A model generated the notes under the pieces. The model had not been told where the DNA came from, did not search any database, and worked only from the letters and a program-made list of their open reading frames with translations. The translations under genes were made by a program, and so were the position numbers. A stretch of 64,000 nt of DNA from NCBI RefSeq assembly GCF_000025545.1, contig NC_013889.1, forward strand, positions 2,287,501-2,351,500, in the 5' to 3' direction. Of the stretch, positions 1-64,000 are shown in pieces. How positions within the stretch are numbered: the first letter of the stretch is position 1; every line of letters starts with the position of its first letter. This DNA comes from Thioalkalivibrio sp. K90mix. GTDB lineage: Bacteria > Pseudomonadota > Gammaproteobacteria > Ectothiorhodospirales > Ectothiorhodospiraceae.

Positions 1-442
<442 letters not shown>

Positions 443-468
443 CTATGCCTCACAAAGCTTTGGGTCGA

Positions 469-485
469 GGGGTGCCCTGCACCCC
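469..485 (-). other. Hairpin in the rpoB-rpoC spacer
   Basis: Perfect inverted repeat GGGGTGC-CCT-GCACCCC in the 73-base spacer between rpoB and rpoC. No run of T follows it in the direction of transcription, so it does not look like a terminator. An RNA-processing or mRNA-stability role is possible but unproven. Confidence 0.5.
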
Positions 486-512
486 TTCGGATCACATTCG
501 GATCGGAGGAGA

Positions 513-4592
<4,080 letters not shown>

Positions 4593-4625
4593 GGCTTACC
4601 TCGGCGGCTAGCTGAACAACGCGCG

Positions 4626-4681
4626 AAAAAACCCGCGCCACCACGGGCTGAGGCTGACGACCAAAAGGCCGCCAGCCTCAG
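4626..4681 (-). terminator. Attenuator-like hairpins between rplL and rpoB
   Basis: Read on the minus strand, a 9-bp stem CTGAGGCTG/CAGCCTCAG (4673-4681 and 4648-4656) comes first. A second hairpin CCCGTG/CGCGGG (4632-4647) follows at once and runs into six T residues (4626-4631), the form of an intrinsic terminator. In E. coli a partial terminator between rplL and rpoB makes ribosomal proteins more abundant than polymerase subunits. The same role is inferred here from position and structure. Confidence 0.75.
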
Positions 4682-4707
4682 GGATTCGTGATGTACACGA
4701 AAACAAC

Positions 4708-4721
4708 AGGCGCAAGCGCCT
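4708..4721 (-). other. Short hairpin directly after rplL stop
   Basis: AGGCGC-TT-GCGCCT immediately follows the rplL stop codon on the minus strand. It is perfect but only 6 bp with a 2-base loop. It may mark the 3' end of a processed rplL mRNA. Confidence 0.35.
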
Positions 4722-4722
4722 T

Positions 4723-5103
4723 TTACTTCAGTTCGACAGTGGCGCCAGCCTCTTCCAGCTCCGCCTTCATCTTTTCGGCTTCGTCCTTCGCCGCGCCTTC
4801 CTTGACGGTTGCCGGCACGCCTTCGACCATCTCCTTGGCCTCCTTCAGGCCCAGACCGGTCAGGCCTCGGACGACCTTGATCACGCCAACCTTGTTTTCG
4901 CCAAAGCTGGACATGACGACGTCGAACTCGTCCTTGGCTTCGGCAGCGGCGGCTTCACCACCACCAGCGGCAGCCGGGGCAGCCGCGACGGCGGCAGCGG
5001 CGGAAACGCCGAACTTCTCTTCCATCTCACTGATCAGGTCCACGATTTCCAGGACCGTCATATTGCCGATGGCTTCCAGGATGTCTTCTTTCGAAACGGC
5101 CAT
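4723..5103 (-). CDS. rplL: 50S ribosomal protein L7/L12
   Basis: 126-aa stalk protein of the large ribosomal subunit, which recruits translation GTPases. The architecture is typical: an N-terminal dimerisation part to about residue 30, an Ala-rich hinge (about 36-56, [15 protein letters not shown]) and the conserved C-terminal domain ([36 protein letters not shown]). It lies 67 bases after rplJ, within the rplKAJL-rpoBC block. The start is preceded on the minus strand by a good GGAGAG ribosome site. Confidence 0.98.
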
Positions 5104-5170
5104 TTTTTACTCTCCTAACGGGGCACACCCGTATTCATTCAGTACTTGCTCAGAAACGGCTTGATGAGAT

Positions 5171-5698
5171 TCAGGCTGCCTGTTTCTGGTCACGAATTGC
5201 TGCAACGGTACGCACGAGCTTGCCCGGGACTTCGTTCACCGTACGGGCGAACTTGTCGAGCGGCGCCTTCATGGTGGCGAGAAGCGTTGCGAGTGCTTCA
5301 TCGCGTGTCGGCAGGCTGGCGAGGCGATCGAGATCGTTCGCACCCATCAGCTGCCCACCAAACGACACCAGCCGGACCTTCAGCTGTTCGTTTTCCTTGG
5401 CGAAGGACTTCACCAGTCGCGCGGCGGAGCCAGGCTCCTCTTCACTGAAGGCCAGGATCAGCGGGCCCTGCAGCTCGGGCTGCATGCACGCGAAATCCGT
5501 ACCCTCGATGGCACGCTTGGCGAGGTTGTTCTTCACCACCCGCAGATAGACCCCGGAATTGCGGGCCTGCCGACGAAGGTCGGTCATCTGCGCGACCGAG
5601 AGACCCCGGTATTCCGCGGCGACCGCGGAATGCGCCGAGGCAGCAACCGTAGCCAGCTCCGAGACAATCGCCTTCTTGTCGTCGAGATTCAAAGCCAC
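5171..5698 (-). CDS. rplJ: 50S ribosomal protein L10
   Basis: 175-aa base of the ribosomal stalk; it binds 23S rRNA and L7/L12 dimers and in E. coli represses its own operon by binding the leader mRNA. The protein starts with the family sequence ALNLDDKKAIV and carries EYRGLSVAQMTDLR and VVKNNLAKRA. The start codon is GTG at 5698, with GAGGAGAG ten bases upstream. A 208-base structured leader separates it from rplA, in keeping with translational autoregulation. Confidence 0.97.
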   Translation of the reverse strand: MALNLDDKKAIVSELATVAASAHSAVAAEYRGLSVAQMTDLRRQARNSGVYLRVVKNNLAKRAIEGTDFACMQPELQGPLILAFSEEEPGSAARLVKSFAKENEQLKVRLVSFGGQLMGANDLDRLASLPTRDEALATLLATMKAPLDKFARTVNEVPGKLVRTVAAIRDQKQAA

Positions 5699-5907
5699 GT
5701 TGACTCTCCTCTAGTAAGACCACCCGAAGGCGATCGTGAAACCGGGCGAACCCGGTACTTCGGTGCTCCCGTCGCAGGTACTTCCTGAATCGGGTGACAC
5801 CATCTGCGCAGGCTGGTGGATTAAGCCACCCCGCGAACGGGGCGGCGCCTGCGGTCTTGGATGGCGTGCCGCTTGCGCGACAGCCGACCAAAAACCAAAA
5901 AAACTTC
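5699..5907 (-). promoter_or_regulatory. Structured rplJ (L10) leader
   Basis: Untranslated region between rplA and rplJ. On the minus strand it begins with T-rich DNA just after rplA. It can form a long helix (CGCAGGC at 5847-5853 with GCCTGCG at 5807-5813) enclosing a CCCCG-UUCG-CGGGG hairpin (5829-5842), and a competing pair GGTGG/CCACC (5815-5830). The position and mutually exclusive helices match the L10-L12 binding leader known upstream of rplJ in other bacteria. No consensus promoter was identified inside it. Confidence 0.6.
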
Positions 5908-6603
5908 TTACAGTGACAATGACGCCTGGTCGACCTTCACCCCCGGGCCCATCGTCGTGGAGATCGTGACCCCCTTGACGTACTGCCCCTTGGACGTCGC
6001 CGGCTTCATCTTGACCAGATCCGCCAGCAGGGCGTTCAGGTTCTCGGCCAGCGAGCTGGAATCGAAGTCCGCCGCGCCAATGGTGCAGTGCACGATCCCG
6101 CCCTTGTCGGTGCGGTAGCGGACCTGGCCGCTCTTGGCGTTGGTCACCGCGGTCGCGACGTCCGGCGTCACGGTGCCGACCTTCGGGTTCGGCATCAGGC
6201 CACGCGGGCCCAGGATCTGCCCGAGCTGACCGACGACTCGCATCGCGTCCGGGGAGGCGATCACCACGTCGAAATCCATCTGGCCGGCCTTCACCTGTTC
6301 GGCGAGGTCGTCCATGCCCACCACATCGGCACCGGCTTCCTTCGCGGCGTCGGCATTGGCGCCCTGGGTGAACACGGCCACGCGCACGCTTTTGCCATTG
6401 CCGTGCGGCAGCACCGTGGAGCCCCGCACGACCTGATCGGACTTGCGCGGGTCCACGCCGAGATTCACGGCCACGTCGACCGACTCGCGGAACTTCGCCT
6501 TGGGCAGCTCACGCAGCAGGTCAAAGGCCTCGGTCACCGGATACAGACGGCCCGGCTCGACCTTTTCGCGGATGGCCTTCATTCGCTTGGTCATTTTCGC
6601 CAT
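5908..6603 (-). CDS. rplA: 50S ribosomal protein L1
   Basis: 231-aa L1 stalk protein, involved in releasing E-site tRNA and in autoregulation of the L11-L1 mRNA. Family segments are present: [51 protein letters not shown] and a C-terminal MGPGVKVD. It starts two bases after rplK, so translation is probably coupled. The following T-rich stretch belongs to the rplJ leader. Confidence 0.98.
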
Positions 6604-6605
6604 GT

Positions 6606-7037
6606 CTACAGACCCTCCACTTCGAGGCCCATGCTGCGGGCACTGCCGGCAATAGTGCGAACCGCTGCGTCCAGATCGGCGGCGGTCAGATCCGGCTCCT
6701 TGGTCTTCGCGATTTCCTCGAGCTGCGCCCGGGTCACGGTGCCGACCTTGTTGGTGTTCGGCTCGCCGGAACCCTTCTGCAGGCCCGCGGCCTTCTTCAA
6801 CAGGATCGACGCCGGCGGCGTCTTGGTGATGAAGGTAAAGCTGCGATCCGAATAGACGGTGATCACCACCGGAATCGGCAGACCGGGCTCGATCTCCTGG
6901 GTCTGGGCGTTAAACGCCTTGCAGAACTCCATGATGTTCACGCCGCGCTGACCCAGTGCCGGCCCGACGGGCGGACTCGGGTTGGCCTTTCCGGCAGGCA
7001 CCTGAAGCTTGATATATGCTTCGATTTTCTTCGCCAT
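6606..7037 (-). CDS. rplK: 50S ribosomal protein L11
   Basis: 143-aa component of the GTPase-associated centre, needed for the RelA stringent response and the target region of thiostrepton. Clear family sequence: [38 protein letters not shown] and RSMGLEVEG at the C-terminus. It follows nusG by 63 bases and is two bases ahead of rplA. Confidence 0.98.
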
Positions 7038-7100
7038 GATGACTCCCTCGGGTGCAAGCGCCTCGCGGCTCCCCGATTAGCAGTGGTTGACGTTAGTACG

Positions 7101-7634
7101 TCAGGTTTTCTCGACTTGGTGGAACTCGAGTTCCACGGGTGTCGAGCGACCAAAAATCTGCACGGCCACCAGGAGGCGGCTCTTCTCGTAGTTCACTTCC
7201 TCGACGACGCCATTGAAGTCGTTGAACGGGCCGTCGGTGACGCGAACCATCTCGCCAACCTCGAACAGGACCTTCGGACGCGGCTTCTCGGCACCTTCCT
7301 GCATGCGCTGCAGGATGGCATCGGCTTCCTTGTCGCTGATCGGGGCCGGCCGGTCGGCGGTGCCACCGATGAAACCGAGCACCCGCGGAACGGCCTTGAC
7401 CAGGTGCCAGGCCTCGTCGTTCAGATCCATCTGCACCAGGACATACCCCGGGAAGAACTTGCGCTCGCTCTTGCGCTTTTGGCCGTCCTTCATCTCGACG
7501 ACCTCTTCGGTGGGCACCAGGATCTGACCGAAATGGTCCTGCATGCCGAAACGCTCGATGCGCTCCTCCAGCGACCGCTTCACCTGGGCCTCGAAGCCCG
7601 AGAATGCCTGTACGACGTACCAGCGTAATGCCAT
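7101..7634 (-). CDS. nusG: Transcription termination/antitermination factor NusG
   Basis: 177-aa NusG, which binds RNA polymerase and links it to Rho or to the ribosome through S10. The N-terminal NGN domain ([46 protein letters not shown]) and the C-terminal KOW domain ([29 protein letters not shown]) are both complete. It is preceded by secE at 16 bases, the usual pairing. Confidence 0.98.
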
Positions 7635-7650
7635 GGAGAGAATCCTGTGA

Positions 7651-8016
7651 CTAACCGATGAAGCGACTGATGGACCAACCCAGGAACATGTCCAGGAGCC
7701 AGAGGAAGATCCCGATAATGATCACGACGGCGATGACGATCAGCGTGGTCTGGGTGGTCTCGACCCGGGTCGGCCAGACCATCTTGCGCACCTCGGTGCG
7801 TGCATTGCCCATAAAGGCCGCCAGCTGATGCCCCTTCGCCGTGGTCATGCCAATCGCCACGGCCACGCCGACCACGGCCAGCAGCCCGAGCACACGAATC
7901 AGAGTGGACTCGTCCGAGAACCAATAGAAGCCCATAACGCCAGCAATCAGCAGCGCCACGGCTACCGCGAGCTTGAAAGTATCCAGCCCGCCGGTCTGTT
8001 CCGATTGTTCACTCAT
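7651..8016 (-). CDS. secE: Preprotein translocase subunit SecE
   Basis: 121-aa inner-membrane protein of the SecYEG channel. Three hydrophobic segments are visible (about residues 12-30, 37-55 and 94-117), as in the gammaproteobacterial three-span form. The conserved cytoplasmic amphipathic stretch [17 protein letters not shown] precedes the last helix. It lies between tRNA-Trp and nusG. Confidence 0.95.
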
Positions 8017-8055
8017 GAATACGTATCACCCGGTACTCGCCGCCATCGGTGAAGA

Positions 8056-8131
<76 letters not shown>

Positions 8132-8145
8132 AAAAATCGAATCGA

Positions 8146-8191
8146 CAAGAAACAAACGCGAGAGACGACGCACCAGGCGCCGCCTCTCGCG
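8146..8191 (-). terminator. Terminator-like hairpin after tuf
   Basis: On the minus strand an 8-bp perfect stem CGCGAGAG/CTCTCGCG (8184-8191 and 8157-8164) is followed by TTTGTTTCTTG. It would end or attenuate the tRNA-tuf transcript before tRNA-Trp and secE. Readthrough must be partial or a separate promoter must exist, but no clear one was seen. Confidence 0.6.
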
Positions 8192-8217
8192 GTCGATCGT
8201 TCAACTTATCTACTGTA

Positions 8218-9408
8218 TCACTCGATGATCTTGGATACGACGCCGGCGCCGACGGTACGGCCGCCTTCGCGAATCGCAAAGCGCAGACCATCTTCCATCG
8301 CGATCGGGCTGATCAGCGACACGGTCATCTTCACGTTGTCACCCGGCATCACCATCTCGGTGCCTTCCGGCAGCTCCACCGAACCCGTCACATCGGTCGT
8401 GCGGAAGTAGAACTGCGGGCGATAACCATTGAAAAACGGGGTATGACGACCACCCTCGTCCTTGCCCAGAATGTACACCTCAGCCTCGAAATGCGTGTGC
8501 GGCGTAATCGAACCCGGCTTGCACAGCACCTGACCACGCTGCACTTCGTCGCGCTTGGTACCACGCAGCAGAATGCCCACGTTGTCGCCCGCTTCGCCCT
8601 GGTCCAGCAGCTTGCGGAACATCTCGACACCCGTGACGGTGGTCTTCTGGGTGTCGCGGATACCGACAATCTCGATCTCCTCGCCCACCTTGACCACACC
8701 GCGCTCGATACGACCCGTCACCACAGTGCCGCGCCCGGAGATCGAGAACACGTCTTCCACCGGCATCAGGAAGTCGCCGTCCACCGCGCGCTCCGGCTCC
8801 GGAATCCAGCTGTCCATCGCCTCGACCAGCTTGTAGATCGCCTGCGCGCCCACTTCGCTCTCGTCACCTTCCAGCGCCTTCAGCGCGGAACCGGTGATCA
8901 CCGGGGTGTCGTCGCCCGGGAAATCATAGGAAGACAGCAGATCGCGCACTTCCATCTCGACCAGCTCGAGCAGCTCGGGGTCGTCGACCATGTCGGCCTT
9001 GTTCAGGAACACCACGATGTACGGCACACCCACCTGACGCGCCAGCAGAATGTGCTCGCGGGTCTGCGGCATCGGACCATCGGCCGCGGACACCACCAGA
9101 ATCGCGCCGTCCATCTGCGCCGCACCCGTGATCATGTTCTTCACGTAGTCCGCGTGCCCAGGGCAATCCACATGCGCGTAGTGACGAATGTCGGATTCGT
9201 ATTCCACGTGCGCCGTGGCAATCGTAATCCCGCGCGCCTTCTCTTCCGGCGCATTGTCGATCTGGTCAAACGCACGGGCTTCGCTACCGTACTTCTTGCC
9301 CAGCACCGTCGTCATCGCCGCCGTCAGCGTGGTCTTGCCATGGTCCACATGACCAATCGTCCCCACATTCACATGCGGCTTCTTACGCTCGAACTTTTCC
9401 TTGGACAT
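8218..9408 (-). CDS. tuf: Elongation factor Tu
   Basis: 396-aa EF-Tu, the GTPase that delivers aminoacyl-tRNA to the ribosome. The P-loop GHVDHGKT (residues 19-26), [20 protein letters not shown] and the C-terminal PLG-binding domains ([25 protein letters not shown]) are all intact. It is co-transcribed behind tRNA-Tyr, tRNA-Gly and tRNA-Thr, the arrangement of the tufB copy in E. coli. A second tuf copy near fus/rpsL would be expected elsewhere in the genome. Confidence 0.99.
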
Positions 9409-9474
9409 CTCTCGCTTCCCCGGATCGTGACGCTTTCACAAGCGACGCAGGTTGTACGCTGACTTACACAAAAT

Positions 9475-9550
<76 letters not shown>

Positions 9551-9594
9551 CTGACTTACCTGGCCAGGGCCGGACCCGAACCGTTCGGATCAAC

Positions 9595-9668
<74 letters not shown>

Positions 9669-9724
9669 AGAACCCTGGCTTGCCGAACCACCGCCCGCTA
9701 CAGGCCGCTGGCTTGAAAACCCGA

Positions 9725-9809
9725 TGGTGGAGGGAGGAGGATTCGAACCTCCGAAGGCTGAGCCAGCAGATTTACAGTCTGCCCCCGTTGACCGCTTGGG
9801 TATCCCTCC
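9725..9809 (-). tRNA. tyrU: tRNA-Tyr (anticodon GTA)
   Basis: 85-base class II tRNA with a long variable arm, on the minus strand. It runs from GGAGGGATACCC to an encoded CCA. The anticodon stem-loop GCAGACTGTAAATCTGC gives GTA. It is the first gene of the tRNA-tuf transcript. Confidence 0.97.
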
Positions 9810-9824
9810 TCGATCAAGCCGCGT

Positions 9825-9854
9825 ATTCTGAACCAGCGCGAAGCACAGCGTCAA
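9825..9854 (-). promoter_or_regulatory. Promoter of the tRNA-Tyr/Gly/Thr-tuf transcript
   Basis: Minus strand TTGACG (9849-9854), 18-base spacer, CAGAAT (9825-9830), followed by the GC-rich stretch ACGCGGC before the tRNA 5' end at 9809. A GC-rich discriminator of this kind is typical of stringently controlled stable-RNA promoters. Confidence 0.7.
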
Positions 9855-10017
9855 GCGGGGATTACATCCCGCGCGCAGATCACGCGGGCATGCGCGCATG
9901 TCGCTCATTCTCTACCTATGATTTCCGGTCATACGGTGCGCCTGACGGTTTCCATTCCACGACAGACGCACGTAGAGTGTGCCTATTCAGGACTTGAAGA
10001 TTCGCGCGTAGAGGCCC

Positions 10018-11736
10018 ATGCCCAACACGACAACGGCGCCCCGCCTGCCGGGTCTGGCCAAGCGTCTCGTGGACGCCGGCCTGATTGCGGAAGATATCGC
10101 TGCCCAGATCGCCGAGGAATCGCGCGCTCAGCAGACCCCTTTGATGCCCCTGCTCGCCAGCAAGGGGCAGGTCTCCGAGGCCCGCCTGGCCGAGGCCGCG
10201 GCCGAGGAGTTCGGCCTCCCGGTACTGGATTTGTCGTGCTTTGAACCCGAGCTGCTGCCCAAGGATCACCTGAACGAGAAGCTGATCCAGAAACACCACG
10301 CCCTGCCGATCATGCAGCGCGGCAACCGCCTGTATATCGCGGTATCCGACCCCACCAACCTGGGGGCCACCGACGAGTTCAAGTTCGCGACCGGGATGCC
10401 GGTGGAGGCCGTACTGGTCGAGGGGCACAAGCTCGACCGCCTGATCGAAAGCGCCCTGAGCGCTGCGTCGTCGCTGATGGACGACCTGGGCGACGACGAT
10501 CTCGAAAACCTGGCCATCGAATCGGGTGGCGGCGATGACGGCGACACTTCGGACGCCGCCGACGCGGTGGACGACGCGCCCGTGGTGCGCTTCGTCAACA
10601 AGGTGCTGATGGACGCGATCAACCGCAAGGCGTCGGACATCCACCTCGAGCCGTTCGAGAAGGATTTCCGCGTGCGCTTTCGCATCGACGGCGTGCTGCA
10701 CGAGATCGCCCACCCGCCGAACACCCTGGCGCCACGCATCACCGCGCGGGTCAAGGTCATGTCGCGCATGGACATCGCCGAGCGGCGGGTCCCGCAGGAT
10801 GGGCGCATCAAGCTGAAGCTCTCGCGCACGCGAGCGATCGATTTTCGTGTCAGCACACTGCCCACACTGTACGGCGAAAAGATCGTAATGCGTATCCTCG
10901 ACCCGAGCAGCACCCAGATCGGGATCGATCAGCTCGGCTACGAGGAGCACCAGAAGGAGGCCTACCTCCAGGCGCTCAAGCGACCCTACGGGATGATCCT
11001 GGTCACCGGGCCGACCGGCTCGGGTAAAACGGTGTCGCTGTACACCGGCCTTGGGATCCTGAACACGGCCGACCGCAACATCTCCACCGCGGAAGACCCC
11101 TCGGAAATCAACATGCCCGGGGTCAACCAGGTCAACGTGAACCCGAAGGTCGGGCTGACCTTCGCCAGCGCGCTACGCGCCTTCCTGCGTCAGGATCCGG
11201 ACGTGATCATGGTGGGGGAGATCCGCGACCTCGAGACCGCGGAGATCGCGATCAAGGCGGCGCAGACAGGGCACCTGGTGCTCTCCACGCTGCATACCAA
11301 CGATGCCCCGCAGACCCTGACCCGACTGGCGAACATGGGGGTACCCCCCTACAACATCGCCTCCTCGATCCTGCTGATCATCGCTCAGCGCCTGGCGCGC
11401 CGGCTGTGCCCGAACTGCAAGGAACCGGAGGATCTCCCGGAAGAGGTCCTGCGCAAGGAGGGCTTCACCGACGCCGACATTCAGGCCGGCGTAACCGCGT
11501 ATCGAGCAGTGGGCTGCGATCAGTGCACGAACGGCTACAAGGGGCGGGTCGGCATCTATCAGGTCATGCCGATCAGCGAAGAGATGCAGCGCGGGATCCT
11601 GGAGGGCTACAACTCCATGCAGCTGGCTCAACAGGCCGCAAAGGAAGGGGTCGAGGACCTGCGTCGCGCCGGCCTGGTAAAGGTTCTGGCAGGGATGACC
11701 AGCCTCGAGGAAGTTAACCGCGTGACCAAGGACTAG
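10018..11736 (+). CDS. pilB: Type IV pilus assembly ATPase PilB
   Basis: 572-aa cytoplasmic hexameric ATPase that powers pilus extension. An N-terminal T2SSE-N domain (about 1-150) is followed by the motor domain: Walker A GPTGSGKT near residue 331, Asp box and Walker B IMVGEIRDLETAEIA near 400, and the His box STLHTNDAPQTL. The zinc-binding tetracysteine motif is present (CPNC near 463, CDQC near 500). The ATG at 10018 has GAGG upstream. It heads pilB-pilC-pilD. The 208 bases before it are shared with the divergent tRNA operon. Confidence 0.97.
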   Translation: MPNTTTAPRLPGLAKRLVDAGLIAEDIAAQIAEESRAQQTPLMPLLASKGQVSEARLAEAAAEEFGLPVLDLSCFEPELLPKDHLNEKLIQKHHALPIMQRGNRLYIAVSDPTNLGATDEFKFATGMPVEAVLVEGHKLDRLIESALSAASSLMDDLGDDDLENLAIESGGGDDGDTSDAADAVDDAPVVRFVNKVLMDAINRKASDIHLEPFEKDFRVRFRIDGVLHEIAHPPNTLAPRITARVKVMSRMDIAERRVPQDGRIKLKLSRTRAIDFRVSTLPTLYGEKIVMRILDPSSTQIGIDQLGYEEHQKEAYLQALKRPYGMILVTGPTGSGKTVSLYTGLGILNTADRNISTAEDPSEINMPGVNQVNVNPKVGLTFASALRAFLRQDPDVIMVGEIRDLETAEIAIKAAQTGHLVLSTLHTNDAPQTLTRLANMGVPPYNIASSILLIIAQRLARRLCPNCKEPEDLPEEVLRKEGFTDADIQAGVTAYRAVGCDQCTNGYKGRVGIYQVMPISEEMQRGILEGYNSMQLAQQAAKEGVEDLRRAGLVKVLAGMTSLEEVNRVTKD

Positions 11737-11796
11737 CACGCCGCGACCCGCTCAGGACGGCTCCGGTTCGGGTCACCAGCACAGGGGGACAGGTAG

Positions 11797-13008
11797 ATGG
11801 CCGATTCCGGGACAATCTACGCTTGGGAAGGACTGAACAAGAACGGCGACCGGGTCAAGGGCGAAACCCCGGCCGACAGCGAAGCCGTCGCACGCTCCGA
11901 ACTGCGCAAGAACGGCATCAATGTCGTCAAGATTCGCAAGAAGCCAAAGTCGCTACTCTCCGGGGGCAAGAAAAAGATCGTCCCCGCGGACATCGCCTAC
12001 TTCCTGCGACAGATGACCACGATGCTGCAATCCGGCGTGCCGCTGGTACAGGCCTTCGAGATTGTCGGGCGCGGCAACGAGAAGCCGGCGATGCGCGATC
12101 TCGTGCTCAAGCTCAAGGCCGACGTCGAGGGCGGCGAGACCTTCGCCGCCGCGCTCGCCAAACAGCCCAAGTACTTCGACGACCTGGTGGTCAACCTGGT
12201 CGAGGCCGGCGAGCAGGCGGGGACGCTCGAGACCCTGCTCGACAAGGTCGCCACCTACAAGGAAAAGACCGAGGCCCTGAAGGCCAAGATCCGCAAGGCG
12301 ATGTTCTACCCGGCGGCGGTCGTCGTGGTGGCCATCGTGGTGACGGCCATCCTGCTGATCTACGTGGTCCCGCAGTTCGAATCCCTGTTCCAGGGCTTTG
12401 GCGCGGACCTGCCGGTCTTCACCCGCATGGTGGTCGACCTGTCGGGATTCGTGCAGTCCTGGTGGTGGCTGATCCTCGCGATCATGGTCGCGATCGGCTT
12501 CGCATTCGTAGAGACCCGGCGGCGTTCGCCACGATTTGCACGTTTCCTCGATATCGCGATCCTCAAGGCCCCGGCCTTTGGCCCGATCCTGCGCAAAGCC
12601 GCGATCGCCCGCTTCGCACGGACGCTGTCCACCATGTTCTCCGCCGGCGTCCCGCTGGTCGATGCCCTGACTTCGGTCTCCGGCGCCACGGGCAACGCGC
12701 TGTATCGCGAGGCCACGCTGCGCATGCGCGACGAGACCTCGGCCGGGGCCCAGCTGCAATGGTCGATGCGCAATACCGGCGTGTTCCCCAACATGGTCGT
12801 GCAGATGGTCGCGATCGGCGAGGAATCCGGCTCGCTGGACTCGATGCTGGCGAAGGTGGCGGACTTCTACGAGGCCGAGGTGGACAACGCCGTGGACAGC
12901 CTCTCGAGCCTGCTGGAACCCCTGATCATGGTCGTACTCGGCGTACTGGTCGGCGGCCTGGTGATCGCGATGTACCTGCCCATCTTCCAGATGGGTCAGG
13001 TCATCTAG
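11797..13008 (+). CDS. pilC: Type IV pilus inner-membrane platform protein PilC
   Basis: 403-aa polytopic protein that couples PilB to pilin assembly. Two T2SSF domains are visible (about residues 70-195 and 275-400), with membrane segments near 170-195, 222-245 and 375-400. Family motifs include FLRQMTTMLQSGVPLVQAFE and the repeated FARTLSTMFSAGVPLVDAL. The product ends PIFQMGQVI. Its TAG stop codon lies inside the CTAG duplicated by insertion of the element at 13009-13318, so before that insertion pilC and pilD were one base apart. Confidence 0.97.
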   Translation: MADSGTIYAWEGLNKNGDRVKGETPADSEAVARSELRKNGINVVKIRKKPKSLLSGGKKKIVPADIAYFLRQMTTMLQSGVPLVQAFEIVGRGNEKPAMRDLVLKLKADVEGGETFAAALAKQPKYFDDLVVNLVEAGEQAGTLETLLDKVATYKEKTEALKAKIRKAMFYPAAVVVVAIVVTAILLIYVVPQFESLFQGFGADLPVFTRMVVDLSGFVQSWWWLILAIMVAIGFAFVETRRRSPRFARFLDIAILKAPAFGPILRKAAIARFARTLSTMFSAGVPLVDALTSVSGATGNALYREATLRMRDETSAGAQLQWSMRNTGVFPNMVVQMVAIGEESGSLDSMLAKVADFYEAEVDNAVDSLSSLLEPLIMVVLGVLVGGLVIAMYLPIFQMGQVI

Positions 13009-13318
13009 GGAAACACTGACCAATGTACACACTCGCGTTGGTACCCCAGGTTTTCCGAGACAAGGCACGTCGCGCAGCGGGTAGTGGTTCTACCCGCCCG
13101 GTTTTGATGGATTCGGGGCGCAACGCAGGATCGGGGAACAGGGGTTACCAACCCCACAAGCGATTGAAAGCAGGGGCTCGGCCGCCCGTTGTTATCAAGA
13201 ACGGGCGCGCACACGGCGTTGCGGCTCCCTTGTGCAGAATGACTGCACGGCAGTCACCGCGCATTAAACGCACGCAAAAGCGACTCGAGCGCGAGCGTGC
13301 ACATTGGTCAGGGCTTCC
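13009..13318 (+). mobile_element. Non-autonomous inverted-repeat element, copy 1
   Basis: 310-bp element starting GGAAACACTGACCAATGTAC and ending with the near-inverted copy, giving terminal inverted repeats of about 30 bp with four mismatches. It is flanked by direct repeats CTAG (13005-13008 and 13319-13322), consistent with a 4-bp target duplication. Internal palindromes are GCGGGTAG/CTACCCGC (13077-13097) and TGACTGC/GCAGTCA (13240-13256). A homologous copy in opposite orientation lies at 62384-62647; a stretch of 50 bases (ACGGCGTTGC... to ...CACCGCGC) is identical in both. No transposase is encoded, so it looks like a MITE. Confidence 0.85.
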
Positions 13319-13323
13319 CTAGG

Positions 13324-14187
13324 ATGCTCGGCACGGAAGAGCTCCTGTCGCCACCCTGGGCAATCGCGGTCGCAGCGATTTTCGGGCTGCTAATCGGCAG
13401 TTTTCTGAACGTGGTCATCGCCCGGCTGCCGGTGATGCTGGAGCGCGGCTGGAATGCCGAGGCACGCGCGATCCTGGAGCAGGAGCCCCCAGCGGACGAC
13501 GTCCCGTTCGATCTGCTGCGTCCACGCTCGCGCTGCCCCCACTGCGAGCGACCGATCCGTGCGTACGAGAACATCCCCGTGCTCAGCTTCCTCTGGCTGC
13601 GCGGACGCTGCCCGGGCTGCGGCACAGCCATCAGCTGGCAGTACCCGCTGGTCGAGATCCTCACCGCAGTCCTGTTTGCCCTGACCATCTGGCACTTCGG
13701 ACCCGACACGACAGCGCTGCTGGCGCTGATCTTCACCGGCGTCCTGATCGCCGCCGCCGGGATCGACGCGCGCACCACCCTGCTCCCGGACCAGCTGACC
13801 CTGCCACTGCTCTGGCTGGGGCTGCTGGTCAATATCCCGGGCACCTTCACCGATCTGCAGTCGGCCGTGATCGGAGCGGCCGCCGGTTACCTGGTGCTGT
13901 GGCTGATCTTCCACGGCTTCCGCCTGGCCACCGGCAAGGAGGGCATGGGGTACGGCGACTTCAAGCTGCTCGCCGCGCTGGGCGCATGGCTCGGCTGGCA
14001 GGCCCTGCCGGTAATCCTGCTGCTGGCCTCGCTGGTCGGAGCGGTGGTCGGCATCCTGCTGATCCTGCTGCGCGGGCGCGACCGCAACATCCCGATCCCG
14101 TTCGGGCCGTATCTGGCAGCCGCCGGGTGGCTGGCGCTGATCTGGGGCGATACGCTGGTGGCGTTCTACTTCCCACAGGGGCTCTAG
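13324..14187 (+). CDS. pilD: Prepilin peptidase/N-methyltransferase PilD
   Basis: 287-aa membrane aspartic protease that cleaves and N-methylates type IV prepilins. The cytoplasmic zinc domain has CPHC (about residues 71-74) and CPGC (96-99). The catalytic aspartates lie in GIDARTT (about 147) and the GYGDFK motif (about 212), with several hydrophobic spans after residue 110. I chose ATG 13324; an in-frame GTG at 13297 lies within the mobile element. The upstream 300 bases are the inserted element, so the original coupling to pilC is lost and only a weak ribosome site (CCTAGG) precedes the start. Confidence 0.95.
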   Translation: MLGTEELLSPPWAIAVAAIFGLLIGSFLNVVIARLPVMLERGWNAEARAILEQEPPADDVPFDLLRPRSRCPHCERPIRAYENIPVLSFLWLRGRCPGCGTAISWQYPLVEILTAVLFALTIWHFGPDTTALLALIFTGVLIAAAGIDARTTLLPDQLTLPLLWLGLLVNIPGTFTDLQSAVIGAAAGYLVLWLIFHGFRLATGKEGMGYGDFKLLAALGAWLGWQALPVILLLASLVGAVVGILLILLRGRDRNIPIPFGPYLAAAGWLALIWGDTLVAFYFPQGL

Positions 14188-14191
14188 TTTT

Positions 14192-14803
14192 ATGCGGCGG
14201 GTCGGACTGACAGGCGGGATAGGCTGCGGCAAGAGCCGCGTCGCCGGGCTGTTTGCCAGCCTGGGGGTACCGGTGCTCGACGCCGACCGCATCACCCGCG
14301 AACTGCAGGAGCCGGGGCACGACCTGCATGCCGCAATCGTTCAACAGTTCGGGCCAGGGGTGCTCGACGCACGGGGGCACCTGGATCGCGGGGCCCTGCG
14401 CACACGGGTCTTCGCACGACCCGACGAGCGCAAGGCGCTGGAAGCGCTGGTCCACCCCGCGGTGCACGCGGAACTGGAACGCCGTCTCCGTGAGCTGCCA
14501 GACACCAACGGTTATGCGCTGATCGTGGTGCCGCTGCTGTTCGAGGCTGGCTGGGAGCAGGAATTCGACGCGGTCATCGTCGTCGACTGCGAGCCGGAGG
14601 AACAGCTCGAGCGGGTCACCCATCGCGATGGCCGTACCCCGGCCGAGGTGCAGGCCATCATGGACTGCCAGCTGAGTCCGGACGAGCGCCGCCAGCGCGG
14701 CGACCGGGTGATCACGAACAGCCGCACGACCACGGACGAGGATCTGCGCCGGCAGGTGTCCGACCTGCACGATCAGCTTCGAGCCGCAACGGGGAAGGGC
14801 TAG
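14192..14803 (+). CDS. coaE: Dephospho-CoA kinase
   Basis: 203-aa kinase for the last step of coenzyme A synthesis, phosphorylating the 3' hydroxyl of dephospho-CoA. P-loop GGIGCGKS near residues 8-15, DADRITRELQEPG, the lid region LVHPAVHAELE and the VPLLFEAGWE segment are all present. It begins four bases after pilD, and zapD follows; coaE beside pilD and zapD is a common gammaproteobacterial arrangement. Confidence 0.96.
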   Translation: MRRVGLTGGIGCGKSRVAGLFASLGVPVLDADRITRELQEPGHDLHAAIVQQFGPGVLDARGHLDRGALRTRVFARPDERKALEALVHPAVHAELERRLRELPDTNGYALIVVPLLFEAGWEQEFDAVIVVDCEPEEQLERVTHRDGRTPAEVQAIMDCQLSPDERRQRGDRVITNSRTTTDEDLRRQVSDLHDQLRAATGKG

Positions 14804-14953
14804 CCACATGCGTCTAGCCCGCGATAGGGGGAGAGCTTGCGCACCGACTCCGATTGCTGGCAGGGACGGGTGGAAAGTCCCCCCCGGAATACTGGATACT
14901 GCCAGGGTCGTGTTGCCCCGCAACACCGAGAACCCAAGCCGGACGGGCCGCCC
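14804..14953 (+). promoter_or_regulatory. Structured coaE-zapD spacer (possible leader RNA)
   Basis: 150 bases without a convincing gene. It holds CTGGCAG/CTGCCAG (14857-14863 and 14899-14905), an inner GGGAC/GTCCC (14863-14867, 14877-14881) and a perfect 7-bp hairpin GTGTTGC-CCC-GCAACAC (14910-14926). I do not recognise a known riboswitch or sRNA family. It is either a structured zapD leader or a repeat-derived spacer. Confidence 0.45.
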
Positions 14954-15724
14954 GTGACCCAATTACTCACCTTCGAACAACCGCTGCACGAACGCGTGCG
15001 ACTGCTGTTGCGCCTGGAGGCGCTGGCTCAGCGGTTCGGGGACGCCCTGGAGTCCGGCCGGCCTTTTGACCATCACGAGGCCCTGGTCTCGCTGGTCGAC
15101 ATCTATGCCCTGGTCACCCGCGTCGACATCAAGCGCGAATTGATGGGCGAGATCGAGCGCCAGACTGCCAACCTCAACCGACTCACGCACCAGCCGGGCG
15201 TCGACCCGGAGCGTTTCACCGAGACCATGCAGGCGCAGAAACGCCTGCACACCGCCCTGGAAGAACAGGCCGGGTCGCTGGATCATCGAGTGCGTGGCAA
15301 CGAATTCTTCAACAGCGTGCGCCAGCGCATGGCGCTACCCGGCGGGGCCTTCGATTTCGACCTGCCGATCTACCATCACTGGCTGGCCCAGAGTTCCCCG
15401 GAGCGCACCGCACTGTTGCTGGAATGGTTCGAACCGTTGAACACGGTTGCCGAGGCAACCGTCCAGGTCCTGTCCTATATGCGCCGATCCGGGCGCTCGG
15501 AGTCCGCGATCGCCGAAGACGGCTATTTCGAACGCAGCCTGGACACGAGTCATGCATGGCAACTGATCCGGGTCAGTGTCGATCCCGATCTGGGGTATTA
15601 CCCGGAGATCAGCGCGGGACGCCAACGCTTCACGGTGCGTTTTTTCTCACCCGAGGATTTCCGCAGCCGCCCCATCCCCGCCGCACAGGACATTGAATTC
15701 CAGCTGTGCTGCTGCGCCTTGTAA
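14954..15724 (+). CDS. zapD: Cell division protein ZapD
   Basis: 256-aa FtsZ-bundling protein of the early divisome. The start was placed at GTG 14954 because the product then begins VTQLLTFEQPLHERVRLLLR, matching the family N-terminus; the frame is open further upstream but that part is not ZapD-like. Recognisable segments are GDALESGRPFDHHEALVSL, LPGGAFDFDLPIYHHWL and PEISAGRQRFTVRF. The usual downstream partner yacG is absent here: a convergent Nudix gene follows after 22 bases. Confidence 0.92.
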   Translation: MTQLLTFEQPLHERVRLLLRLEALAQRFGDALESGRPFDHHEALVSLVDIYALVTRVDIKRELMGEIERQTANLNRLTHQPGVDPERFTETMQAQKRLHTALEEQAGSLDHRVRGNEFFNSVRQRMALPGGAFDFDLPIYHHWLAQSSPERTALLLEWFEPLNTVAEATVQVLSYMRRSGRSESAIAEDGYFERSLDTSHAWQLIRVSVDPDLGYYPEISAGRQRFTVRFFSPEDFRSRPIPAAQDIEFQLCCCAL

Positions 15725-15746
15725 ACGGGCTGAACGGGCTCACCAC

Positions 15747-16748
15747 TCAGACCGCCGTTTCACCGGCCTCCATCCCCAGCAGCCCCCGGATCGCCGCGAT
15801 CCCCTGGGCACCGCAGGTCCGCGCCTGTTCCAGATCGGACGCACGCATCCCGCCCAGGGCATAAACCGGGACCCCAGCCTCGCGCACCTGCGCGGCGAAT
15901 TGCGCCCACCCCATACCCGGCACGCCGGGATGGGAGACCGTGGAACACACTGGACTCAGGACGGCAAAATCCAGCCCCAGCCGGGCGGCCGCAGTCAGTC
16001 CTTCGGCGTCATGCACCGACGCTGCCACCAGACCCGACACCGGGGGGCGCTCGTCCAGCGCACGCCAGCGCCGTTCGGGAAGATGCCATCCGATACCGGA
16101 CAGGTCCGCAACCCACTCCCACGGGGCGTTGGCCAGCAGCGGTATGCCGCGACCGCGGGCAAACCCGTGGAGTGGCTCGACCAAGGCTCGGTAGTCCTTC
16201 CGCCCCAGCGATGGCGCCCGGACCTGCAGCATCGCGTCGTCCATAGCCACCAGCGCTGCCTGGACCTGCTCAACCACAGCCGGGATCTCGGCCCGCACCG
16301 CAGGGGATGGTGTAATCACATAGCGCTGCGGCAGAACCAGGGCCTGAAACATCGGGTGATTGGCAGCGGGGAAATCCGCGGGGTCCAGGGTAGCCGGGTC
16401 GCGCCAGGCCCATTCCTGCCCTTCGCGGCCATGCACCGTGCCGGACCACTCCGTTACCCGGAACACGCGCAGGGCCACGGAACACTCGGCAAAGTCATGG
16501 CGCACGGTCAGACATTGAACACCGGCGCGCACGACAATCCCCAGCTCTTCGTGCAACTCGCGCACCAGGCCGGCAAAGGCGCTTTCGCCGGCATCGATCT
16601 TGCCGCCCGGAAACTCCCAATAGCCGGCGAGGTGCCGGCCGGCCAGACGTCGACTGACCAGCACGCGGCCCTCGGCATCGAGCACCAGCCCCACCGCGAC
16701 CTCCAACGGCGGAACGGATCCGGCCGGCTCAGGACCGGTATTCGGCAT
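15747..16748 (-). CDS. Nudix hydrolase (MutT-like) fused to ThiE-like domain
   Basis: 333 aa with two domains. The N-terminal half is a MutT-type Nudix hydrolase, with the box GGKIDAGESAFAGLVRELHEELG near residues 48-70 (full GX5EX7REUXEEXGU pattern), predicted to remove oxidised nucleotides such as 8-oxo-dGTP. The C-terminal half (about 150-333) is a thiamine-phosphate-synthase-like barrel: SVHDAEGLTAAA, FAVLSPVCSTVSHPG, VYALGGMRASD, GIAAIRGLLG. Such fusions are known in many gammaproteobacteria, and the ThiE part may not make thiamine phosphate. The start ATG 16748 overlaps the end of argJ by 20 bases. It lies downstream of secA-argJ. Confidence 0.9.
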   Translation of the reverse strand: MPNTGPEPAGSVPPLEVAVGLVLDAEGRVLVSRRLAGRHLAGYWEFPGGKIDAGESAFAGLVRELHEELGIVVRAGVQCLTVRHDFAECSVALRVFRVTEWSGTVHGREGQEWAWRDPATLDPADFPAANHPMFQALVLPQRYVITPSPAVRAEIPAVVEQVQAALVAMDDAMLQVRAPSLGRKDYRALVEPLHGFARGRGIPLLANAPWEWVADLSGIGWHLPERRWRALDERPPVSGLVAASVHDAEGLTAAARLGLDFAVLSPVCSTVSHPGVPGMGWAQFAAQVREAGVPVYALGGMRASDLEQARTCGAQGIAAIRGLLGMEAGETAV

Positions 16749-17940
16749 TGATACGAACGTACTCGTGGGAGAAGTCGCAGGTGTACTTGCGGGCCGCAGC
16801 CGGCCCCCGACCCAGCGCGATGTGGATTTCGATCTCGTCCTGCGCAAAGGCCTGCTGCCCGGCCGCTTCGGTGTAGTCCGGGGAACGGCCGCCCCCGCGA
16901 ACGATCGCGACGCCATTGACGGTGATGGCGACCTGCTCGATCGCCAGGTCCGCGACGCCGGCGCGACCGACCGCGGCCAGGATGCGCCCCCAATTGGGAT
17001 CGGACGCGAAAAGGGCGGTCTTGACCAGCGGCGACAGGGCCACGGTCTCGGCCACCCGGGCAGCCTCGGCCTCGTCACGGGCCGACTCCACCGCCACGGT
17101 CACGAACTTGGTCGCGCCCTCGCCGTCGCGCACGATCGCCTGCGCGAGCTCCAGGCACAAGTCTCCGAGTGCTCGCGTGAAGGTCTCGCGGTCCTCGGCC
17201 GTGGCCAGCGTCGCGCCGCTGGCGCCCGAGGCCATGCAGACGACCGCATCGTTCGTAGAAGTGTCGCCATCCACCGTGATGGCGTTAAAGCTGGCCGCAT
17301 TCGCTGCGCGCAGCAAAGGCAACAGCTCCGCTTCGGTGATAACGAGATCGGTCCCGATGAACCCGAGCATCGTGGCCATATTCGGGTGGATCATCCCGGA
17401 GCCCTTGGCGATCCCGGTCAGGTTCACGGTACCGCCCGAGAGCTCGATACGGCGACTGCCGCCCTTGAGCACGGTATCGGTGGTCATGATCGCGCGGCCC
17501 GCCTGCATCCAGCCATTCGGCACCAGCGCCGCTTGCAGGGTGGGCAGAGCCGCTGTAATCCGCTCGACCGGTAGCGGCTCGCCGATCACGCCGGTAGAGA
17601 AGGGCAGCACCGCACGGGCATCCCCGCCGACCACTGCGGCGACTGCCTCGCAACAGGCACGCGCGGCGGCCAGCCCTGTCTCCCCGGTCCCGGCGTTGGC
17701 ATTGCCCGCGTTGATCAACAGCCAGCGGCCGGGGCACGCGGACTGGTGCTCACGGGCCACGATGACCGGCGCGGCGCAGAAGGCGTTGGTGGTATAGAGC
17801 GCCACAATGGTGGCGTCCGGGCCGGCATCGACCAGTACCAGGTCGTCGCGCCCGGCGTAGCGGATGCCCGCCGCGGTAGTCGCCAGGCGGATGCCCGGCA
17901 CCGGCAGCAGCGTCTCCGGTGGTTGCAGACCGACAGCCAT
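16729..17940 (-). CDS. argJ: Bifunctional ornithine acetyltransferase/N-acetylglutamate synthase
   Basis: 403-aa ArgJ, which transfers acetyl from N-acetylornithine to glutamate in the cyclic arginine pathway. It is made as a precursor that cleaves itself before a threonine; the site KGSGMIHPNMATMLGFIGT is intact near residues 180-200, so alpha and beta chains are expected. The C-terminus carries SDPNWGRILAAVGRAG and ends INAEYRS. The start was taken at ATG 17940 (MAVGLQPPETLLPVPGIRLA); the frame remains open upstream into the secA spacer. It is 19 bases from secA. Confidence 0.95.
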   Translation of the reverse strand: MAVGLQPPETLLPVPGIRLATTAAGIRYAGRDDLVLVDAGPDATIVALYTTNAFCAAPVIVAREHQSACPGRWLLINAGNANAGTGETGLAAARACCEAVAAVVGGDARAVLPFSTGVIGEPLPVERITAALPTLQAALVPNGWMQAGRAIMTTDTVLKGGSRRIELSGGTVNLTGIAKGSGMIHPNMATMLGFIGTDLVITEAELLPLLRAANAASFNAITVDGDTSTNDAVVCMASGASGATLATAEDRETFTRALGDLCLELAQAIVRDGEGATKFVTVAVESARDEAEAARVAETVALSPLVKTALFASDPNWGRILAAVGRAGVADLAIEQVAITVNGVAIVRGGGRSPDYTEAAGQQAFAQDEIEIHIALGRGPAAARKYTCDFSHEYVRINAEYRS

Positions 17941-17959
17941 CAAGGAGTCCCGGACAAAA

Positions 17960-20746
<2,787 letters not shown>

Positions 20747-20812
20747 AGGGATCCGCTTGAGGGGGGCTTGTATTAAGAGCCAGCCGTTGTCCGAAACCTA
20801 TCTAGGATAAAC

Positions 20813-20843
20813 CATCCGCCCAGCACCTGCGCGTGGGCGGATG
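20813..20843 (-). terminator. Hairpin between the M23 peptidase gene and secA
   Basis: Perfect 10-bp stem CATCCGCCCA/TGGGCGGATG with an 11-base loop, followed on the minus strand by GTTTATCC. It is probably the transcription end of the M23 gene, although the T tract is short. Confidence 0.55.
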
Positions 20844-20859
20844 CCGGAGGGGTTCGGAT

Positions 20860-21750
20860 TCAGTCGTCGCTAGGCAGGAAGTCGTAGGGATTAACGGCCT
20901 GCCCCGCCTTGAGGACTTCATAGTGCAGGTGCGTGTCCGTGGCACGGCCCGTGCGGCCCATGCGTGCAATGGTGTCGCCGGCATCCACGCGCTGCCCCGG
21001 CTCCACGAGCAGCTCGGAGTTGTGCGCGTAGCGGGTACGCAGACCGCCCCCGTGGTCAATCTCCACCATCTTGCCGTAGGCATCGCGTTTGCCCGAGAAC
21101 ACCACGATGCCACCACCCGCGGCGCGGATCTCCGAGCCCGGACTGCCAGCGAAGTCCATGCCGGAATGGAAGCGCCGCGCGCCGGTAAACGGGTCGTTGC
21201 GATAACCAAAGGCCGAGCTGATCCAGGCCTCGTCATCGACCGGCATCAATTGCGGACGCAGGGCCTCGCGCGAGGCATCCTCGCGCAGTGTGTCGTCGAT
21301 CAGGGCCACCGAGGTCTGTTGCCGATGGAGCAGGCGCTCGAGGGCGTAGAGGCGTTCATCCATCGCAACGGGGGAATCCGGCCCCTCCAGTTCAGGTCCA
21401 CCCTGCCCCCCCATCGCGGGCGTCAGCTCGGACAAATCCAGGTCAAGCGTCTCGCCCACCGAGCGCATGCGCAGGTCAACACGGGCGAGCTGGCGTTCCA
21501 GGGCCACCACCCGTTCGGCGAGGTGTTTCAGGCCCTCGTGCGCCACCTCGCGCTCGGCGGCCTCGATCACCGCCTGGTCGCTCCCCGGCACCACCGGTAC
21601 CTTGATAACCTCGCGCTGCTGTTGCCCCACCCAGTAGGCGGCGGCCACGGCCGCCACGACCAGGGCGAGCAGGGTTACGGACAGGACGAGGGTGACGCGA
21701 AGCGGAAGGCGGGTACAAAGGCCATCCGGTCGTAGTACGATCAGCTGCAT
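20860..21750 (-). CDS. M23-family peptidoglycan endopeptidase, membrane anchored
   Basis: 296 aa. After a short cytoplasmic start (MQLIVLRPDGLCTRLPLR) comes one transmembrane helix (about 19-45), then a coiled-coil-like stretch (about 55-110). The C-terminal LytM/M23 domain is complete: HSGMDFAG with the first zinc ligands near residue 195, YGKMVEIDHGGGLRTRYAH, and THLHYEV near 275. All zinc ligands are present, so it may be an active DD-endopeptidase rather than an EnvC/NlpD-like activator. ATG 21750 was chosen; the frame extends upstream but overlaps divergent dciA. Neighbours (secA, lpxC, fts cluster) fit an envelope role. Confidence 0.88.
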   Translation of the reverse strand: MQLIVLRPDGLCTRLPLRVTLVLSVTLLALVVAAVAAAYWVGQQQREVIKVPVVPGSDQAVIEAAEREVAHEGLKHLAERVVALERQLARVDLRMRSVGETLDLDLSELTPAMGGQGGPELEGPDSPVAMDERLYALERLLHRQQTSVALIDDTLREDASREALRPQLMPVDDEAWISSAFGYRNDPFTGARRFHSGMDFAGSPGSEIRAAGGGIVVFSGKRDAYGKMVEIDHGGGLRTRYAHNSELLVEPGQRVDAGDTIARMGRTGRATDTHLHYEVLKAGQAVNPYDFLPSDD

Positions 21751-21798
21751 GCGTTTCTCAATTACTCTTGTACTGTCGGGCTTCGTGGAGCCGCGCCA

Positions 21799-22227
21799 AT
21801 GATGCCGCGCCCCGCGAACCGCTTTGTCGCGGCGAATTTGAGCGTTCACAGCGACCGCGACCGGGAGCTGGAACGCGCCCTCGCCCCCGTGGTGGGAGAG
21901 GAGCTACGGCGCGGACGCCTGGCGCTGACCCGGCAAGGAGAGACCCTGATCGCGGTCTGCGCCGATCGGCCACTGGCGACCGAGATCCGTTTCCAACAGC
22001 GCGAACTGCTGAAGACGCTCGCGGCGGCCGGAATCGACGGCACCACCGAGGTGCGCATCCGACTCGACAGCACGCCACGCGCGCCACAACCCAAACGGGT
22101 CGCGGTTCAACGCGAGATCCCGGAGTCGGCCCGCTCCCTACTGATGCAGACCGCGCGCTCGATCAGCGACCCGGAACTGGCCGGGGCACTGGAACGCCTC
22201 GCGGCACTGCCCCCGCAGGGACGCTAG
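21799..22227 (+). CDS. dciA: DciA-like protein (DUF721)
   Basis: 142-aa protein resembling the DUF721 family, in which DciA loads or regulates the replicative helicase DnaB in bacteria that lack DnaC. The N-terminal half contains the family-like core LAPVVGEELRRGRLAL, GETLIAVCADRPLATEIRFQ and RELLKTLAAAGI, and the C-terminal half is low-complexity. It is divergent from the M23 peptidase (48-base gap) and convergent with lpxC. DUF721 genes often lie next to lpxC and secA, which supports the call. Confidence 0.75.
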   Translation: MMPRPANRFVAANLSVHSDRDRELERALAPVVGEELRRGRLALTRQGETLIAVCADRPLATEIRFQQRELLKTLAAAGIDGTTEVRIRLDSTPRAPQPKRVAVQREIPESARSLLMQTARSISDPELAGALERLAALPPQGR

Positions 22228-22238
22228 CCCCGCCAGGC

Positions 22239-23162
22239 CTAGCCAGTGGCGATCGTGGGCGCCAGCTGCCCGAAGGAGATCGGCAGGCGCTCCGAGGGGT
22301 CCTCGAAGGTAACCTTTTCCCAGGCCGTCTCGTCCGCCGCCAACTGGCGGATTAACTGGTTGTTCAGCGCATGCCCGGACTTGTGCCCGGTAAACGCGCC
22401 GATCAGGCTGTGTCCGAGCAGATACAGATCGCCGACCACGTCGAGGATCTTGTGCTTGACCAGCTCGTTGTCGTAGCGCAGACCGTTCTCGTTCAGGATC
22501 TTGTAGTCATCAAGCACAACGGCGTTGTCCAGGCTGCCACCCAGCGCCAGCTGGTTGGCGCGCAGGGCCTCGATATCGCGCATGAACCCGAAGGTCCGGG
22601 CACGCGAGACCTCCTTTACAAAGGAGGTGGACGAGAAGTCCAGCTCGGCGCGCTGGCTTCCGTCGGTAAACATCGGGTGTTCGAAGTCGATGCAGAAACC
22701 GACCTTGAACCCGTCATAGGGGTCGAAGCGCACCCATTTGTCGCCCTCGCGGACTTCCACGCTGCGCTTCACCCGGATGAATTCCTTGGGGGCATCCTGT
22801 TCCTTGAGCCCGGCGGACTGCAACAGGAACACAAACGGCCCGGCACTGCCGTCCATGATCGGGACCTCGGCGGCACTGACATCCACGTGCAGGTTGTCGA
22901 TGCCCAGCCCCGCGATCGCGGAAAGCAGATGTTCCACGGTGGAGACGCGCACGTCCCCCTTGACGAGCGTTGTCGACAAACGCGTGTCGCCCACGTTCTC
23001 CGCCCGAGCCGGGATTTCGACGACGGGGTCCAGATCGCTCCGATGGAAGACGATCCCGGTATTCACCGGCGCCGGTCGCAGCGTAAGCACGACCTTTTCC
23101 CCGGTATGCAGCCCCACGCCTGTGGCCCGGATGCTGTTCTTGAGCGTTCTTTGTCGAATCAA
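22239..23162 (-). CDS. lpxC: UDP-3-O-acyl-N-acetylglucosamine deacetylase LpxC
   Basis: 307-aa zinc deacetylase, the committed step of lipid A synthesis. The start [20 protein letters not shown] is encoded by TTG at 23162, with AGAGG nine bases upstream. The zinc and catalytic segments are complete: [18 protein letters not shown] with the first His, [17 protein letters not shown] with the second His and Asp, and the [10 protein letters not shown] region with the catalytic His. It is the last gene of the division cluster, 121 bases after ftsZ and beyond a terminator-like hairpin. Confidence 0.97.
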
Positions 23163-23197
23163 CGCGTATAACCTCTTGCTTTTTCAGGTGCAAAGTG

Positions 23198-23219
23198 GAG
23201 CCCGGGCCCTCCCGGGCTC
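23198..23219 (-). terminator. Hairpin between ftsZ and lpxC
   Basis: Perfect 9-bp stem GAGCCCGGG-CCCT-CCCGGGCTC, followed on the minus strand by CACTTTGC. The stem is strong and the T tract weak, so it may attenuate rather than stop the fts transcript before lpxC. Confidence 0.55.
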
Positions 23220-23283
23220 ATCATGCACACAACGATTACCGCATTATTGCAAGTTTCCGCTCTCCCTGCATGCGGCCCCTTGC

Positions 23284-24441
23284 TCAGTCGGCTTGTTTGC
23301 GCAGAAAGGCCGGGATATCCAGCACATCGATGCCTTGCTGCTGGTTGTAGTCGACCGCGAGATTGTCCCCGCCGCGACGCTTCACCGTCGGCTGGTCGAG
23401 GTCCACCTCGACGTCGGAGCCGACCGCGCGCTTCGGCTGGGCATCGACCACACGCACCTGCGGGCGTTCCTGCTGGGCCGTCTGGGCACCGAGGCCGGTG
23501 GCCACCAGGGTCACACGCAGTTCGTCGCTCATCTCGGGATCAATCACGGTACCGACCACCACGGTCGCATCCTCGGACGCCAGGGCCTTCACGGCCTCGC
23601 CGACCTCCTCGAACTCGCCGATTCCGACATCCATGCCCCCGGTGACGTTCACCAGAATCCCGCGAGCACCGGAGATATCGACATCCTCGAGCAACGGGCT
23701 GGCAATCGCGGCCTCGGCGGCCTGACGCGCACGGTCCTCGCCGGTACCGGTGCCGGTGCCCATCATCGCCATGCCCATCTCGCGCATCACGTTGCGCACG
23801 TCGGCGAAGTCGACGTTGATCAGGCCCGGGCGGGTGATCAGTTCGGCGATCCCCTGCACCGCACCAAACAGCACGTCGTTGGCAGCCTTGAAGGCGTCCA
23901 GCAACGTGGTGTTCTTGCCCAGCACGGTCAGCAGTTTCTCGTTCGGGATGGTGATCAGCGAATCGACCTGCTCGGTCAGCGCCTTGATCCCGGACACGGC
24001 CACCTGCATGCGCTTCTTGCCCTCGAACGGGAACGGCTTGGTGACCACTGCAACCGTCAGGATGCCCATCTCCTTGGCGATCTGTGCAACCACCGGGGCC
24101 GCGCCCGTGCCGGTACCGCCACCCATGCCGGCGGTAATGAACACCATGTCCGCACCCTGGAGCAGGTCCTGGATGCGCTCGCGGTCTTCCAGGGCCGCCT
24201 CGCGCCCGACCGACGGATCGGCCCCTGCACCCAGACCCTTGGTGATGTCGCCACCCAGCTGCAGCAGCGTCTTGGAGTCCAGGCTCTTCAGGGCCTGGGC
24301 ATCGGTATTGGCGCAGATGAAATCCACGCCGTCGAGTTGCGAGTGAACCATGTGCTGTACGGCATTGCCGCCACCACCCCCAACGCCAACGACCTTAATC
24401 GTGGCGTTCTGGCTAAAGGTATCCATCAGTTCGAACGTCAT
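23284..24441 (-). CDS. ftsZ: Cell division protein FtsZ
   Basis: 385-aa tubulin-like GTPase that forms the division ring. The GTP-binding loop [10 protein letters not shown] lies near residues 105-114, the T7 loop around [10 protein letters not shown], and the C-terminal partner-binding peptide is [13 protein letters not shown] variable linker of about 50 residues lies before it. It is 91 bases after ftsA; no separate promoter was identified in that gap. Confidence 0.99.
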
Positions 24442-24532
24442 GGCTGCGTCCTCTCGGTTCGTGTGTACATGTCAGTCGTTTGCCTATGGCCGGAGAGCGG
24501 TCCGACCCCCATAACCCCGGCGGTTCTGGTCA

Positions 24533-25768
24533 TCAGAACTGGCCGGAAAACCAGCGCTTCATGCGCGCCCATACACCCTGGAACCCGCTGCTCACGGGCC
24601 GGGCCTCCTGTTCCGCACGCGACTCGCGGGCGTAGAGCAACAGCCCTACGCCCGTCGCGTGGATCGGATTCTTCACCACATCCAGGAGCCCGGTGACGCG
24701 TTGCGGCACCCCCAGGCGCACGGGCATGTGGAAGACCTCTTCGGCAAGGTCCACCACACCTTCCATTCGAGACGATCCGCCGGTCAGTACCACCCCGGCG
24801 GCGATCATTTCCTCGGTGCCGCTGCGGCGCAGTTCCGCCTGCACCAGCTGCAGCAGTTCCTCGTAGCGCGGCTCGACCACGGAGGCGAGCGTCTGGCGCG
24901 ACAGCCGGCGCGCGGCCCGATCGCCGACCCCCGGGACCTCGATGGTCTCGCCCGGGTCGGCCAGCGTGCGCAACGCACAGGCGTACTTGATCTTGAGTTC
25001 GTCGGCGTACTGGGTCGGCGTACGCAGGGCCACCGCGATGTCGTTGGTCACCTGGTCACCGGCAATCGGGATGACCGCGGTGTGCATGATCGCGCCGTGG
25101 GCGAACACCGCGATGTCGGTAGTGCCCCCGCCGATGTCGACCAGACACACACCCAGATCCTTCTCATCCTCGCTGAGCACCGAGTAACTGGAGGCGAGCT
25201 GCTCCAGGATGATGTCATCCACCCGCAGTCCACAGCGCTCCACGCACTTGACGATGTTCTGCGCCGCGGACACCGCGCCGGTGACCAGGTGCACCTTGGC
25301 CTCCAGCCGCACCCCGGACATCCCGATCGGCTCGCGGATGCCCTCCTGCTCGTCAATGATGTATTCCTGCGGCAGCACGTGGAGGATGCGCTGATCGGCC
25401 GGGATCGCGATCGCGCGGGCGGCATCGATCACCCGGTCGACATCACCCGCCACGACCTCGCCGTCCTTGATCGCGACCACGCCGGTGGAGTTGTAGCTCT
25501 TGATGTGCGAGCCGGCGATGCCGGTGTAAACCGAATGAATCTCGCAGCCGGCCATCAGCTCGGCCTCCTCCACCGCGCGCTGGATCGACTGGACGGTGGA
25601 CTCGATGTTCACGACCACGCCCTTCTTCAGTCCGCGCGACGGCGAGGAGCCGATGCCGATGATCTCGATCTCGCCCTCGTCGGTCAGCTCGCCGACGATC
25701 GCCTCGATCTTCGAGGTGCCGACATCCAGGCCAACGATCAGTCCGGGTTCCGACTTCTTTGCCATCAT
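24533..25768 (-). CDS. ftsA: Cell division protein FtsA
   Basis: 411-aa actin-like membrane tether for FtsZ. The phosphate-1 loop GLDVGTSKIEAIVGE opens the protein, the 1C subdomain follows, and the adenosine motif LTGGSSRMEGVVDLA lies near residue 335. The C-terminal membrane-targeting amphipathic helix is RMKRWFSGQF. Start taken at ATG 25768 (MMAKKSEPGL); the next codon is also ATG, so either may be used. It follows ftsQ by 23 bases. Confidence 0.97.
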   Translation of the reverse strand: MMAKKSEPGLIVGLDVGTSKIEAIVGELTDEGEIEIIGIGSSPSRGLKKGVVVNIESTVQSIQRAVEEAELMAGCEIHSVYTGIAGSHIKSYNSTGVVAIKDGEVVAGDVDRVIDAARAIAIPADQRILHVLPQEYIIDEQEGIREPIGMSGVRLEAKVHLVTGAVSAAQNIVKCVERCGLRVDDIILEQLASSYSVLSEDEKDLGVCLVDIGGGTTDIAVFAHGAIMHTAVIPIAGDQVTNDIAVALRTPTQYADELKIKYACALRTLADPGETIEVPGVGDRAARRLSRQTLASVVEPRYEELLQLVQAELRRSGTEEMIAAGVVLTGGSSRMEGVVDLAEEVFHMPVRLGVPQRVTGLLDVVKNPIHATGVGLLLYARESRAEQEARPVSSGFQGVWARMKRWFSGQF

Positions 25769-25791
25769 CTTTCTGCGTCCTGTCGTTCGTG

Positions 25792-26592
25792 TCATCGGGC
25801 GTTGCCGCCGTCGTTGTCCGCTTCTTCGGCCCAAGCCACGGCCAGCCCGTGCGGATAGCGCAGGTCCACCCGCGCAATCGGGGCATCCTCACGCGCCCGC
25901 AGGGCCGGCGCCGCGCGCACCAGCTGGCCCAGCCGGTTCAGATTCACGTCGCGGCCCATCAGGACCTCCGCCCCATCGGCCAGGTGGATGGTCCAGTCAT
26001 GCCGCTTGCCCTCGTGCACGCCCACCACCTCGAACCCGGCGTCGGCCAGGCGCGCGGAGACCTCCAGGTAGCGGTGCATCAGCACCACCTGACGGCCGTC
26101 CTCGCCGGCCAGAGCCGGCAGGAAATCCCATTCGGCCAGGTCCACCGGCCCGAACAGGCGCCCGTGGCGGTCAACCAGGTGATCGTCGCCCCACTGGGCC
26201 ACCGGGACCGGTTCGGTCACATGGACCTCCAGGGTGTCGGGCCAGCGACGGCGCAGTTGCACCGCGTCCACCCAGGGCATGGCCTGCAGCTCCTCGCGCA
26301 GCACCTCGAGGTCCGTACCCACAAATCCCGGCGCATGAGCCCGCACCCGTTCGAGGATCGCGTCCGTGTCGGCATGACGCGGCTCGCCGGTAATCTGGAT
26401 GGAGCCAATCGGCAGGTGCTGATCCGGGTCGAAGTGCAGCCACAGGCTGAGGCCCAGCACCAGCGCCCCGGCCAGCCCCATGCCGGCGAGCAGGCGCAGC
26501 CCCGGCCCGGTCATGGCCTGCAGACGCGACGGACCGGCCGGCCGCCGCGCAGGTCGCGTTGTACGTCGCGCGCTCAACGCAGCCCTCCGCAT
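25792..26592 (-). CDS. ftsQ: Cell division protein FtsQ
   Basis: 266-aa bitopic divisome protein that recruits FtsB and FtsL. It has a basic cytoplasmic tail of about 30 residues (RRTTRPARRPAG), one membrane span (about 33-50), a POTRA domain beginning IGSIQITGEPRHADTDAILE, and a beta domain with WPDTLEVHVTEPVPVAQWG. Its ATG overlaps the end of ddl by 19 bases, as in many dcw clusters. Confidence 0.94.
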   Translation of the reverse strand: MRRAALSARRTTRPARRPAGPSRLQAMTGPGLRLLAGMGLAGALVLGLSLWLHFDPDQHLPIGSIQITGEPRHADTDAILERVRAHAPGFVGTDLEVLREELQAMPWVDAVQLRRRWPDTLEVHVTEPVPVAQWGDDHLVDRHGRLFGPVDLAEWDFLPALAGEDGRQVVLMHRYLEVSARLADAGFEVVGVHEGKRHDWTIHLADGAEVLMGRDVNLNRLGQLVRAAPALRAREDAPIARVDLRYPHGLAVAWAEEADNDGGNAR

Positions 26593-27515
26593 TCAAAGCT
26601 GGAATCGAGAATGCGCAGGCACAGCTCGTCGAAGTCGATGCCCGCCTGCGCGGCGGCCTTGGGGACCAGCGAATGGCCGGTCATGCCGGGGATGGTGTTG
26701 ACCTCGATCAGGAAGTTCTCGCCGTGTTCGTCCTGCAGGATGTCCACCCGGCCCCAGCCGCAGCCCTCGAGGGCAGCAAAGGCGGCGATCGCCAGCGACT
26801 GCAGCTCCAGCTGGGCGCTGCGCGACAGGTCCGGCGGCGGGCACAGGTAACCGGTATCGTCCGCCTCGTACTTCGCGTGGTAGTCGTAAAAGCCGCTGGC
26901 CGCGCGAATCTCGATCACCGGGAGCGGCTCGTTGCCGAGCACGGCGACGGTGAATTCGCGACCGGTGATCCACTGTTCGGCGAACACCTGGCCCGGCTGC
27001 ACGCGAGCGGCCTCGAACGCAGCCGGCAGGTCCGCAACGCGATCGACCCGGGTGATGCCCAGACTGGAGCCACCGCGCGCGGGCTTGACGATCAGCGGCA
27101 GGCCGAGGGCATCGGCCACCGCCTCCGGATCGAAGCCCGGCGTCAGCAGGCGATACGGCGCGCTCGGCAGATTCGTGCCCGCCCAGAGGCGCTTGCAGGC
27201 CAGCTTGTCCATGCCCAGCGCCGAGCCGAGGACCCCGGTCCCGGTGTAGGGCATGCCACCCATATCGAGGCAGCCCTGCAGCGTGCCGTCCTCGCCGCAC
27301 TCGCCATGCAGCGCGATAAATACCCGGTCGTAGCCCTCCAGCGCCATGCAGCGCGCCGTCTCGCGGGTGAGATCGACGGCATGGGCATCGACGCCCTGGC
27401 GGCGCAGCGCCGCCAGCACGGCATTGCCGCTCTTGAGAGAGATGTCCCGCTCGCCGGACCAGCCGCCCATCAGGACCGCCACCCGCCCATATTCTTCCGG
27501 TTTGCGCCTGCTCAT
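26574..27515 (-). CDS. ddl: D-alanine--D-alanine ligase
   Basis: 313-aa ATP-grasp enzyme that makes the D-Ala-D-Ala of peptidoglycan. Segments seen: VAVLMGGWSGERDISLKSG, ALHGECGEDGTLQGCLDM, LIVKPARGGSSLGI, the metal-binding LIEVNTIPGMTGHSLVPKAA. The tyrosine in the GFYDYHAKY loop favours D-Ala rather than D-lactate as second substrate. ATG 27515 overlaps the murB stop (ATGA). The open frame extends further upstream through murB but is not Ddl there. Confidence 0.97.
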   Translation of the reverse strand: MSRRKPEEYGRVAVLMGGWSGERDISLKSGNAVLAALRRQGVDAHAVDLTRETARCMALEGYDRVFIALHGECGEDGTLQGCLDMGGMPYTGTGVLGSALGMDKLACKRLWAGTNLPSAPYRLLTPGFDPEAVADALGLPLIVKPARGGSSLGITRVDRVADLPAAFEAARVQPGQVFAEQWITGREFTVAVLGNEPLPVIEIRAASGFYDYHAKYEADDTGYLCPPPDLSRSAQLELQSLAIAAFAALEGCGWGRVDILQDEHGENFLIEVNTIPGMTGHSLVPKAAAQAGIDFDELCLRILDSSFECGGLR

Positions 27516-28471
27516 TGCCTTCCCTCGGTTGTCTCGTCCATGGGACCCGGTCGACCCAGCAGCCGCACCTCGGGCTCCAGGCGCACGCCAAAGCGCCGCT
27601 CGACCTCGCTTTGGGCATGGCGCAGCAGCCACTCGATGTCGGCGGCATGCGCCGAGCCATCGTGGGTAATGAAGTTCGCGTGCTTGGGGGATATCTCCGC
27701 GCCGCCGTGGCGCAGGCCCTTCAGTCCCGCCGCCTCGATCAGGCGCGCGGCGTGATCGCCGGGCGGGTTGCGGAACACCGATCCGCAGGACGGCAGGCCC
27801 AGCGGCTGCTTGCGAGAACGCTCGCGCAGGAGCTCCTTGATACGCGCCGTGCCAGCAGCCGGATCGCCCGACTCCAGTTGCAGCACGCAGCCGGTAAACC
27901 ACTCGTCCGGACCCTCGACGCTGCGATAGCCGATGCGGTACTCGGCCGGCTCGCGCCGATGCTCCTGCCCGTCGGCATCCACGGTGGATACCGCCTCGAC
28001 CAGCGGCCAGATCTCGCCGCCCCAGGCCCCCGCGTTCATGCGCAAGGCACCGCCCAGGGTGCCCGGGATGCCGGCCAGGAATTCACCACCTACCAGCCCC
28101 TGACGGGCACAGAACCGTGCGGCCTGGGCGCAGGCAAGTCCCGCCCCGAGACGTACGCGGTTGCCCTCCAGGCGCTCGCGCTCGTTGATCACGCCGGACA
28201 GGTGCACCACCAGCCCTTCGATGCCGCCATCACGGATCAGCACATTGCTGCCCAGCCCCAGGAAGGTCACCGGCATCGCGGGGGCATGGCGGGCGTGATC
28301 CGCCAGCGCCGACACGAGATCGGCCCGATCCACCGGCCGGAACAGCCAGTCGGCCGGACCGCCCACACGCCAGGAGGTCAGCCCTGCCAGCGGGGCATGG
28401 GGCCGTACCTCGCCCCGAGGGGCGTGGGCAAACGGACCGTTCACCGGTTCCACCGCGCGAGCCGCCATCAT
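27512..28471 (-). CDS. murB: UDP-N-acetylenolpyruvoylglucosamine reductase
   Basis: 319-aa FAD enzyme that reduces enolpyruvyl-UDP-GlcNAc to UDP-MurNAc. FAD-binding motifs [13 protein letters not shown] and [14 protein letters not shown] are clear. [20 protein letters not shown] and the catalytic serine segment [19 protein letters not shown] are intact. Start and stop overlap murC and ddl by four bases each, so translation is probably coupled. Confidence 0.97.
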
Positions 28472-29904
28472 GTCGCACTCCCGGGGCGCTTCTTCGCCCC
28501 CAGTTGGTCCGGCAGCAGGCTCGCCAGCCGGCCGATATCGCCGGCCCCCTGAGTGATCACGACGTCGTTCGGCTTCAGCATCCCGGACAGCACCTCGGCC
28601 ACGTCGGCCGCATGCTCGACGAACACCGGCTCGACCTGTCCGCGCAGACGGATCGCGCGGGCAAGGCTGCGGCCATCGGCGCTGGGGATCGGCTCCTCGC
28701 CGGCGGGGTAGACCTCCAGCAGGATCAGCACATCGGTCTCGGACAAGGCCTCGGCAAAGTCCTCGAACAGGTCGCGGGTGCGCGTGTAACGGTGGGGCTG
28801 GAACACGGTGATGCGCCGCCGGTCGGGCCAGGCATCGCGCGCCGCGGCCTGGGTCGCCTCGATCTCGCGCGGGTGATGGCCGTAGTCGTCGACCAGGGTC
28901 AGCGGGCCCTGCGCGGTCTCGAGCTCCTGCACCTGGAAGCGCCGCCCGATCCCCTGGAAGCGCTCGAGCGCCGCCTGGATCGCCTCGGGGGCGACCTCCA
29001 GTTCATGAGCGACGGCCGCCGCGGCCAGGGCGTTGAGCACGTTGTGCCGTCCGGGCAGGTTCAGCGTGACCGGGAACGCGGCCTGCCCCGGCAGCTTCAG
29101 GTCGAAGAACATGCGCACGCCTTCCTGGCGCACGTTCAGGGCGCGCACATCGGCTTGTGCCTCGATGCCGTAAGTCAGGCGCGGGCGCTCCAGTTCCGGA
29201 TAGAGGTCGCGCACCTGCGGGTCGTCCGCGCACAGCACGGCGATGCCGTAGAACGGCAGGTGGTGCAGAAACTCGAGGAAGGTCGCGCGCAGGTTCCCGA
29301 AGTCGTTGCCATAGGTCCCGAGGTGGTCGGCATCGATGTTGGTCACGATGCTGATCATCGGCTGCAGATGCAGGAACGAGGCATCGCTCTCGTCGGCCTC
29401 GGCCACCAGATAGTCGCCCGCCCCCAGGTTCGAGTGGCTGGCCGTGCTGTTCAGGCGCCCGCCGATCACGAAGGTGGGGTCCATACCGGCCTCGGCGAGC
29501 ACGCTGGCCACCAGGCTGGTCGTGGTGGTCTTGCCGTGGGTACCGGCCACGGCAATGCCGTAGCGAAAACGCATCAACTCCGCGAGCATCTCCGCGCGGC
29601 GCACGATCGGGATCCCGCGGCGGCGGGCCGCCTGCACCTCGGGGTTGGAGGGGTCGATTGCGCTGGAGACGACCAGCACGTCGGCCTCGGCGACGTTCTC
29701 TTCGGTATGCGCGGGGGCCACCGGAATCCCCATCCCGGTCAGACGCGCGACCATCGCCGACTGCCCGAGATCCGATCCGGAGACCTCGTAGCCCAGCTGG
29801 TGCAGGACCTCGGCGATCCCGCTCATACCGGAACCACCGATCCCGACACAGTGAATACGGCGGATGCGACGCATCGCGTGGCGTGGCAGGCGCGGGGCGT
29901 TCAT
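28468..29904 (-). CDS. murC: UDP-N-acetylmuramate--L-alanine ligase
   Basis: 478-aa Mur ligase that adds L-Ala to UDP-MurNAc. The Rossmann loop [18 protein letters not shown], the ATP loop [14 protein letters not shown], the [10 protein letters not shown] metal motif and [14 protein letters not shown] are all present. It overlaps murG and murB by ATGA junctions. Confidence 0.98.
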
Positions 29905-31001
29905 GAGTTCTTCCTCCCGCGCCGGGCATTGGCCATCTCCAGGCAGGCCTCGGCCAGACGCTCGGCGGTGTCAGGGCAGGCCTGCTCGCGCGCCAGCCGA
30001 GCACGTTCGCGCAGGGCCTCGCGCCCCAGTGGCCGAACGATGCCGGCAACCCGCTCGGGCGTCAGATCGGCATCCGCCAGGCACCAGGCCGCACCCGCCT
30101 CGACGAGGGCGCGGGCATTCGCCGTCTGGTGATCGTCGACCGCATGCGGATAGGGTACGAACAGGGCCGGCACACCAGCCGCCGCAATCTCGGCCACGGT
30201 CAGCGCACCGGCCCGGCAGATCACTAGATCCGCCCAGCCATAGGCCGCGGCCATGTCCTCGATGAACGGAGTCACTTCGTATTCCAGCGCGGTCTCGGCA
30301 TAGGCGGCGCGCGCCTCGTCCAGCGTGCGCTCCCCGGCCTGGTGACGAATCACCATCGGCTTCGCGTCGCGGGTCTGCTCGAGCCCCGCCGGGACGATGC
30401 GGTTCAGCGAGCGCGCCCCAAGGCTGCCACCCAGCACCAGCACCCGCAGCGGGCCCGAGCGCTCGTCGAAGCGCTGTTCCGGCTCCGGCAACGCGGCGAT
30501 CTCCGCGCGGACCGGATTGCCCACCACCGTCACGGTGTGACGCTCCGGGAAGGCATGATCGAAGCCCGCATAGACCCGGTCCGCGATGCGCGCCAGCCAG
30601 CGGTTGGTAAGACCGGCGACCGCGTTCTGCTCGTGGATCGCCAGCGGGCGCCCCAGCGCGGCGGCCATCAGGCCGCCAGGGCCGGCCGCGAAGCCGCCAA
30701 AGCCGATCACGGCGGCCGGACGCAACCGGGTAATCAGGGCCAGTGCCGCCCACAACGAGATCCCGAGGCGCCAGGGCGCCAGCAACAGCCCGATCAGACC
30801 CTTGCCACGCACCCCGCTGATCGGGAGGGTGTGCAGCTCGATCCCCGCCGCAGGCACCAGGCGCGTCTCGATCCCGCGGGCGCTACCCAGCCAGAGGACC
30901 TCGACGCCACGGGCACGCAGGGCCTCGGCGACCGCCAGCCCCGGGAAGACGTGCCCGCCGGTACCGCCGGCCATGATCAGGATGCGCAGGGGATTGTTCA
31001 T
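29901..31001 (-). CDS. murG: UDP-GlcNAc:lipid I GlcNAc transferase MurG
   Basis: 366-aa GT28 glycosyltransferase that makes lipid II on the inner face of the membrane. The glycine-rich G loops are [20 protein letters not shown] (N-terminal) and [12 protein letters not shown] (C-terminal), with [14 protein letters not shown] and the donor-binding [20 protein letters not shown]. It overlaps ftsW and murC by four bases. Confidence 0.98.
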
Positions 31002-32200
31002 GCCTGCCCCCTCTTGCGCCGCGGCGGGGTCGATTGACGCGGGGCCGGGATCTGCGCCTCGCGATAGACCCGCATCACCAGACCGATCGCCATCAGCGTT
31101 ACGATCAGCGAACTGCCGCCGTAGCTGAGAAAAGGGAGCGTCATGCCCTTGGTCGGCAGCAACCCCATGTTCACCGCAAGATTGAGCGCGCTCTGCAGCG
31201 CCAGCCAGATCGCGACCCCAAAGGCCAGATGCGAACCAAATGCATGCCCCGCCCGCTCGGCCCAGAGTCCGATCTTCACGCAGCGCCAGACCACGACCGC
31301 AAACAGTGCGATCAGGGCGAGCACACCGATAAAGCCAAACTCCTCGGCGAAGACCGCGAACAGGAAGTCGTTATGGGCTTCTGGCAGGTAGAACAGCTTC
31401 TGCACGCTGTTGCCCAGACCGGTACCGAACCAGCCGCCGGAGCCGATCGCGATCAGCGACTGGGTCAGCTGGAAGCCGGTCGCGAACGGGTCCTGCCAGG
31501 GGTCGAGGAACGCGGTCAGGCGCGCGACCCGGTAGGGCGCAGCCACGGCCACGAAGGCCATACCCACCGCAATGGTCGCGCCAAGCGCGGCGAACTGCCA
31601 CAGCTTGGCGCCAGCCAGGAACAGCATGCCCATGCCGATCGCCAGCATGATGGCCGCGCCACCGAAGTCGGGCTGCAGCAGCAGGAGTACCGTCCCGAAT
31701 CCCAGCACGACCAGCGGGCGGACAAACCCCCGCAGGTGCAGCCGCAATGCCGAGTAGTGGCGCACGATGTAGCCGGCCAGGTACATGACCACCAGCAGCT
31801 TCACCGGCTCGGCCACCTGGAGGTTGAACATGCCGATCGGGATCCAGCGAGTCGCGCCGTTCACGGTTCGGCCCACGCCCGGGAGCAGCACCGCAATCAG
31901 CAGCACCATCACCAGGATCAGCAGCCAGGGACCGGCCCGCTCCCAGCGCTCCAGCGGAATTGCCCACATCACGGTCGCCAGCGCCAGACCGATGGCGGCG
32001 AACAGGACCTGGCGCTGGAAGAAGTGCCAGGTGTTGCCATAGTAGCGCTCGCCCAGATCCATCGAGGCCGAGGCGACCATGATCAGGCCGAGCCCCAGCA
32101 GCAACGCGGCCGCCGCCAGCAGCGGCAGATCCACGCTGTTGCGCAGCCCGTCGAGCGAGTCGCGCGACGGCAGTCCGAGGGGCAGCGATCCGGTACTCAT
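30998..32200 (-). CDS. ftsW: Lipid II glycosyltransferase FtsW
   Basis: 400-aa SEDS-family polytopic protein with about ten membrane spans, the septal peptidoglycan polymerase partner of FtsI. Family signatures are RTVNGATRWIPIGMFNLQVA, the PEAHNDFLFAVFAEEFGFIG loop and GLLPTKGMTLPFLSYGGSSL. ATG 32200 overlaps the murD stop. The same reading frame continues upstream across murD, but that part is not SEDS. Confidence 0.97.
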   Translation of the reverse strand: MSTGSLPLGLPSRDSLDGLRNSVDLPLLAAAALLLGLGLIMVASASMDLGERYYGNTWHFFQRQVLFAAIGLALATVMWAIPLERWERAGPWLLILVMVLLIAVLLPGVGRTVNGATRWIPIGMFNLQVAEPVKLLVVMYLAGYIVRHYSALRLHLRGFVRPLVVLGFGTVLLLLQPDFGGAAIMLAIGMGMLFLAGAKLWQFAALGATIAVGMAFVAVAAPYRVARLTAFLDPWQDPFATGFQLTQSLIAIGSGGWFGTGLGNSVQKLFYLPEAHNDFLFAVFAEEFGFIGVLALIALFAVVVWRCVKIGLWAERAGHAFGSHLAFGVAIWLALQSALNLAVNMGLLPTKGMTLPFLSYGGSSLIVTLMAIGLVMRVYREAQIPAPRQSTPPRRKRGQA

Positions 32201-33543
32201 GCCGCTCGCTCCCGTACAACCCGCGCGAAGTCGTCGCCGCGGGCCTGATAGTTCTCGTACATGTCCAAGCTCGCGCAGCCCGGCGACAGCAGCACGGTAT
32301 CGCCGGGCTGCGCCCAGGCCGCGGCCTGCGCCACGGCGGCGGTCATGTCGTCCACCCGCTGCACCGGCACCACCGAGGCCAGGGCACGGGCAATCAGCGG
32401 GGCATCCTCGCCGAGCAGCACCACACCCCGGACCTTGCCGGGCACGTAGTCCGCCAGCGGCGAGAAGTCCTGTCCCTTGCCCTGGCCACCGGCGATCAGC
32501 ACCAGGGGCCCCGGCGTACCCCGAAGCGCGGCCAGGGTCGCGCCCACGTTGGTGCCCTTGGAATCGTTGATGTAGTCGACCTCGGCGACCCGCGCGATCC
32601 ACTGCGAACGGTGCGGCAGGCCCGCGAAGTCGGCTAGCGCAGCCAGCGCCTCGCTGCGCGCCTGGAGCGATTCCAGCCACGGCCAGGCCAGCGCCAGAGC
32701 GGCCAGGGCATTGGCCCAGTTGTGCTGCCCGCGCAGACGCAGGCGCGCGGTGGACAGCAGCCGTTCCTCCCCACGCACCAGGTCCGGCTCCGCCTCGCCC
32801 GTGTTCACGCCAAAGTCGGTCGCGGCCAGCGGGGCATCCAGCCCGAACGAGACCACGCGCAGACCGGCCGGCAGGGGCAACTCGCGCAGCCAGGGATCGT
32901 CGCGGTTGAGCACACCGCGGGCGGCGCGGTCGAGGATGCGGGCCTTGGCCTGGATGTACGCGGCAAGATCCGGGTAGCGATCCATGTGGTCGGGCGAGAT
33001 GTTCAGGATCGCGGCCCCGTCCGGCTTCAGCTGCTCGCTGCGTTCGAGCTGAAAACTCGACAGCTCCAGCACATAGACCTCCACCACCGGGTCCAGAAGA
33101 TCCAGCGCCGGGGTGCCAAAATTGCCGCCAATCGCGACCTTGCGACCTGCGGCCGTCAGGATCTCGCCCACCAGGGCGGTGACCGTGCTCTTGCCGTTGG
33201 AGCCGGTGATCGCAATGACCGGGGCCTGCGCCACAGCAGCGAACAGGTCGATATCGCCGGTAATCACCGCGCCGGCGGCCCGGGCCTGTTCGACGGCCGG
33301 GTGTTCGAGCGGGACCCCCGGCGAGACGACCAGGCGGGCGTAGCCTGCAGTATCGAGACCATCCAGGGGTCCGGCCCAGGCCTCGGCCAGCCACGCGGCG
33401 TCGGCCCCGGCCGCCAGCGCCGGTGGATCGCGACGCGTGTCGGTGATCGCAAAGGTCTCGCCACGCGCACGCAGAAAACGGGCGACGGACTGCCCCGTCA
33501 CCCCGGTTCCCACGATCAGATTGTGCGGCTGTGGCTTCGACAT
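32197..33543 (-). CDS. murD: UDP-N-acetylmuramoylalanine--D-glutamate ligase
   Basis: 448-aa Mur ligase that adds D-Glu. Motifs: VGTGVTGQSVARFLRARG, the ATP loop ITGSNGKSTVTALVGEIL, LNISPDHMDRY, YINDSKGTNVGAT and LLSPGCASLDMYENYQARGD. The start is four bases after the mraY stop. Confidence 0.98.
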   Translation of the reverse strand: MSKPQPHNLIVGTGVTGQSVARFLRARGETFAITDTRRDPPALAAGADAAWLAEAWAGPLDGLDTAGYARLVVSPGVPLEHPAVEQARAAGAVITGDIDLFAAVAQAPVIAITGSNGKSTVTALVGEILTAAGRKVAIGGNFGTPALDLLDPVVEVYVLELSSFQLERSEQLKPDGAAILNISPDHMDRYPDLAAYIQAKARILDRAARGVLNRDDPWLRELPLPAGLRVVSFGLDAPLAATDFGVNTGEAEPDLVRGEERLLSTARLRLRGQHNWANALAALALAWPWLESLQARSEALAALADFAGLPHRSQWIARVAEVDYINDSKGTNVGATLAALRGTPGPLVLIAGGQGKGQDFSPLADYVPGKVRGVVLLGEDAPLIARALASVVPVQRVDDMTAAVAQAAAWAQPGDTVLLSPGCASLDMYENYQARGDDFARVVRERAA

Positions 33544-33547
33544 GGCG

Positions 33548-34630
33548 TCAGCGGATCTTCAGGGTCGCAAGACCGATCAGGACGAACACCACGGTCAGGA
33601 TCCAGAAACGCACGATCACGCGCGGCTCAGGCCAACCCTTGAGTTCGAAGTGGTGATGCAGCGGCGCCATGCGGAAGATGCGCCGCCCGGTGAGCTTGAA
33701 CGAGGCGACCTGCAGCATCACCGACAGCGTCTCCAGCACGAAGATGCCGCCCATGATCAGGAGCACGATCTCCTGACGGGTCAGGATCGCCATCATGCCC
33801 AGGGCCGCCCCCAGGGCCAGGGCCCCGACATCGCCCATGAAGACCTGGGCGGGATAGGCGTTGAACCACAGGAAGCCGAGCCCGGCCCCGACCAGTGCAG
33901 CGGCGAAGACACCGACCTCGCCCACCCCTGGCACCGCCGGGATCTGCAGGTAATCCGCGAATACCGCGTGGCCGGCCGCATAGGCGAATACCCCGAGGGC
34001 CCCGGCCACCAGCACCGCCGGCATGATGGCCAGGCCGTCGAGGCCGTCGGTCAGGTTGACCGCGTTGGAGGACCCGACCACGACCAGCCAGACCAGCGGG
34101 ATGAACAGCCAGCCGAGGTGCAGCTCGAAATCCTTGAAGATCGGGAGATAGAAGCTCGTCTCCACCGGGCTCTGCGCGGTGGCCATGATCACCCCGGCGG
34201 CGATCAGCGCGAACAGCGTCTGCCACAGGAGCTTGGCCTTGGCCGAAAGCCCCTTGCTGTTGCCGTAACGCAGCTTCAGGTAGTCGTCCCAGCCCCCGAC
34301 TGCACCAAAGGCCAGCGTGGTCAGCAGCACGATCCAGACGAAGCGGTTGGTGAGGTCGCTCCACAGCAGCGTGGCCACTGCCACCGCCACCAGGATGAGC
34401 GCCCCGCCCATGGTCGGGGTACCGGCCTTGCTCAGGTGCGATTCCGGGCCGTCGTCGCGGACCTGCTGGCCCACGTTGCCGACCGTCAGCCGACGGATCA
34501 TTGCCGGGCCGATCAGCAACGCGATCGCCAGCGCAGTCACCACGCCCAGGATGGCGCGGAAGGTCAGGTACTGAAAGACCGTAAAGCCGCTGTAGAACTG
34601 CGTGAGATATTCAGTCAGCGCGTACAGCAT
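33548..34630 (-). CDS. mraY: Phospho-N-acetylmuramoyl-pentapeptide transferase
   Basis: 360-aa polytopic enzyme that makes lipid I from UDP-MurNAc-pentapeptide and undecaprenyl phosphate. Ten membrane spans are likely. Catalytic Asp-rich motif [40 protein letters not shown] and the His motif [15 protein letters not shown] are present. The start overlaps murF by 20 bases. Confidence 0.98.
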
Positions 34631-35984
34631 TCGCAGCCCCCCGCGCCGACGGGGCCGTCTCCAGCCCTTCGATGATTCGCTCCATGTGCTGGCTGCGCGA
34701 GCCCTTGATCAGGACCGTGGTCTCGTCCTCCAGCAGTGCTTCCAGGCGCGTCCGCAGGGCGTCATGGTCGGCAAACCACTCGCCGCCCTCGCCAAACGCC
34801 TCGGCGCTGTCGCGCGCGGCCTCGCCCAGGGCCAGGCAGTAGTCCACACCCATCGCGCGGGCCAGCGCCCCGGTCTCACGGTGCAGCACCGGGGTCTCGG
34901 CGCCCAGTTCCCCCATCGCACCCAGCACGAGGATGCGCCGGCCGGGCATCGCGGCCAGCACCTCGAGCCCCGCGCGCAGCGAGTCGGGGTTGGCGTTGTA
35001 GGTGTCGTCCCAGAGGCGGGCACCGCTGACATGCCAGAGCTCCTGCAAACGCCCCTGCACCGGCGTCCAGCCCGCCAGACCGTTGGCGATCGCGTCGATC
35101 GCCACACCCACCGCATTCGCCGCGGCGGCCGCGGCGATCGCATTGGCAGCGACATGGCGCCCCGGGCTGGCCAGACGCAGGTCACGGCCGGCGCCCAGGA
35201 TCGTCAGACGCAGGCGGTCGGGGGCCTGCCACACACCCTCGATCTCGCCACCGCCCTCCAGGGAAAAGCGCTGGCAGTGGTGGTGCTCGTTCAGCGACAG
35301 CCAATAGTCGGCGAACGGGTCGTCCAGATTGATCACCGCCGTACCGCCCTGGGACGGCAGCCCCGAGAAGATTTCGGCCTTCGCGTGGGCCACCCCCTCA
35401 AGGCTGCCAAAGCCCTCCAGATGGGCCCGCCCGGCGTTGGTGATCATGGCGACCATCGGTTCGGTCCAGCGCGCCATGCGCCCGATCTCGCCGGCATGGT
35501 TGGCGCCCATCTCGATCACCGCGTAATCGGTGTCCTCGGGCATGGCCAGCAGCGTCAGCGGCACGCCGATCTCGTTATTCAGGTTGCCCTGGGTGGCATG
35601 CACCGAGCCCACGCCCTCGAGGATGCAGCGCAGCATCTCTTTGGTGGTGGTCTTGCCGTTGGAGCCGGTCAGCGCGATCACCCGCGCCCGGCTGCGGCGG
35701 CGCCAGTGCTGGGCCAGCCGGCCCAGGGCCTCGCCGGTATCGGCCACGACCACCTGCGGGTGCGGGACATCCAGCACGCGCTCCACCAGTAGCACAGCGG
35801 CCGGCAGGTCGGCGGCGACATGCTCGTGGGCATCAAAGCGCGGGCCGCGCAGCGCCACGAACAGCCCTCCTTCGAGCGGTTGCCGGGTGTCGGTGAACAC
35901 CCCCTCGAAGACCCGCTCGCCGTCGCCGTTTTCCAGACGGCCGCGCACGGCGTCCGCCAGTTCCTGTCCGGTCATCCGGATCAT
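34611..35984 (-). CDS. murF: UDP-MurNAc-tripeptide--D-Ala-D-Ala ligase
   Basis: 457-aa Mur ligase that completes the pentapeptide. Motifs: [18 protein letters not shown], the ATP loop [45 protein letters not shown] and [15 protein letters not shown]. It overlaps the murE stop (ATGA) and the mraY start. Confidence 0.98.
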
Positions 35985-37498
35985 TGGATACCCCCCCCAC
36001 TGTCTCCCGCATTCGTCCGAGCGGCGAGCGCTAACGCCAGCTCGCGATCACTGAACGGATAAAACTGCGTACCCACCTGCTGAGTGGTCTCGTGCCCCTT
36101 GCCCGCCAGCAGGATGACGTCGCCCGGGCCCGCCTCGGCCACCGCCGCGCGCACCGCCGCCTCCCGATCGCCCAGCTCGCGGCAGGCCTCGGGCCGGTCA
36201 CAGCCGGCGAGTACGGCGGCGCGGATCGCGGCCGGGTCTTCGGAACGCGGGTTGTCGTCCGTCACGATCACCTGGTCGGCGCGCGCACTGGCGGCCCGCC
36301 CCATGGCCGGACGCTTGGTGACATCGCGGTCTCCACCACAGCCAAAGACTGCGATCAGGCGGCCGGCCGTGTGCGGGCGCAAGGCATCCAGCGCCGCGGC
36401 CAGCGCCTGTTCGGTGTGGGCATAGTCCACGACCAGCAATGCCCCACTGGGCAGTTCGAAGCGCTCCATGCGCCCCGGGACACCGCGCAGGCGCGACACC
36501 GCATCGACGGCGGCCGGCCAGGAATGACCCAGCGCCCGCAGGGCGGCGAGCGTCGCCAGCAGATTGCCGACCTGGAACAGCCCGAACAGGGCCGCTTGCA
36601 CCGGCCAGGCCTCGCCGGCCACCTCCAGCGTGAAGCGAATGCCGTCGGAGCCTGCCTCGACCTCCCGCGCGACCAGGTCGGCGGAGGCCCCGACGGCACT
36701 GTAGGTGAGGATGTGTTCAGCCGTGGTTTCACGGATCAGGCGCTGCCCGAGGGCGTCGTCGGCATTGAGCACCGCGGTCTCCAGCCCCGGCCAGGCGAAC
36801 AGCCGCGCCTTGGCGTCGGCATAGGCCTGCTGGCTGCCATGAAAATCCAGATGGTCCGAACCCAGCCGGGTCAGCACGGCGACGCGCACCGGCAACCCGG
36901 CCATCCGCCCCTGTTCGAGGCCGTGGGACGAGGCCTCGATCGAGAGCGCCCGGCAGCCGTCGGCGGTCAAATGCGCGAGGTGTCGATGCAGGTCGATCAC
37001 GCCCGGGGTCGTGTGGCCACAATCTTCCAGCGCCCCAAAGCGGCCCGTGCCCAGCGTCCCGACCACCCCTGTGGGGACACCGAGCTGCTCCAGGGCGCCG
37101 GCGAACAACTGGCTGACCGAGGTCTTGCCATCAGTACCGGTCACCGCGACGACGGGATAATCGGCCGGCCAGGCACCCCACAGGGCGTCACAGATCGCCG
37201 GCAGCGCGACGCGCAGGCCCGGGAGATGCAGCACCGGGATGCTCAGGGCGGGGGCCGCCTCGGCCTCGTCCCACAGGATGGCCACAGCCCCCTGCTCGGC
37301 CGCGGCCCGCGCATGGGCAAGGCCGTGGCCCTGGGTCCCGCGCAGGGCCACGAAGACGGCACCCGGGGTCACCCGGCGGCTGTCCTGGGCAAGGTCGGTG
37401 ACACGCTGCCCGGCGACCTCGCTCGGCAGCGCTGGCGCCCCGGCGGGCCACAGGCGGCCCAGTGTCGCGACGGTCTGGACCGTATTCGCCGCCATCAT
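35981..37498 (-). CDS. murE: UDP-MurNAc-L-Ala-D-Glu--diaminopimelate ligase
   Basis: 505-aa Mur ligase for the third stem residue. ATP loop VTGTDGKTSVSQLFAGALEQ, GSDHLDFHGSQQAYADAK and VVDYAHTEQALAAAL are present. DDNPRSEDPAAI contains the DNPR signature that selects meso-diaminopimelate rather than lysine, so the peptidoglycan is DAP type. Overlaps ftsI and murF by four bases each. Confidence 0.98.
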   Translation of the reverse strand: MMAANTVQTVATLGRLWPAGAPALPSEVAGQRVTDLAQDSRRVTPGAVFVALRGTQGHGLAHARAAAEQGAVAILWDEAEAAPALSIPVLHLPGLRVALPAICDALWGAWPADYPVVAVTGTDGKTSVSQLFAGALEQLGVPTGVVGTLGTGRFGALEDCGHTTPGVIDLHRHLAHLTADGCRALSIEASSHGLEQGRMAGLPVRVAVLTRLGSDHLDFHGSQQAYADAKARLFAWPGLETAVLNADDALGQRLIRETTAEHILTYSAVGASADLVAREVEAGSDGIRFTLEVAGEAWPVQAALFGLFQVGNLLATLAALRALGHSWPAAVDAVSRLRGVPGRMERFELPSGALLVVDYAHTEQALAAALDALRPHTAGRLIAVFGCGGDRDVTKRPAMGRAASARADQVIVTDDNPRSEDPAAIRAAVLAGCDRPEACRELGDREAAVRAAVAEAGPGDVILLAGKGHETTQQVGTQFYPFSDRELALALAARTNAGDSGGGIQ

Positions 37499-39210
37499 GT
37501 CGAGCCCTCGCGTTCGGCGGCGAACTGCATGGGGATATCCGGCATCGCGTCCGGGCGCACGTTGAACATCCGCAGCGCCGAGCCGATCACGTTGCGGAAT
37601 ACCGGCGCCGCCACGGCGCCGCCGAAGTAGGTGCCAGCATTGGGTTCGTCGATCACCACGGCCATCACGAAACGCGGATCGGACGCCGGCGCGAGACCCA
37701 CAAAGCTGGAGATATAGCGATCTTCGGTATAGCCACCGGGCCCGCTCTTGCGGCTGGTACCGGTCTTGCCCGCGATGCGGTAGCCGTCGATCGCGGCCTG
37801 GCGGGCCGTACCTTCGGAGCCGATCGTGTGCTCCATCATGGCGAGCACGCGCTGGGCCGTCTCCGGGGTCATCACGCCGGCCGGCTCGCGCAGGTCATCG
37901 GCCGTCTGCACCAGCCGTACCGGGATGCGCTGACCGTCGTTGGCAAATGCGGTATAGGCCGCGGCCATCTGCAGTGGCGTAATGGAGAGGCCGTAGCCAT
38001 ACCCCATCGTGGCCTGTTCGACCTCGCGCCAGGTCGGGAAGTCGCGCAGACGGCCGCTCACCTCGCCCGGGAAGTGGGTCCCGGTCGACTGGCCGAACCC
38101 GGCCTGGTGCAGCACCTGCCAGAATCGGTCCGGCGGCAGGTCCAGCGCCAGCTTGGTCGCGCCGACATTGCTGGAGCGCGCGATCAGGGTGGTCAGGTCA
38201 ATCACGCCATAGTCCCGAAAGTCGCGCACGGTCAGCCGCCCGACACGCATGGTCCCGGGACGGGTGTCCAGGGTCACATTGGGGTCGATGATGCCGGCAT
38301 CCAGGGCCGCCGCAACGGTGAAGGGCTTGATGACGGAACCCGGCTCCATGCTGTCGGTCAGGGATCGGTTGCGCGCGAGCTCCGAGCGGATCGAACCGCG
38401 ATTGTTCGGGTTGAAACTCGGCTGATTGACCATCGCCAGGACATCACCCGTACGGGCGTCCAGCAGCACGGCCGACCCGCCCTGGGCATCATGCTCCGCC
38501 ACCGCGGCCTTCAGCTCGCGGTAGGCCAGATACTGCAGGCGCTGATCGATGGTCAGGCGCAGCGTGCGGCCGTCGCGGGCGGGGCGGATACTGGCCACAT
38601 CGCGGATCGTGCGTCCGTGGCGGTCGCGCAACACCCGCTTGGCACCCGGCGCGCCCGACAGCCAGTCGTTGAACGCAAGCTCGACGCCCTCCTGCCCGCG
38701 ATCGTCAATATCGGTGTAGCCAAGGATGTGCGAGGTCGTCTCGCCATGCGGGTAGTAGCGCCGGAACTCACGCGTCAGGCCAAGGCCCTGGATGCGCAAG
38801 GCGGTCACCTGCTCCGCCTGGGCCGGCAGCATATGCCGGCGCAGGTACATGAATTCCCGGCCGGCGCGCGACTCGATGCGCTCGGCCAGCCAGTCGGCAT
38901 CAACCTGCAGCGCCTCGGCCAGTTCCGGCCAGCGATCGCGTTGCTCCAGCAAGTCCTTCGGGTTCGCCCAGGCGGTCTGCACCGGGGCGGAGATCGCCAG
39001 CGGCTCGCCGTTGCGATCCGTGACCATGCCGCGATGGGCCGATTCGGTCAGCGTACGCACCTGGCGCTGCTCGCCCTGCTGCGTGAGGAAATCGCGGCTG
39101 AGGACCTGCAGATCGATTGCGCGCAGCACCAGGGCCACAAGCACCAGCGCGGAGACCACCAGCAGCACCTTCAGACGGCCATGGCTGACCTGACGCTTCA
39201 GCGCTCCCAT
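37495..39210 (-). CDS. ftsI: Peptidoglycan transpeptidase FtsI (PBP3)
   Basis: 571-aa class B penicillin-binding protein for septal crosslinking. A short cytoplasmic tail and one membrane span (about 13-35) are followed by the pedestal and transpeptidase domain. Catalytic motifs: SxxK in MEPGSVIKPFTVAAAL, SxN in IARSSNVGATKL, and KTG in IAGKTGTSRKSG. ATG 39210 (MGALKRQVSHGRLKVLLVVS) was preferred; the longer open frame overlaps ftsL and rsmH out of frame. Confidence 0.97.
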   Translation of the reverse strand: MGALKRQVSHGRLKVLLVVSALVLVALVLRAIDLQVLSRDFLTQQGEQRQVRTLTESAHRGMVTDRNGEPLAISAPVQTAWANPKDLLEQRDRWPELAEALQVDADWLAERIESRAGREFMYLRRHMLPAQAEQVTALRIQGLGLTREFRRYYPHGETTSHILGYTDIDDRGQEGVELAFNDWLSGAPGAKRVLRDRHGRTIRDVASIRPARDGRTLRLTIDQRLQYLAYRELKAAVAEHDAQGGSAVLLDARTGDVLAMVNQPSFNPNNRGSIRSELARNRSLTDSMEPGSVIKPFTVAAALDAGIIDPNVTLDTRPGTMRVGRLTVRDFRDYGVIDLTTLIARSSNVGATKLALDLPPDRFWQVLHQAGFGQSTGTHFPGEVSGRLRDFPTWREVEQATMGYGYGLSITPLQMAAAYTAFANDGQRIPVRLVQTADDLREPAGVMTPETAQRVLAMMEHTIGSEGTARQAAIDGYRIAGKTGTSRKSGPGGYTEDRYISSFVGLAPASDPRFVMAVVIDEPNAGTYFGGAVAAPVFRNVIGSALRMFNVRPDAMPDIPMQFAAEREGST

Positions 39211-39482
39211 GTGCGCCCCCCGATCACCACGATGCGATCCGGCTCGGGCTTGATCATGCCCAGTTCCTCGAGCGCCTGCCGCTCGATACGGCCCTGCGTC
39301 GCCCAGGTCGACTGCTCGATCTGCAGCTGCGTCCACTCCAGGTTCAGCGCGTCGCGCTCCGAAAGCTCCGACTGATGCGCGATAAAGGCCTGGCGTGCCT
39401 CGTGCTTGGCCGCCACCACACCGACGGCGGAGGCAAAGACCCCGGTCGCCAGGATGATCAGGATGAAGCCGCGAAAGACCAT
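39198..39482 (-). CDS. ftsL: Cell division protein FtsL
   Basis: 94-aa bitopic divisome protein. One membrane span (about 5-24, GFILIILATGVFASAVGVV) is followed by a leucine-zipper-like coiled coil with acidic residues (SELSERDALNLEWTQLQIEQ), the form that pairs with FtsB. ATG 39482 overlaps the rsmH stop. Sequence identity is low in this family, so the call rests on position, size and topology. Confidence 0.88.
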   Translation of the reverse strand: MVFRGFILIILATGVFASAVGVVAAKHEARQAFIAHQSELSERDALNLEWTQLQIEQSTWATQGRIERQALEELGMIKPEPDRIVVIGGRTWER

Positions 39483-40411
39483 CAGGTGCGCTCCCCCACA
39501 CGCAGCACCGCCGAGCGTGCGCGCGGGTTGCGGCGCTGCTCTTCGGCGTCGGCACGCACGGGCTTGCCGATCGGGCGCCACGGGCGCTCGGGTGTTTCGG
39601 GCATCACCGGCAGCCCGCGCGGCAGGCGCGTGTCCGGGCGCGGCCCACGCAGTGCCTGCTTGACCATGCGATCCTCGAGCGAATGAAAGCTGATCACCAC
39701 CATCCGCGCGCCGGTGTGCAGGGCCTCCGGGATCGTCTCGAGCCACTGCTCCAGCTCTTCGAGCTCCCGATTCACATGGATACGCAGAGCCTGAAAGGTA
39801 CGCGTGGCCGGGTGCTTGCCCGGTTCGCGCCCGGGCACCGCGCGGCGCACGATCTCGGCGAGCTGTGCGGTGCGCGTAATCGGGGCATCCGCGCGCGCAG
39901 CGACGATCGCACGGGCGACGCGGCGGGAATGGCGCTCCTCGCCATAGTGGTAAATCACGTCGGCGATCTCGTCCTGCTCCGCGCGGGCCAGCCAGTCCGC
40001 GGCACTCTCGCCCTGCGTGGGGTCCATGCGCATGTCCAGCGGGCCATCGTGCTGGAAGCTGAAACCACGCTCGGGGGTGTCCAGCTGCGGGGAGGAGACC
40101 CCCAGATCCAGAAACACGCCATCCGGCGCACGATCGGGGAAGCGCCGGCGCAGGGTATCGGCCATCGTCGAGAACGGACCCGGCTCGAAGACGAAGCGTG
40201 GATCGTCCGCAAACGAAGAGGCGGCCGCAGCCGCCTCGGGGTCCCGGTCCATTGCCAGCAGGCTTCCGCCGGCACCGAGGCGATCGAGAATCGCGCGGCT
40301 GTGCCCGCCGCGCCCGAAGGTCCCATCCACGTAGAACCCGTCAGCGCGCACGGCCAGCCCCTCCAGCACCGCGTCGCGCAGCACCGGGATATGAGCGACG
40401 GTTTCCGTCAT
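39482..40411 (-). CDS. rsmH: 16S rRNA m4C1402 methyltransferase RsmH
   Basis: 309-aa SAM-dependent methyltransferase (formerly MraW) acting on C1402 of 16S rRNA. SAM loop YVDGTFGRGGHSRAIL near the N-terminus, PDGVFLDLGVSSPQLDTPER, RTAQLAEIVRRAVPG and VVISFHSLEDRMVKQ are all diagnostic. I chose ATG 40411; an in-frame GTG at 40417 would overlap the mraZ stop as GTGA and is also possible. Its 2'-O-methylating partner for the same base, RsmI, lies nearby at 41542. Confidence 0.97.
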   Translation of the reverse strand: MTETVAHIPVLRDAVLEGLAVRADGFYVDGTFGRGGHSRAILDRLGAGGSLLAMDRDPEAAAAASSFADDPRFVFEPGPFSTMADTLRRRFPDRAPDGVFLDLGVSSPQLDTPERGFSFQHDGPLDMRMDPTQGESAADWLARAEQDEIADVIYHYGEERHSRRVARAIVAARADAPITRTAQLAEIVRRAVPGREPGKHPATRTFQALRIHVNRELEELEQWLETIPEALHTGARMVVISFHSLEDRMVKQALRGPRPDTRLPRGLPVMPETPERPWRPIGKPVRADAEEQRRNPRARSAVLRVGERT

Positions 40412-40413
40412 GG

Positions 40414-40854
40414 TCACAACGCAATGGACTCGAGTGCGTCGTCATCCACGTCACCCCCCAGCGCCTGCTCGCAACGGGCATCCCAGGCATCGGCATCCCA
40501 GATCTCGAACTTGTTGCCCTGCCCCAGCAGCACCGCGCGCTTGTCCAGACTGGCGTACTGGCGCAGCGGCGTCGGCAGCAGGAGACGGCCGCTACCGTCC
40601 AGCTCGCACTCGGTCGCATGACCGACCAGGAGGCGCTGCAGATTACGGACCTTCGGATTCATGTTGGGGCGGGACATCAGACTTTGCTCGATGCGCTCCC
40701 ACTCGGGGAACGGATACAGGAGCAGGCACCGGTCGGGGTCTACGGTAATCACCAGCTGGCCACCACAGGACGCCGCCAGCGTATCGCGATAGCGCGCGGG
40801 CATGGCCAAGCGACCCTTGGCATCCAGATTGAGTTGGCTTACGCCTCGAAACAT
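40414..40854 (-). CDS. mraZ: Transcriptional regulator MraZ
   Basis: 146-aa protein with two AbrB-like SpoVT folds (about residues 5-50 and 76-120). MFRGVSQLNLDAKGRLAMPA and DGSGRLLLPTPLRQYASLDK show the paired DxxGR motifs. It is the DNA-binding repressor of its own dcw operon in E. coli and other bacteria. The three GTGGG direct repeats just upstream are its expected operator. Confidence 0.97.
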   Translation of the reverse strand: MFRGVSQLNLDAKGRLAMPARYRDTLAASCGGQLVITVDPDRCLLLYPFPEWERIEQSLMSRPNMNPKVRNLQRLLVGHATECELDGSGRLLLPTPLRQYASLDKRAVLLGQGNKFEIWDADAWDARCEQALGGDVDDDALESIAL

Positions 40855-40878
40855 GGCCGGTACCGGTTGCGGTGGTCA

Positions 40879-40903
40879 CCCACCTTTCCCCACCTTTTCC
40901 CAC
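40879..40903 (-). promoter_or_regulatory. MraZ operator (three GTGGG boxes)
   Basis: On the minus strand GTGGG occurs three times with exactly 10-base periodicity (40899-40903, 40889-40893, 40879-40883), as GTGGGAAAAG-GTGGGGAAAG-GTGGG. MraZ binds such tandem repeats in several bacteria. They lie at and just past the predicted transcription start. Confidence 0.88.
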
Positions 40904-40911
40904 TTTTCGAC

Positions 40912-40941
40912 ACTATAGGTACGGCTATCTCCAGGAGTCAA
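40912..40941 (-). promoter_or_regulatory. dcw cluster promoter
   Basis: Minus strand TTGACT (40936-40941), 18-base spacer, TATAGT (40912-40917). It is immediately upstream of the MraZ boxes and would drive mraZ and at least the genes that overlap behind it. The rest of 40942-41148, up to the rnpB 3' end, holds no gene I can support. Confidence 0.8.
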
Positions 40942-41148
40942 GAAAATCGACCCGAAAAAACCAAAAATAAGCGTTGAATCACAGAGACTTAGCGAACACC
41001 TGCCCAGCGACAGTGCAGCCAGAAAATAACACCCCAAAAGCCGCGTCTTGAGGGCCACACTTAAGAAACTACTTCACTATTTTTCGGTAGGAACCGCCGA
41101 CACGGCGAGACACCGGCCCGCGGAGGGGGCCGCAAAGGTGGGAAAAAG

Positions 41149-41495
41149 TGGGAGCCGGCCGTAAGCCGGGTTCTGTCGTGGACAGTCATTCATCTGGGAC
41201 GTCCGTCACCGGACGCCTCGAGCAGCCTACCCGGGTGCGATGCGGGCCACACCATGCACCCCTATTTGGCCTTGCTCCGGACGGGGTTTACCCTGCCACG
41301 GACTGTTACCAGCCGTGCGGTGCGCTCTTACCGCACCTTTTCACCCTTGCCTGTGCCCGAAGGCCATCGGCGGTGTATTTTCTGCGGCACTTTCCGTCGG
41401 CTCGCGCCGCCCAGGCGTTACCTGGCGTCCTGCCCTGTGGAGCCCGGACTTTCCTCCGCATCCAGTGGATACAGCGACTGCCAGGCCAGCTCCCG
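41149..41495 (-). ncRNA. rnpB: RNase P RNA, bacterial type A
   Basis: Catalytic RNA of ribonuclease P, which matures tRNA 5' ends. On the minus strand helix P1 pairs GGGAGCTGGCC (5') with GGCCGGCTCCC (3'). The conserved elements GAGGAAAGTCCGGGCTCC, CAGGGTGAAAAGGTG-like J11/12, the CRV motif near GTAAACCCC, and the 3' segment GAACCCGGCTTAC are present. Ends are estimated from P1. A TTTTT follows the 3' end at 41143-41147. It is the neighbour of rsmI and mraZ. Confidence 0.95.
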
Positions 41496-41500
41496 CGCTC

Positions 41501-41529
41501 CTTTTACGCCCGCACCCGCAACAACGCAA
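41501..41529 (-). promoter_or_regulatory. Probable rnpB promoter
   Basis: Minus strand TTGCGT (41524-41529), 17-base spacer, TAAAAG (41501-41506), placing a start about seven bases later at the predicted 5' end of RNase P RNA. It overlaps the last bases before the rsmI stop. Confidence 0.5.
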
Positions 41530-41541
41530 GAAAAACCCCCA

Positions 41542-42405
41542 TCAACCCTCGTCCTTCAGACGCAGGGCCCGGGCATAGACACGGTTGCGCGGCACTCCGG
41601 TGGCGTCGGCAAGAACCCGCACCGCTCGTTTCAATGGAAGCTCCCCCAGCAAGGCCCCCAGCAGGCGCTCATGTTCGTCGGCGAGCGGGGCATCCTCGGA
41701 CTCCGGATCGGCCGCCTGCGGCGCCGGCGCGAGGATCAACACGAACTCCCCCCGCAGACGATTGGCATCAGCATCGAGCCAGGCCGGGAGCTCGTCCGCA
41801 ACACCTCTATAGTGTTCCTCGAACTGCTTGGTCAGCTCACGCCCCAGGAACACCAGCCGCTCCGGCGCGAGCGCGGCCAGGTCGTCGGCAGCGGCACGTA
41901 CGCGATGCGACGACTCGAACAGGATCGTCGTCACCGGCTGCGACAGCAAGGCCTCCAGGCGGCGACGGCGGGCCCCGCCGGCATGCGGCAGAAAGCCCTC
42001 GAAGCAGAAACGATCGGAGGGCAGGCCGGCGACGGCCAGAGCGGCAAGCGGCGCGCTGGCGCCAGGCACCGCACGCACCGGCAGCCCTGCCTCGGCGGCC
42101 GCTCGTACCAGACGATACCCCGGGTCGGATACCAGCGGCGTACCGGCATCCGAGATCAACGCGAGATCGTCGCCTGCCTCCAGCGCAGACAATAAAGAGG
42201 GGATGCGCTCGCGCTCGTTATGTTCATGGAGGCTGACCAGGGGCGTCAGTACCCCCAGGTGCGCCAGCAACCCGCCGCTGTGTCGCGTATCCTCCGCAGC
42301 GATACGCGAAACGCGCGCCAGCACGTCACGGGCACGCGGGCTGAGATCGGCCAGATTGCCGATCGGCGTGGCAACCACCCATAACGTGCCGCAATTCGTT
42401 GACAC
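41542..42405 (-). CDS. rsmI: 16S rRNA 2'-O-methyltransferase RsmI (C1402)
   Basis: 287-aa SAM-dependent tetrapyrrole-methylase-fold enzyme that methylates the ribose of C1402, the nucleotide also modified by RsmH. Signatures: LWVVATPIGNLADLSPRA, AAEDTRHSGGLLAHLG, LISDAGTPLVSDPGYRLV and VPGASAPLAALAVAGLPSDR. GTG 42405 gives the family length; a TTG at 42423 adds six residues and is possible. It is divergent from lpoA. Confidence 0.95.
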   Translation of the reverse strand: MSTNCGTLWVVATPIGNLADLSPRARDVLARVSRIAAEDTRHSGGLLAHLGVLTPLVSLHEHNERERIPSLLSALEAGDDLALISDAGTPLVSDPGYRLVRAAAEAGLPVRAVPGASAPLAALAVAGLPSDRFCFEGFLPHAGGARRRRLEALLSQPVTTILFESSHRVRAAADDLAALAPERLVFLGRELTKQFEEHYRGVADELPAWLDADANRLRGEFVLILAPAPQAADPESEDAPLADEHERLLGALLGELPLKRAVRVLADATGVPRNRVYARALRLKDEG

Positions 42406-42427
42406 AATCTGATGCGCTTTCAATACT
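42399..42427 (+). promoter_or_regulatory. Promoter of lpoA-yraN transcript
   Basis: Consensus TTGACA (42399-42404), 17-base spacer, AATACT (42422-42427) on the plus strand, 32 bases before the lpoA start. It overlaps the 5' end of the divergent rsmI coding region. Confidence 0.65.
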
Positions 42428-42458
42428 GACTCCCCAATACGCTGAGCATCCCGCTATC

Positions 42459-44324
42459 GTGAACCTATACCTCTCTCCAGCTGCCGGGGGGCGCTACCGG
42501 GGCCGCCTGGCCCTGAGCCTGCTCGCCGGCGCAATCCTCGCCGGCTGCGCGACGCCGCGCCCGGACCCCACCCCCGCCCCGGAACCGGAGGAGGAACGAC
42601 CCGAGGTCGTTGACCTGCCGGCCGAGCAACAGGCCCCGATCCTGATCAGCGAGGCCTGGGCGGGCCCGCAGCCGGACAACGTGCGCGCAGCGATCGACGC
42701 GGTCCTGAGACTAGACGAGCCGGACGGCGACCTGGTCGACCGCGCGGACGCGCTGTGGCGCGACCTGGATGCCCAGCACCGGGAACCGCTGGCCGACCGT
42801 GTGCGCGGTGCCCGCCTGGCGGCCACACGCGGCGAGTGGGAAACCGCGCGCGAGCGGCTCGGCGCCGACGACCCGGACGACGAGACCCGCACGCCCGAGG
42901 TCTACCGCGAGGGTCTGGGCCTGCATGCCCGCCTGCTCGAGCACGAGCGCGAATGGTATCAGGCGCTGGACGCCCGGTTGCGCCTCGACGGCCTGCTCCT
43001 GCTGAAGCCCGATGAGCAAACAGCCAACCAGAAACGCATCTGGGGTCTGCTCTCGGCGCTTCGACCCGCCCAGCGGGACGGCCTGGCGGCGGGCGAACAC
43101 CCGGATGCCGAGCCCTGGGTTCGCCTGTTCACCGGATTGCGCAGCGTCCATTCGGAAGACGACGCCCGCCGCGTGGCCGGCCAGTGGCGGGAGCGCTATC
43201 CGTCGCACCCGGCCAACAGCCTGCTCCCGGAACTGGTCGCAAGTCACCCGCTCCAGCCCGAGGCGCCGGAGACGATCCTGGTCCTCCTGCCGCTGTCCGG
43301 TGATCTCGCCCAGCTCGGCAATGCGATCCTCGACGGCATCACGCGCGCCTACTACGCGGAGACCGGGGGCCACGGCCGACTGTTGGTGCGCGACACACGC
43401 GGCGACCCCGACACGGCTGCAGACCTCTACAGGCGCGGCGTCGAGGACGGTGTGGACCGCATCATCGGACCGCTCGACCGCGATGCGGTGCGCGCGGTGG
43501 CCGCAAGCGAGGAGACGCGCCCGACGCTGCTGCTCAACCGTACCCGGCTCGACGGCAACGGTGCCTTCGGCACGCTGGCACTGAATCCGGAAGAGGATGC
43601 CTACGCTGTGGTGGACCGCGCGGTGCGCACGGGTTGGCGCAACCCGCTCGTAATCCTGCCCGAGGGTCAGTTCGGGGACCGCATTGCGGAAGCCTACCAG
43701 GAAGCGCTCGCGGACCACGGCCTGCGGCCGCGGGACATCGTGCGCCTGCGCCCGGATGCCGAGGACATCAATGCCCGGGTGGGCAATGCGCTCGGGATTG
43801 AGCAGAGCGAGGCACGCATTCGCGATGTCGCCCGCCGGACTGGCCTGAGTCTGGAGGGCGACCCCCAGGTTCGGGGCGATGCCGATCACCTGTTCGTGAC
43901 CGGAACCTCGCGCCAGATGCGGCAACTCGTGCCACACCTGCACTTCCACGGGGCCCGGCAACTCCCGATTATGGCGACGCCTCATATCTACGCCGGGCAG
44001 CCAAACGCCAATCGCGACCGCGATCTCAACGGCATCGTTTTCCCCGACGCGCCCTATCTGTTCACGACCATCGAGCCGCTGAACGGCGAAATGGCCGAAG
44101 GGGCGACTGACGAGCTCCCACGCTTCGTCGCGCTGGGCATGGATGCGATGCGGCTGAGCCTGCATGATCACGCGGTACGCGAGGCCACCCACCATCAAAT
44201 CGTCGGGGGTGCCGGAACCTGGTCACTGAACCCGATCAGCGGGGACTGGGTGCGCGAGCCGGCCTGGGCGCGCTTCGAGAGCGGCGCACCACGCCAGCTG
44301 GGGTCCACCAGCGAGGGCAGCTGA
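42459..44324 (+). CDS. lpoA: Outer-membrane lipoprotein LpoA, activator of PBP1a
   Basis: 621-aa lipoprotein that spans the periplasm to stimulate the peptidoglycan synthase PBP1a. GTG 42459 gives a short basic N-region, a hydrophobic stretch and the lipobox LAGC with lipidated Cys30. A Pro/Glu-rich linker and a helical repeat domain follow (to about 270), then a periplasmic-binding-protein-like domain beginning TILVLLPLSGDLAQLGNAIL. The C-terminal part has VFPDAPYLFTTIEPLNGEM and ALGMDAMRLSL. The rsmI-lpoA-yraN order matches E. coli. Confidence 0.92.
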   Translation: MNLYLSPAAGGRYRGRLALSLLAGAILAGCATPRPDPTPAPEPEEERPEVVDLPAEQQAPILISEAWAGPQPDNVRAAIDAVLRLDEPDGDLVDRADALWRDLDAQHREPLADRVRGARLAATRGEWETARERLGADDPDDETRTPEVYREGLGLHARLLEHEREWYQALDARLRLDGLLLLKPDEQTANQKRIWGLLSALRPAQRDGLAAGEHPDAEPWVRLFTGLRSVHSEDDARRVAGQWRERYPSHPANSLLPELVASHPLQPEAPETILVLLPLSGDLAQLGNAILDGITRAYYAETGGHGRLLVRDTRGDPDTAADLYRRGVEDGVDRIIGPLDRDAVRAVAASEETRPTLLLNRTRLDGNGAFGTLALNPEEDAYAVVDRAVRTGWRNPLVILPEGQFGDRIAEAYQEALADHGLRPRDIVRLRPDAEDINARVGNALGIEQSEARIRDVARRTGLSLEGDPQVRGDADHLFVTGTSRQMRQLVPHLHFHGARQLPIMATPHIYAGQPNANRDRDLNGIVFPDAPYLFTTIEPLNGEMAEGATDELPRFVALGMDAMRLSLHDHAVREATHHQIVGGAGTWSLNPISGDWVREPAWARFESGAPRQLGSTSEGS

Positions 44325-44327
44325 CCA

Positions 44328-44684
44328 ATGTTTCGCCCGGGCATGGCCGGCCAAGCCGCCGAGGACCGTGCGGCGCACTACCTGACCGGGCAAGGCCTCA
44401 TCCTGGTGGCGCGCAACGTGCGCCGCCCGTGGGGCGAGCTGGATCTGGTCGCACGCGAGGGCGATACGCTGGTTCTGGTCGAGGTACGCAAGCGCAGCCA
44501 CCGCAACTTTGGCGGCGGAGCCGAGAGCATCGATGCCGGCAAGCGCAGGCGACTGCTACGGGCGGCCGAGGGCTATCTGCAGGAGACCCGCTGGCAAGGC
44601 CCCGTGCGCTTCGATGTCGTGCTGCTGGACGGCGACGACACGATCGAATGGCTGCCCGACGCCATTCAGGGGGACCGGGCATGA
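44328..44684 (+). CDS. yraN: UPF0102 protein YraN
   Basis: 118-aa protein of a family with an endonuclease-like fold and no settled function. AAEDRAAHYLTGQGLILVAR, NVRRPWGELDLVAREGDTLV and VLVEVRKRSH contain the conserved E, D and ExK-type residues. It starts three bases after lpoA and overlaps the next gene (ATGA). Confidence 0.92.
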   Translation: MFRPGMAGQAAEDRAAHYLTGQGLILVARNVRRPWGELDLVAREGDTLVLVEVRKRSHRNFGGGAESIDAGKRRRLLRAAEGYLQETRWQGPVRFDVVLLDGDDTIEWLPDAIQGDRA

Positions 44685-46075
44685 CACCGCTGGCACGCGA
44701 AATCGAACAACTCCTTCCGGCCGAGGACCGCCTGCTGGACCCGGCCGATTGCTGGTCCTACGGTGCCGACAACTCCAAGCTGCATGCCCCGCCGGATGCG
44801 GTCGCGTTTGCACGCGACGCCGAGACGGTCGCTGAACTGGTACGGCTTTGCCGACGTCTGGGCGCACCCGTGACCTGCCGCGGGCGCGGCACCGGCACCA
44901 CAGGCGCGGCGGTCCCCGACCATGGCGGATTAGTCCTGTCGTTCGAACGCATGAACCGGATCCTGGAGGTCGACCCGGCAAACCGTTGGCTGATCGCGGA
45001 ACCTGGCGTAACCAACGGCGAGGTGCAGGAAGCGGCAGGGGCCCAGGGGTTTTTCTGGCCCCCGGACCCCACGAGCAGTACTTACTGCACGCTCGGCGGC
45101 AATCTGGCCTACAACTCGGCAGGCCCCCATGCCGTGAAGTACGGCACGCCACGGGACAACACCCTCGGGCTTGCGGCGGTCGCCGGCACCGGCGAGGCCT
45201 TCCGTACGGGCGTGCACACGACCAAGGGCGTCGTCGGGTACGACCTGACCCGGCTGCTGATCGGGTCCGAGGGGACCCTGGCCGTGATCACCGAGGCCAC
45301 GCTGCGCCTCACACCAAAACCCGAAGCCACGCGCCTGATTCAGGCTATGTATCGGACCGTGGGCGACGCGGCGGCCGCCGTGTCGCGGCTGATGGGCCGC
45401 GCGGAGGTACCGTCGGCCCTGGAGTTCATGGACCATTCGGCGATTGCCATGATCCGCGACTACGCACCGGACTGCCCGCTGCCAAGGGACGCCGGCGCCA
45501 TCCTGATGATCGAGACGGACGGCACCGAGGCCGGGATCGATGCGACGACGCGCGGCGTCCGCGCCGCCGCCGATGGCGATGGCTGCCTGCAGACCATCAG
45601 CGCGGACACCGCGGAAGAGACCCAGGCCTTGTGGGCCGTGCGCAAGGCCCTCTCGCCGGCGCTGCGTACCGTCGCGCCGAAGAAGATCAACGAGGATGTG
45701 GTCGTGCCCGTCTCCCGCATCCCCGACCTGATCGCGGGCCTCGACCGGCTCGCCCAGGCGCACGCGATCAAGATCGTGAATTTTGGGCACGCCGGCAACG
45801 GCAACATCCACGTGAATCTGCTGGTGAACCCGGACGATCCGCAGGAACTCGCCGCCGCCGAACGCTGCCTGGACGAGGTCTTCACGCTGGTGCTGGGGCT
45901 TGGGGGTACGCTGTCCGGCGAGCACGGGATCGGGCTGGTGAAACGCGCCTTTGTGGGCCGGGAGATCGATCCCGTGGCGCTGAACCTGATGAGCGGGATC
46001 AAGCGGAGCTTCGATCCCGACAACATCCTGAACCCCGGCAAGGCGCCGGGGCCGGCCATCACGGGTCTTACTTGA
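44681..46075 (+). CDS. FAD-linked oxidase, GlcD/D-lactate dehydrogenase family
   Basis: 464 aa with an N-terminal FAD_binding_4 domain (about 35-175; PVTCRGRGTGTTGAAVPDHG, EPGVTNGEVQEAAG, TLGGNLAYNSAGPHAVKYG) and a C-terminal FAD-oxidase domain ending GTLSGEHGIGLVKRAFVG and GIKRSFDPDNILNPGKAPG. His residues in FGHAGNGNIHVNLL and the GEHGIG motif are those that hold a 2-hydroxyacid. The substrate (glycolate, D-lactate, D-2-hydroxyglutarate) cannot be decided from sequence. No glcE/glcF-like iron-sulfur partner lies alongside. Overlaps yraN by four bases and converges on sspB with eight shared bases. Confidence 0.9.
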   Translation: MTPLAREIEQLLPAEDRLLDPADCWSYGADNSKLHAPPDAVAFARDAETVAELVRLCRRLGAPVTCRGRGTGTTGAAVPDHGGLVLSFERMNRILEVDPANRWLIAEPGVTNGEVQEAAGAQGFFWPPDPTSSTYCTLGGNLAYNSAGPHAVKYGTPRDNTLGLAAVAGTGEAFRTGVHTTKGVVGYDLTRLLIGSEGTLAVITEATLRLTPKPEATRLIQAMYRTVGDAAAAVSRLMGRAEVPSALEFMDHSAIAMIRDYAPDCPLPRDAGAILMIETDGTEAGIDATTRGVRAAADGDGCLQTISADTAEETQALWAVRKALSPALRTVAPKKINEDVVVPVSRIPDLIAGLDRLAQAHAIKIVNFGHAGNGNIHVNLLVNPDDPQELAAAERCLDEVFTLVLGLGGTLSGEHGIGLVKRAFVGREIDPVALNLMSGIKRSFDPDNILNPGKAPGPAITGLT

Positions 46076-46502
46076 CGACCTTCAGGGCGGGACCCTTGCG
46101 CTTGGCAGCCGGCTTGTCCCCATTCTGATCGGAGCCCGTAGGGCCAGAGTCGTCCGGTCCGTCGCCGCCCGGGCCATCGTCCGGCCCCGGCCCCGGCTCG
46201 CTGCCGAACATCATCCCCTGGCCGTTCTCGCGCGCATAGACGGCGAGCACAGCCTGCGTGGGCACGTAGACGTCCATCGGGCTGCCGGCGAAACGCGCCG
46301 AGAAGGCGACCGCCTCGTCCCCGATATTCAGGGCCTGCACCGCGGACGGGCCGATGTTGAGCGTGATCTTGCCCTGCTCGACAAAGGCATCGGGCACTAG
46401 CGCACCCTCCACCGTGGCGTCGACCAGGATATGCGGCGTAAACCCGTTATCCGTGATCCACTCCCACAAGGCCCGGAGCAGATAGGGACGCGAAGAGGTC
46501 AC
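46068..46502 (-). CDS. sspB: ClpXP adaptor SspB
   Basis: 144-aa adaptor that delivers ssrA-tagged proteins to ClpXP. The folded domain (about 1-105) has SSRPYLLRALWEWITDNGFT, PHILVDATVEGALVP and ITLNIGPSAVQALNIGDEAV. It is followed by a Gly/Pro/Asp linker and the C-terminal ClpX-binding peptide KGPALKVVK, close to the E. coli RGGRPALRVVK end. GTG 46502 overlaps the sspA stop as GTGA. Confidence 0.93.
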   Translation of the reverse strand: MTSSRPYLLRALWEWITDNGFTPHILVDATVEGALVPDAFVEQGKITLNIGPSAVQALNIGDEAVAFSARFAGSPMDVYVPTQAVLAVYARENGQGMMFGSEPGPGPDDGPGGDGPDDSGPTGSDQNGDKPAAKRKGPALKVVK

Positions 46503-47125
46503 AGCCTCAGCTCGCGCTCGGCCTCGGTGAGACTGATCTGGAAGGATTCCCGCTTGCAGACGCGATCCGCGTATTCCTGAATCGCAGTCGGCAGGGACTC
46601 GAGGTCGATCCCCAGCGACGGCAGACGCCACATGACCGGGGCGATCGCGCAATCCACGATGCTGAACTCGTCACTCAGGAAGTACGGCTTCAGCTCGAAG
46701 ATCTCCGCCGAGTTCATCAGGCTCTCGCGCAGGATCTTGCGTGCCTTGGTCAGCCCGCCCCCGGATGCCTTCTTCACCGCGTCCAGGCCCTCGTACCAGT
46801 CTCGCTCGACGCGATAAAGCGCCAGCCGCGCGGCGGCACGCGAAACCGGGTCCACCGGCATCAGCGGCGGATGCGGGAAACGCTCGTCCAGGTATTCGGT
46901 GATCACGTGAGTCCCGTACAGCGCCAGGTCCCGATCCACCAGGGTCGGTACCTCGTTGTAGGGATTGAGATCGGAGAGATCCTCGGGAAGCTCGTCCGGC
47001 CCGAGGTTGACGACATCCACCGCGATGTCCTTCTCGGCGAGGATGATACGCACGCGGTGGCAGCGCACGCAGTCGTGAGCGGAAAACAGAGTCATTACGG
47101 AACGACGATTGGCGACCAGCGCCAT
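46499..47125 (-). CDS. sspA: Stringent starvation protein A
   Basis: 208-aa glutathione-S-transferase-fold protein that associates with RNA polymerase in E. coli. The thioredoxin-like part reads RSVMTLFSAHDCVRCHRVRI, NPYNEVPTLVDRDLALYGTH, VITEYLDERFPHPPLMPVDP. ATG 47125 has GGGAG six bases upstream; the open frame extends nine codons further but lacks a better site. The petABC-sspA-sspB order is common in proteobacteria. Confidence 0.94.
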   Translation of the reverse strand: MALVANRRSVMTLFSAHDCVRCHRVRIILAEKDIAVDVVNLGPDELPEDLSDLNPYNEVPTLVDRDLALYGTHVITEYLDERFPHPPLMPVDPVSRAAARLALYRVERDWYEGLDAVKKASGGGLTKARKILRESLMNSAEIFELKPYFLSDEFSIVDCAIAPVMWRLPSLGIDLESLPTAIQEYADRVCKRESFQISLTEAERELRL

Positions 47126-47182
47126 AGCTTTCTCCCTACCCCGGCCGGGCACGAGGCCACACCGGGCAGACGGTCAATAACA

Positions 47183-47214
47183 CCGGCGGGCGCTCATCCC
47201 TGAGCGCCCGCCGG
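47183..47214 (-). terminator. Terminator hairpin after petC
   Basis: Perfect 14-bp stem CCGGCGGGCGCTCA-TCCC-TGAGCGCCCGCCGG, followed on the minus strand by TGTTATTG. It separates the cytochrome bc1 operon from sspA. Confidence 0.7.
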
Positions 47215-47230
47215 CGACGGTTCAGGCCGC

Positions 47231-47974
47231 CTAGTGTACGTCTTTCCAGTACTCCTTTTTCAAGAAGTAGGCCAGCACGGTAAACACGGCCAGGAAAATC
47301 AGAACGTACAGACCGATGCGCTGACGGTCGAGCTGCATCGGTTCGCCCATATACGAAAGGTAGGTGACCAGGTCACGCACCGCGCGATCGTACTCGCTCT
47401 GGCTCATCGAGCCATTGCGCACGAGCTCCAGACGCTCGTTGCCGTCATCGTCCTCGACCAGCTCCTGCCAGCCCTGCAGCTCCCACAACACGTGGGGCAT
47501 GCCGACGTTGCTGAACACCGTGTTGTTGGCACCCAGCGGACGGTCCTCGTCGATGTAGAAGCTCTTGAGGAAGGTGTACACCCAGTCCTCGCCATGGATG
47601 CGGGTCGCCAGGGTCAGATCCGGCGGCGTCACACCAAAGGCCTCGTCGGCATAGGAGTCCGACATCGCGTTCTTCATCAGCGAGCCCGGGTTCACCAGGT
47701 CGCCATCCTCATCGGTGATGAAGATGAAGTTCTCGGTAACCTGCTCCTCGGTCAGACCGATGTCGCGCCCCACGCGGTTGTAGCGCATGTACTGGGTGGA
47801 GTGGCAGGCCATGCAGTAGTTCATGTACAGCCGGGCGCCGCGTTGCAGCGACGCCTGGTTGGTCACGTCCACATTGGCTTTTTGCAGATCACCACTGTAG
47901 CTGGCGGCCGAGGCCGCCGGCACGGTGAACAGGGCCGCCAGGGCCATAACAGTCGTTGCGATAAACGTTTTCAT
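47231..47974 (-). CDS. petC: Cytochrome c1 of the bc1 complex
   Basis: 247-aa membrane-anchored c-type cytochrome. A cleavable signal (MKTFIATTVMALAALFTVPA) precedes the haem site CMACH near residues 53-57. The sixth-ligand methionine is probably in FSNVGMPHVLWELQG. One C-terminal helix (IGLYVLIFLAVFTVLAYFL) anchors it. It takes electrons from the Rieske protein and passes them to a soluble cytochrome c. The start overlaps the petB stop by one base. Confidence 0.96.
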   Translation of the reverse strand: MKTFIATTVMALAALFTVPAASAASYSGDLQKANVDVTNQASLQRGARLYMNYCMACHSTQYMRYNRVGRDIGLTEEQVTENFIFITDEDGDLVNPGSLMKNAMSDSYADEAFGVTPPDLTLATRIHGEDWVYTFLKSFYIDEDRPLGANNTVFSNVGMPHVLWELQGWQELVEDDDGNERLELVRNGSMSQSEYDRAVRDLVTYLSYMGEPMQLDRQRIGLYVLIFLAVFTVLAYFLKKEYWKDVH

Positions 47975-49383
47975 TACGAAGTCACCCTTTCCGGAACGGC
48001 ACGATCACGACCCAGACCCCGGGCAAACACCGGGACCACCATGCAGACGAACAGATGCACGGTCGGGATCAGCCAGGACCACATAATCAGGCTTGCGTCA
48101 CTCGGATCGAAGCGCGTGATGTCGTAGAGGGTGTAGATACCCACGACCACCGCGAACAGGATCAGACTGACCGCCGCAGAGCGCTCCCGACTGAGGAACC
48201 ACAGCAGGAAGAAGAACGCGAAGTACACGAGCGACCAGCGGAAGCTCATTTCGCTGATCATCGTGGTCGCCTGCTGCAGACCCAGCCAGCCCAGGATCAC
48301 GAAGGCCACCACGAATGCCGCCAGGTTGAACTTGGCCGCGAACGAGCGGTAGCGCATCGACAGCACCGGGTTGCGGTCCAGCCAGGGGATGAAGAACAGC
48401 ATCACCACCGCGAGGCCCATGGCCACCACGCCGAGGAACGGATCCGGCACGGAACGCAGCACCGAGTACATCGAGGTGAAGTACCAGACCGGCGGAATCA
48501 GTTCAGGGGTGACCAGCGGATCGGCCGGGATCATGTTGTCCGGCTTCAGGAACAGACCGCCGCCCATCGGGAAGAAGAACATGATGACCGCGAACACCAT
48601 CAGGAAGACACCGACGCCGACGATGTCCTTCACGGTGTAGTACGGGTGGAACGGGATGCCGTCCTTCGGGATGCCGTTCTCGTCCTTGTTCTTCTTGATC
48701 TCGACGCCGTCGGGGTTGTTCGAACCCACTTCGTGCAGCGCGATGATGTGCGCGGCTACCAGCAGGATCAGCACCAGCGGCAGGGCAATCACGTGCAGCG
48801 CGAAGAAACGCGTGAGCGTAGCGTCGGACAGCAGGAAGTCACCGCGGATCCAGGTCACCAGGTCCGGCCCAATGTACGGGATGGTCTGGAACAGGTTCAC
48901 GATCACCTGCGCGCCCCAGTAGGACATCTGGCCCCACGGCAGCAGGTAGCCGGCGAAGGCTTCGGCCATCAGCACCAGATAGATCAGCACACCAAAGATC
49001 CAGATCAACTCGCGCGGCTTCTTGTAGGAGCCGTACAGCAGCGCCCGGAACATGTGCAGATAGACCACCACGAAGAACATCGAGGCGCCCGTGGAGTGCA
49101 TGTAGCGGATCAGCCAGCCCCACTCCACATCACGCATGATGTACTCGACCGATGCGAAGGCCAGCTCGGCATCGGGCTTGTAGAACATGGTCAGGAAGAT
49201 GCCGGAGACGATCTGGATGACCAGCACCAGCAGGGCGAGGGAACCGAAGAAATACCAGAAGTTGAAGTTCTTCGGCGCATAATACTGAGCCAGATGTTCG
49301 TTCCACATCTGGGACAGGGGGAAGCGGGCGTCAACCCAGCCCAGCAGCCCACCCTGCCACTTTTCCGCGGGATTACCGGCCAT
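47974..49383 (-). CDS. petB: Cytochrome b of the bc1 complex
   Basis: 469-aa integral protein carrying haems bL and bH and both quinone sites. The haem-ligand histidine pairs lie in RYMHSTGASMFFVVVYLHMF and FFALHVIALPLVLILLVAAH. The Qo motif is PVWY (PPVWYFTSMYSVLR), a variant of PEWY. The sequence is longer than the usual 400-430 residues, mostly through an extended C-terminal region with extra hydrophobic spans. It overlaps petA and petC by one base each. Confidence 0.96.
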   Translation of the reverse strand: MAGNPAEKWQGGLLGWVDARFPLSQMWNEHLAQYYAPKNFNFWYFFGSLALLVLVIQIVSGIFLTMFYKPDAELAFASVEYIMRDVEWGWLIRYMHSTGASMFFVVVYLHMFRALLYGSYKKPRELIWIFGVLIYLVLMAEAFAGYLLPWGQMSYWGAQVIVNLFQTIPYIGPDLVTWIRGDFLLSDATLTRFFALHVIALPLVLILLVAAHIIALHEVGSNNPDGVEIKKNKDENGIPKDGIPFHPYYTVKDIVGVGVFLMVFAVIMFFFPMGGGLFLKPDNMIPADPLVTPELIPPVWYFTSMYSVLRSVPDPFLGVVAMGLAVVMLFFIPWLDRNPVLSMRYRSFAAKFNLAAFVVAFVILGWLGLQQATTMISEMSFRWSLVYFAFFFLLWFLSRERSAAVSLILFAVVVGIYTLYDITRFDPSDASLIMWSWLIPTVHLFVCMVVPVFARGLGRDRAVPERVTS

Positions 49384-49985
49384 CAGACAGCTCCTCCGTC
49401 TTCATCTTCACCCACGAGCAGCAGGTTGTCCGTGATGTAGTGGTGCGGCGGCACCTCCAGGTTGTCGACTGCCGGCATGTTGCGATAGACGCGGCCGGCC
49501 ATGTCGAAGCGGGAACCGTGGCAACCGCACAGCCAGCCGCCCTGCCAGTCGGAACCCATACCGGGATCACCGATCTCCGGGCGGAACGACGGCGAGCACC
49601 CGAGGTGGGTGCAGATCCCGATCAGCACCAGGATTTCCGGCTTGATCGAGCGGTGCTCGTTCTGCGCGTATTCCGGCTGCTGGGCCTCGTTCTCGGAGTC
49701 CGGATCGCGCAGGCGATCGGTCACCTGGGACAAACCTTCCAGCATCTCGTCGGTACGCCGCACGATCCAGATCGGCTGTCCCCGCCACTCGATGCTGACG
49801 CGCTGGCCGGGCTCGACCTCGGTCACGTCGAACTCGACCGGGGCCCCTGCTGCCTGAGCGCGAGCGCTAGGCTGCAAGGACGCCAGGAACGGAGTCGCGA
49901 CCGCAACGACACCGGCACCGCCGACGACTGATGTGGCAGCGACGAGGAACCGACGACGGCCTCGATTTACGCCTTGGTTTGCCAT
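49383..49985 (-). CDS. petA: Rieske iron-sulfur subunit of the bc1 complex
   Basis: 200-aa protein with a Tat-type signal anchor (RGRRRFLVAATSVVGGAG) that stays in the membrane. The 2Fe-2S ligands are CTHLGC (about residues 124-129) and CGCHGS (about 152-157), with the normal disulfide cysteines. ATG 49985 gives this N-terminus; an upstream in-frame extension has no Rieske similarity. First gene of petABC. Confidence 0.97.
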   Translation of the reverse strand: MANQGVNRGRRRFLVAATSVVGGAGVVAVATPFLASLQPSARAQAAGAPVEFDVTEVEPGQRVSIEWRGQPIWIVRRTDEMLEGLSQVTDRLRDPDSENEAQQPEYAQNEHRSIKPEILVLIGICTHLGCSPSFRPEIGDPGMGSDWQGGWLCGCHGSRFDMAGRVYRNMPAVDNLEVPPHHYITDNLLLVGEDEDGGAV

Positions 49986-50316
49986 GTTTGTCTCTCCAAA
50001 CAACGTGTTGAAATCGTGTCCCGGCAGCCACTCGATACGCGTACGAGGGTGCGGAGATGCCCGCAGACTGCCCCGTGAGCGCGCCGCCCTGGGCGCGCTC
50101 ACGGGCGAACGGGCAGGCCACCGCGGGGCGGCCAGTAAAATCCGATAGAATTCCCGAACACGCTAATAAGGTCAAGTAGGTGAATACCTTAAGACCGGGC
50201 GGACGGCCTCTCCAGACGCGCCCAATCGATTATAAGTTATTCATGATAAAGGCGGGATTTCAGCGCCCCCAGCAAGAGCAGATTGCCCCGCGAATGTGCG
50301 CTCGCCGGGGCGCCGT
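49986..50316 (-). promoter_or_regulatory. petABC upstream region with long hairpin
   Basis: 331 bases without a gene. It holds a perfect 14-bp stem CCCGTGAGCGCGCC/GGCGCGCTCACGGG (50072-50105), itself bracketed by TGCCCG/CGGGCA (50058-50063, 50110-50115). On the minus strand there are also a TTGACC (50170-50175) within a CTACTTGACCTTATTAGCG stretch that partly resembles an IscR type 1 site, and a perfect TATAAT (50229-50234) without a clear -35. A stem GCCCCG/CGGGGC (50285-50311) just after the Nif3 gene may be its terminator. Confidence 0.5.
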
Positions 50317-51066
50317 TCAAGCGGGGTTGTCGATGTCGATAAACCGATGCTCCAGACCGAAGCGCTCGGCGCACCACTCCCCCAGGGCAGGCGCCCCGTA
50401 GCGCTCGGTCGCATGATGTCCGGCGGCGAAGTAGTGCACCCCGCTCTCGCGCGCCTCGTGGGTGGTCTGCTCGGAGATCTCGCCACTGATATAGGCGTCC
50501 ACGCCCTGCGCCGCCGCCTCCATCAGCAATGACTGCGCCCCGCCGGTGCACCAGGCAAGCCGCCGGATCGGCCGCTCGCCGCCCGGCACCCACAGACACT
50601 CGCGCCCCAGCACAGCCGAGATGTGGTCGCGCAGGTCCGCCCCCGACACTTCGGCGGCGGGGCGCCCGTACTGGCCCACGCCGTCCTCGCGCAGCACGCC
50701 CTCGATCGCGAACCCGAGGCGATTGGCCAGCTGCGTGTTGTTGCCCAGCTCCGGGTGCGCGTCCAGCGGCAGGTGGTAGGCCACCAGGTTGATATCGTGC
50801 TCCAGCAGCCGGCGCAGGCGTTCGCGCTTCATGCCGGTGACCACCTCCGGCTCGCCCTTCCAGAAATAGCCGTGATGCACCAGGATCGTGTCGGCCCCGT
50901 CCGCGATCGCGGCCTCGACCAGCGCCAGCGAAGCCGTCACCCCGCTGACGATGCGGCGCACCTGGGCCCGTCCCTCCACCTGCAGCCCGTTCGGGCAATA
51001 GTCGCGAAAGCGCTCCGGCTGGAGCTCTTCGTTCAGGGCCTGCATTAATACGTCACGTTCGATCAC
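50317..51066 (-). CDS. Nif3-like dinuclear metal centre protein (YbgI family)
   Basis: 249-aa member of the Nif3/YbgI family, widespread metal-binding proteins sometimes described as GTP cyclohydrolase I type 2-like, with unsettled function. Metal-ligand segments LVHHGYFWKGEP, VAYHLPLDAHPELGNNTQLA and the C-terminal FAAGHHATERYGAPALGEW are all present, as is the FRDYCPNGLQVEG opening. GTG 51066 has GGAG eight bases upstream. It is divergent from the DegS-like protease. Confidence 0.93.
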   Translation of the reverse strand: MIERDVLMQALNEELQPERFRDYCPNGLQVEGRAQVRRIVSGVTASLALVEAAIADGADTILVHHGYFWKGEPEVVTGMKRERLRRLLEHDINLVAYHLPLDAHPELGNNTQLANRLGFAIEGVLREDGVGQYGRPAAEVSGADLRDHISAVLGRECLWVPGGERPIRRLAWCTGGAQSLLMEAAAQGVDAYISGEISEQTTHEARESGVHYFAAGHHATERYGAPALGEWCAERFGLEHRFIDIDNPA

Positions 51067-51133
51067 GATCGGTTCTCCGGCTGGACCGGGATCGGCGGCT
51101 GTGCAGCCCATCCCATTTCGGTATATTCGCTAT

Positions 51134-52252
51134 ATGGTGAATTTCTCGCGTTTCCTGCTGCAAGCCGCCCTGACCGGCGTGGCGATCGCCGTAGTCGTCG
51201 CCGTGTTCTTTCCCCATGTGCTCGACCGCGACCGGGCCGAGCGGGCGGAGCTGCAAGTCGCCACCCCGCTTTCCACGACCAACGGGGCCGCGGTCAGCTA
51301 TGCCGACGGGGTCGAGCGCGCCGCGCCGGCCGTGGTCAACATCATGACCTCGCGCGTGCTCGACACCCCTGGCATCCTTGACCTGCACGAGTTCTTTGGC
51401 CAGCCCATGCCCCCGGGCGACACCGAGCAGGCCAGCCTGGGCTCCGGTGTAATCATGACCGATCGGGGCCATATCCTGACCAATCACCACGTGATCGAGG
51501 AGGCCGACGCGATCGCCGTGGTCCTGCCCAATGGCGACGCCCATCCGGTCGAGATCATCGGCATCGACCCCGATACCGACCTCGCCGTCCTGCGCATCCG
51601 TACCGACGAGGTGGCAGTGGCCACGGTTGGCCACTCCCGCGACCTGCGCGTCGGCGACGTCGTACTCGCGATCGGCAACCCCTTCGGCGTCGGGCAGACC
51701 GTGACCCAGGGGATCGTCTCCGCCACCGGGCGCAACCAGCTCGGGATTAACACCTTCGAGGACTTTATCCAGACCGACGCAGCGATCAATCCCGGCAACT
51801 CCGGTGGCGCGCTGATCAATGCCAAGGGCGAGGTCATCGGCATCAACACCGCGATCTTCTCGCGCTCCGGGGGCTCGCACGGCATCGGCTTCGCGATCCC
51901 GGTGGACCTCGCCCGTGACGTGATGACCGAGATCATCGAACAGGGCTATGTCGCCCGCGGATGGCTGGGGATCGAGGTCCAGGCGATGAACCGCGAACTG
52001 GCTGATTCCTTCGGGCTGGATGCCCCGCGCGGAGTGCTGGTCGCCGGCATCCTGCGGGACGGCCCCGCCCAGGAGGCCGGCATCGAGATCGGCGACGCGA
52101 TCACCCATCTCAATGGCGACGCGGTCAACAGCCCGCGCGAAGCCCTGAATGTCATTGCACGAACCGATCCAGGCGCCGACCTGTCGATCAAGCTCCTGCG
52201 CGACGGCGAGGAAGTCGAACTCGAGGCGAGTGTCGCCCAGCGTCCGATCTGA
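51134..52252 (+). CDS. algW: DegS/AlgW-like periplasmic serine protease
   Basis: 372 aa: one N-terminal membrane span (about 5-28), an HtrA trypsin-like domain and a single PDZ domain (about 275-365; GYVARGWLGIEVQAMNREL). The catalytic triad is His in LTNHHVIEE (near 117), Asp in DPDTDLAVL (near 147) and Ser in NPGNSGGALINAKG (near 222). The anchor and single PDZ match DegS/AlgW, which starts regulated cleavage of the anti-sigma factor RseA/MucA. DegQ-type function cannot be excluded. It ends at a 28-base palindrome shared with copD. Confidence 0.92.
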   Translation: MVNFSRFLLQAALTGVAIAVVVAVFFPHVLDRDRAERAELQVATPLSTTNGAAVSYADGVERAAPAVVNIMTSRVLDTPGILDLHEFFGQPMPPGDTEQASLGSGVIMTDRGHILTNHHVIEEADAIAVVLPNGDAHPVEIIGIDPDTDLAVLRIRTDEVAVATVGHSRDLRVGDVVLAIGNPFGVGQTVTQGIVSATGRNQLGINTFEDFIQTDAAINPGNSGGALINAKGEVIGINTAIFSRSGGSHGIGFAIPVDLARDVMTEIIEQGYVARGWLGIEVQAMNRELADSFGLDAPRGVLVAGILRDGPAQEAGIEIGDAITHLNGDAVNSPREALNVIARTDPGADLSIKLLRDGEEVELEASVAQRPI

Positions 52253-52260
52253 CACCCAAT

Positions 52261-52288
52261 GGCATCTCCCGGATATCCGGGAGATGCC
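52261..52288. terminator. Bidirectional terminator palindrome
   Basis: Perfect palindrome GGCATCTCCCGG-ATAT-CCGGGAGATGCC between the convergent protease and copD genes. The plus-side tail is CCTTTAG, so termination would depend mostly on the strong stem. Confidence 0.75.
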
Positions 52289-52295
52289 CCTTTAG

Positions 52296-53204
52296 CTACC
52301 CGTTGGCCGGGGAACTGACCGTGGTCAGTATGGCCGTAACCAGCAGCACCAGCCCGACCAGCCCGATCTCCATCGCGATACTGCGCCGGAGGCGCTGCGG
52401 GGCCCGGGGCTCGCCCCGCTCGAAGGCCGGCACCAGGCGCCACTTGTTGGACGCCGCCAGCAGCAGGAGCAGCGCGACGACCAGGACCTTGCCGATCAGG
52501 AACTGCCCGTAACCGGTCGTGAGCAGAGGTGTGACACCGCCGAGCAGCAGCGCAGCGAGCACAACACCCGCGAGCACCAGCAGGCCCACACCAAACACCG
52601 CCACCCGACCGAAGCGATCCAGGATACGTACGGCATCCGCTCCGCCAGGTGGGTGCCTCGCCAGGCGATACAGCGGCCACAACGACCCAACCCAGAAGGC
52701 CGCCGCCAGCAGGTGGACCACCAGCAGGCTGCCCAGCAGCCATCGGGGTTCGTCGACCGTGTGCCCGACCTGCACAAAGGCCAGCATAACCAGCAACACA
52801 CCCCCAAGACTCAAGCCATGCCCAAGCCCCGGCAGCCGCCGGGCATCCAGCAGGATTGCCTGCACCAGCAGCAAACCGCTCACGGCAAGGATCAGCTGGG
52901 TCCCCTGGGCGCCCTCGAACACCATCCCTAGCAACATCGGATCGACCGCGGCGGCACCATTGCCACCGCCGAGATACCCGGCCTGTAGCGGCCACTCGAT
53001 CAGGGCCAGCGCGATCGCGACCCAGGCCGCGATCGCGCCCAAGCGACTGGCCGCCTGCCGCTCCGGATCAGGCAGATCCGGAAACGCCAGGCGAAACAGT
53101 ACCGCGCCGGCCGCCAGCAGTGCGCCGGCATAGAACCCGGCCATCACCAGCATCATGGCGACCGTCCAGGCATCCACCCCGGCTAGTGCGGACAGCCAGG
53201 CCAC
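52296..53204 (-). CDS. copD: Copper resistance protein CopD, inner membrane
   Basis: 302-aa polytopic protein with about eight hydrophobic spans, of the CopD family thought to pass periplasmic copper inwards with CopC. The family region LLVVHLLAAAFWVGSLWPLY contains the conserved His and Trp, and ASNKWRLVPAFERGEP resembles the NKxxLVPxL motif near the C-terminus. The start is GTG 53204, three bases after the copC stop. Last gene of the copper operon. Confidence 0.9.
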   Translation of the reverse strand: MAWLSALAGVDAWTVAMMLVMAGFYAGALLAAGAVLFRLAFPDLPDPERQAASRLGAIAAWVAIALALIEWPLQAGYLGGGNGAAAVDPMLLGMVFEGAQGTQLILAVSGLLLVQAILLDARRLPGLGHGLSLGGVLLVMLAFVQVGHTVDEPRWLLGSLLVVHLLAAAFWVGSLWPLYRLARHPPGGADAVRILDRFGRVAVFGVGLLVLAGVVLAALLLGGVTPLLTTGYGQFLIGKVLVVALLLLLAASNKWRLVPAFERGEPRAPQRLRRSIAMEIGLVGLVLLVTAILTTVSSPANG

Positions 53205-53207
53205 GGC

Positions 53208-53576
53208 TCAGTCCTCGACCGTAAAGCGGAAGGTCCCGGACATCATGTGGCCGTCGCGGGCCAGACCACGCCAGCGCACTTCGTAGTTGCCGGGCTCCAT
53301 CGAGCCGGCCGGTTTCACGTGGTATTCCTCGGTCGGATCACTGCCCGGCTCGTTCTCCAGGGACACGCGCCCTTGCGGGCCGATGACATCGAACTGGGTG
53401 ATGCGCATCGCGCCATCGAAGTGAATCCCGATCTCCTCCGGAGTGCCCTGCACCGTGGAACCGTCCTCCGGGACCTGGCCCATCTCGCCCTCGTGGGCCA
53501 TCAGGGGAGCGGCAAAAGCCAGCAGCAGGGCCGCAAGGGCGGAACGCAGTGTATTGCGGGTACGAATCGTCATCAT
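53208..53576 (-). CDS. copC: Periplasmic copper-binding protein CopC
   Basis: 122-aa secreted protein. A signal peptide of about 27 residues ends before HEGEMG, which puts a histidine at or next to the mature N-terminus as in the CopC copper(II) site. The beta-sandwich core shows EEIGIHFDGAMRITQFDVIG, MEPGNYEVRWRGLARDGHMM and SGTFRFTVED. DGHMMSG carries the conserved D-H residues of the C-terminal copper ligand set. It is upstream of copD and 109 bases after the multicopper oxidase. Confidence 0.93.
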   Translation of the reverse strand: MMTIRTRNTLRSALAALLLAFAAPLMAHEGEMGQVPEDGSTVQGTPEEIGIHFDGAMRITQFDVIGPQGRVSLENEPGSDPTEEYHVKPAGSMEPGNYEVRWRGLARDGHMMSGTFRFTVED

Positions 53577-53685
53577 GATGAGTTTCCTCTCGATATAAAG
53601 TGCAGTCGTGTCATGTCAGAGTCCGCCGACCACAGGCCACCGGGGGCTGCCTTGCGGCGGCCCCGGCGCCCGCGCCGGCGGAAGC

Positions 53686-55110
53686 TCAGTGGTTATGGCC
53701 TTCGTGGCCGTTGTGTCCTCCATGCCCCCCGTGGCCACCATGCCCGCCGTGGGCATCGCGGCTCGGGGTCGGAAGCCCGTCGGAATCCGCACCGGCAACC
53801 TTGCCGCGGCGAACCGGATTGCCGAAATCGGGATCACTGCTCACGCGGCGAGCGACCTCCCCGTCCGGGTGCCAGTACCAGCCGGGATCACTGAAATCCC
53901 CGGGCTCCTGGTCGTCGCGCACCTTGATCAGGGTGAACATCCCGCCCATGCCGATGTTGCCGAACGGACCCTGGCCCATCCCCATCGGCAGCGTGTTTTC
54001 GGGGCCGCGCATGTGGCCGCCATCGGTATGATCCTGATGGTCCGCCATGCCGTGTTCGCCCATGGCCATGTATCCCGGCAGCAGCGTGCGGATCTCGTCC
54101 TCGAGGCCGGATTGATCCACGCCCAGGGTATTGGCAATGCCATGGCCCATCGGGTTCATGGTGTGGTGCGACATGTGACAGTGGAATGCCCAGTCACCGG
54201 GCGGCGCGACGAACTCGATGTCGCGCGTCTGGCCGACCGCCACAATCTCGGTGGTCTCCTTGCGCCACTGCTCGCGCGGCCAGCGCCCGCCGTCGGATCC
54301 GGTCACCTCGAACGATACCCCGTGGACGTGCATCGGGTGGTTCCACATCGACAGATTGCCCATGCGGACGCGCACGCGCTCGCCGGTCTTCGCCACCAGC
54401 GAGTCGATGGCCGGGAACACCTTGGAGTTCATCGACCACAGATCGAAATCCACCATGATCGACGGATCGGGCGTACGCGTACCGGGATGCAGGGCCCAGT
54501 TGTGCAGCAGGATCGCGTAGTCGCGGTCCACCGGCTCGATCTCGCCATCCTTCGGGTGAATGATGAACATCCCCATCATCCCCATCGCCATCTGCACCAT
54601 CTCGTCGGCATGCGGGTGGTACATGTGCGTGCCGTGCTGGTTCAGCTCGAACTCGTAGACGAAGGTCTCCCCCGGATGGATCGGCGGCTGAGTCACGCCC
54701 TTCACCCCGTCCATGCCCGAGGGCAGATGGATACCGTGCCAGTGCACCGAGGTGTATTCCGGCAGGCGGTTGGTCACATAAATACGGACCTTGTCCCCTT
54801 CGACCGCCTCGATGGTCGGCCCCGGAGTGGTGCCGTTGTAGCCCCAGCATCTGGCCACCGAACCGGGCGCGAACTCGTGCTCGATCTCCTCGGCGACCAG
54901 GTGAAACTCCTTCACCCCGTTGTTCATCTCGTACGGCAGCGTCCAGCCATTCGGCGTATGTACCGGCATGTAGCCCTGGTCGGTACGCTCGCCGGGCGTG
55001 GTTTCACCCTCGTTGTGGTGCTCGTGACCCGTTTCGGCCATCACCCGGGTCAGGGTCGTTGCCGGCAGCATTGCAGCGCCAGCGGCCAGCAGGAAGTTAC
55101 GCCGTTTCAT
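53686..55110 (-). CDS. Multicopper oxidase (CopA/CueO-like) with His-rich tail
   Basis: 474-aa periplasmic oxidase with a Tat-like signal ([14 protein letters not shown]). The copper ligands are complete: [32 protein letters not shown] and the T1/T3 segment [16 protein letters not shown] Met/His-rich insert ([20 protein letters not shown]) follows. The C-terminus is a run of GGH and GH units ([18 protein letters not shown]). Expected to oxidise Cu(I) or bind excess copper, the role of CopA. Its start overlaps the preceding TolC-like gene by one base. Confidence 0.9.
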
Positions 55111-56753
55111 CAGTGATGCCCTCCGTGACCGTCGTCGCCGTGGTCACCGTGATCGCCATGGTCATGATCTCCGTGATCTCCGTGATCTCCGTGATCCCCG
55201 TGATCCCCGTGATCCCCGTGATCCCCGTGATCCCCGTGATCCCCGTGGTCGCCGTGATCCCCGTGATCCCCGTGATCCCCGTGATCGCCGTGGTCCCCGT
55301 GATCCCCGTGATCCCCGTGATCCCCGTGGTCGCCGTGATCCCCGTGATCCCCGTGGTCGCCGTGGTCGCCGTGGTCCATCGCGGACGGGTCGTGTTCAAG
55401 CGCGTCGGTCTCGAGATAGCCCTCGTCACCCGGCGCTCCATCCGGCAGCTCGCCGGCCACCGTAAAGGCCAGATCCACGCGGGCCCGCCAGTAGTCACCC
55501 AGCGCGGCCACGGCCCGCTGCCAGTCGGCCAGCTCTTCCTGCTTGGTCACCAGCAGGTCGAAGACATCATCGAACATGAAGTTCACACGCTCCTGCATGC
55601 GCTCCAGCTCGATCTCGCGGGCCGGCAACAGCTCGTAGCGCTTGGCACTGAACTTGTCACGATGATGGGTCAGGCGCACAAGGTGCTGGTGGACATCGGC
55701 GGTGATCGCCTGCTCCAGCTGGGCGCGTCGGGCTTCGCCATCCTCCAGCCGTGCCTCGGCACGGGCGATACCGGCCTGGTTCTGGTTGAAGATTGGCAGG
55801 GTGAACGAAATGCCACCGCCCCACAGGCGGGTGCCGTCCGTCTCGCGCTCGAACTCGATCCCGGGCTCGATGTCGCCCAGCCAGCGATAACGCCGCACCA
55901 GGGCCACCCCCTCGGTGAACCCTTCCAGGGCATGATCCAGGGCCCGCAAATCCAGACGCTGCTCGAGGGCCTGCTCCACCAGGGCCTCGCGATCGTCAAC
56001 CCCGGCCAATGGCAGTGGCAACTTGCCCGGGACCTCCCAGTCATCGACCTCGCCGGGCAGCCCCATCAGGTGGGCCAGACGCAGACGTGTCTCGCGTTCA
56101 CGCTGACGGGCATCCTCGAGCTTCAGCCGCGCCTCGGCTGCGCGGATGCGCAGCTGTGCCCGCTTCAGGTCGGTGATATTGCCGGCGTCATAAAAGCGCT
56201 CGCCCAGCAGCGACCCAAGATCCGCCGCGCGGGTCTCCAGCGCCTGCACCTGAACTCGCTGGCGCGCAGCCACCGCGTCATACCAGGCACGCTCGGTGTC
56301 CGAGGCCAGGGCCACCATGCCTTCGGCCAGCTGCAGACGGGTGGACTCCCAGTGGGATTCGGCAATGTCCTGACGGGCACTGCGCATCAGCAGACCGGAT
56401 AGGCCCCAGGCCAGACCGACGCCATACTCGTTGCCGCCCCCGCCCTCCGGGCGCATCACCGACAGCGACAAGGTGGGATTGGAAAACTGGGAGGCCTCGA
56501 CCACATCGGCGGCCGTCAGGTCCAGTTTGGCGTAGGCCTGCTGCATGCGCGGGTTGCGCCACAGGGCCTGATGAATCGCCTCCTCGAGCGTCAGCTCGCC
56601 GGAGGGTCGGGGCATCTCCGACTCGGGCAGGTCGATCCCCTGCACCGAGATGTCCTCCGCCATTTCGGAGCGATCCAGCTCGGGCGCGGTAACCGCGCAA
56701 CCGGCGAGGAACAGCACCGATACGACGGGGAGCAGCAATCGGGTTGCTCGCAT
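55110..56753 (-). CDS. TolC/CusC-family outer-membrane lipoprotein with (Asp-His-Gly)23 tail
   Basis: 547 aa. The lipoprotein signal ends in the lipobox LAGC (Cys19). Two OEP repeats follow (about 60-250 and 270-470; [53 protein letters not shown]), the signature of trimeric outer-membrane channels. After about residue 455 the protein ends in 23 perfect Asp-His-Gly triplets and a degenerate [19 protein letters not shown] end. Such a tail would face the periplasm and could bind copper or nickel. No RND pump or periplasmic adaptor is adjacent, so its partner is unknown. It occupies the place of copB in a copABCD-type operon. Confidence 0.88.
55170..55376 (-). repeat. 9-bp tandem repeat, 23 copies, coding for Asp-His-Gly
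   Basis: 207 bases made of 23 consecutive 9-bp units (GATCACGGG and synonymous variants on the minus strand). Every unit encodes Asp-His-Gly. The near-identity of units, including runs of the same GATCACGGG, indicates recent expansion by slippage or recombination. Copy-number change would keep the frame. Confidence 0.95.
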
Positions 56754-56885
56754 CGTGAAAATCTCCTTGATCGGACTTCGACTCCGCATCCCGCGCGAAC
56801 GCGCGACACGGCCTTGCCGTCCGCCAGCACCGAGTGGAAACCCGGACGTGCGGACAGCCCCGGCGCTCGGGCCGGTACAGTCAGA

Positions 56886-57359
56886 TCAGGAGAGGATCGG
56901 GGGTCGGTATAACGCGGCCGCAGGCGGACCGCTCTGGAAGGAATACAGGTTCGCCGCCTGGGTCATCGGGCTCAGGGCATTGATACCGGTGATGGGCGGC
57001 ATACCCTGGCAATGGCTGCAGGCCGAGCAAGAGGCCAGACAGGTGGCGTCCATACAATCCACGTGCACGATCACCCCGCTGGCGTCAGAGGAATCCGAAG
57101 TCTCGCGGGTGTGGTCATCGCCATGCCGGGTATCGGCATGATCGTCATGCGCATGGTGATCGTGGTCGTCGCCGTGCGCGTGATCATGTGAGTGGTCATG
57201 GGCCGTGTGATCCGCAGGCTTGTCGCCCTGCGACTGGGCCCCGTGCATCGCATGCCCGGCGTGACCGCCTTCCTCGCTCGCAACCGCCGCAAGCGCCGGC
57301 AGGCCGGCAATCGCCAGCACCAGCATCCAGCACAGCAGTCGGTGGAAGACCCGTTTCAC
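56886..57359 (-). CDS. His- and Cys-rich secreted protein of the copper operon
   Basis: 157-aa protein with a signal peptide (VKRVFHRLLCWMLVLAIAGL to about residue 27). A His/Asp/Ala-rich segment follows (about 30-90; HAGHAMHG, TAHDHSHDHAHGDDHDHHAH), then a Cys-rich motif VDCMDATCLASCSACSHCQG near residues 110-130. It is not a family I recognise with certainty; CopL/DUF2946-like copper proteins have a comparable layout. GTG 57359 is assumed because it gives the signal peptide. As the first gene of the copper locus it probably senses, stores or buffers copper in the periplasm. Confidence 0.7.
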   Translation of the reverse strand: MKRVFHRLLCWMLVLAIAGLPALAAVASEEGGHAGHAMHGAQSQGDKPADHTAHDHSHDHAHGDDHDHHAHDDHADTRHGDDHTRETSDSSDASGVIVHVDCMDATCLASCSACSHCQGMPPITGINALSPMTQAANLYSFQSGPPAAALYRPPILS

Positions 57360-57441
57360 GTCGGTCAAACCTCGTTTGGGGGCCCCTCGGCCCGGCAATC
57401 GGCGGTCAACATACCACAACCCTCACCCTTGGGGCCACCCC

Positions 57442-57512
57442 TGTAGGAGGCCAGCCCTCTGGCCGACAGGGACCCGACCAGCGCCCCATCGGCGAGAGGC
57501 TCGCCTCCTACA
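57442..57512. repeat. REP-like inverted pair 1
   Basis: 71 bases beginning TGTAGGAGGCCAGCCCTCTG and ending CGAGAGGCTCGCCTCCTACA. Each half is a GTAGGAG-headed REP unit with an internal hairpin (GCCAGCCCTCTGGC; GGCGAGAGGCTCGCC), arranged head to head as in a BIME. Resembles the GTAGGAG-type REPs of other gammaproteobacteria. Confidence 0.75.
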
Positions 57513-57530
57513 GATCCGGGGCTGACCCCC

Positions 57531-57599
57531 TGTTGAAGGCCAGCCCCTGGCCGATTGCGACCTGACCAACGCCCATCGGCCAGAGGGCTGGCCTCCTAC
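57531..57599. repeat. REP-like inverted pair 2, overlapping the pepN stop
   Basis: A second head-to-head pair: a degenerate left unit (TGAAGGCCAGCCCCTGGCC) and an intact right unit ending GGCCAGAGGGCTGGCCTCCTAC. The GTAGGAG head on the minus strand supplies the TAG stop codon of pepN at 57596-57598. Confidence 0.7.
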
Positions 57600-60232
57600 G
57601 CGAGCGCGCGCTCGATCACGTCGCGCAGGTCGCGCGACACTTCGAGCGCGGCGAGGCGCTCGAGTTCCGCACGCATCTGCTCGCCGCGAACCTTGTCCAC
57701 CTTTTGCCAGCGCGTCAGCGGCTGGGCCAGGCGCGCGGCGGTCTGCGGGTTCATCGCGTCGAGCTTCTCGACGAAGCCACTCATGCGCCGGTAGCCGGCA
57801 CCGTCTTCCTGGTGGAAATGGCGTTCGTTCCGCGCCATGAACGGCCCCAGCACCGCGCGCACTCGGTTCGGGTTGGTCCAGCGGAACCCGGGGTGCTCCA
57901 GCAGCGCGTCCAGGCGCTCGAAACCGCCGGCGACCTGGCTGCCGGCCTGCAACCCGAAGTACTTGTCCAGCACCAGCGGATCGTCGCGGTAACGCTGCTC
58001 GAAGTCCGTCAGCAGCACCTCGCGGGCCTCGTGATCCAGCTCGTTCACCGCATTCAGCGCGCCCATGCGCATGGTCATGCTGCGCGCCTTCTGGTATTGC
58101 GCCAGGGCCTCGGGCACCGCGGCCTGGTCGCCGGCGGCCACGCGCAGCGCCAGCAGGCGGTTGCGCAGCTGGCGCAGGCCCATCGCCTCGGCGGTGAAGG
58201 CGCCGTTGTCCACGTCGTCCAGCTTCGGCTGGATCTGCTGCATCGCGCCGGCCAGCGGGGCGTAAAGGCGCTTCTCCAGGTCATCGCGCTCCATGCGCAG
58301 GCGCACCGGATCGACGCGCTCGAACAGCTCGGCCAGCTCGCGCGTGGGCGGCAGTTGCAGGATGGTCGCCAGCAGCACCGGCTCGATCGCCGGGTCCTCG
58401 ATCAGGGCGTGCAGGGCGTGCTCGGTGGCGGCCTCCAGCGCGGAGTCGGCGGCGTCGTGTTCGATACGCGCGCGGATCGCGCGGCGGAACAGGGTCTGAG
58501 CGGCCTCCCAGCGGGCGAAGGCATCGTCGTCATGCGCCAGCAGGTGGGCCAGCTCGTCCACGCCCTGGTTGGCGTTCAGGATCACCGGGGCGGAGAAGCC
58601 ACGCAGCCAGGAGATCGCGGTCGGCTCGGCGGACAGGCCCTCGAAACAGAAGGTGTGCTCGGCGGCATCCAGCTCCAGTACCCATTCGTCGCGCTCGGCG
58701 TCGTCGCCATCCAGGCGCGCGCGGATGCGCTGGCCGTCGGCATCGAGGAAAGCAACCCGCATCGGGATCACCACCGGCTCCTTGTGCGCCTGCCCCGGGG
58801 TCGCCGGCGTCTCCTGTGCGAGCGTCATGCGGGCCGGGCCGCCGGGGCCGTCAAACGCGGTGCTTGCGGTCACGTGCGGGGTGCCCGCCTGGGTGTACCA
58901 GCGCTTGAAGCGGGAGAGATCGCGCCCGCTGGCCTCGGCCATCACCGCGACAAAGTCGTCGGTGGTCACCGCCTGGCCGTCGAAACGCTCGAAGTAGAGA
59001 TCCAGCCCGCGACGGAAGGTCTCGCGCCCGATCAGGGTGCGCAGCATGCGGATCAGCTCCGCGCCCTTCTCGTACACCGTCAGGGTGTAGAAGTTGTTGA
59101 TCTCGGCGTAGTGGTCCGGTCGCACCGGGTGTGCCAGCGGACCCGCGTCCTCCGGGAACTGGAAGGCGCGCAGCATGGCGACATCGTCGATGCGCTTCAC
59201 GCCGAACAGGGTGCAGTCGGTGGTGAATTCCTGGTCGCGGAAGACCGTGAGCCCCTCCTTGAGCGACAGCTGGAACCAGTCGCGACAGGTCACGCGGTTG
59301 CCCGACCAGTTGTGGAAGTACTCGTGGGCGATCACCGACTCGATGGCGACGAAGTCGTCATCCGTGGCGGTGTCGGGGCTGGCCAGCACGTACTTGGCAT
59401 TGAACAGGTTGAGCCCCTTGTTCTCCATCGCCCCCATGTTGAAGTCGTCCACCGCGACGATCATGTACACGTCCAGATCGTATTCGCGGCCGAAGGCCTC
59501 CTCGTCATAGCGCATCGCGCGCTTCAGCGAGGCCAGCGCGTGGTCACAGCGATCGGCGTTGTGCGCCTCGACATACAGCTCCAGCGCGACCTCGCGCCCG
59601 GACATGGTGGTGAAGGTGTCGCGCTGGCAGGCCAGATCCCCGGCGACCAGCGCAAACAGGTACGACGGCTTGGGGAACGGATCCTCCCACACCGCATAGT
59701 GGCGCCCGCCATCCAGCTCGCCGGCCTCCACGCGGTTGCCGTTGGCCAGCAGGACCGGGTACTGCGCCCGGTCCGCCTCCAGGCGCACACGGTAGGGGGT
59801 CAGCACATCCGGGCGGTCGGGGAAGAAGGTGATGCGGCGAAAGCCCTCCGGCTCGCACTGCGTGCACAGATTGCCGCTGGAGGCGTACAGGCCTTCCAGC
59901 GCGGTGTTCTGCTCCGGGTGACAGCGGCTGACGATCTCCAGCCGCGCACGCTCCGGCAGGCCGTGCAGCAGCAGGCCCTCGGCATCCTGCTCCACCCGAC
60001 CTTCCGCGGGCTCGGCACCATCCACCGTGAGTGACACCAACTCGACGCCATCGCCGTACAGTCGCAGCGGCGCATCCGGCTCCACCGCCTGCGGATTGCG
60101 CCGCACCGCCGTGCGCGTGGTCACCTCGGTGGTCGCCGCGGCCAGGTCAAAGTCCAGCTCCAGGCTCTCCACCACAAACGCCGGCGGCTGGTAATCGCTC
60201 AGATAAACCGCCTGGGGACTCGCATCACGCAT
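57596..60232 (-). CDS. pepN: Aminopeptidase N
   Basis: 878-aa M1 zinc metallopeptidase (E. coli 870) that removes N-terminal residues in the cytoplasm. The substrate motif [12 protein letters not shown] and zinc site HEYFHNW (near residue 302) with the third ligand Glu in [14 protein letters not shown] are intact. [18 protein letters not shown] and CQCEPEGF-like [20 protein letters not shown] match the bacterial PepN type. ATG 60232 starts [19 protein letters not shown]. The stop codon sits in a REP repeat. Divergent from tatD. Confidence 0.97.
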
Positions 60233-60397
60233 TCCAAACTCCAGATCAAAGGCACTGCAAAAAGGTTTAACACGCCACCACAGCCTCGACGTCAAACCCG
60301 GACCATGGCCCTGTCATTGCCAACGCGGCTCCGGCCCCACGCCGCGATCACGTACCGGAAACTGGCACCAGAACACCAATCCGTTAGCATACCGCGC

Positions 60398-61219
60398 ATG
60401 GAATGGATCGATATCTGCTTCAACCTCACCCACGAATCCTTCAACAAGGAACGCTCCGAGGTCCTCGAGCGCGCCCGCGAGGCCGGCGTCTCCTGGATGC
60501 TGATCACCGGCGCCGACGCCCACCAGAGCGAAAAGTGCCTGGAGATCGCCGACCAGTACCCGGAATGCTGCCGCGCCACCCTGGGCGTGCATCCACACCT
60601 GGCCAAACAGTGGACCGACGCGATCGCCGCCCGGTTCAGTGACCTCGCTGGCGCGGACGAAAACGTCGTCGCCATGGGCGAGATGGGCCTGGACTACAAC
60701 CGCGACCACTCGCCGCGCCCGCAGCAGCGCATCGCCTTCGAGGCCCAGCTGGAGTTGTCCGCCGACCTCGGCCTGCCGGTGTTCCTGCACGAACGCGACG
60801 CCCACCACGACTTCGCCCAGATCCTGCGCCGCTGGCGCGACAACCTACCGGCCGCCGTGGTGCACTGCTTCACTGGCGAAGCCGACGCCCTGGCCGAATA
60901 CCTCGACCTCGACTGCCACATCGGCCTCACCGGCTGGGTCTGCGACGAACGTCGCGGCACCCACCTGCACCCGCTGGTCCCGCGCATCCCGCGCGGCCGC
61001 CTGATGATCGAGACCGACGCCCCCTACCTCCTGCCGCGCAGCCTGCCCAAGGGCACCGGCAAGAAGATCGGCAACGGCCGCCGCAACGAACCCGCCTTCC
61101 TCCCCCACATCGGTGAATACGTGGCCAAACTGCGCGACGAAACCCCGGAAGACCTCGCCGCCCACACGACCGCCACCGCCCGCGCCTTCTACGGCCTTCC
61201 CGAAACCGCGGATGCCTGA
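60398..61219 (+). CDS. tatD: TatD-family metal-dependent hydrolase/DNase
   Basis: 273-aa TIM-barrel hydrolase, closest to TatD itself, a 3'-5' exonuclease in DNA repair and quality control. The start [20 protein letters not shown] aligns with the E. coli N-terminus. Metal ligands are in [45 protein letters not shown] and [14 protein letters not shown], and [12 protein letters not shown] is specific to this branch. ATG 60398 was preferred to an upstream in-frame ATG at 60305 that has no family match. Confidence 0.93.
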
Positions 61220-61432
61220 CGGACAGCACCGGACACACTGGGCGCGCCGGTCGGACCTGGCAGGGGCAAACCGCCGAAGAGACGCGGACGGCCGAACCTG
61301 GACAATCCACCATTCGACCGTGTGTGAATCACGCTTCCGGCACGATTGAAGCCACCCGCGGGCGCGTTGCCTCGGGGGACAAGGGCGCGCAGGATGTTGA
61401 GTCTGTTGGCGATTAGAGTGAGGGCTGTGCGT

Positions 61433-61978
61433 ATGAAGACTTCGGTGATTCTGACGTTGATCGGGCCGGACCGGCCGGGGCTGGTGAGCGCGGTAGCGGC
61501 GCGGGCACGGGCGGCGGGCGGCAACTGGCTGGAGAGCCGGATGACGCAGCTGGCCGGGCAGTTTGCCGGGGTGGTGCTGCTGGAAGTGGAAGCCGAGGCG
61601 GTGGACGGGCTGGAAGCGGCGCTGCGCGATCTGGAGGGCGACGGGCTGCAGGTGCATATCCAGCGCGGCAGCGAGCTGCCGCCGACTGCGCGGCGCGCCG
61701 TGGAGCTCGACCTGATCGGGCATGACCGGCCGGGGATCGTGCAGGACATTACCGCTGTACTCTCGCGCCACGGTGTCAGCGTCGAGACGCTGGAGACCGC
61801 CTGCGAGCCGGGCTCGATGACCGGCGAGCCGATGTTCCGCGCGAAGGCCCGCCTGGGCGTGCCGGAAGGCCTGGGCCTGGACACGCTTCAGGATGACCTG
61901 GAGGCCCTGGCCAACGAGCTGATGGTCGACCTCGAACTTCACGACCCGCTGGAGGAACCACCCGAGGCCGTGGCCTGA
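61433..61978 (+). CDS. GcvR-like protein with two ACT domains
   Basis: 181 aa. Two ACT domains (about residues 4-75 and 90-165) open with VILTLIGPDRPGLVSAVAAR and ELDLIGHDRPGIVQDITAVL. The layout is that of GcvR, the glycine-cleavage regulatory protein that binds GcvA in E. coli, but no gcv genes are near. ATG 61433 chosen. The 213 bases between tatD and this gene (61220-61432) contain no gene or clear promoter. Confidence 0.85.
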   Translation: MKTSVILTLIGPDRPGLVSAVAARARAAGGNWLESRMTQLAGQFAGVVLLEVEAEAVDGLEAALRDLEGDGLQVHIQRGSELPPTARRAVELDLIGHDRPGIVQDITAVLSRHGVSVETLETACEPGSMTGEPMFRAKARLGVPEGLGLDTLQDDLEALANELMVDLELHDPLEEPPEAVA

Positions 61979-61997
61979 CCCAAGCTGTAGCCCGCGG

Positions 61998-62288
61998 TTA
62001 GTCCTGGCGTGCCGCCCGGATGACCGCCTCGGGATCGTTTTCCACCACCTTGAGCAGTACGCGGGCCGGACCGCGCGGCGCGCGCAGCCCCTGCTCCCAG
62101 TGCCGCAGCGTGCCGATGGAAATACCGAAGGCGGCACAGAAACGCTGCTGACTCATGCCGGTCTTTTCGCGGATGGCCTTGACGTCCAGGGTCTCGGGAC
62201 GATGTTCGACAATACCCGAAGGGTCGCCACGAGCGTGGTCGATTGCATCCGCCAGCCCTTCCGCGATATCAGTGAATGCCTTGCCCAT
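61998..62288 (-). CDS. HigA2-like antitoxin with helix-turn-helix
   Basis: 96-aa antitoxin and autorepressor. The XRE-type helix-turn-helix is at about residues 37-65 (IREKTGMSQQRFCAAFGISI, GTLRHWEQGLRAPRGPARVL). The N-terminal part is the usual disordered toxin-binding arm. It follows the toxin gene and overlaps its original 3' end, the toxin-first order of HigBA2 systems. The gene is intact although the toxin is broken. Confidence 0.85.
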   Translation of the reverse strand: MGKAFTDIAEGLADAIDHARGDPSGIVEHRPETLDVKAIREKTGMSQQRFCAAFGISIGTLRHWEQGLRAPRGPARVLLKVVENDPEAVIRAARQD

Positions 62289-62890
62289 TACGCTGCCTCC
62301 AATAAGCGACCAGATCCCGCACTAGGCGGGCAATTGCTCGGCGCTCCTCGCCTGACAGGTCGGCTTTCTCGTTCTTGCCCCAGGGAAACACTGATCAATG
62401 TACACGCTCGCGCTCGAGTCGCTTTTGCGTGGGAACAAGGCGCGGTGACTGCCGTGCAGTCATTCTGCACAAGGGAGCCGCAACGCCGTTCCCGTGCAAA
62501 AGCGGCCGAGCCCTTGGGGTTGGTACCCCAGGTTCCCCGATCCTGCGTTGCGCCGCTTGCGGGTAGAACCACTACCCGCTGCACAACGCGCCTTGTCTCA
62601 GAAAACCTGGGGTACCAACGCGAGCGTGTACATTGATCAGTGTTTCCCTTGGCCGCCAGCAGATACAGCGGCATGGACTCGTTGTGGAAGTAGTAGATCA
62701 CGCGAATGCCACCGCTCTTGCCACGACCCAGAGCACGCCAGCGCAGCTTTCTTACCCCACCCGTGCCCTGGATGAGGTCACCCGCGCTCGGGTGCTCCGC
62801 CAGATAGGCAATCAGATCGGCACGCTCATCGTCCTTGAGCACTTCGATGATCTTCTTCCTGAACGGAGCGGTTTCCGCCACCGTGATCAT
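62269..62890 (-). pseudogene. HigB2/RelE-type toxin gene, broken by mobile element
   Basis: The first 80 codons (MITVAETAPFRKKIIEVLKD to YYFHNESMPLYLLAA) match the RelE/HigB2 toxin fold, including LIQGTGGVRKLRWR. The gene is then interrupted by the element at 62384-62647. Beyond it the frame resumes as WGKNEKADLSGEERRAIARL with 37 codons to a TGA at 62269, overlapping the antitoxin start. Removing the element and one 4-base flank rebuilds a 117-aa toxin. As it stands, translation runs through the element as an unrelated 200-aa fusion ending at 62288, lacking the toxin C-terminus, so the toxin is probably inactive. Confidence 0.9.
62384..62647 (-). mobile_element. Non-autonomous inverted-repeat element, copy 2
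   Basis: 264-bp element in the toxin gene, in opposite orientation to copy 1. The terminal inverted repeats, starting GGAAACACTGATCAATGTAC, are perfect over about 30 bp. A second nested inverted repeat of 16 bp, GTTGGTACCCCAGGTT/AACCTGGGGTACCAAC (62519-62534, 62604-62619), is intact here but decayed in copy 1. It also keeps the GCGGGTAG/CTACCCGC and TGACTGC/GCAGTCA hairpins. The 4-base flanks are CCAG and CTTG, not identical, so the target duplication is uncertain at this site. Confidence 0.88.
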
Positions 62891-62897
62891 TCGCTCA

Positions 62898-62922
62898 CGA
62901 TATACGCCATTGGCGTATATCG
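62898..62922. promoter_or_regulatory. Toxin-antitoxin operator palindrome
   Basis: Perfect inverted repeat CGATATACGCCA-T-TGGCGTATATCG eight bases upstream of the toxin start. Its size, position and AT-rich arms overlapping a possible -10 fit the autorepressor site of a HigBA-type operon. Confidence 0.75.
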
Positions 62923-62933
62923 CAACGTCCGTT

Positions 62934-64000
62934 TCAGGACGCGGCGCGGTGGCGGCGGGCGGCGTCGAGGCGGCGGACGAAGTCCTGCATCAGGGTAGTG
63001 TAGAGGGCTTCGCCGAGGACCTTGTCCTCAATGCCGGCGTCGAGGTTGGGGTTGTCGTTCACCTCGATGACCATCACGCCGCGCGGGGTCTGCTTGAGAT
63101 CGACGCCGTAGAGGCCATTGCCGATCAGGTTGGCGGCCTTGACGGCCGTCTTGACCACCGCGGCGGGCACGTCCGCCAGGGCCTGGGTGCGGAAGCCGCC
63201 CTCGCGCGGGCCGCCCTTGGCGTCGTGATTGACGATCTGCCAGTGCTTGCGCGACATCAGGTATTGCGAGGCGTACAGCGGCTGGCGGTTGAGCACGCCG
63301 ATACGCCAGTCAAACTCGGTGTAGACGAACTCCTGGGCGAGGATCAGATCGCTCTCTTTCAGCAGGCGCCGGGCGATGGATTCCAGCTCGGCGCGGTCGT
63401 TCGCCTTGAACACGCCGCGCGAGAAGCTGCCGTCCGGGATCTTGAGCACCACGGGATAGCCGATCTGCTCCTCCGCACGCAGGATGGTCTCGCGGTTGAG
63501 GATCACCGTCCTGGGCGTCGGCACGCGATGGGCGGCGAGGCGCTCGGCCAGGTAGACCTTGTTGGTGCAGCGCAGGATGGAGTCGGCGTCGTCAATCACC
63601 ACCATGCCTTCGGCCTCGGCCTTGCGCGCGAAACGATAGGTGTAGTGGTCGATCGCCGTGGTCTCGCGGATGAACAGGGCGTCGAACTCCGCCAGCCGGG
63701 GCAGATCACGTGCCTGGATCAGCTCGACATCCATCCCCTGCTCCTGCCCGGCGCGGGCGAAACGCTTGAGCGTGGCCGGCGTGGACGGGGCCATCGCCTC
63801 GTCCGGGTTGTGCAGGATGGCCAACTCGTAGCGCGCGCTGCGTGCCCCGCGGCGGCGCCGCCAGGGTTTGGAGAGGTAGCGCTCCAGCGCGGCGAAGAAG
63901 GCCGGCTCCTGCTCGGGCTCGAGCGCGTTCAGCGCGAACGGGCGCAGGGCGTGAATCTGCCAGCGCCCCTGCCGCCGGAACTCCACCCGGAACATGGGCG
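62934..64000 (-). CDS. RimK-like ATP-grasp protein (5' end outside window)
   Basis: The last 355 or so codons of a protein with a RimK-like N-terminal region and a C-terminal ATP-grasp ligase domain (about the final 220 residues): CTNKVYLAERLAAHRVPTPR, YPVVLKIPDGSFSRGVFKAN, AQEFVYTEFDWRIGVLNRQP and the metal-binding VMVIEVNDNPNLDAGIED. Such enzymes join an amino acid to a carboxyl group, but the substrate is unknown for this branch. The frame is open to the window edge. Typical family length is near 490, so the start is missing. Confidence 0.88.
   Translation of the reverse strand, partial: PMFRVEFRRQGRWQIHALRPFALNALEPEQEPAFFAALERYLSKPWRRRRGARSARYELAILHNPDEAMAPSTPATLKRFARAGQEQGMDVELIQARDLPRLAEFDALFIRETTAIDHYTYRFARKAEAEGMVVIDDADSILRCTNKVYLAERLAAHRVPTPRTVILNRETILRAEEQIGYPVVLKIPDGSFSRGVFKANDRAELESIARRLLKESDLILAQEFVYTEFDWRIGVLNRQPLYASQYLMSRKHWQIVNHDAKGGPREGGFRTQALADVPAAVVKTAVKAANLIGNGLYGVDLKQTPRGVMVIEVNDNPNLDAGIEDKVLGEALYTTLMQDFVRRLDAARRHRAAS

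Follow-up and report, generated by a model that had tools for sequence, protein, structure and literature searches.

The window, a 64,000-nucleotide stretch of the genome of Thioalkalivibrio sp. K90mix (2,985,056 bp, two contigs), contained two copies of a short, strongly structured element (Table 1). Copy 1 occupied the space between a pilC-type gene and a pilD-type prepilin peptidase gene and was flanked on both sides by CTAG. Copy 2, in the opposite orientation, interrupted an open reading frame and was flanked by ccag and cttg, with no duplication. In the first 80 residues of the interrupted frame there is what we take to be a resemblance to RelE/HigB-type toxins; searches of this frame against Pfam and NCBIfam returned no match. 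The adjoining helix-turn-helix gene is a probable antitoxin gene of the toxin-like gene cut by copy 2. In genome G017 (L279), the two flanks of copy 2 adjoined each other at 68–71% DNA identity, and a single uninterrupted frame matched both sides of the element, with residues 16–95 and 96–132 of this homologue matching different frames of the window. The earlier note on this DNA had described two copies in opposite orientations with terminal inverted repeats of about 30 bp, a 50-base identical core, CTAG direct repeats at copy 1 and no transposase, and the description held throughout. The repeats were 29 bp long, imperfect in copy 1 and perfect in copy 2, the longest run common to both copies was exactly 50 bases, and either copy is too short for a transposase, with copy lengths in the family that break any reading frame.

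Table 1. Coordinates of the element copies and associated features. Positions are those of the window, except where G000:C1 precedes them (G000 is K90mix).
Feature	Position	Strand	Remarks
pilC-type gene ending at copy 1 insertion site (context)	11797..13008	+	PF00482
CTAG target duplication left of copy 1	13005..13008	.	includes pilC stop codon
Copy 1	13009..13318	+	310 bp; type I ends; three long-form hairpins; P2 right arm type II-like
Copy 1 left terminal repeat	13009..13037	+	
Copy 1 hairpin module A	13098..13116	+	long allele
Copy 1 hairpin module B loop	13156..13172	+	long allele
Copy 1 hairpin module C	13186..13204	+	long allele
Run identical in copies 1 and 2	13213..13262	+	50 bases
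Copy 1 right terminal repeat	13290..13318	-	25/29 match to left
CTAG target duplication right of copy 1	13319..13322	.	
pilD-type prepilin peptidase gene starting just after copy 1 site (context)	13324..14187	+	PF06750, PF01478
Helix-turn-helix protein gene adjoining interrupted ORF (context)	61998..62288	-	
ORF interrupted by copy 2	62288..62890	-	rest of homology beyond copy 2 in another frame
Copy 2	62384..62647	-	264 bp; type I ends; three short-form hairpins; inverted relative to copy 1
Copy 2 terminal repeat	62384..62412	.	perfect, 29/29
Copy 2 terminal repeat	62619..62647	.	perfect, 29/29
Shortened derivatives (five loci)	G000:C1:632118-632274, 949402-949498, 951043-951244, 235539-235741, 1945044-1945246		
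Solo repeat at endonuclease III gene start (L292/L084)	G000:C1:1858435		NCBIfam
Solo repeat at prolyl aminopeptidase gene start (L074)	G000:C1:2723903		NCBIfam
Solo repeat at start of 412-aa frame (L070)	G000:C1:1944182		

Anatomy of the element and its variants

In the fold predicted for copy 2, a terminal stem opened into a junction from which two long arms and one small hairpin emerged. Three hairpins (A, B and C) each occurred as a short or a long allele differing by approximately 15 nt. Between fixed anchors, and with few exceptions, A measured 10 or 25 nt, B 5–6 or 19–21 nt, and C 15 or 30–31 nt; the short and long alleles at the three hairpins accounted for element sizes of 265, 280, 295 and 310 bp. 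Recorded copy lengths were 264, 265, 266, 280, 281, 295, 296 and 310 bp, and because lengths vary from 264 to 310 bp, a conserved reading frame was excluded. Seven of the eight possible allele combinations were present in 148 typed copies (19 of 167 were untypable), and all eight in the 174 typed copies of a set from four genomes (28 of 202 untypable). The long forms of A and C were linked in both sets (p = 6e-10 and 1.3e-8, with related copies not discounted) and looked related to each other in inverted orientation. An 8-nt complementarity between the A and C loops was conserved; the other five loop positions were not. The short C allele was the reverse complement of the facing arm. In-place inversion of the long C loop was seen twice among 53 loops of one set and once among 62 of the other (L103, L104); a further 18 C loops in each set could not be oriented.

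A second type of terminal repeat, type II (GGAGACGCTGATTGAATCGC...), carried the same core and was likewise flanked by YTAR. In the four-genome set, 146 copies were type I and 56 type II, as typed by the left end, and copy 1 of the window joined a type I left arm with a type II-like right arm. Small alternative motifs were observed near the right terminal repeat (CCTTGTT/CATTAAA and GACTCGAG/GACGAAGCAG), and these also differed between copies at shared sites. A few copies had a different inner hairpin towards the right terminal repeat. The interpretation of the copies as a non-autonomous mobile element, already made in the earlier note, was borne out; that note had overlooked the two alleles of each hairpin, the existence of a second type of terminal repeat and the switching of cores in place.

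Both window copies were more stable than their dinucleotide shuffles (z = -6.9 for copy 1 and -15.6 for copy 2), as expected because they are near-palindromes. The earlier expectation that any transcript through the element would fold strongly was correct as a property of the sequence; the tests at the RNA level lent it no specific support. A consensus computed with RNAalifold on 162 copies gave a poor structure, probably due to misaligned loop alleles. Tests of double changes and of G-U pairing used 162 distinct copies of 255–320 bp, from the set of 167, and the stem tests mapped the copy 2 fold onto their alignment, which favored this structure as it came from one of the tested sequences. 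A double change in three or more sequences was recorded for 18 of the 29 pairs of the terminal stem; the corresponding fractions were 6/21 for outer P2, 3/18 for inner P2, 1/2 for P3, 2/15 for outer P4 and 5/24 for inner P4. Some of these double changes arose because the end types differ, and template switching between arms could have produced compensatory changes in the stems. Departures to G-U were about as frequent as departures to A-C (217 vs. 191 cells, 40 vs. 33 pairs, p = 0.48), and so nothing pointed to selection on one RNA strand. The loops of hairpins A and C did not co-vary beyond shuffled expectation (159 of 200 vs. 155.5, p = 0.14, n = 25), and an Rfam scan of positions 12800–13500, the region of copy 1, yielded nothing at E values up to 5.

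Distribution, insertion target and candidate mobiliser

The terminal-repeat pattern, allowing up to three mismatches, matched the K90mix genome 48 + 51 = 99 times, a count far beyond chance, as the reversed pattern used for control matched 0 + 0 times. With a 32-base core pattern (up to three mismatches), 52 copies were detected in K90mix, 59 in G007 and 52 in G028, and the family was present in 16 of 30 genomes of the genus, control matches being zero in all 30. Among 47 genomes of the order, all belonging to one family, the core was matched in 16, every one of them Thioalkalivibrio, and in none of 17 sampled genomes of other genera. The exact 22-base terminal-repeat pattern, searched in a collection of 84,980 species, occurred in 92 stretches, all Thioalkalivibrio. 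Both ends were delimited for 62 copies in K90mix. What had been noticed as two copies is a high-copy, non-autonomous, MITE-like family of short elements with terminal repeats, target duplications, dispersed copies and empty sites and with no transposase of their own.

Shortened derivatives of 97–203 bp that kept both terminal repeats, and solo terminal repeats, were present as well (Table 1). Where a solo repeat lay at a gene start, its internal ATG probably serves as start codon, with the GGAAA-type stretch placed as a ribosome-binding site would be. When 36 solo repeats (19 of the 32 listed and 17 in K90mix, the other 13 lying mostly too near a locus end) were followed inward, a single partner was encountered, 71 bp away.

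The 4-bp duplication of CTAG type that the earlier note had reported for copy 1 proved to be a property of the family. Among 43 terminal-repeat pairs in K90mix, 8 had an exact duplication (CTAG, TTAA, CTAA or CTTG), and many others had a YTAR-like flank. Of 167 distinct copies at the collected loci, a set that leans to type I because many loci were drawn from the exact type I pattern, 166 could be scored; an exact 4-bp duplication was present in 62 and absent in 104, copy 2 included, against a mean of 24.3 and a maximum of 36 in 2000 shuffles of partners. The pilC–pilD site of copy 1 was compared across 24 loci, with L241, L242, L244, L245, L247 and L250 excluded as other copies. It was filled, as CTAG...CTAG, in four species (G000, G007, G012 and G013), and the relative G028 had a single CTAG, a precise empty site. 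An insert of 322 bp in G014 was diverged, G015 and G029 also lacked the element, and the remaining 16 loci had no element and diverged spacers. A reading of the copies as remnants of a larger gene was ruled out, because their ends are precise, their targets are duplicated and an empty site exists. In some places MITEs, IS copies and terminal-repeat-like ends abutted with one CTAG in common (L185 near 1315; L292 near 1936), so that each insertion may make a new target for the next.

A search of the K90mix genome with the DDE_Tnp_1 profile matched only three near-identical copies of a 1,200-bp IS, each with an exact 4-bp duplication (CTAG, CTAG and GTAG). Its transposase belonged to the IS5 family (NF033581, 319 bits vs. 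a cut-off of 140) and contained the domains PF01609 and PF05598. One end of the IS agreed with the MITE end at 16 of 17 outer bases (94%) and the other at 12 of 12 (100%), and one IS copy abutted a type II element with a CTAG common to both. Beyond the outer 12–17 bases nothing aligned between IS and MITE, including the 200–250-bp core, and descent of the MITE interior from the IS is thus not supported. Internal sequence derived from an IS is not required of every MITE. Where the terminal repeat was matched exactly (92 loci), no two adjacent repeats lay more than 330 bp apart, and among 40 matches to type II ends there was no IS-sized pair, except for two neighboring elements measuring about 1.4 kb together.

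Relatives of the transposase were detected in 8 of the 30 genus genomes, all of them MITE-bearing, which corresponds to 8 of 16 MITE-bearing against 0 of 14 MITE-free genomes, uncorrected for kinship and completeness. Five of these genomes (G000, G005, G008, G010 and G015) had the protein at full or almost full length, and in three it was fragmentary or distant; the other eight MITE-bearing genomes had no match. Distant relatives, with 32% and 39% identity over part of the protein, were observed in the MITE-bearing genomes G029 (L194) and G009 (L195), respectively. Outside K90mix, the DDE_Tnp_1 search covered 10 of the 16 MITE-bearing genomes and gave no match in 8 and weak or partial matches in 2. 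The IS can explain the MITE family, yet half of the MITE-bearing genomes now show no IS copy; current mobility in genomes with no transposase match is doubtful, and draft assemblies may hide IS copies. The earlier suggestion of mobilisation in trans by an IS5-type transposase appears well supported by inference from a co-resident IS5-family element, its matching ends and the 4-bp duplications.

Cores and ends at shared sites

Elements were delimited in four species (62 in G000, 56 in G007, 37 in G012 and 47 in G013, 202 in all) and grouped by their flanks. Both flanks were required to meet at the junction, and 9 of 104 pairs were dropped as offset or ragged. This strict grouping gave 36 shared sites with 97 members. 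Its counts supersede the higher ones obtained when similar flanks sufficed (40 sites, switching at 25 of 34 and a reversed copy at 8). A hairpin allele differed at 23 of the 32 strict sites with at least two fully typed copies (A at 14 of 33, B at 10 of 32 and C at 14 of 32), and in alignments of copies that otherwise hardly differed, such as L099 and L183, one loop cleanly replaced another. In 75 same-orientation pairs from shared sites, identity was 94.4% in the flanks, 97.3% in the terminal repeats and 94.5% in the core, compared with 88.0% in the terminal repeats and 91.0% in the core of 297 non-orthologous type I pairs; in 15 of the 75 the core was less alike than in the average unrelated pair. 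The best terminal-repeat match, determined for 86 copies, was the ortholog in 54, a tie in 25 and a non-ortholog in 7. For the core of 86 copies, with the hairpin modules removed, the corresponding numbers were 33, 11 and 42.

At 5 of the 36 shared sites, the interior of a copy was reversed relative to its flanks. Nine typed pairs from four inverted sites had core identities of 85–99% when flipped vs. 58–68% unflipped. The cores differ in place between species, and from these differences we infer exchange or rewriting of the core. Within-genome donors were not supported, as the best non-orthologous core match lay in the same genome in 48 of 174 cases vs. 44.0 expected with the modules out; with the modules in, the count was 61. 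Close core matches between non-orthologs could also result simply from the large number of near-consensus copies, although the terminal repeats are exposed to the same pool.

Separate insertions into the same YTAR hot spot, or excision followed by re-insertion, might also leave different hairpins at one site. The shortness and specificity of the target would favor this, as would the IS and MITE copies that adjoin with one CTAG in common and the offset junctions encountered among the seemingly shared pairs. We nevertheless consider such repeated insertion improbable: copies that differed in hairpins had private terminal-repeat variants in common (L063/L150 and the pilC–pilD set), 30 of 44 same-orientation switched pairs matched at no fewer than 57 of 58 terminal positions, and mean terminal identity was 97.1% in switched pairs, 97.6% in unswitched pairs and 88.0% in unrelated ones. 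Several switched pairs, moreover, differed by little beyond a clean loop replacement. Replication errors at the palindrome, including loop deletion, quasipalindrome correction and loop inversion, could instead generate the alleles within each copy with no donor involved, an account that we regard as possible, if doubtful. The short C allele as a copy of the facing arm's complement, the occasional inverted C loop, the lack of enrichment for same-genome donors and the compensatory stem changes, which template switching can also cause, would all fit it; a change from short to long, however, requires a template, the same few long alleles recurred at many sites, and the interior away from the loops often did not track the site, with a non-ortholog as best match in 42 of 86 copies.

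The strong folds, the double changes in stems and the complementary A and C loops with their co-occurring long forms would agree with an element that is a functional, conserved RNA or regulatory structure and only incidentally mobile. Against this stand the about equal departures to G-U and A-C, the absence of A–C loop co-variation in excess of shuffles and the lack of an Rfam match, and many copies in each species had no same-site partner found in the other three; we hold a functional structure of this kind to be very unlikely. That some different transposase, and not that of the K90mix IS5 element, moves the family seems rather unlikely to us. This would accommodate the absence of the IS from half of the MITE-bearing genomes, the existence of two terminal-repeat types and the presence of only distant transposase relatives in G009 and G029, but the IS matches the family in target, in length of duplication and in outer repeats, the three IS copies were the only matches in K90mix within DDE_Tnp_1, the one family searched, and no IS-sized pair of type II ends occurred in that genome.

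In our judgment, formed from sequence comparison, the MITE is probably moved in trans by an IS5-family transposase, and its core is probably rewritten in place between ends inherited with the site. An IS5-family DDE transposase, that of the K90mix element or of a close relative, would recognize the outer 12–17 bp (GGARACRCTGAT...) and insert the element at YTAR with duplication of 4 bp. After insertion, the terminal repeats would be inherited with the site, and the palindromic core, with its junction fold and three two-allele hairpins, would be rewritten and sometimes inverted at a fixed position. This would probably come about through ectopic recombination or through template switching, among dispersed copies and also between the arms of the palindrome, with the donors presumptive. 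A bolder possibility, which we think unlikely, is that the core is a selected, exchangeable cassette of folded DNA or RNA, in which the long A and C hairpins touch through a complementary 8-nt loop–loop contact; a dedicated or strongly favored exchange process would move this cassette from copy to copy, across end types and in either orientation, and spare ends and site.

Relation to known repeat families

Among the papers listed on Thioalkalivibrio repeats and mobile elements, on gene conversion in MITEs and on IS5/CTAG MITEs, there was no description of this family, and the accessible sections of the K90mix genome paper mention transposases and no such repeat (PMC3368412). The family is a new IS5-type MITE family. 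With it, the soda-lake sulfur bacteria gain a mobile family for which there is a candidate mobiliser. More important, the dozens of sites shared by sibling species form a natural data set in which loop replacement, inversion and possible exchange between dispersed copies can be followed against fixed terminal repeats; how fast short palindromic repeats in bacteria undergo such exchange, and within what limits, would become measurable.

A YTAR target is the rule for the IS5 subgroup. The Thioalkalivibrio MITE is like IS5-family IS and their MITE derivatives in this target, in the 4-bp duplication and in terminal repeats beginning GGAAAC, and differs from them in that only its outer 12–17 bp, and not its structured core, have a counterpart in the K90mix IS. 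BOX and EFAR repeats consist of modules in variable combinations. The Thioalkalivibrio element is also modular, but it varies by alternative loops at fixed positions and not by module number. K90mix also carries GTAG-type REPs, described in the portion of the source available as palindromes of 20–40 bp (PMC3733652). The MITE occurs in the same genome and is palindromic as well; at about 265–310 bp, with terminal repeats and 4-bp duplications, it is distinct from these. REPs and REPINs are recognized as palindromes of 20–40 bp with GTAG or CGTC tags, and our copies, at 264–310 bp with GGAAAC ends and 4-bp duplications, fell outside this definition.

The element also resembled structured bacterial MITEs such as QMITE2, ERIC and NEMIS, for which the available parts of the sources describe terminal repeats of 15–30 bp, no transposase, strong stem-loops and a frequent position beside genes (PMC10969869, PMC3733652). 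As far as those descriptions extend, the Thioalkalivibrio MITE has the same short terminal repeats, stem-loops, lack of a transposase and frequent placement beside genes, and it differs in its three hairpins with discrete alleles, in two end types on one core, and in that alleles are switched and cores inverted where species share an insertion. To our knowledge, it is unusual for a core to be rewritten and inverted in this way while the ends at a shared site stay fixed.
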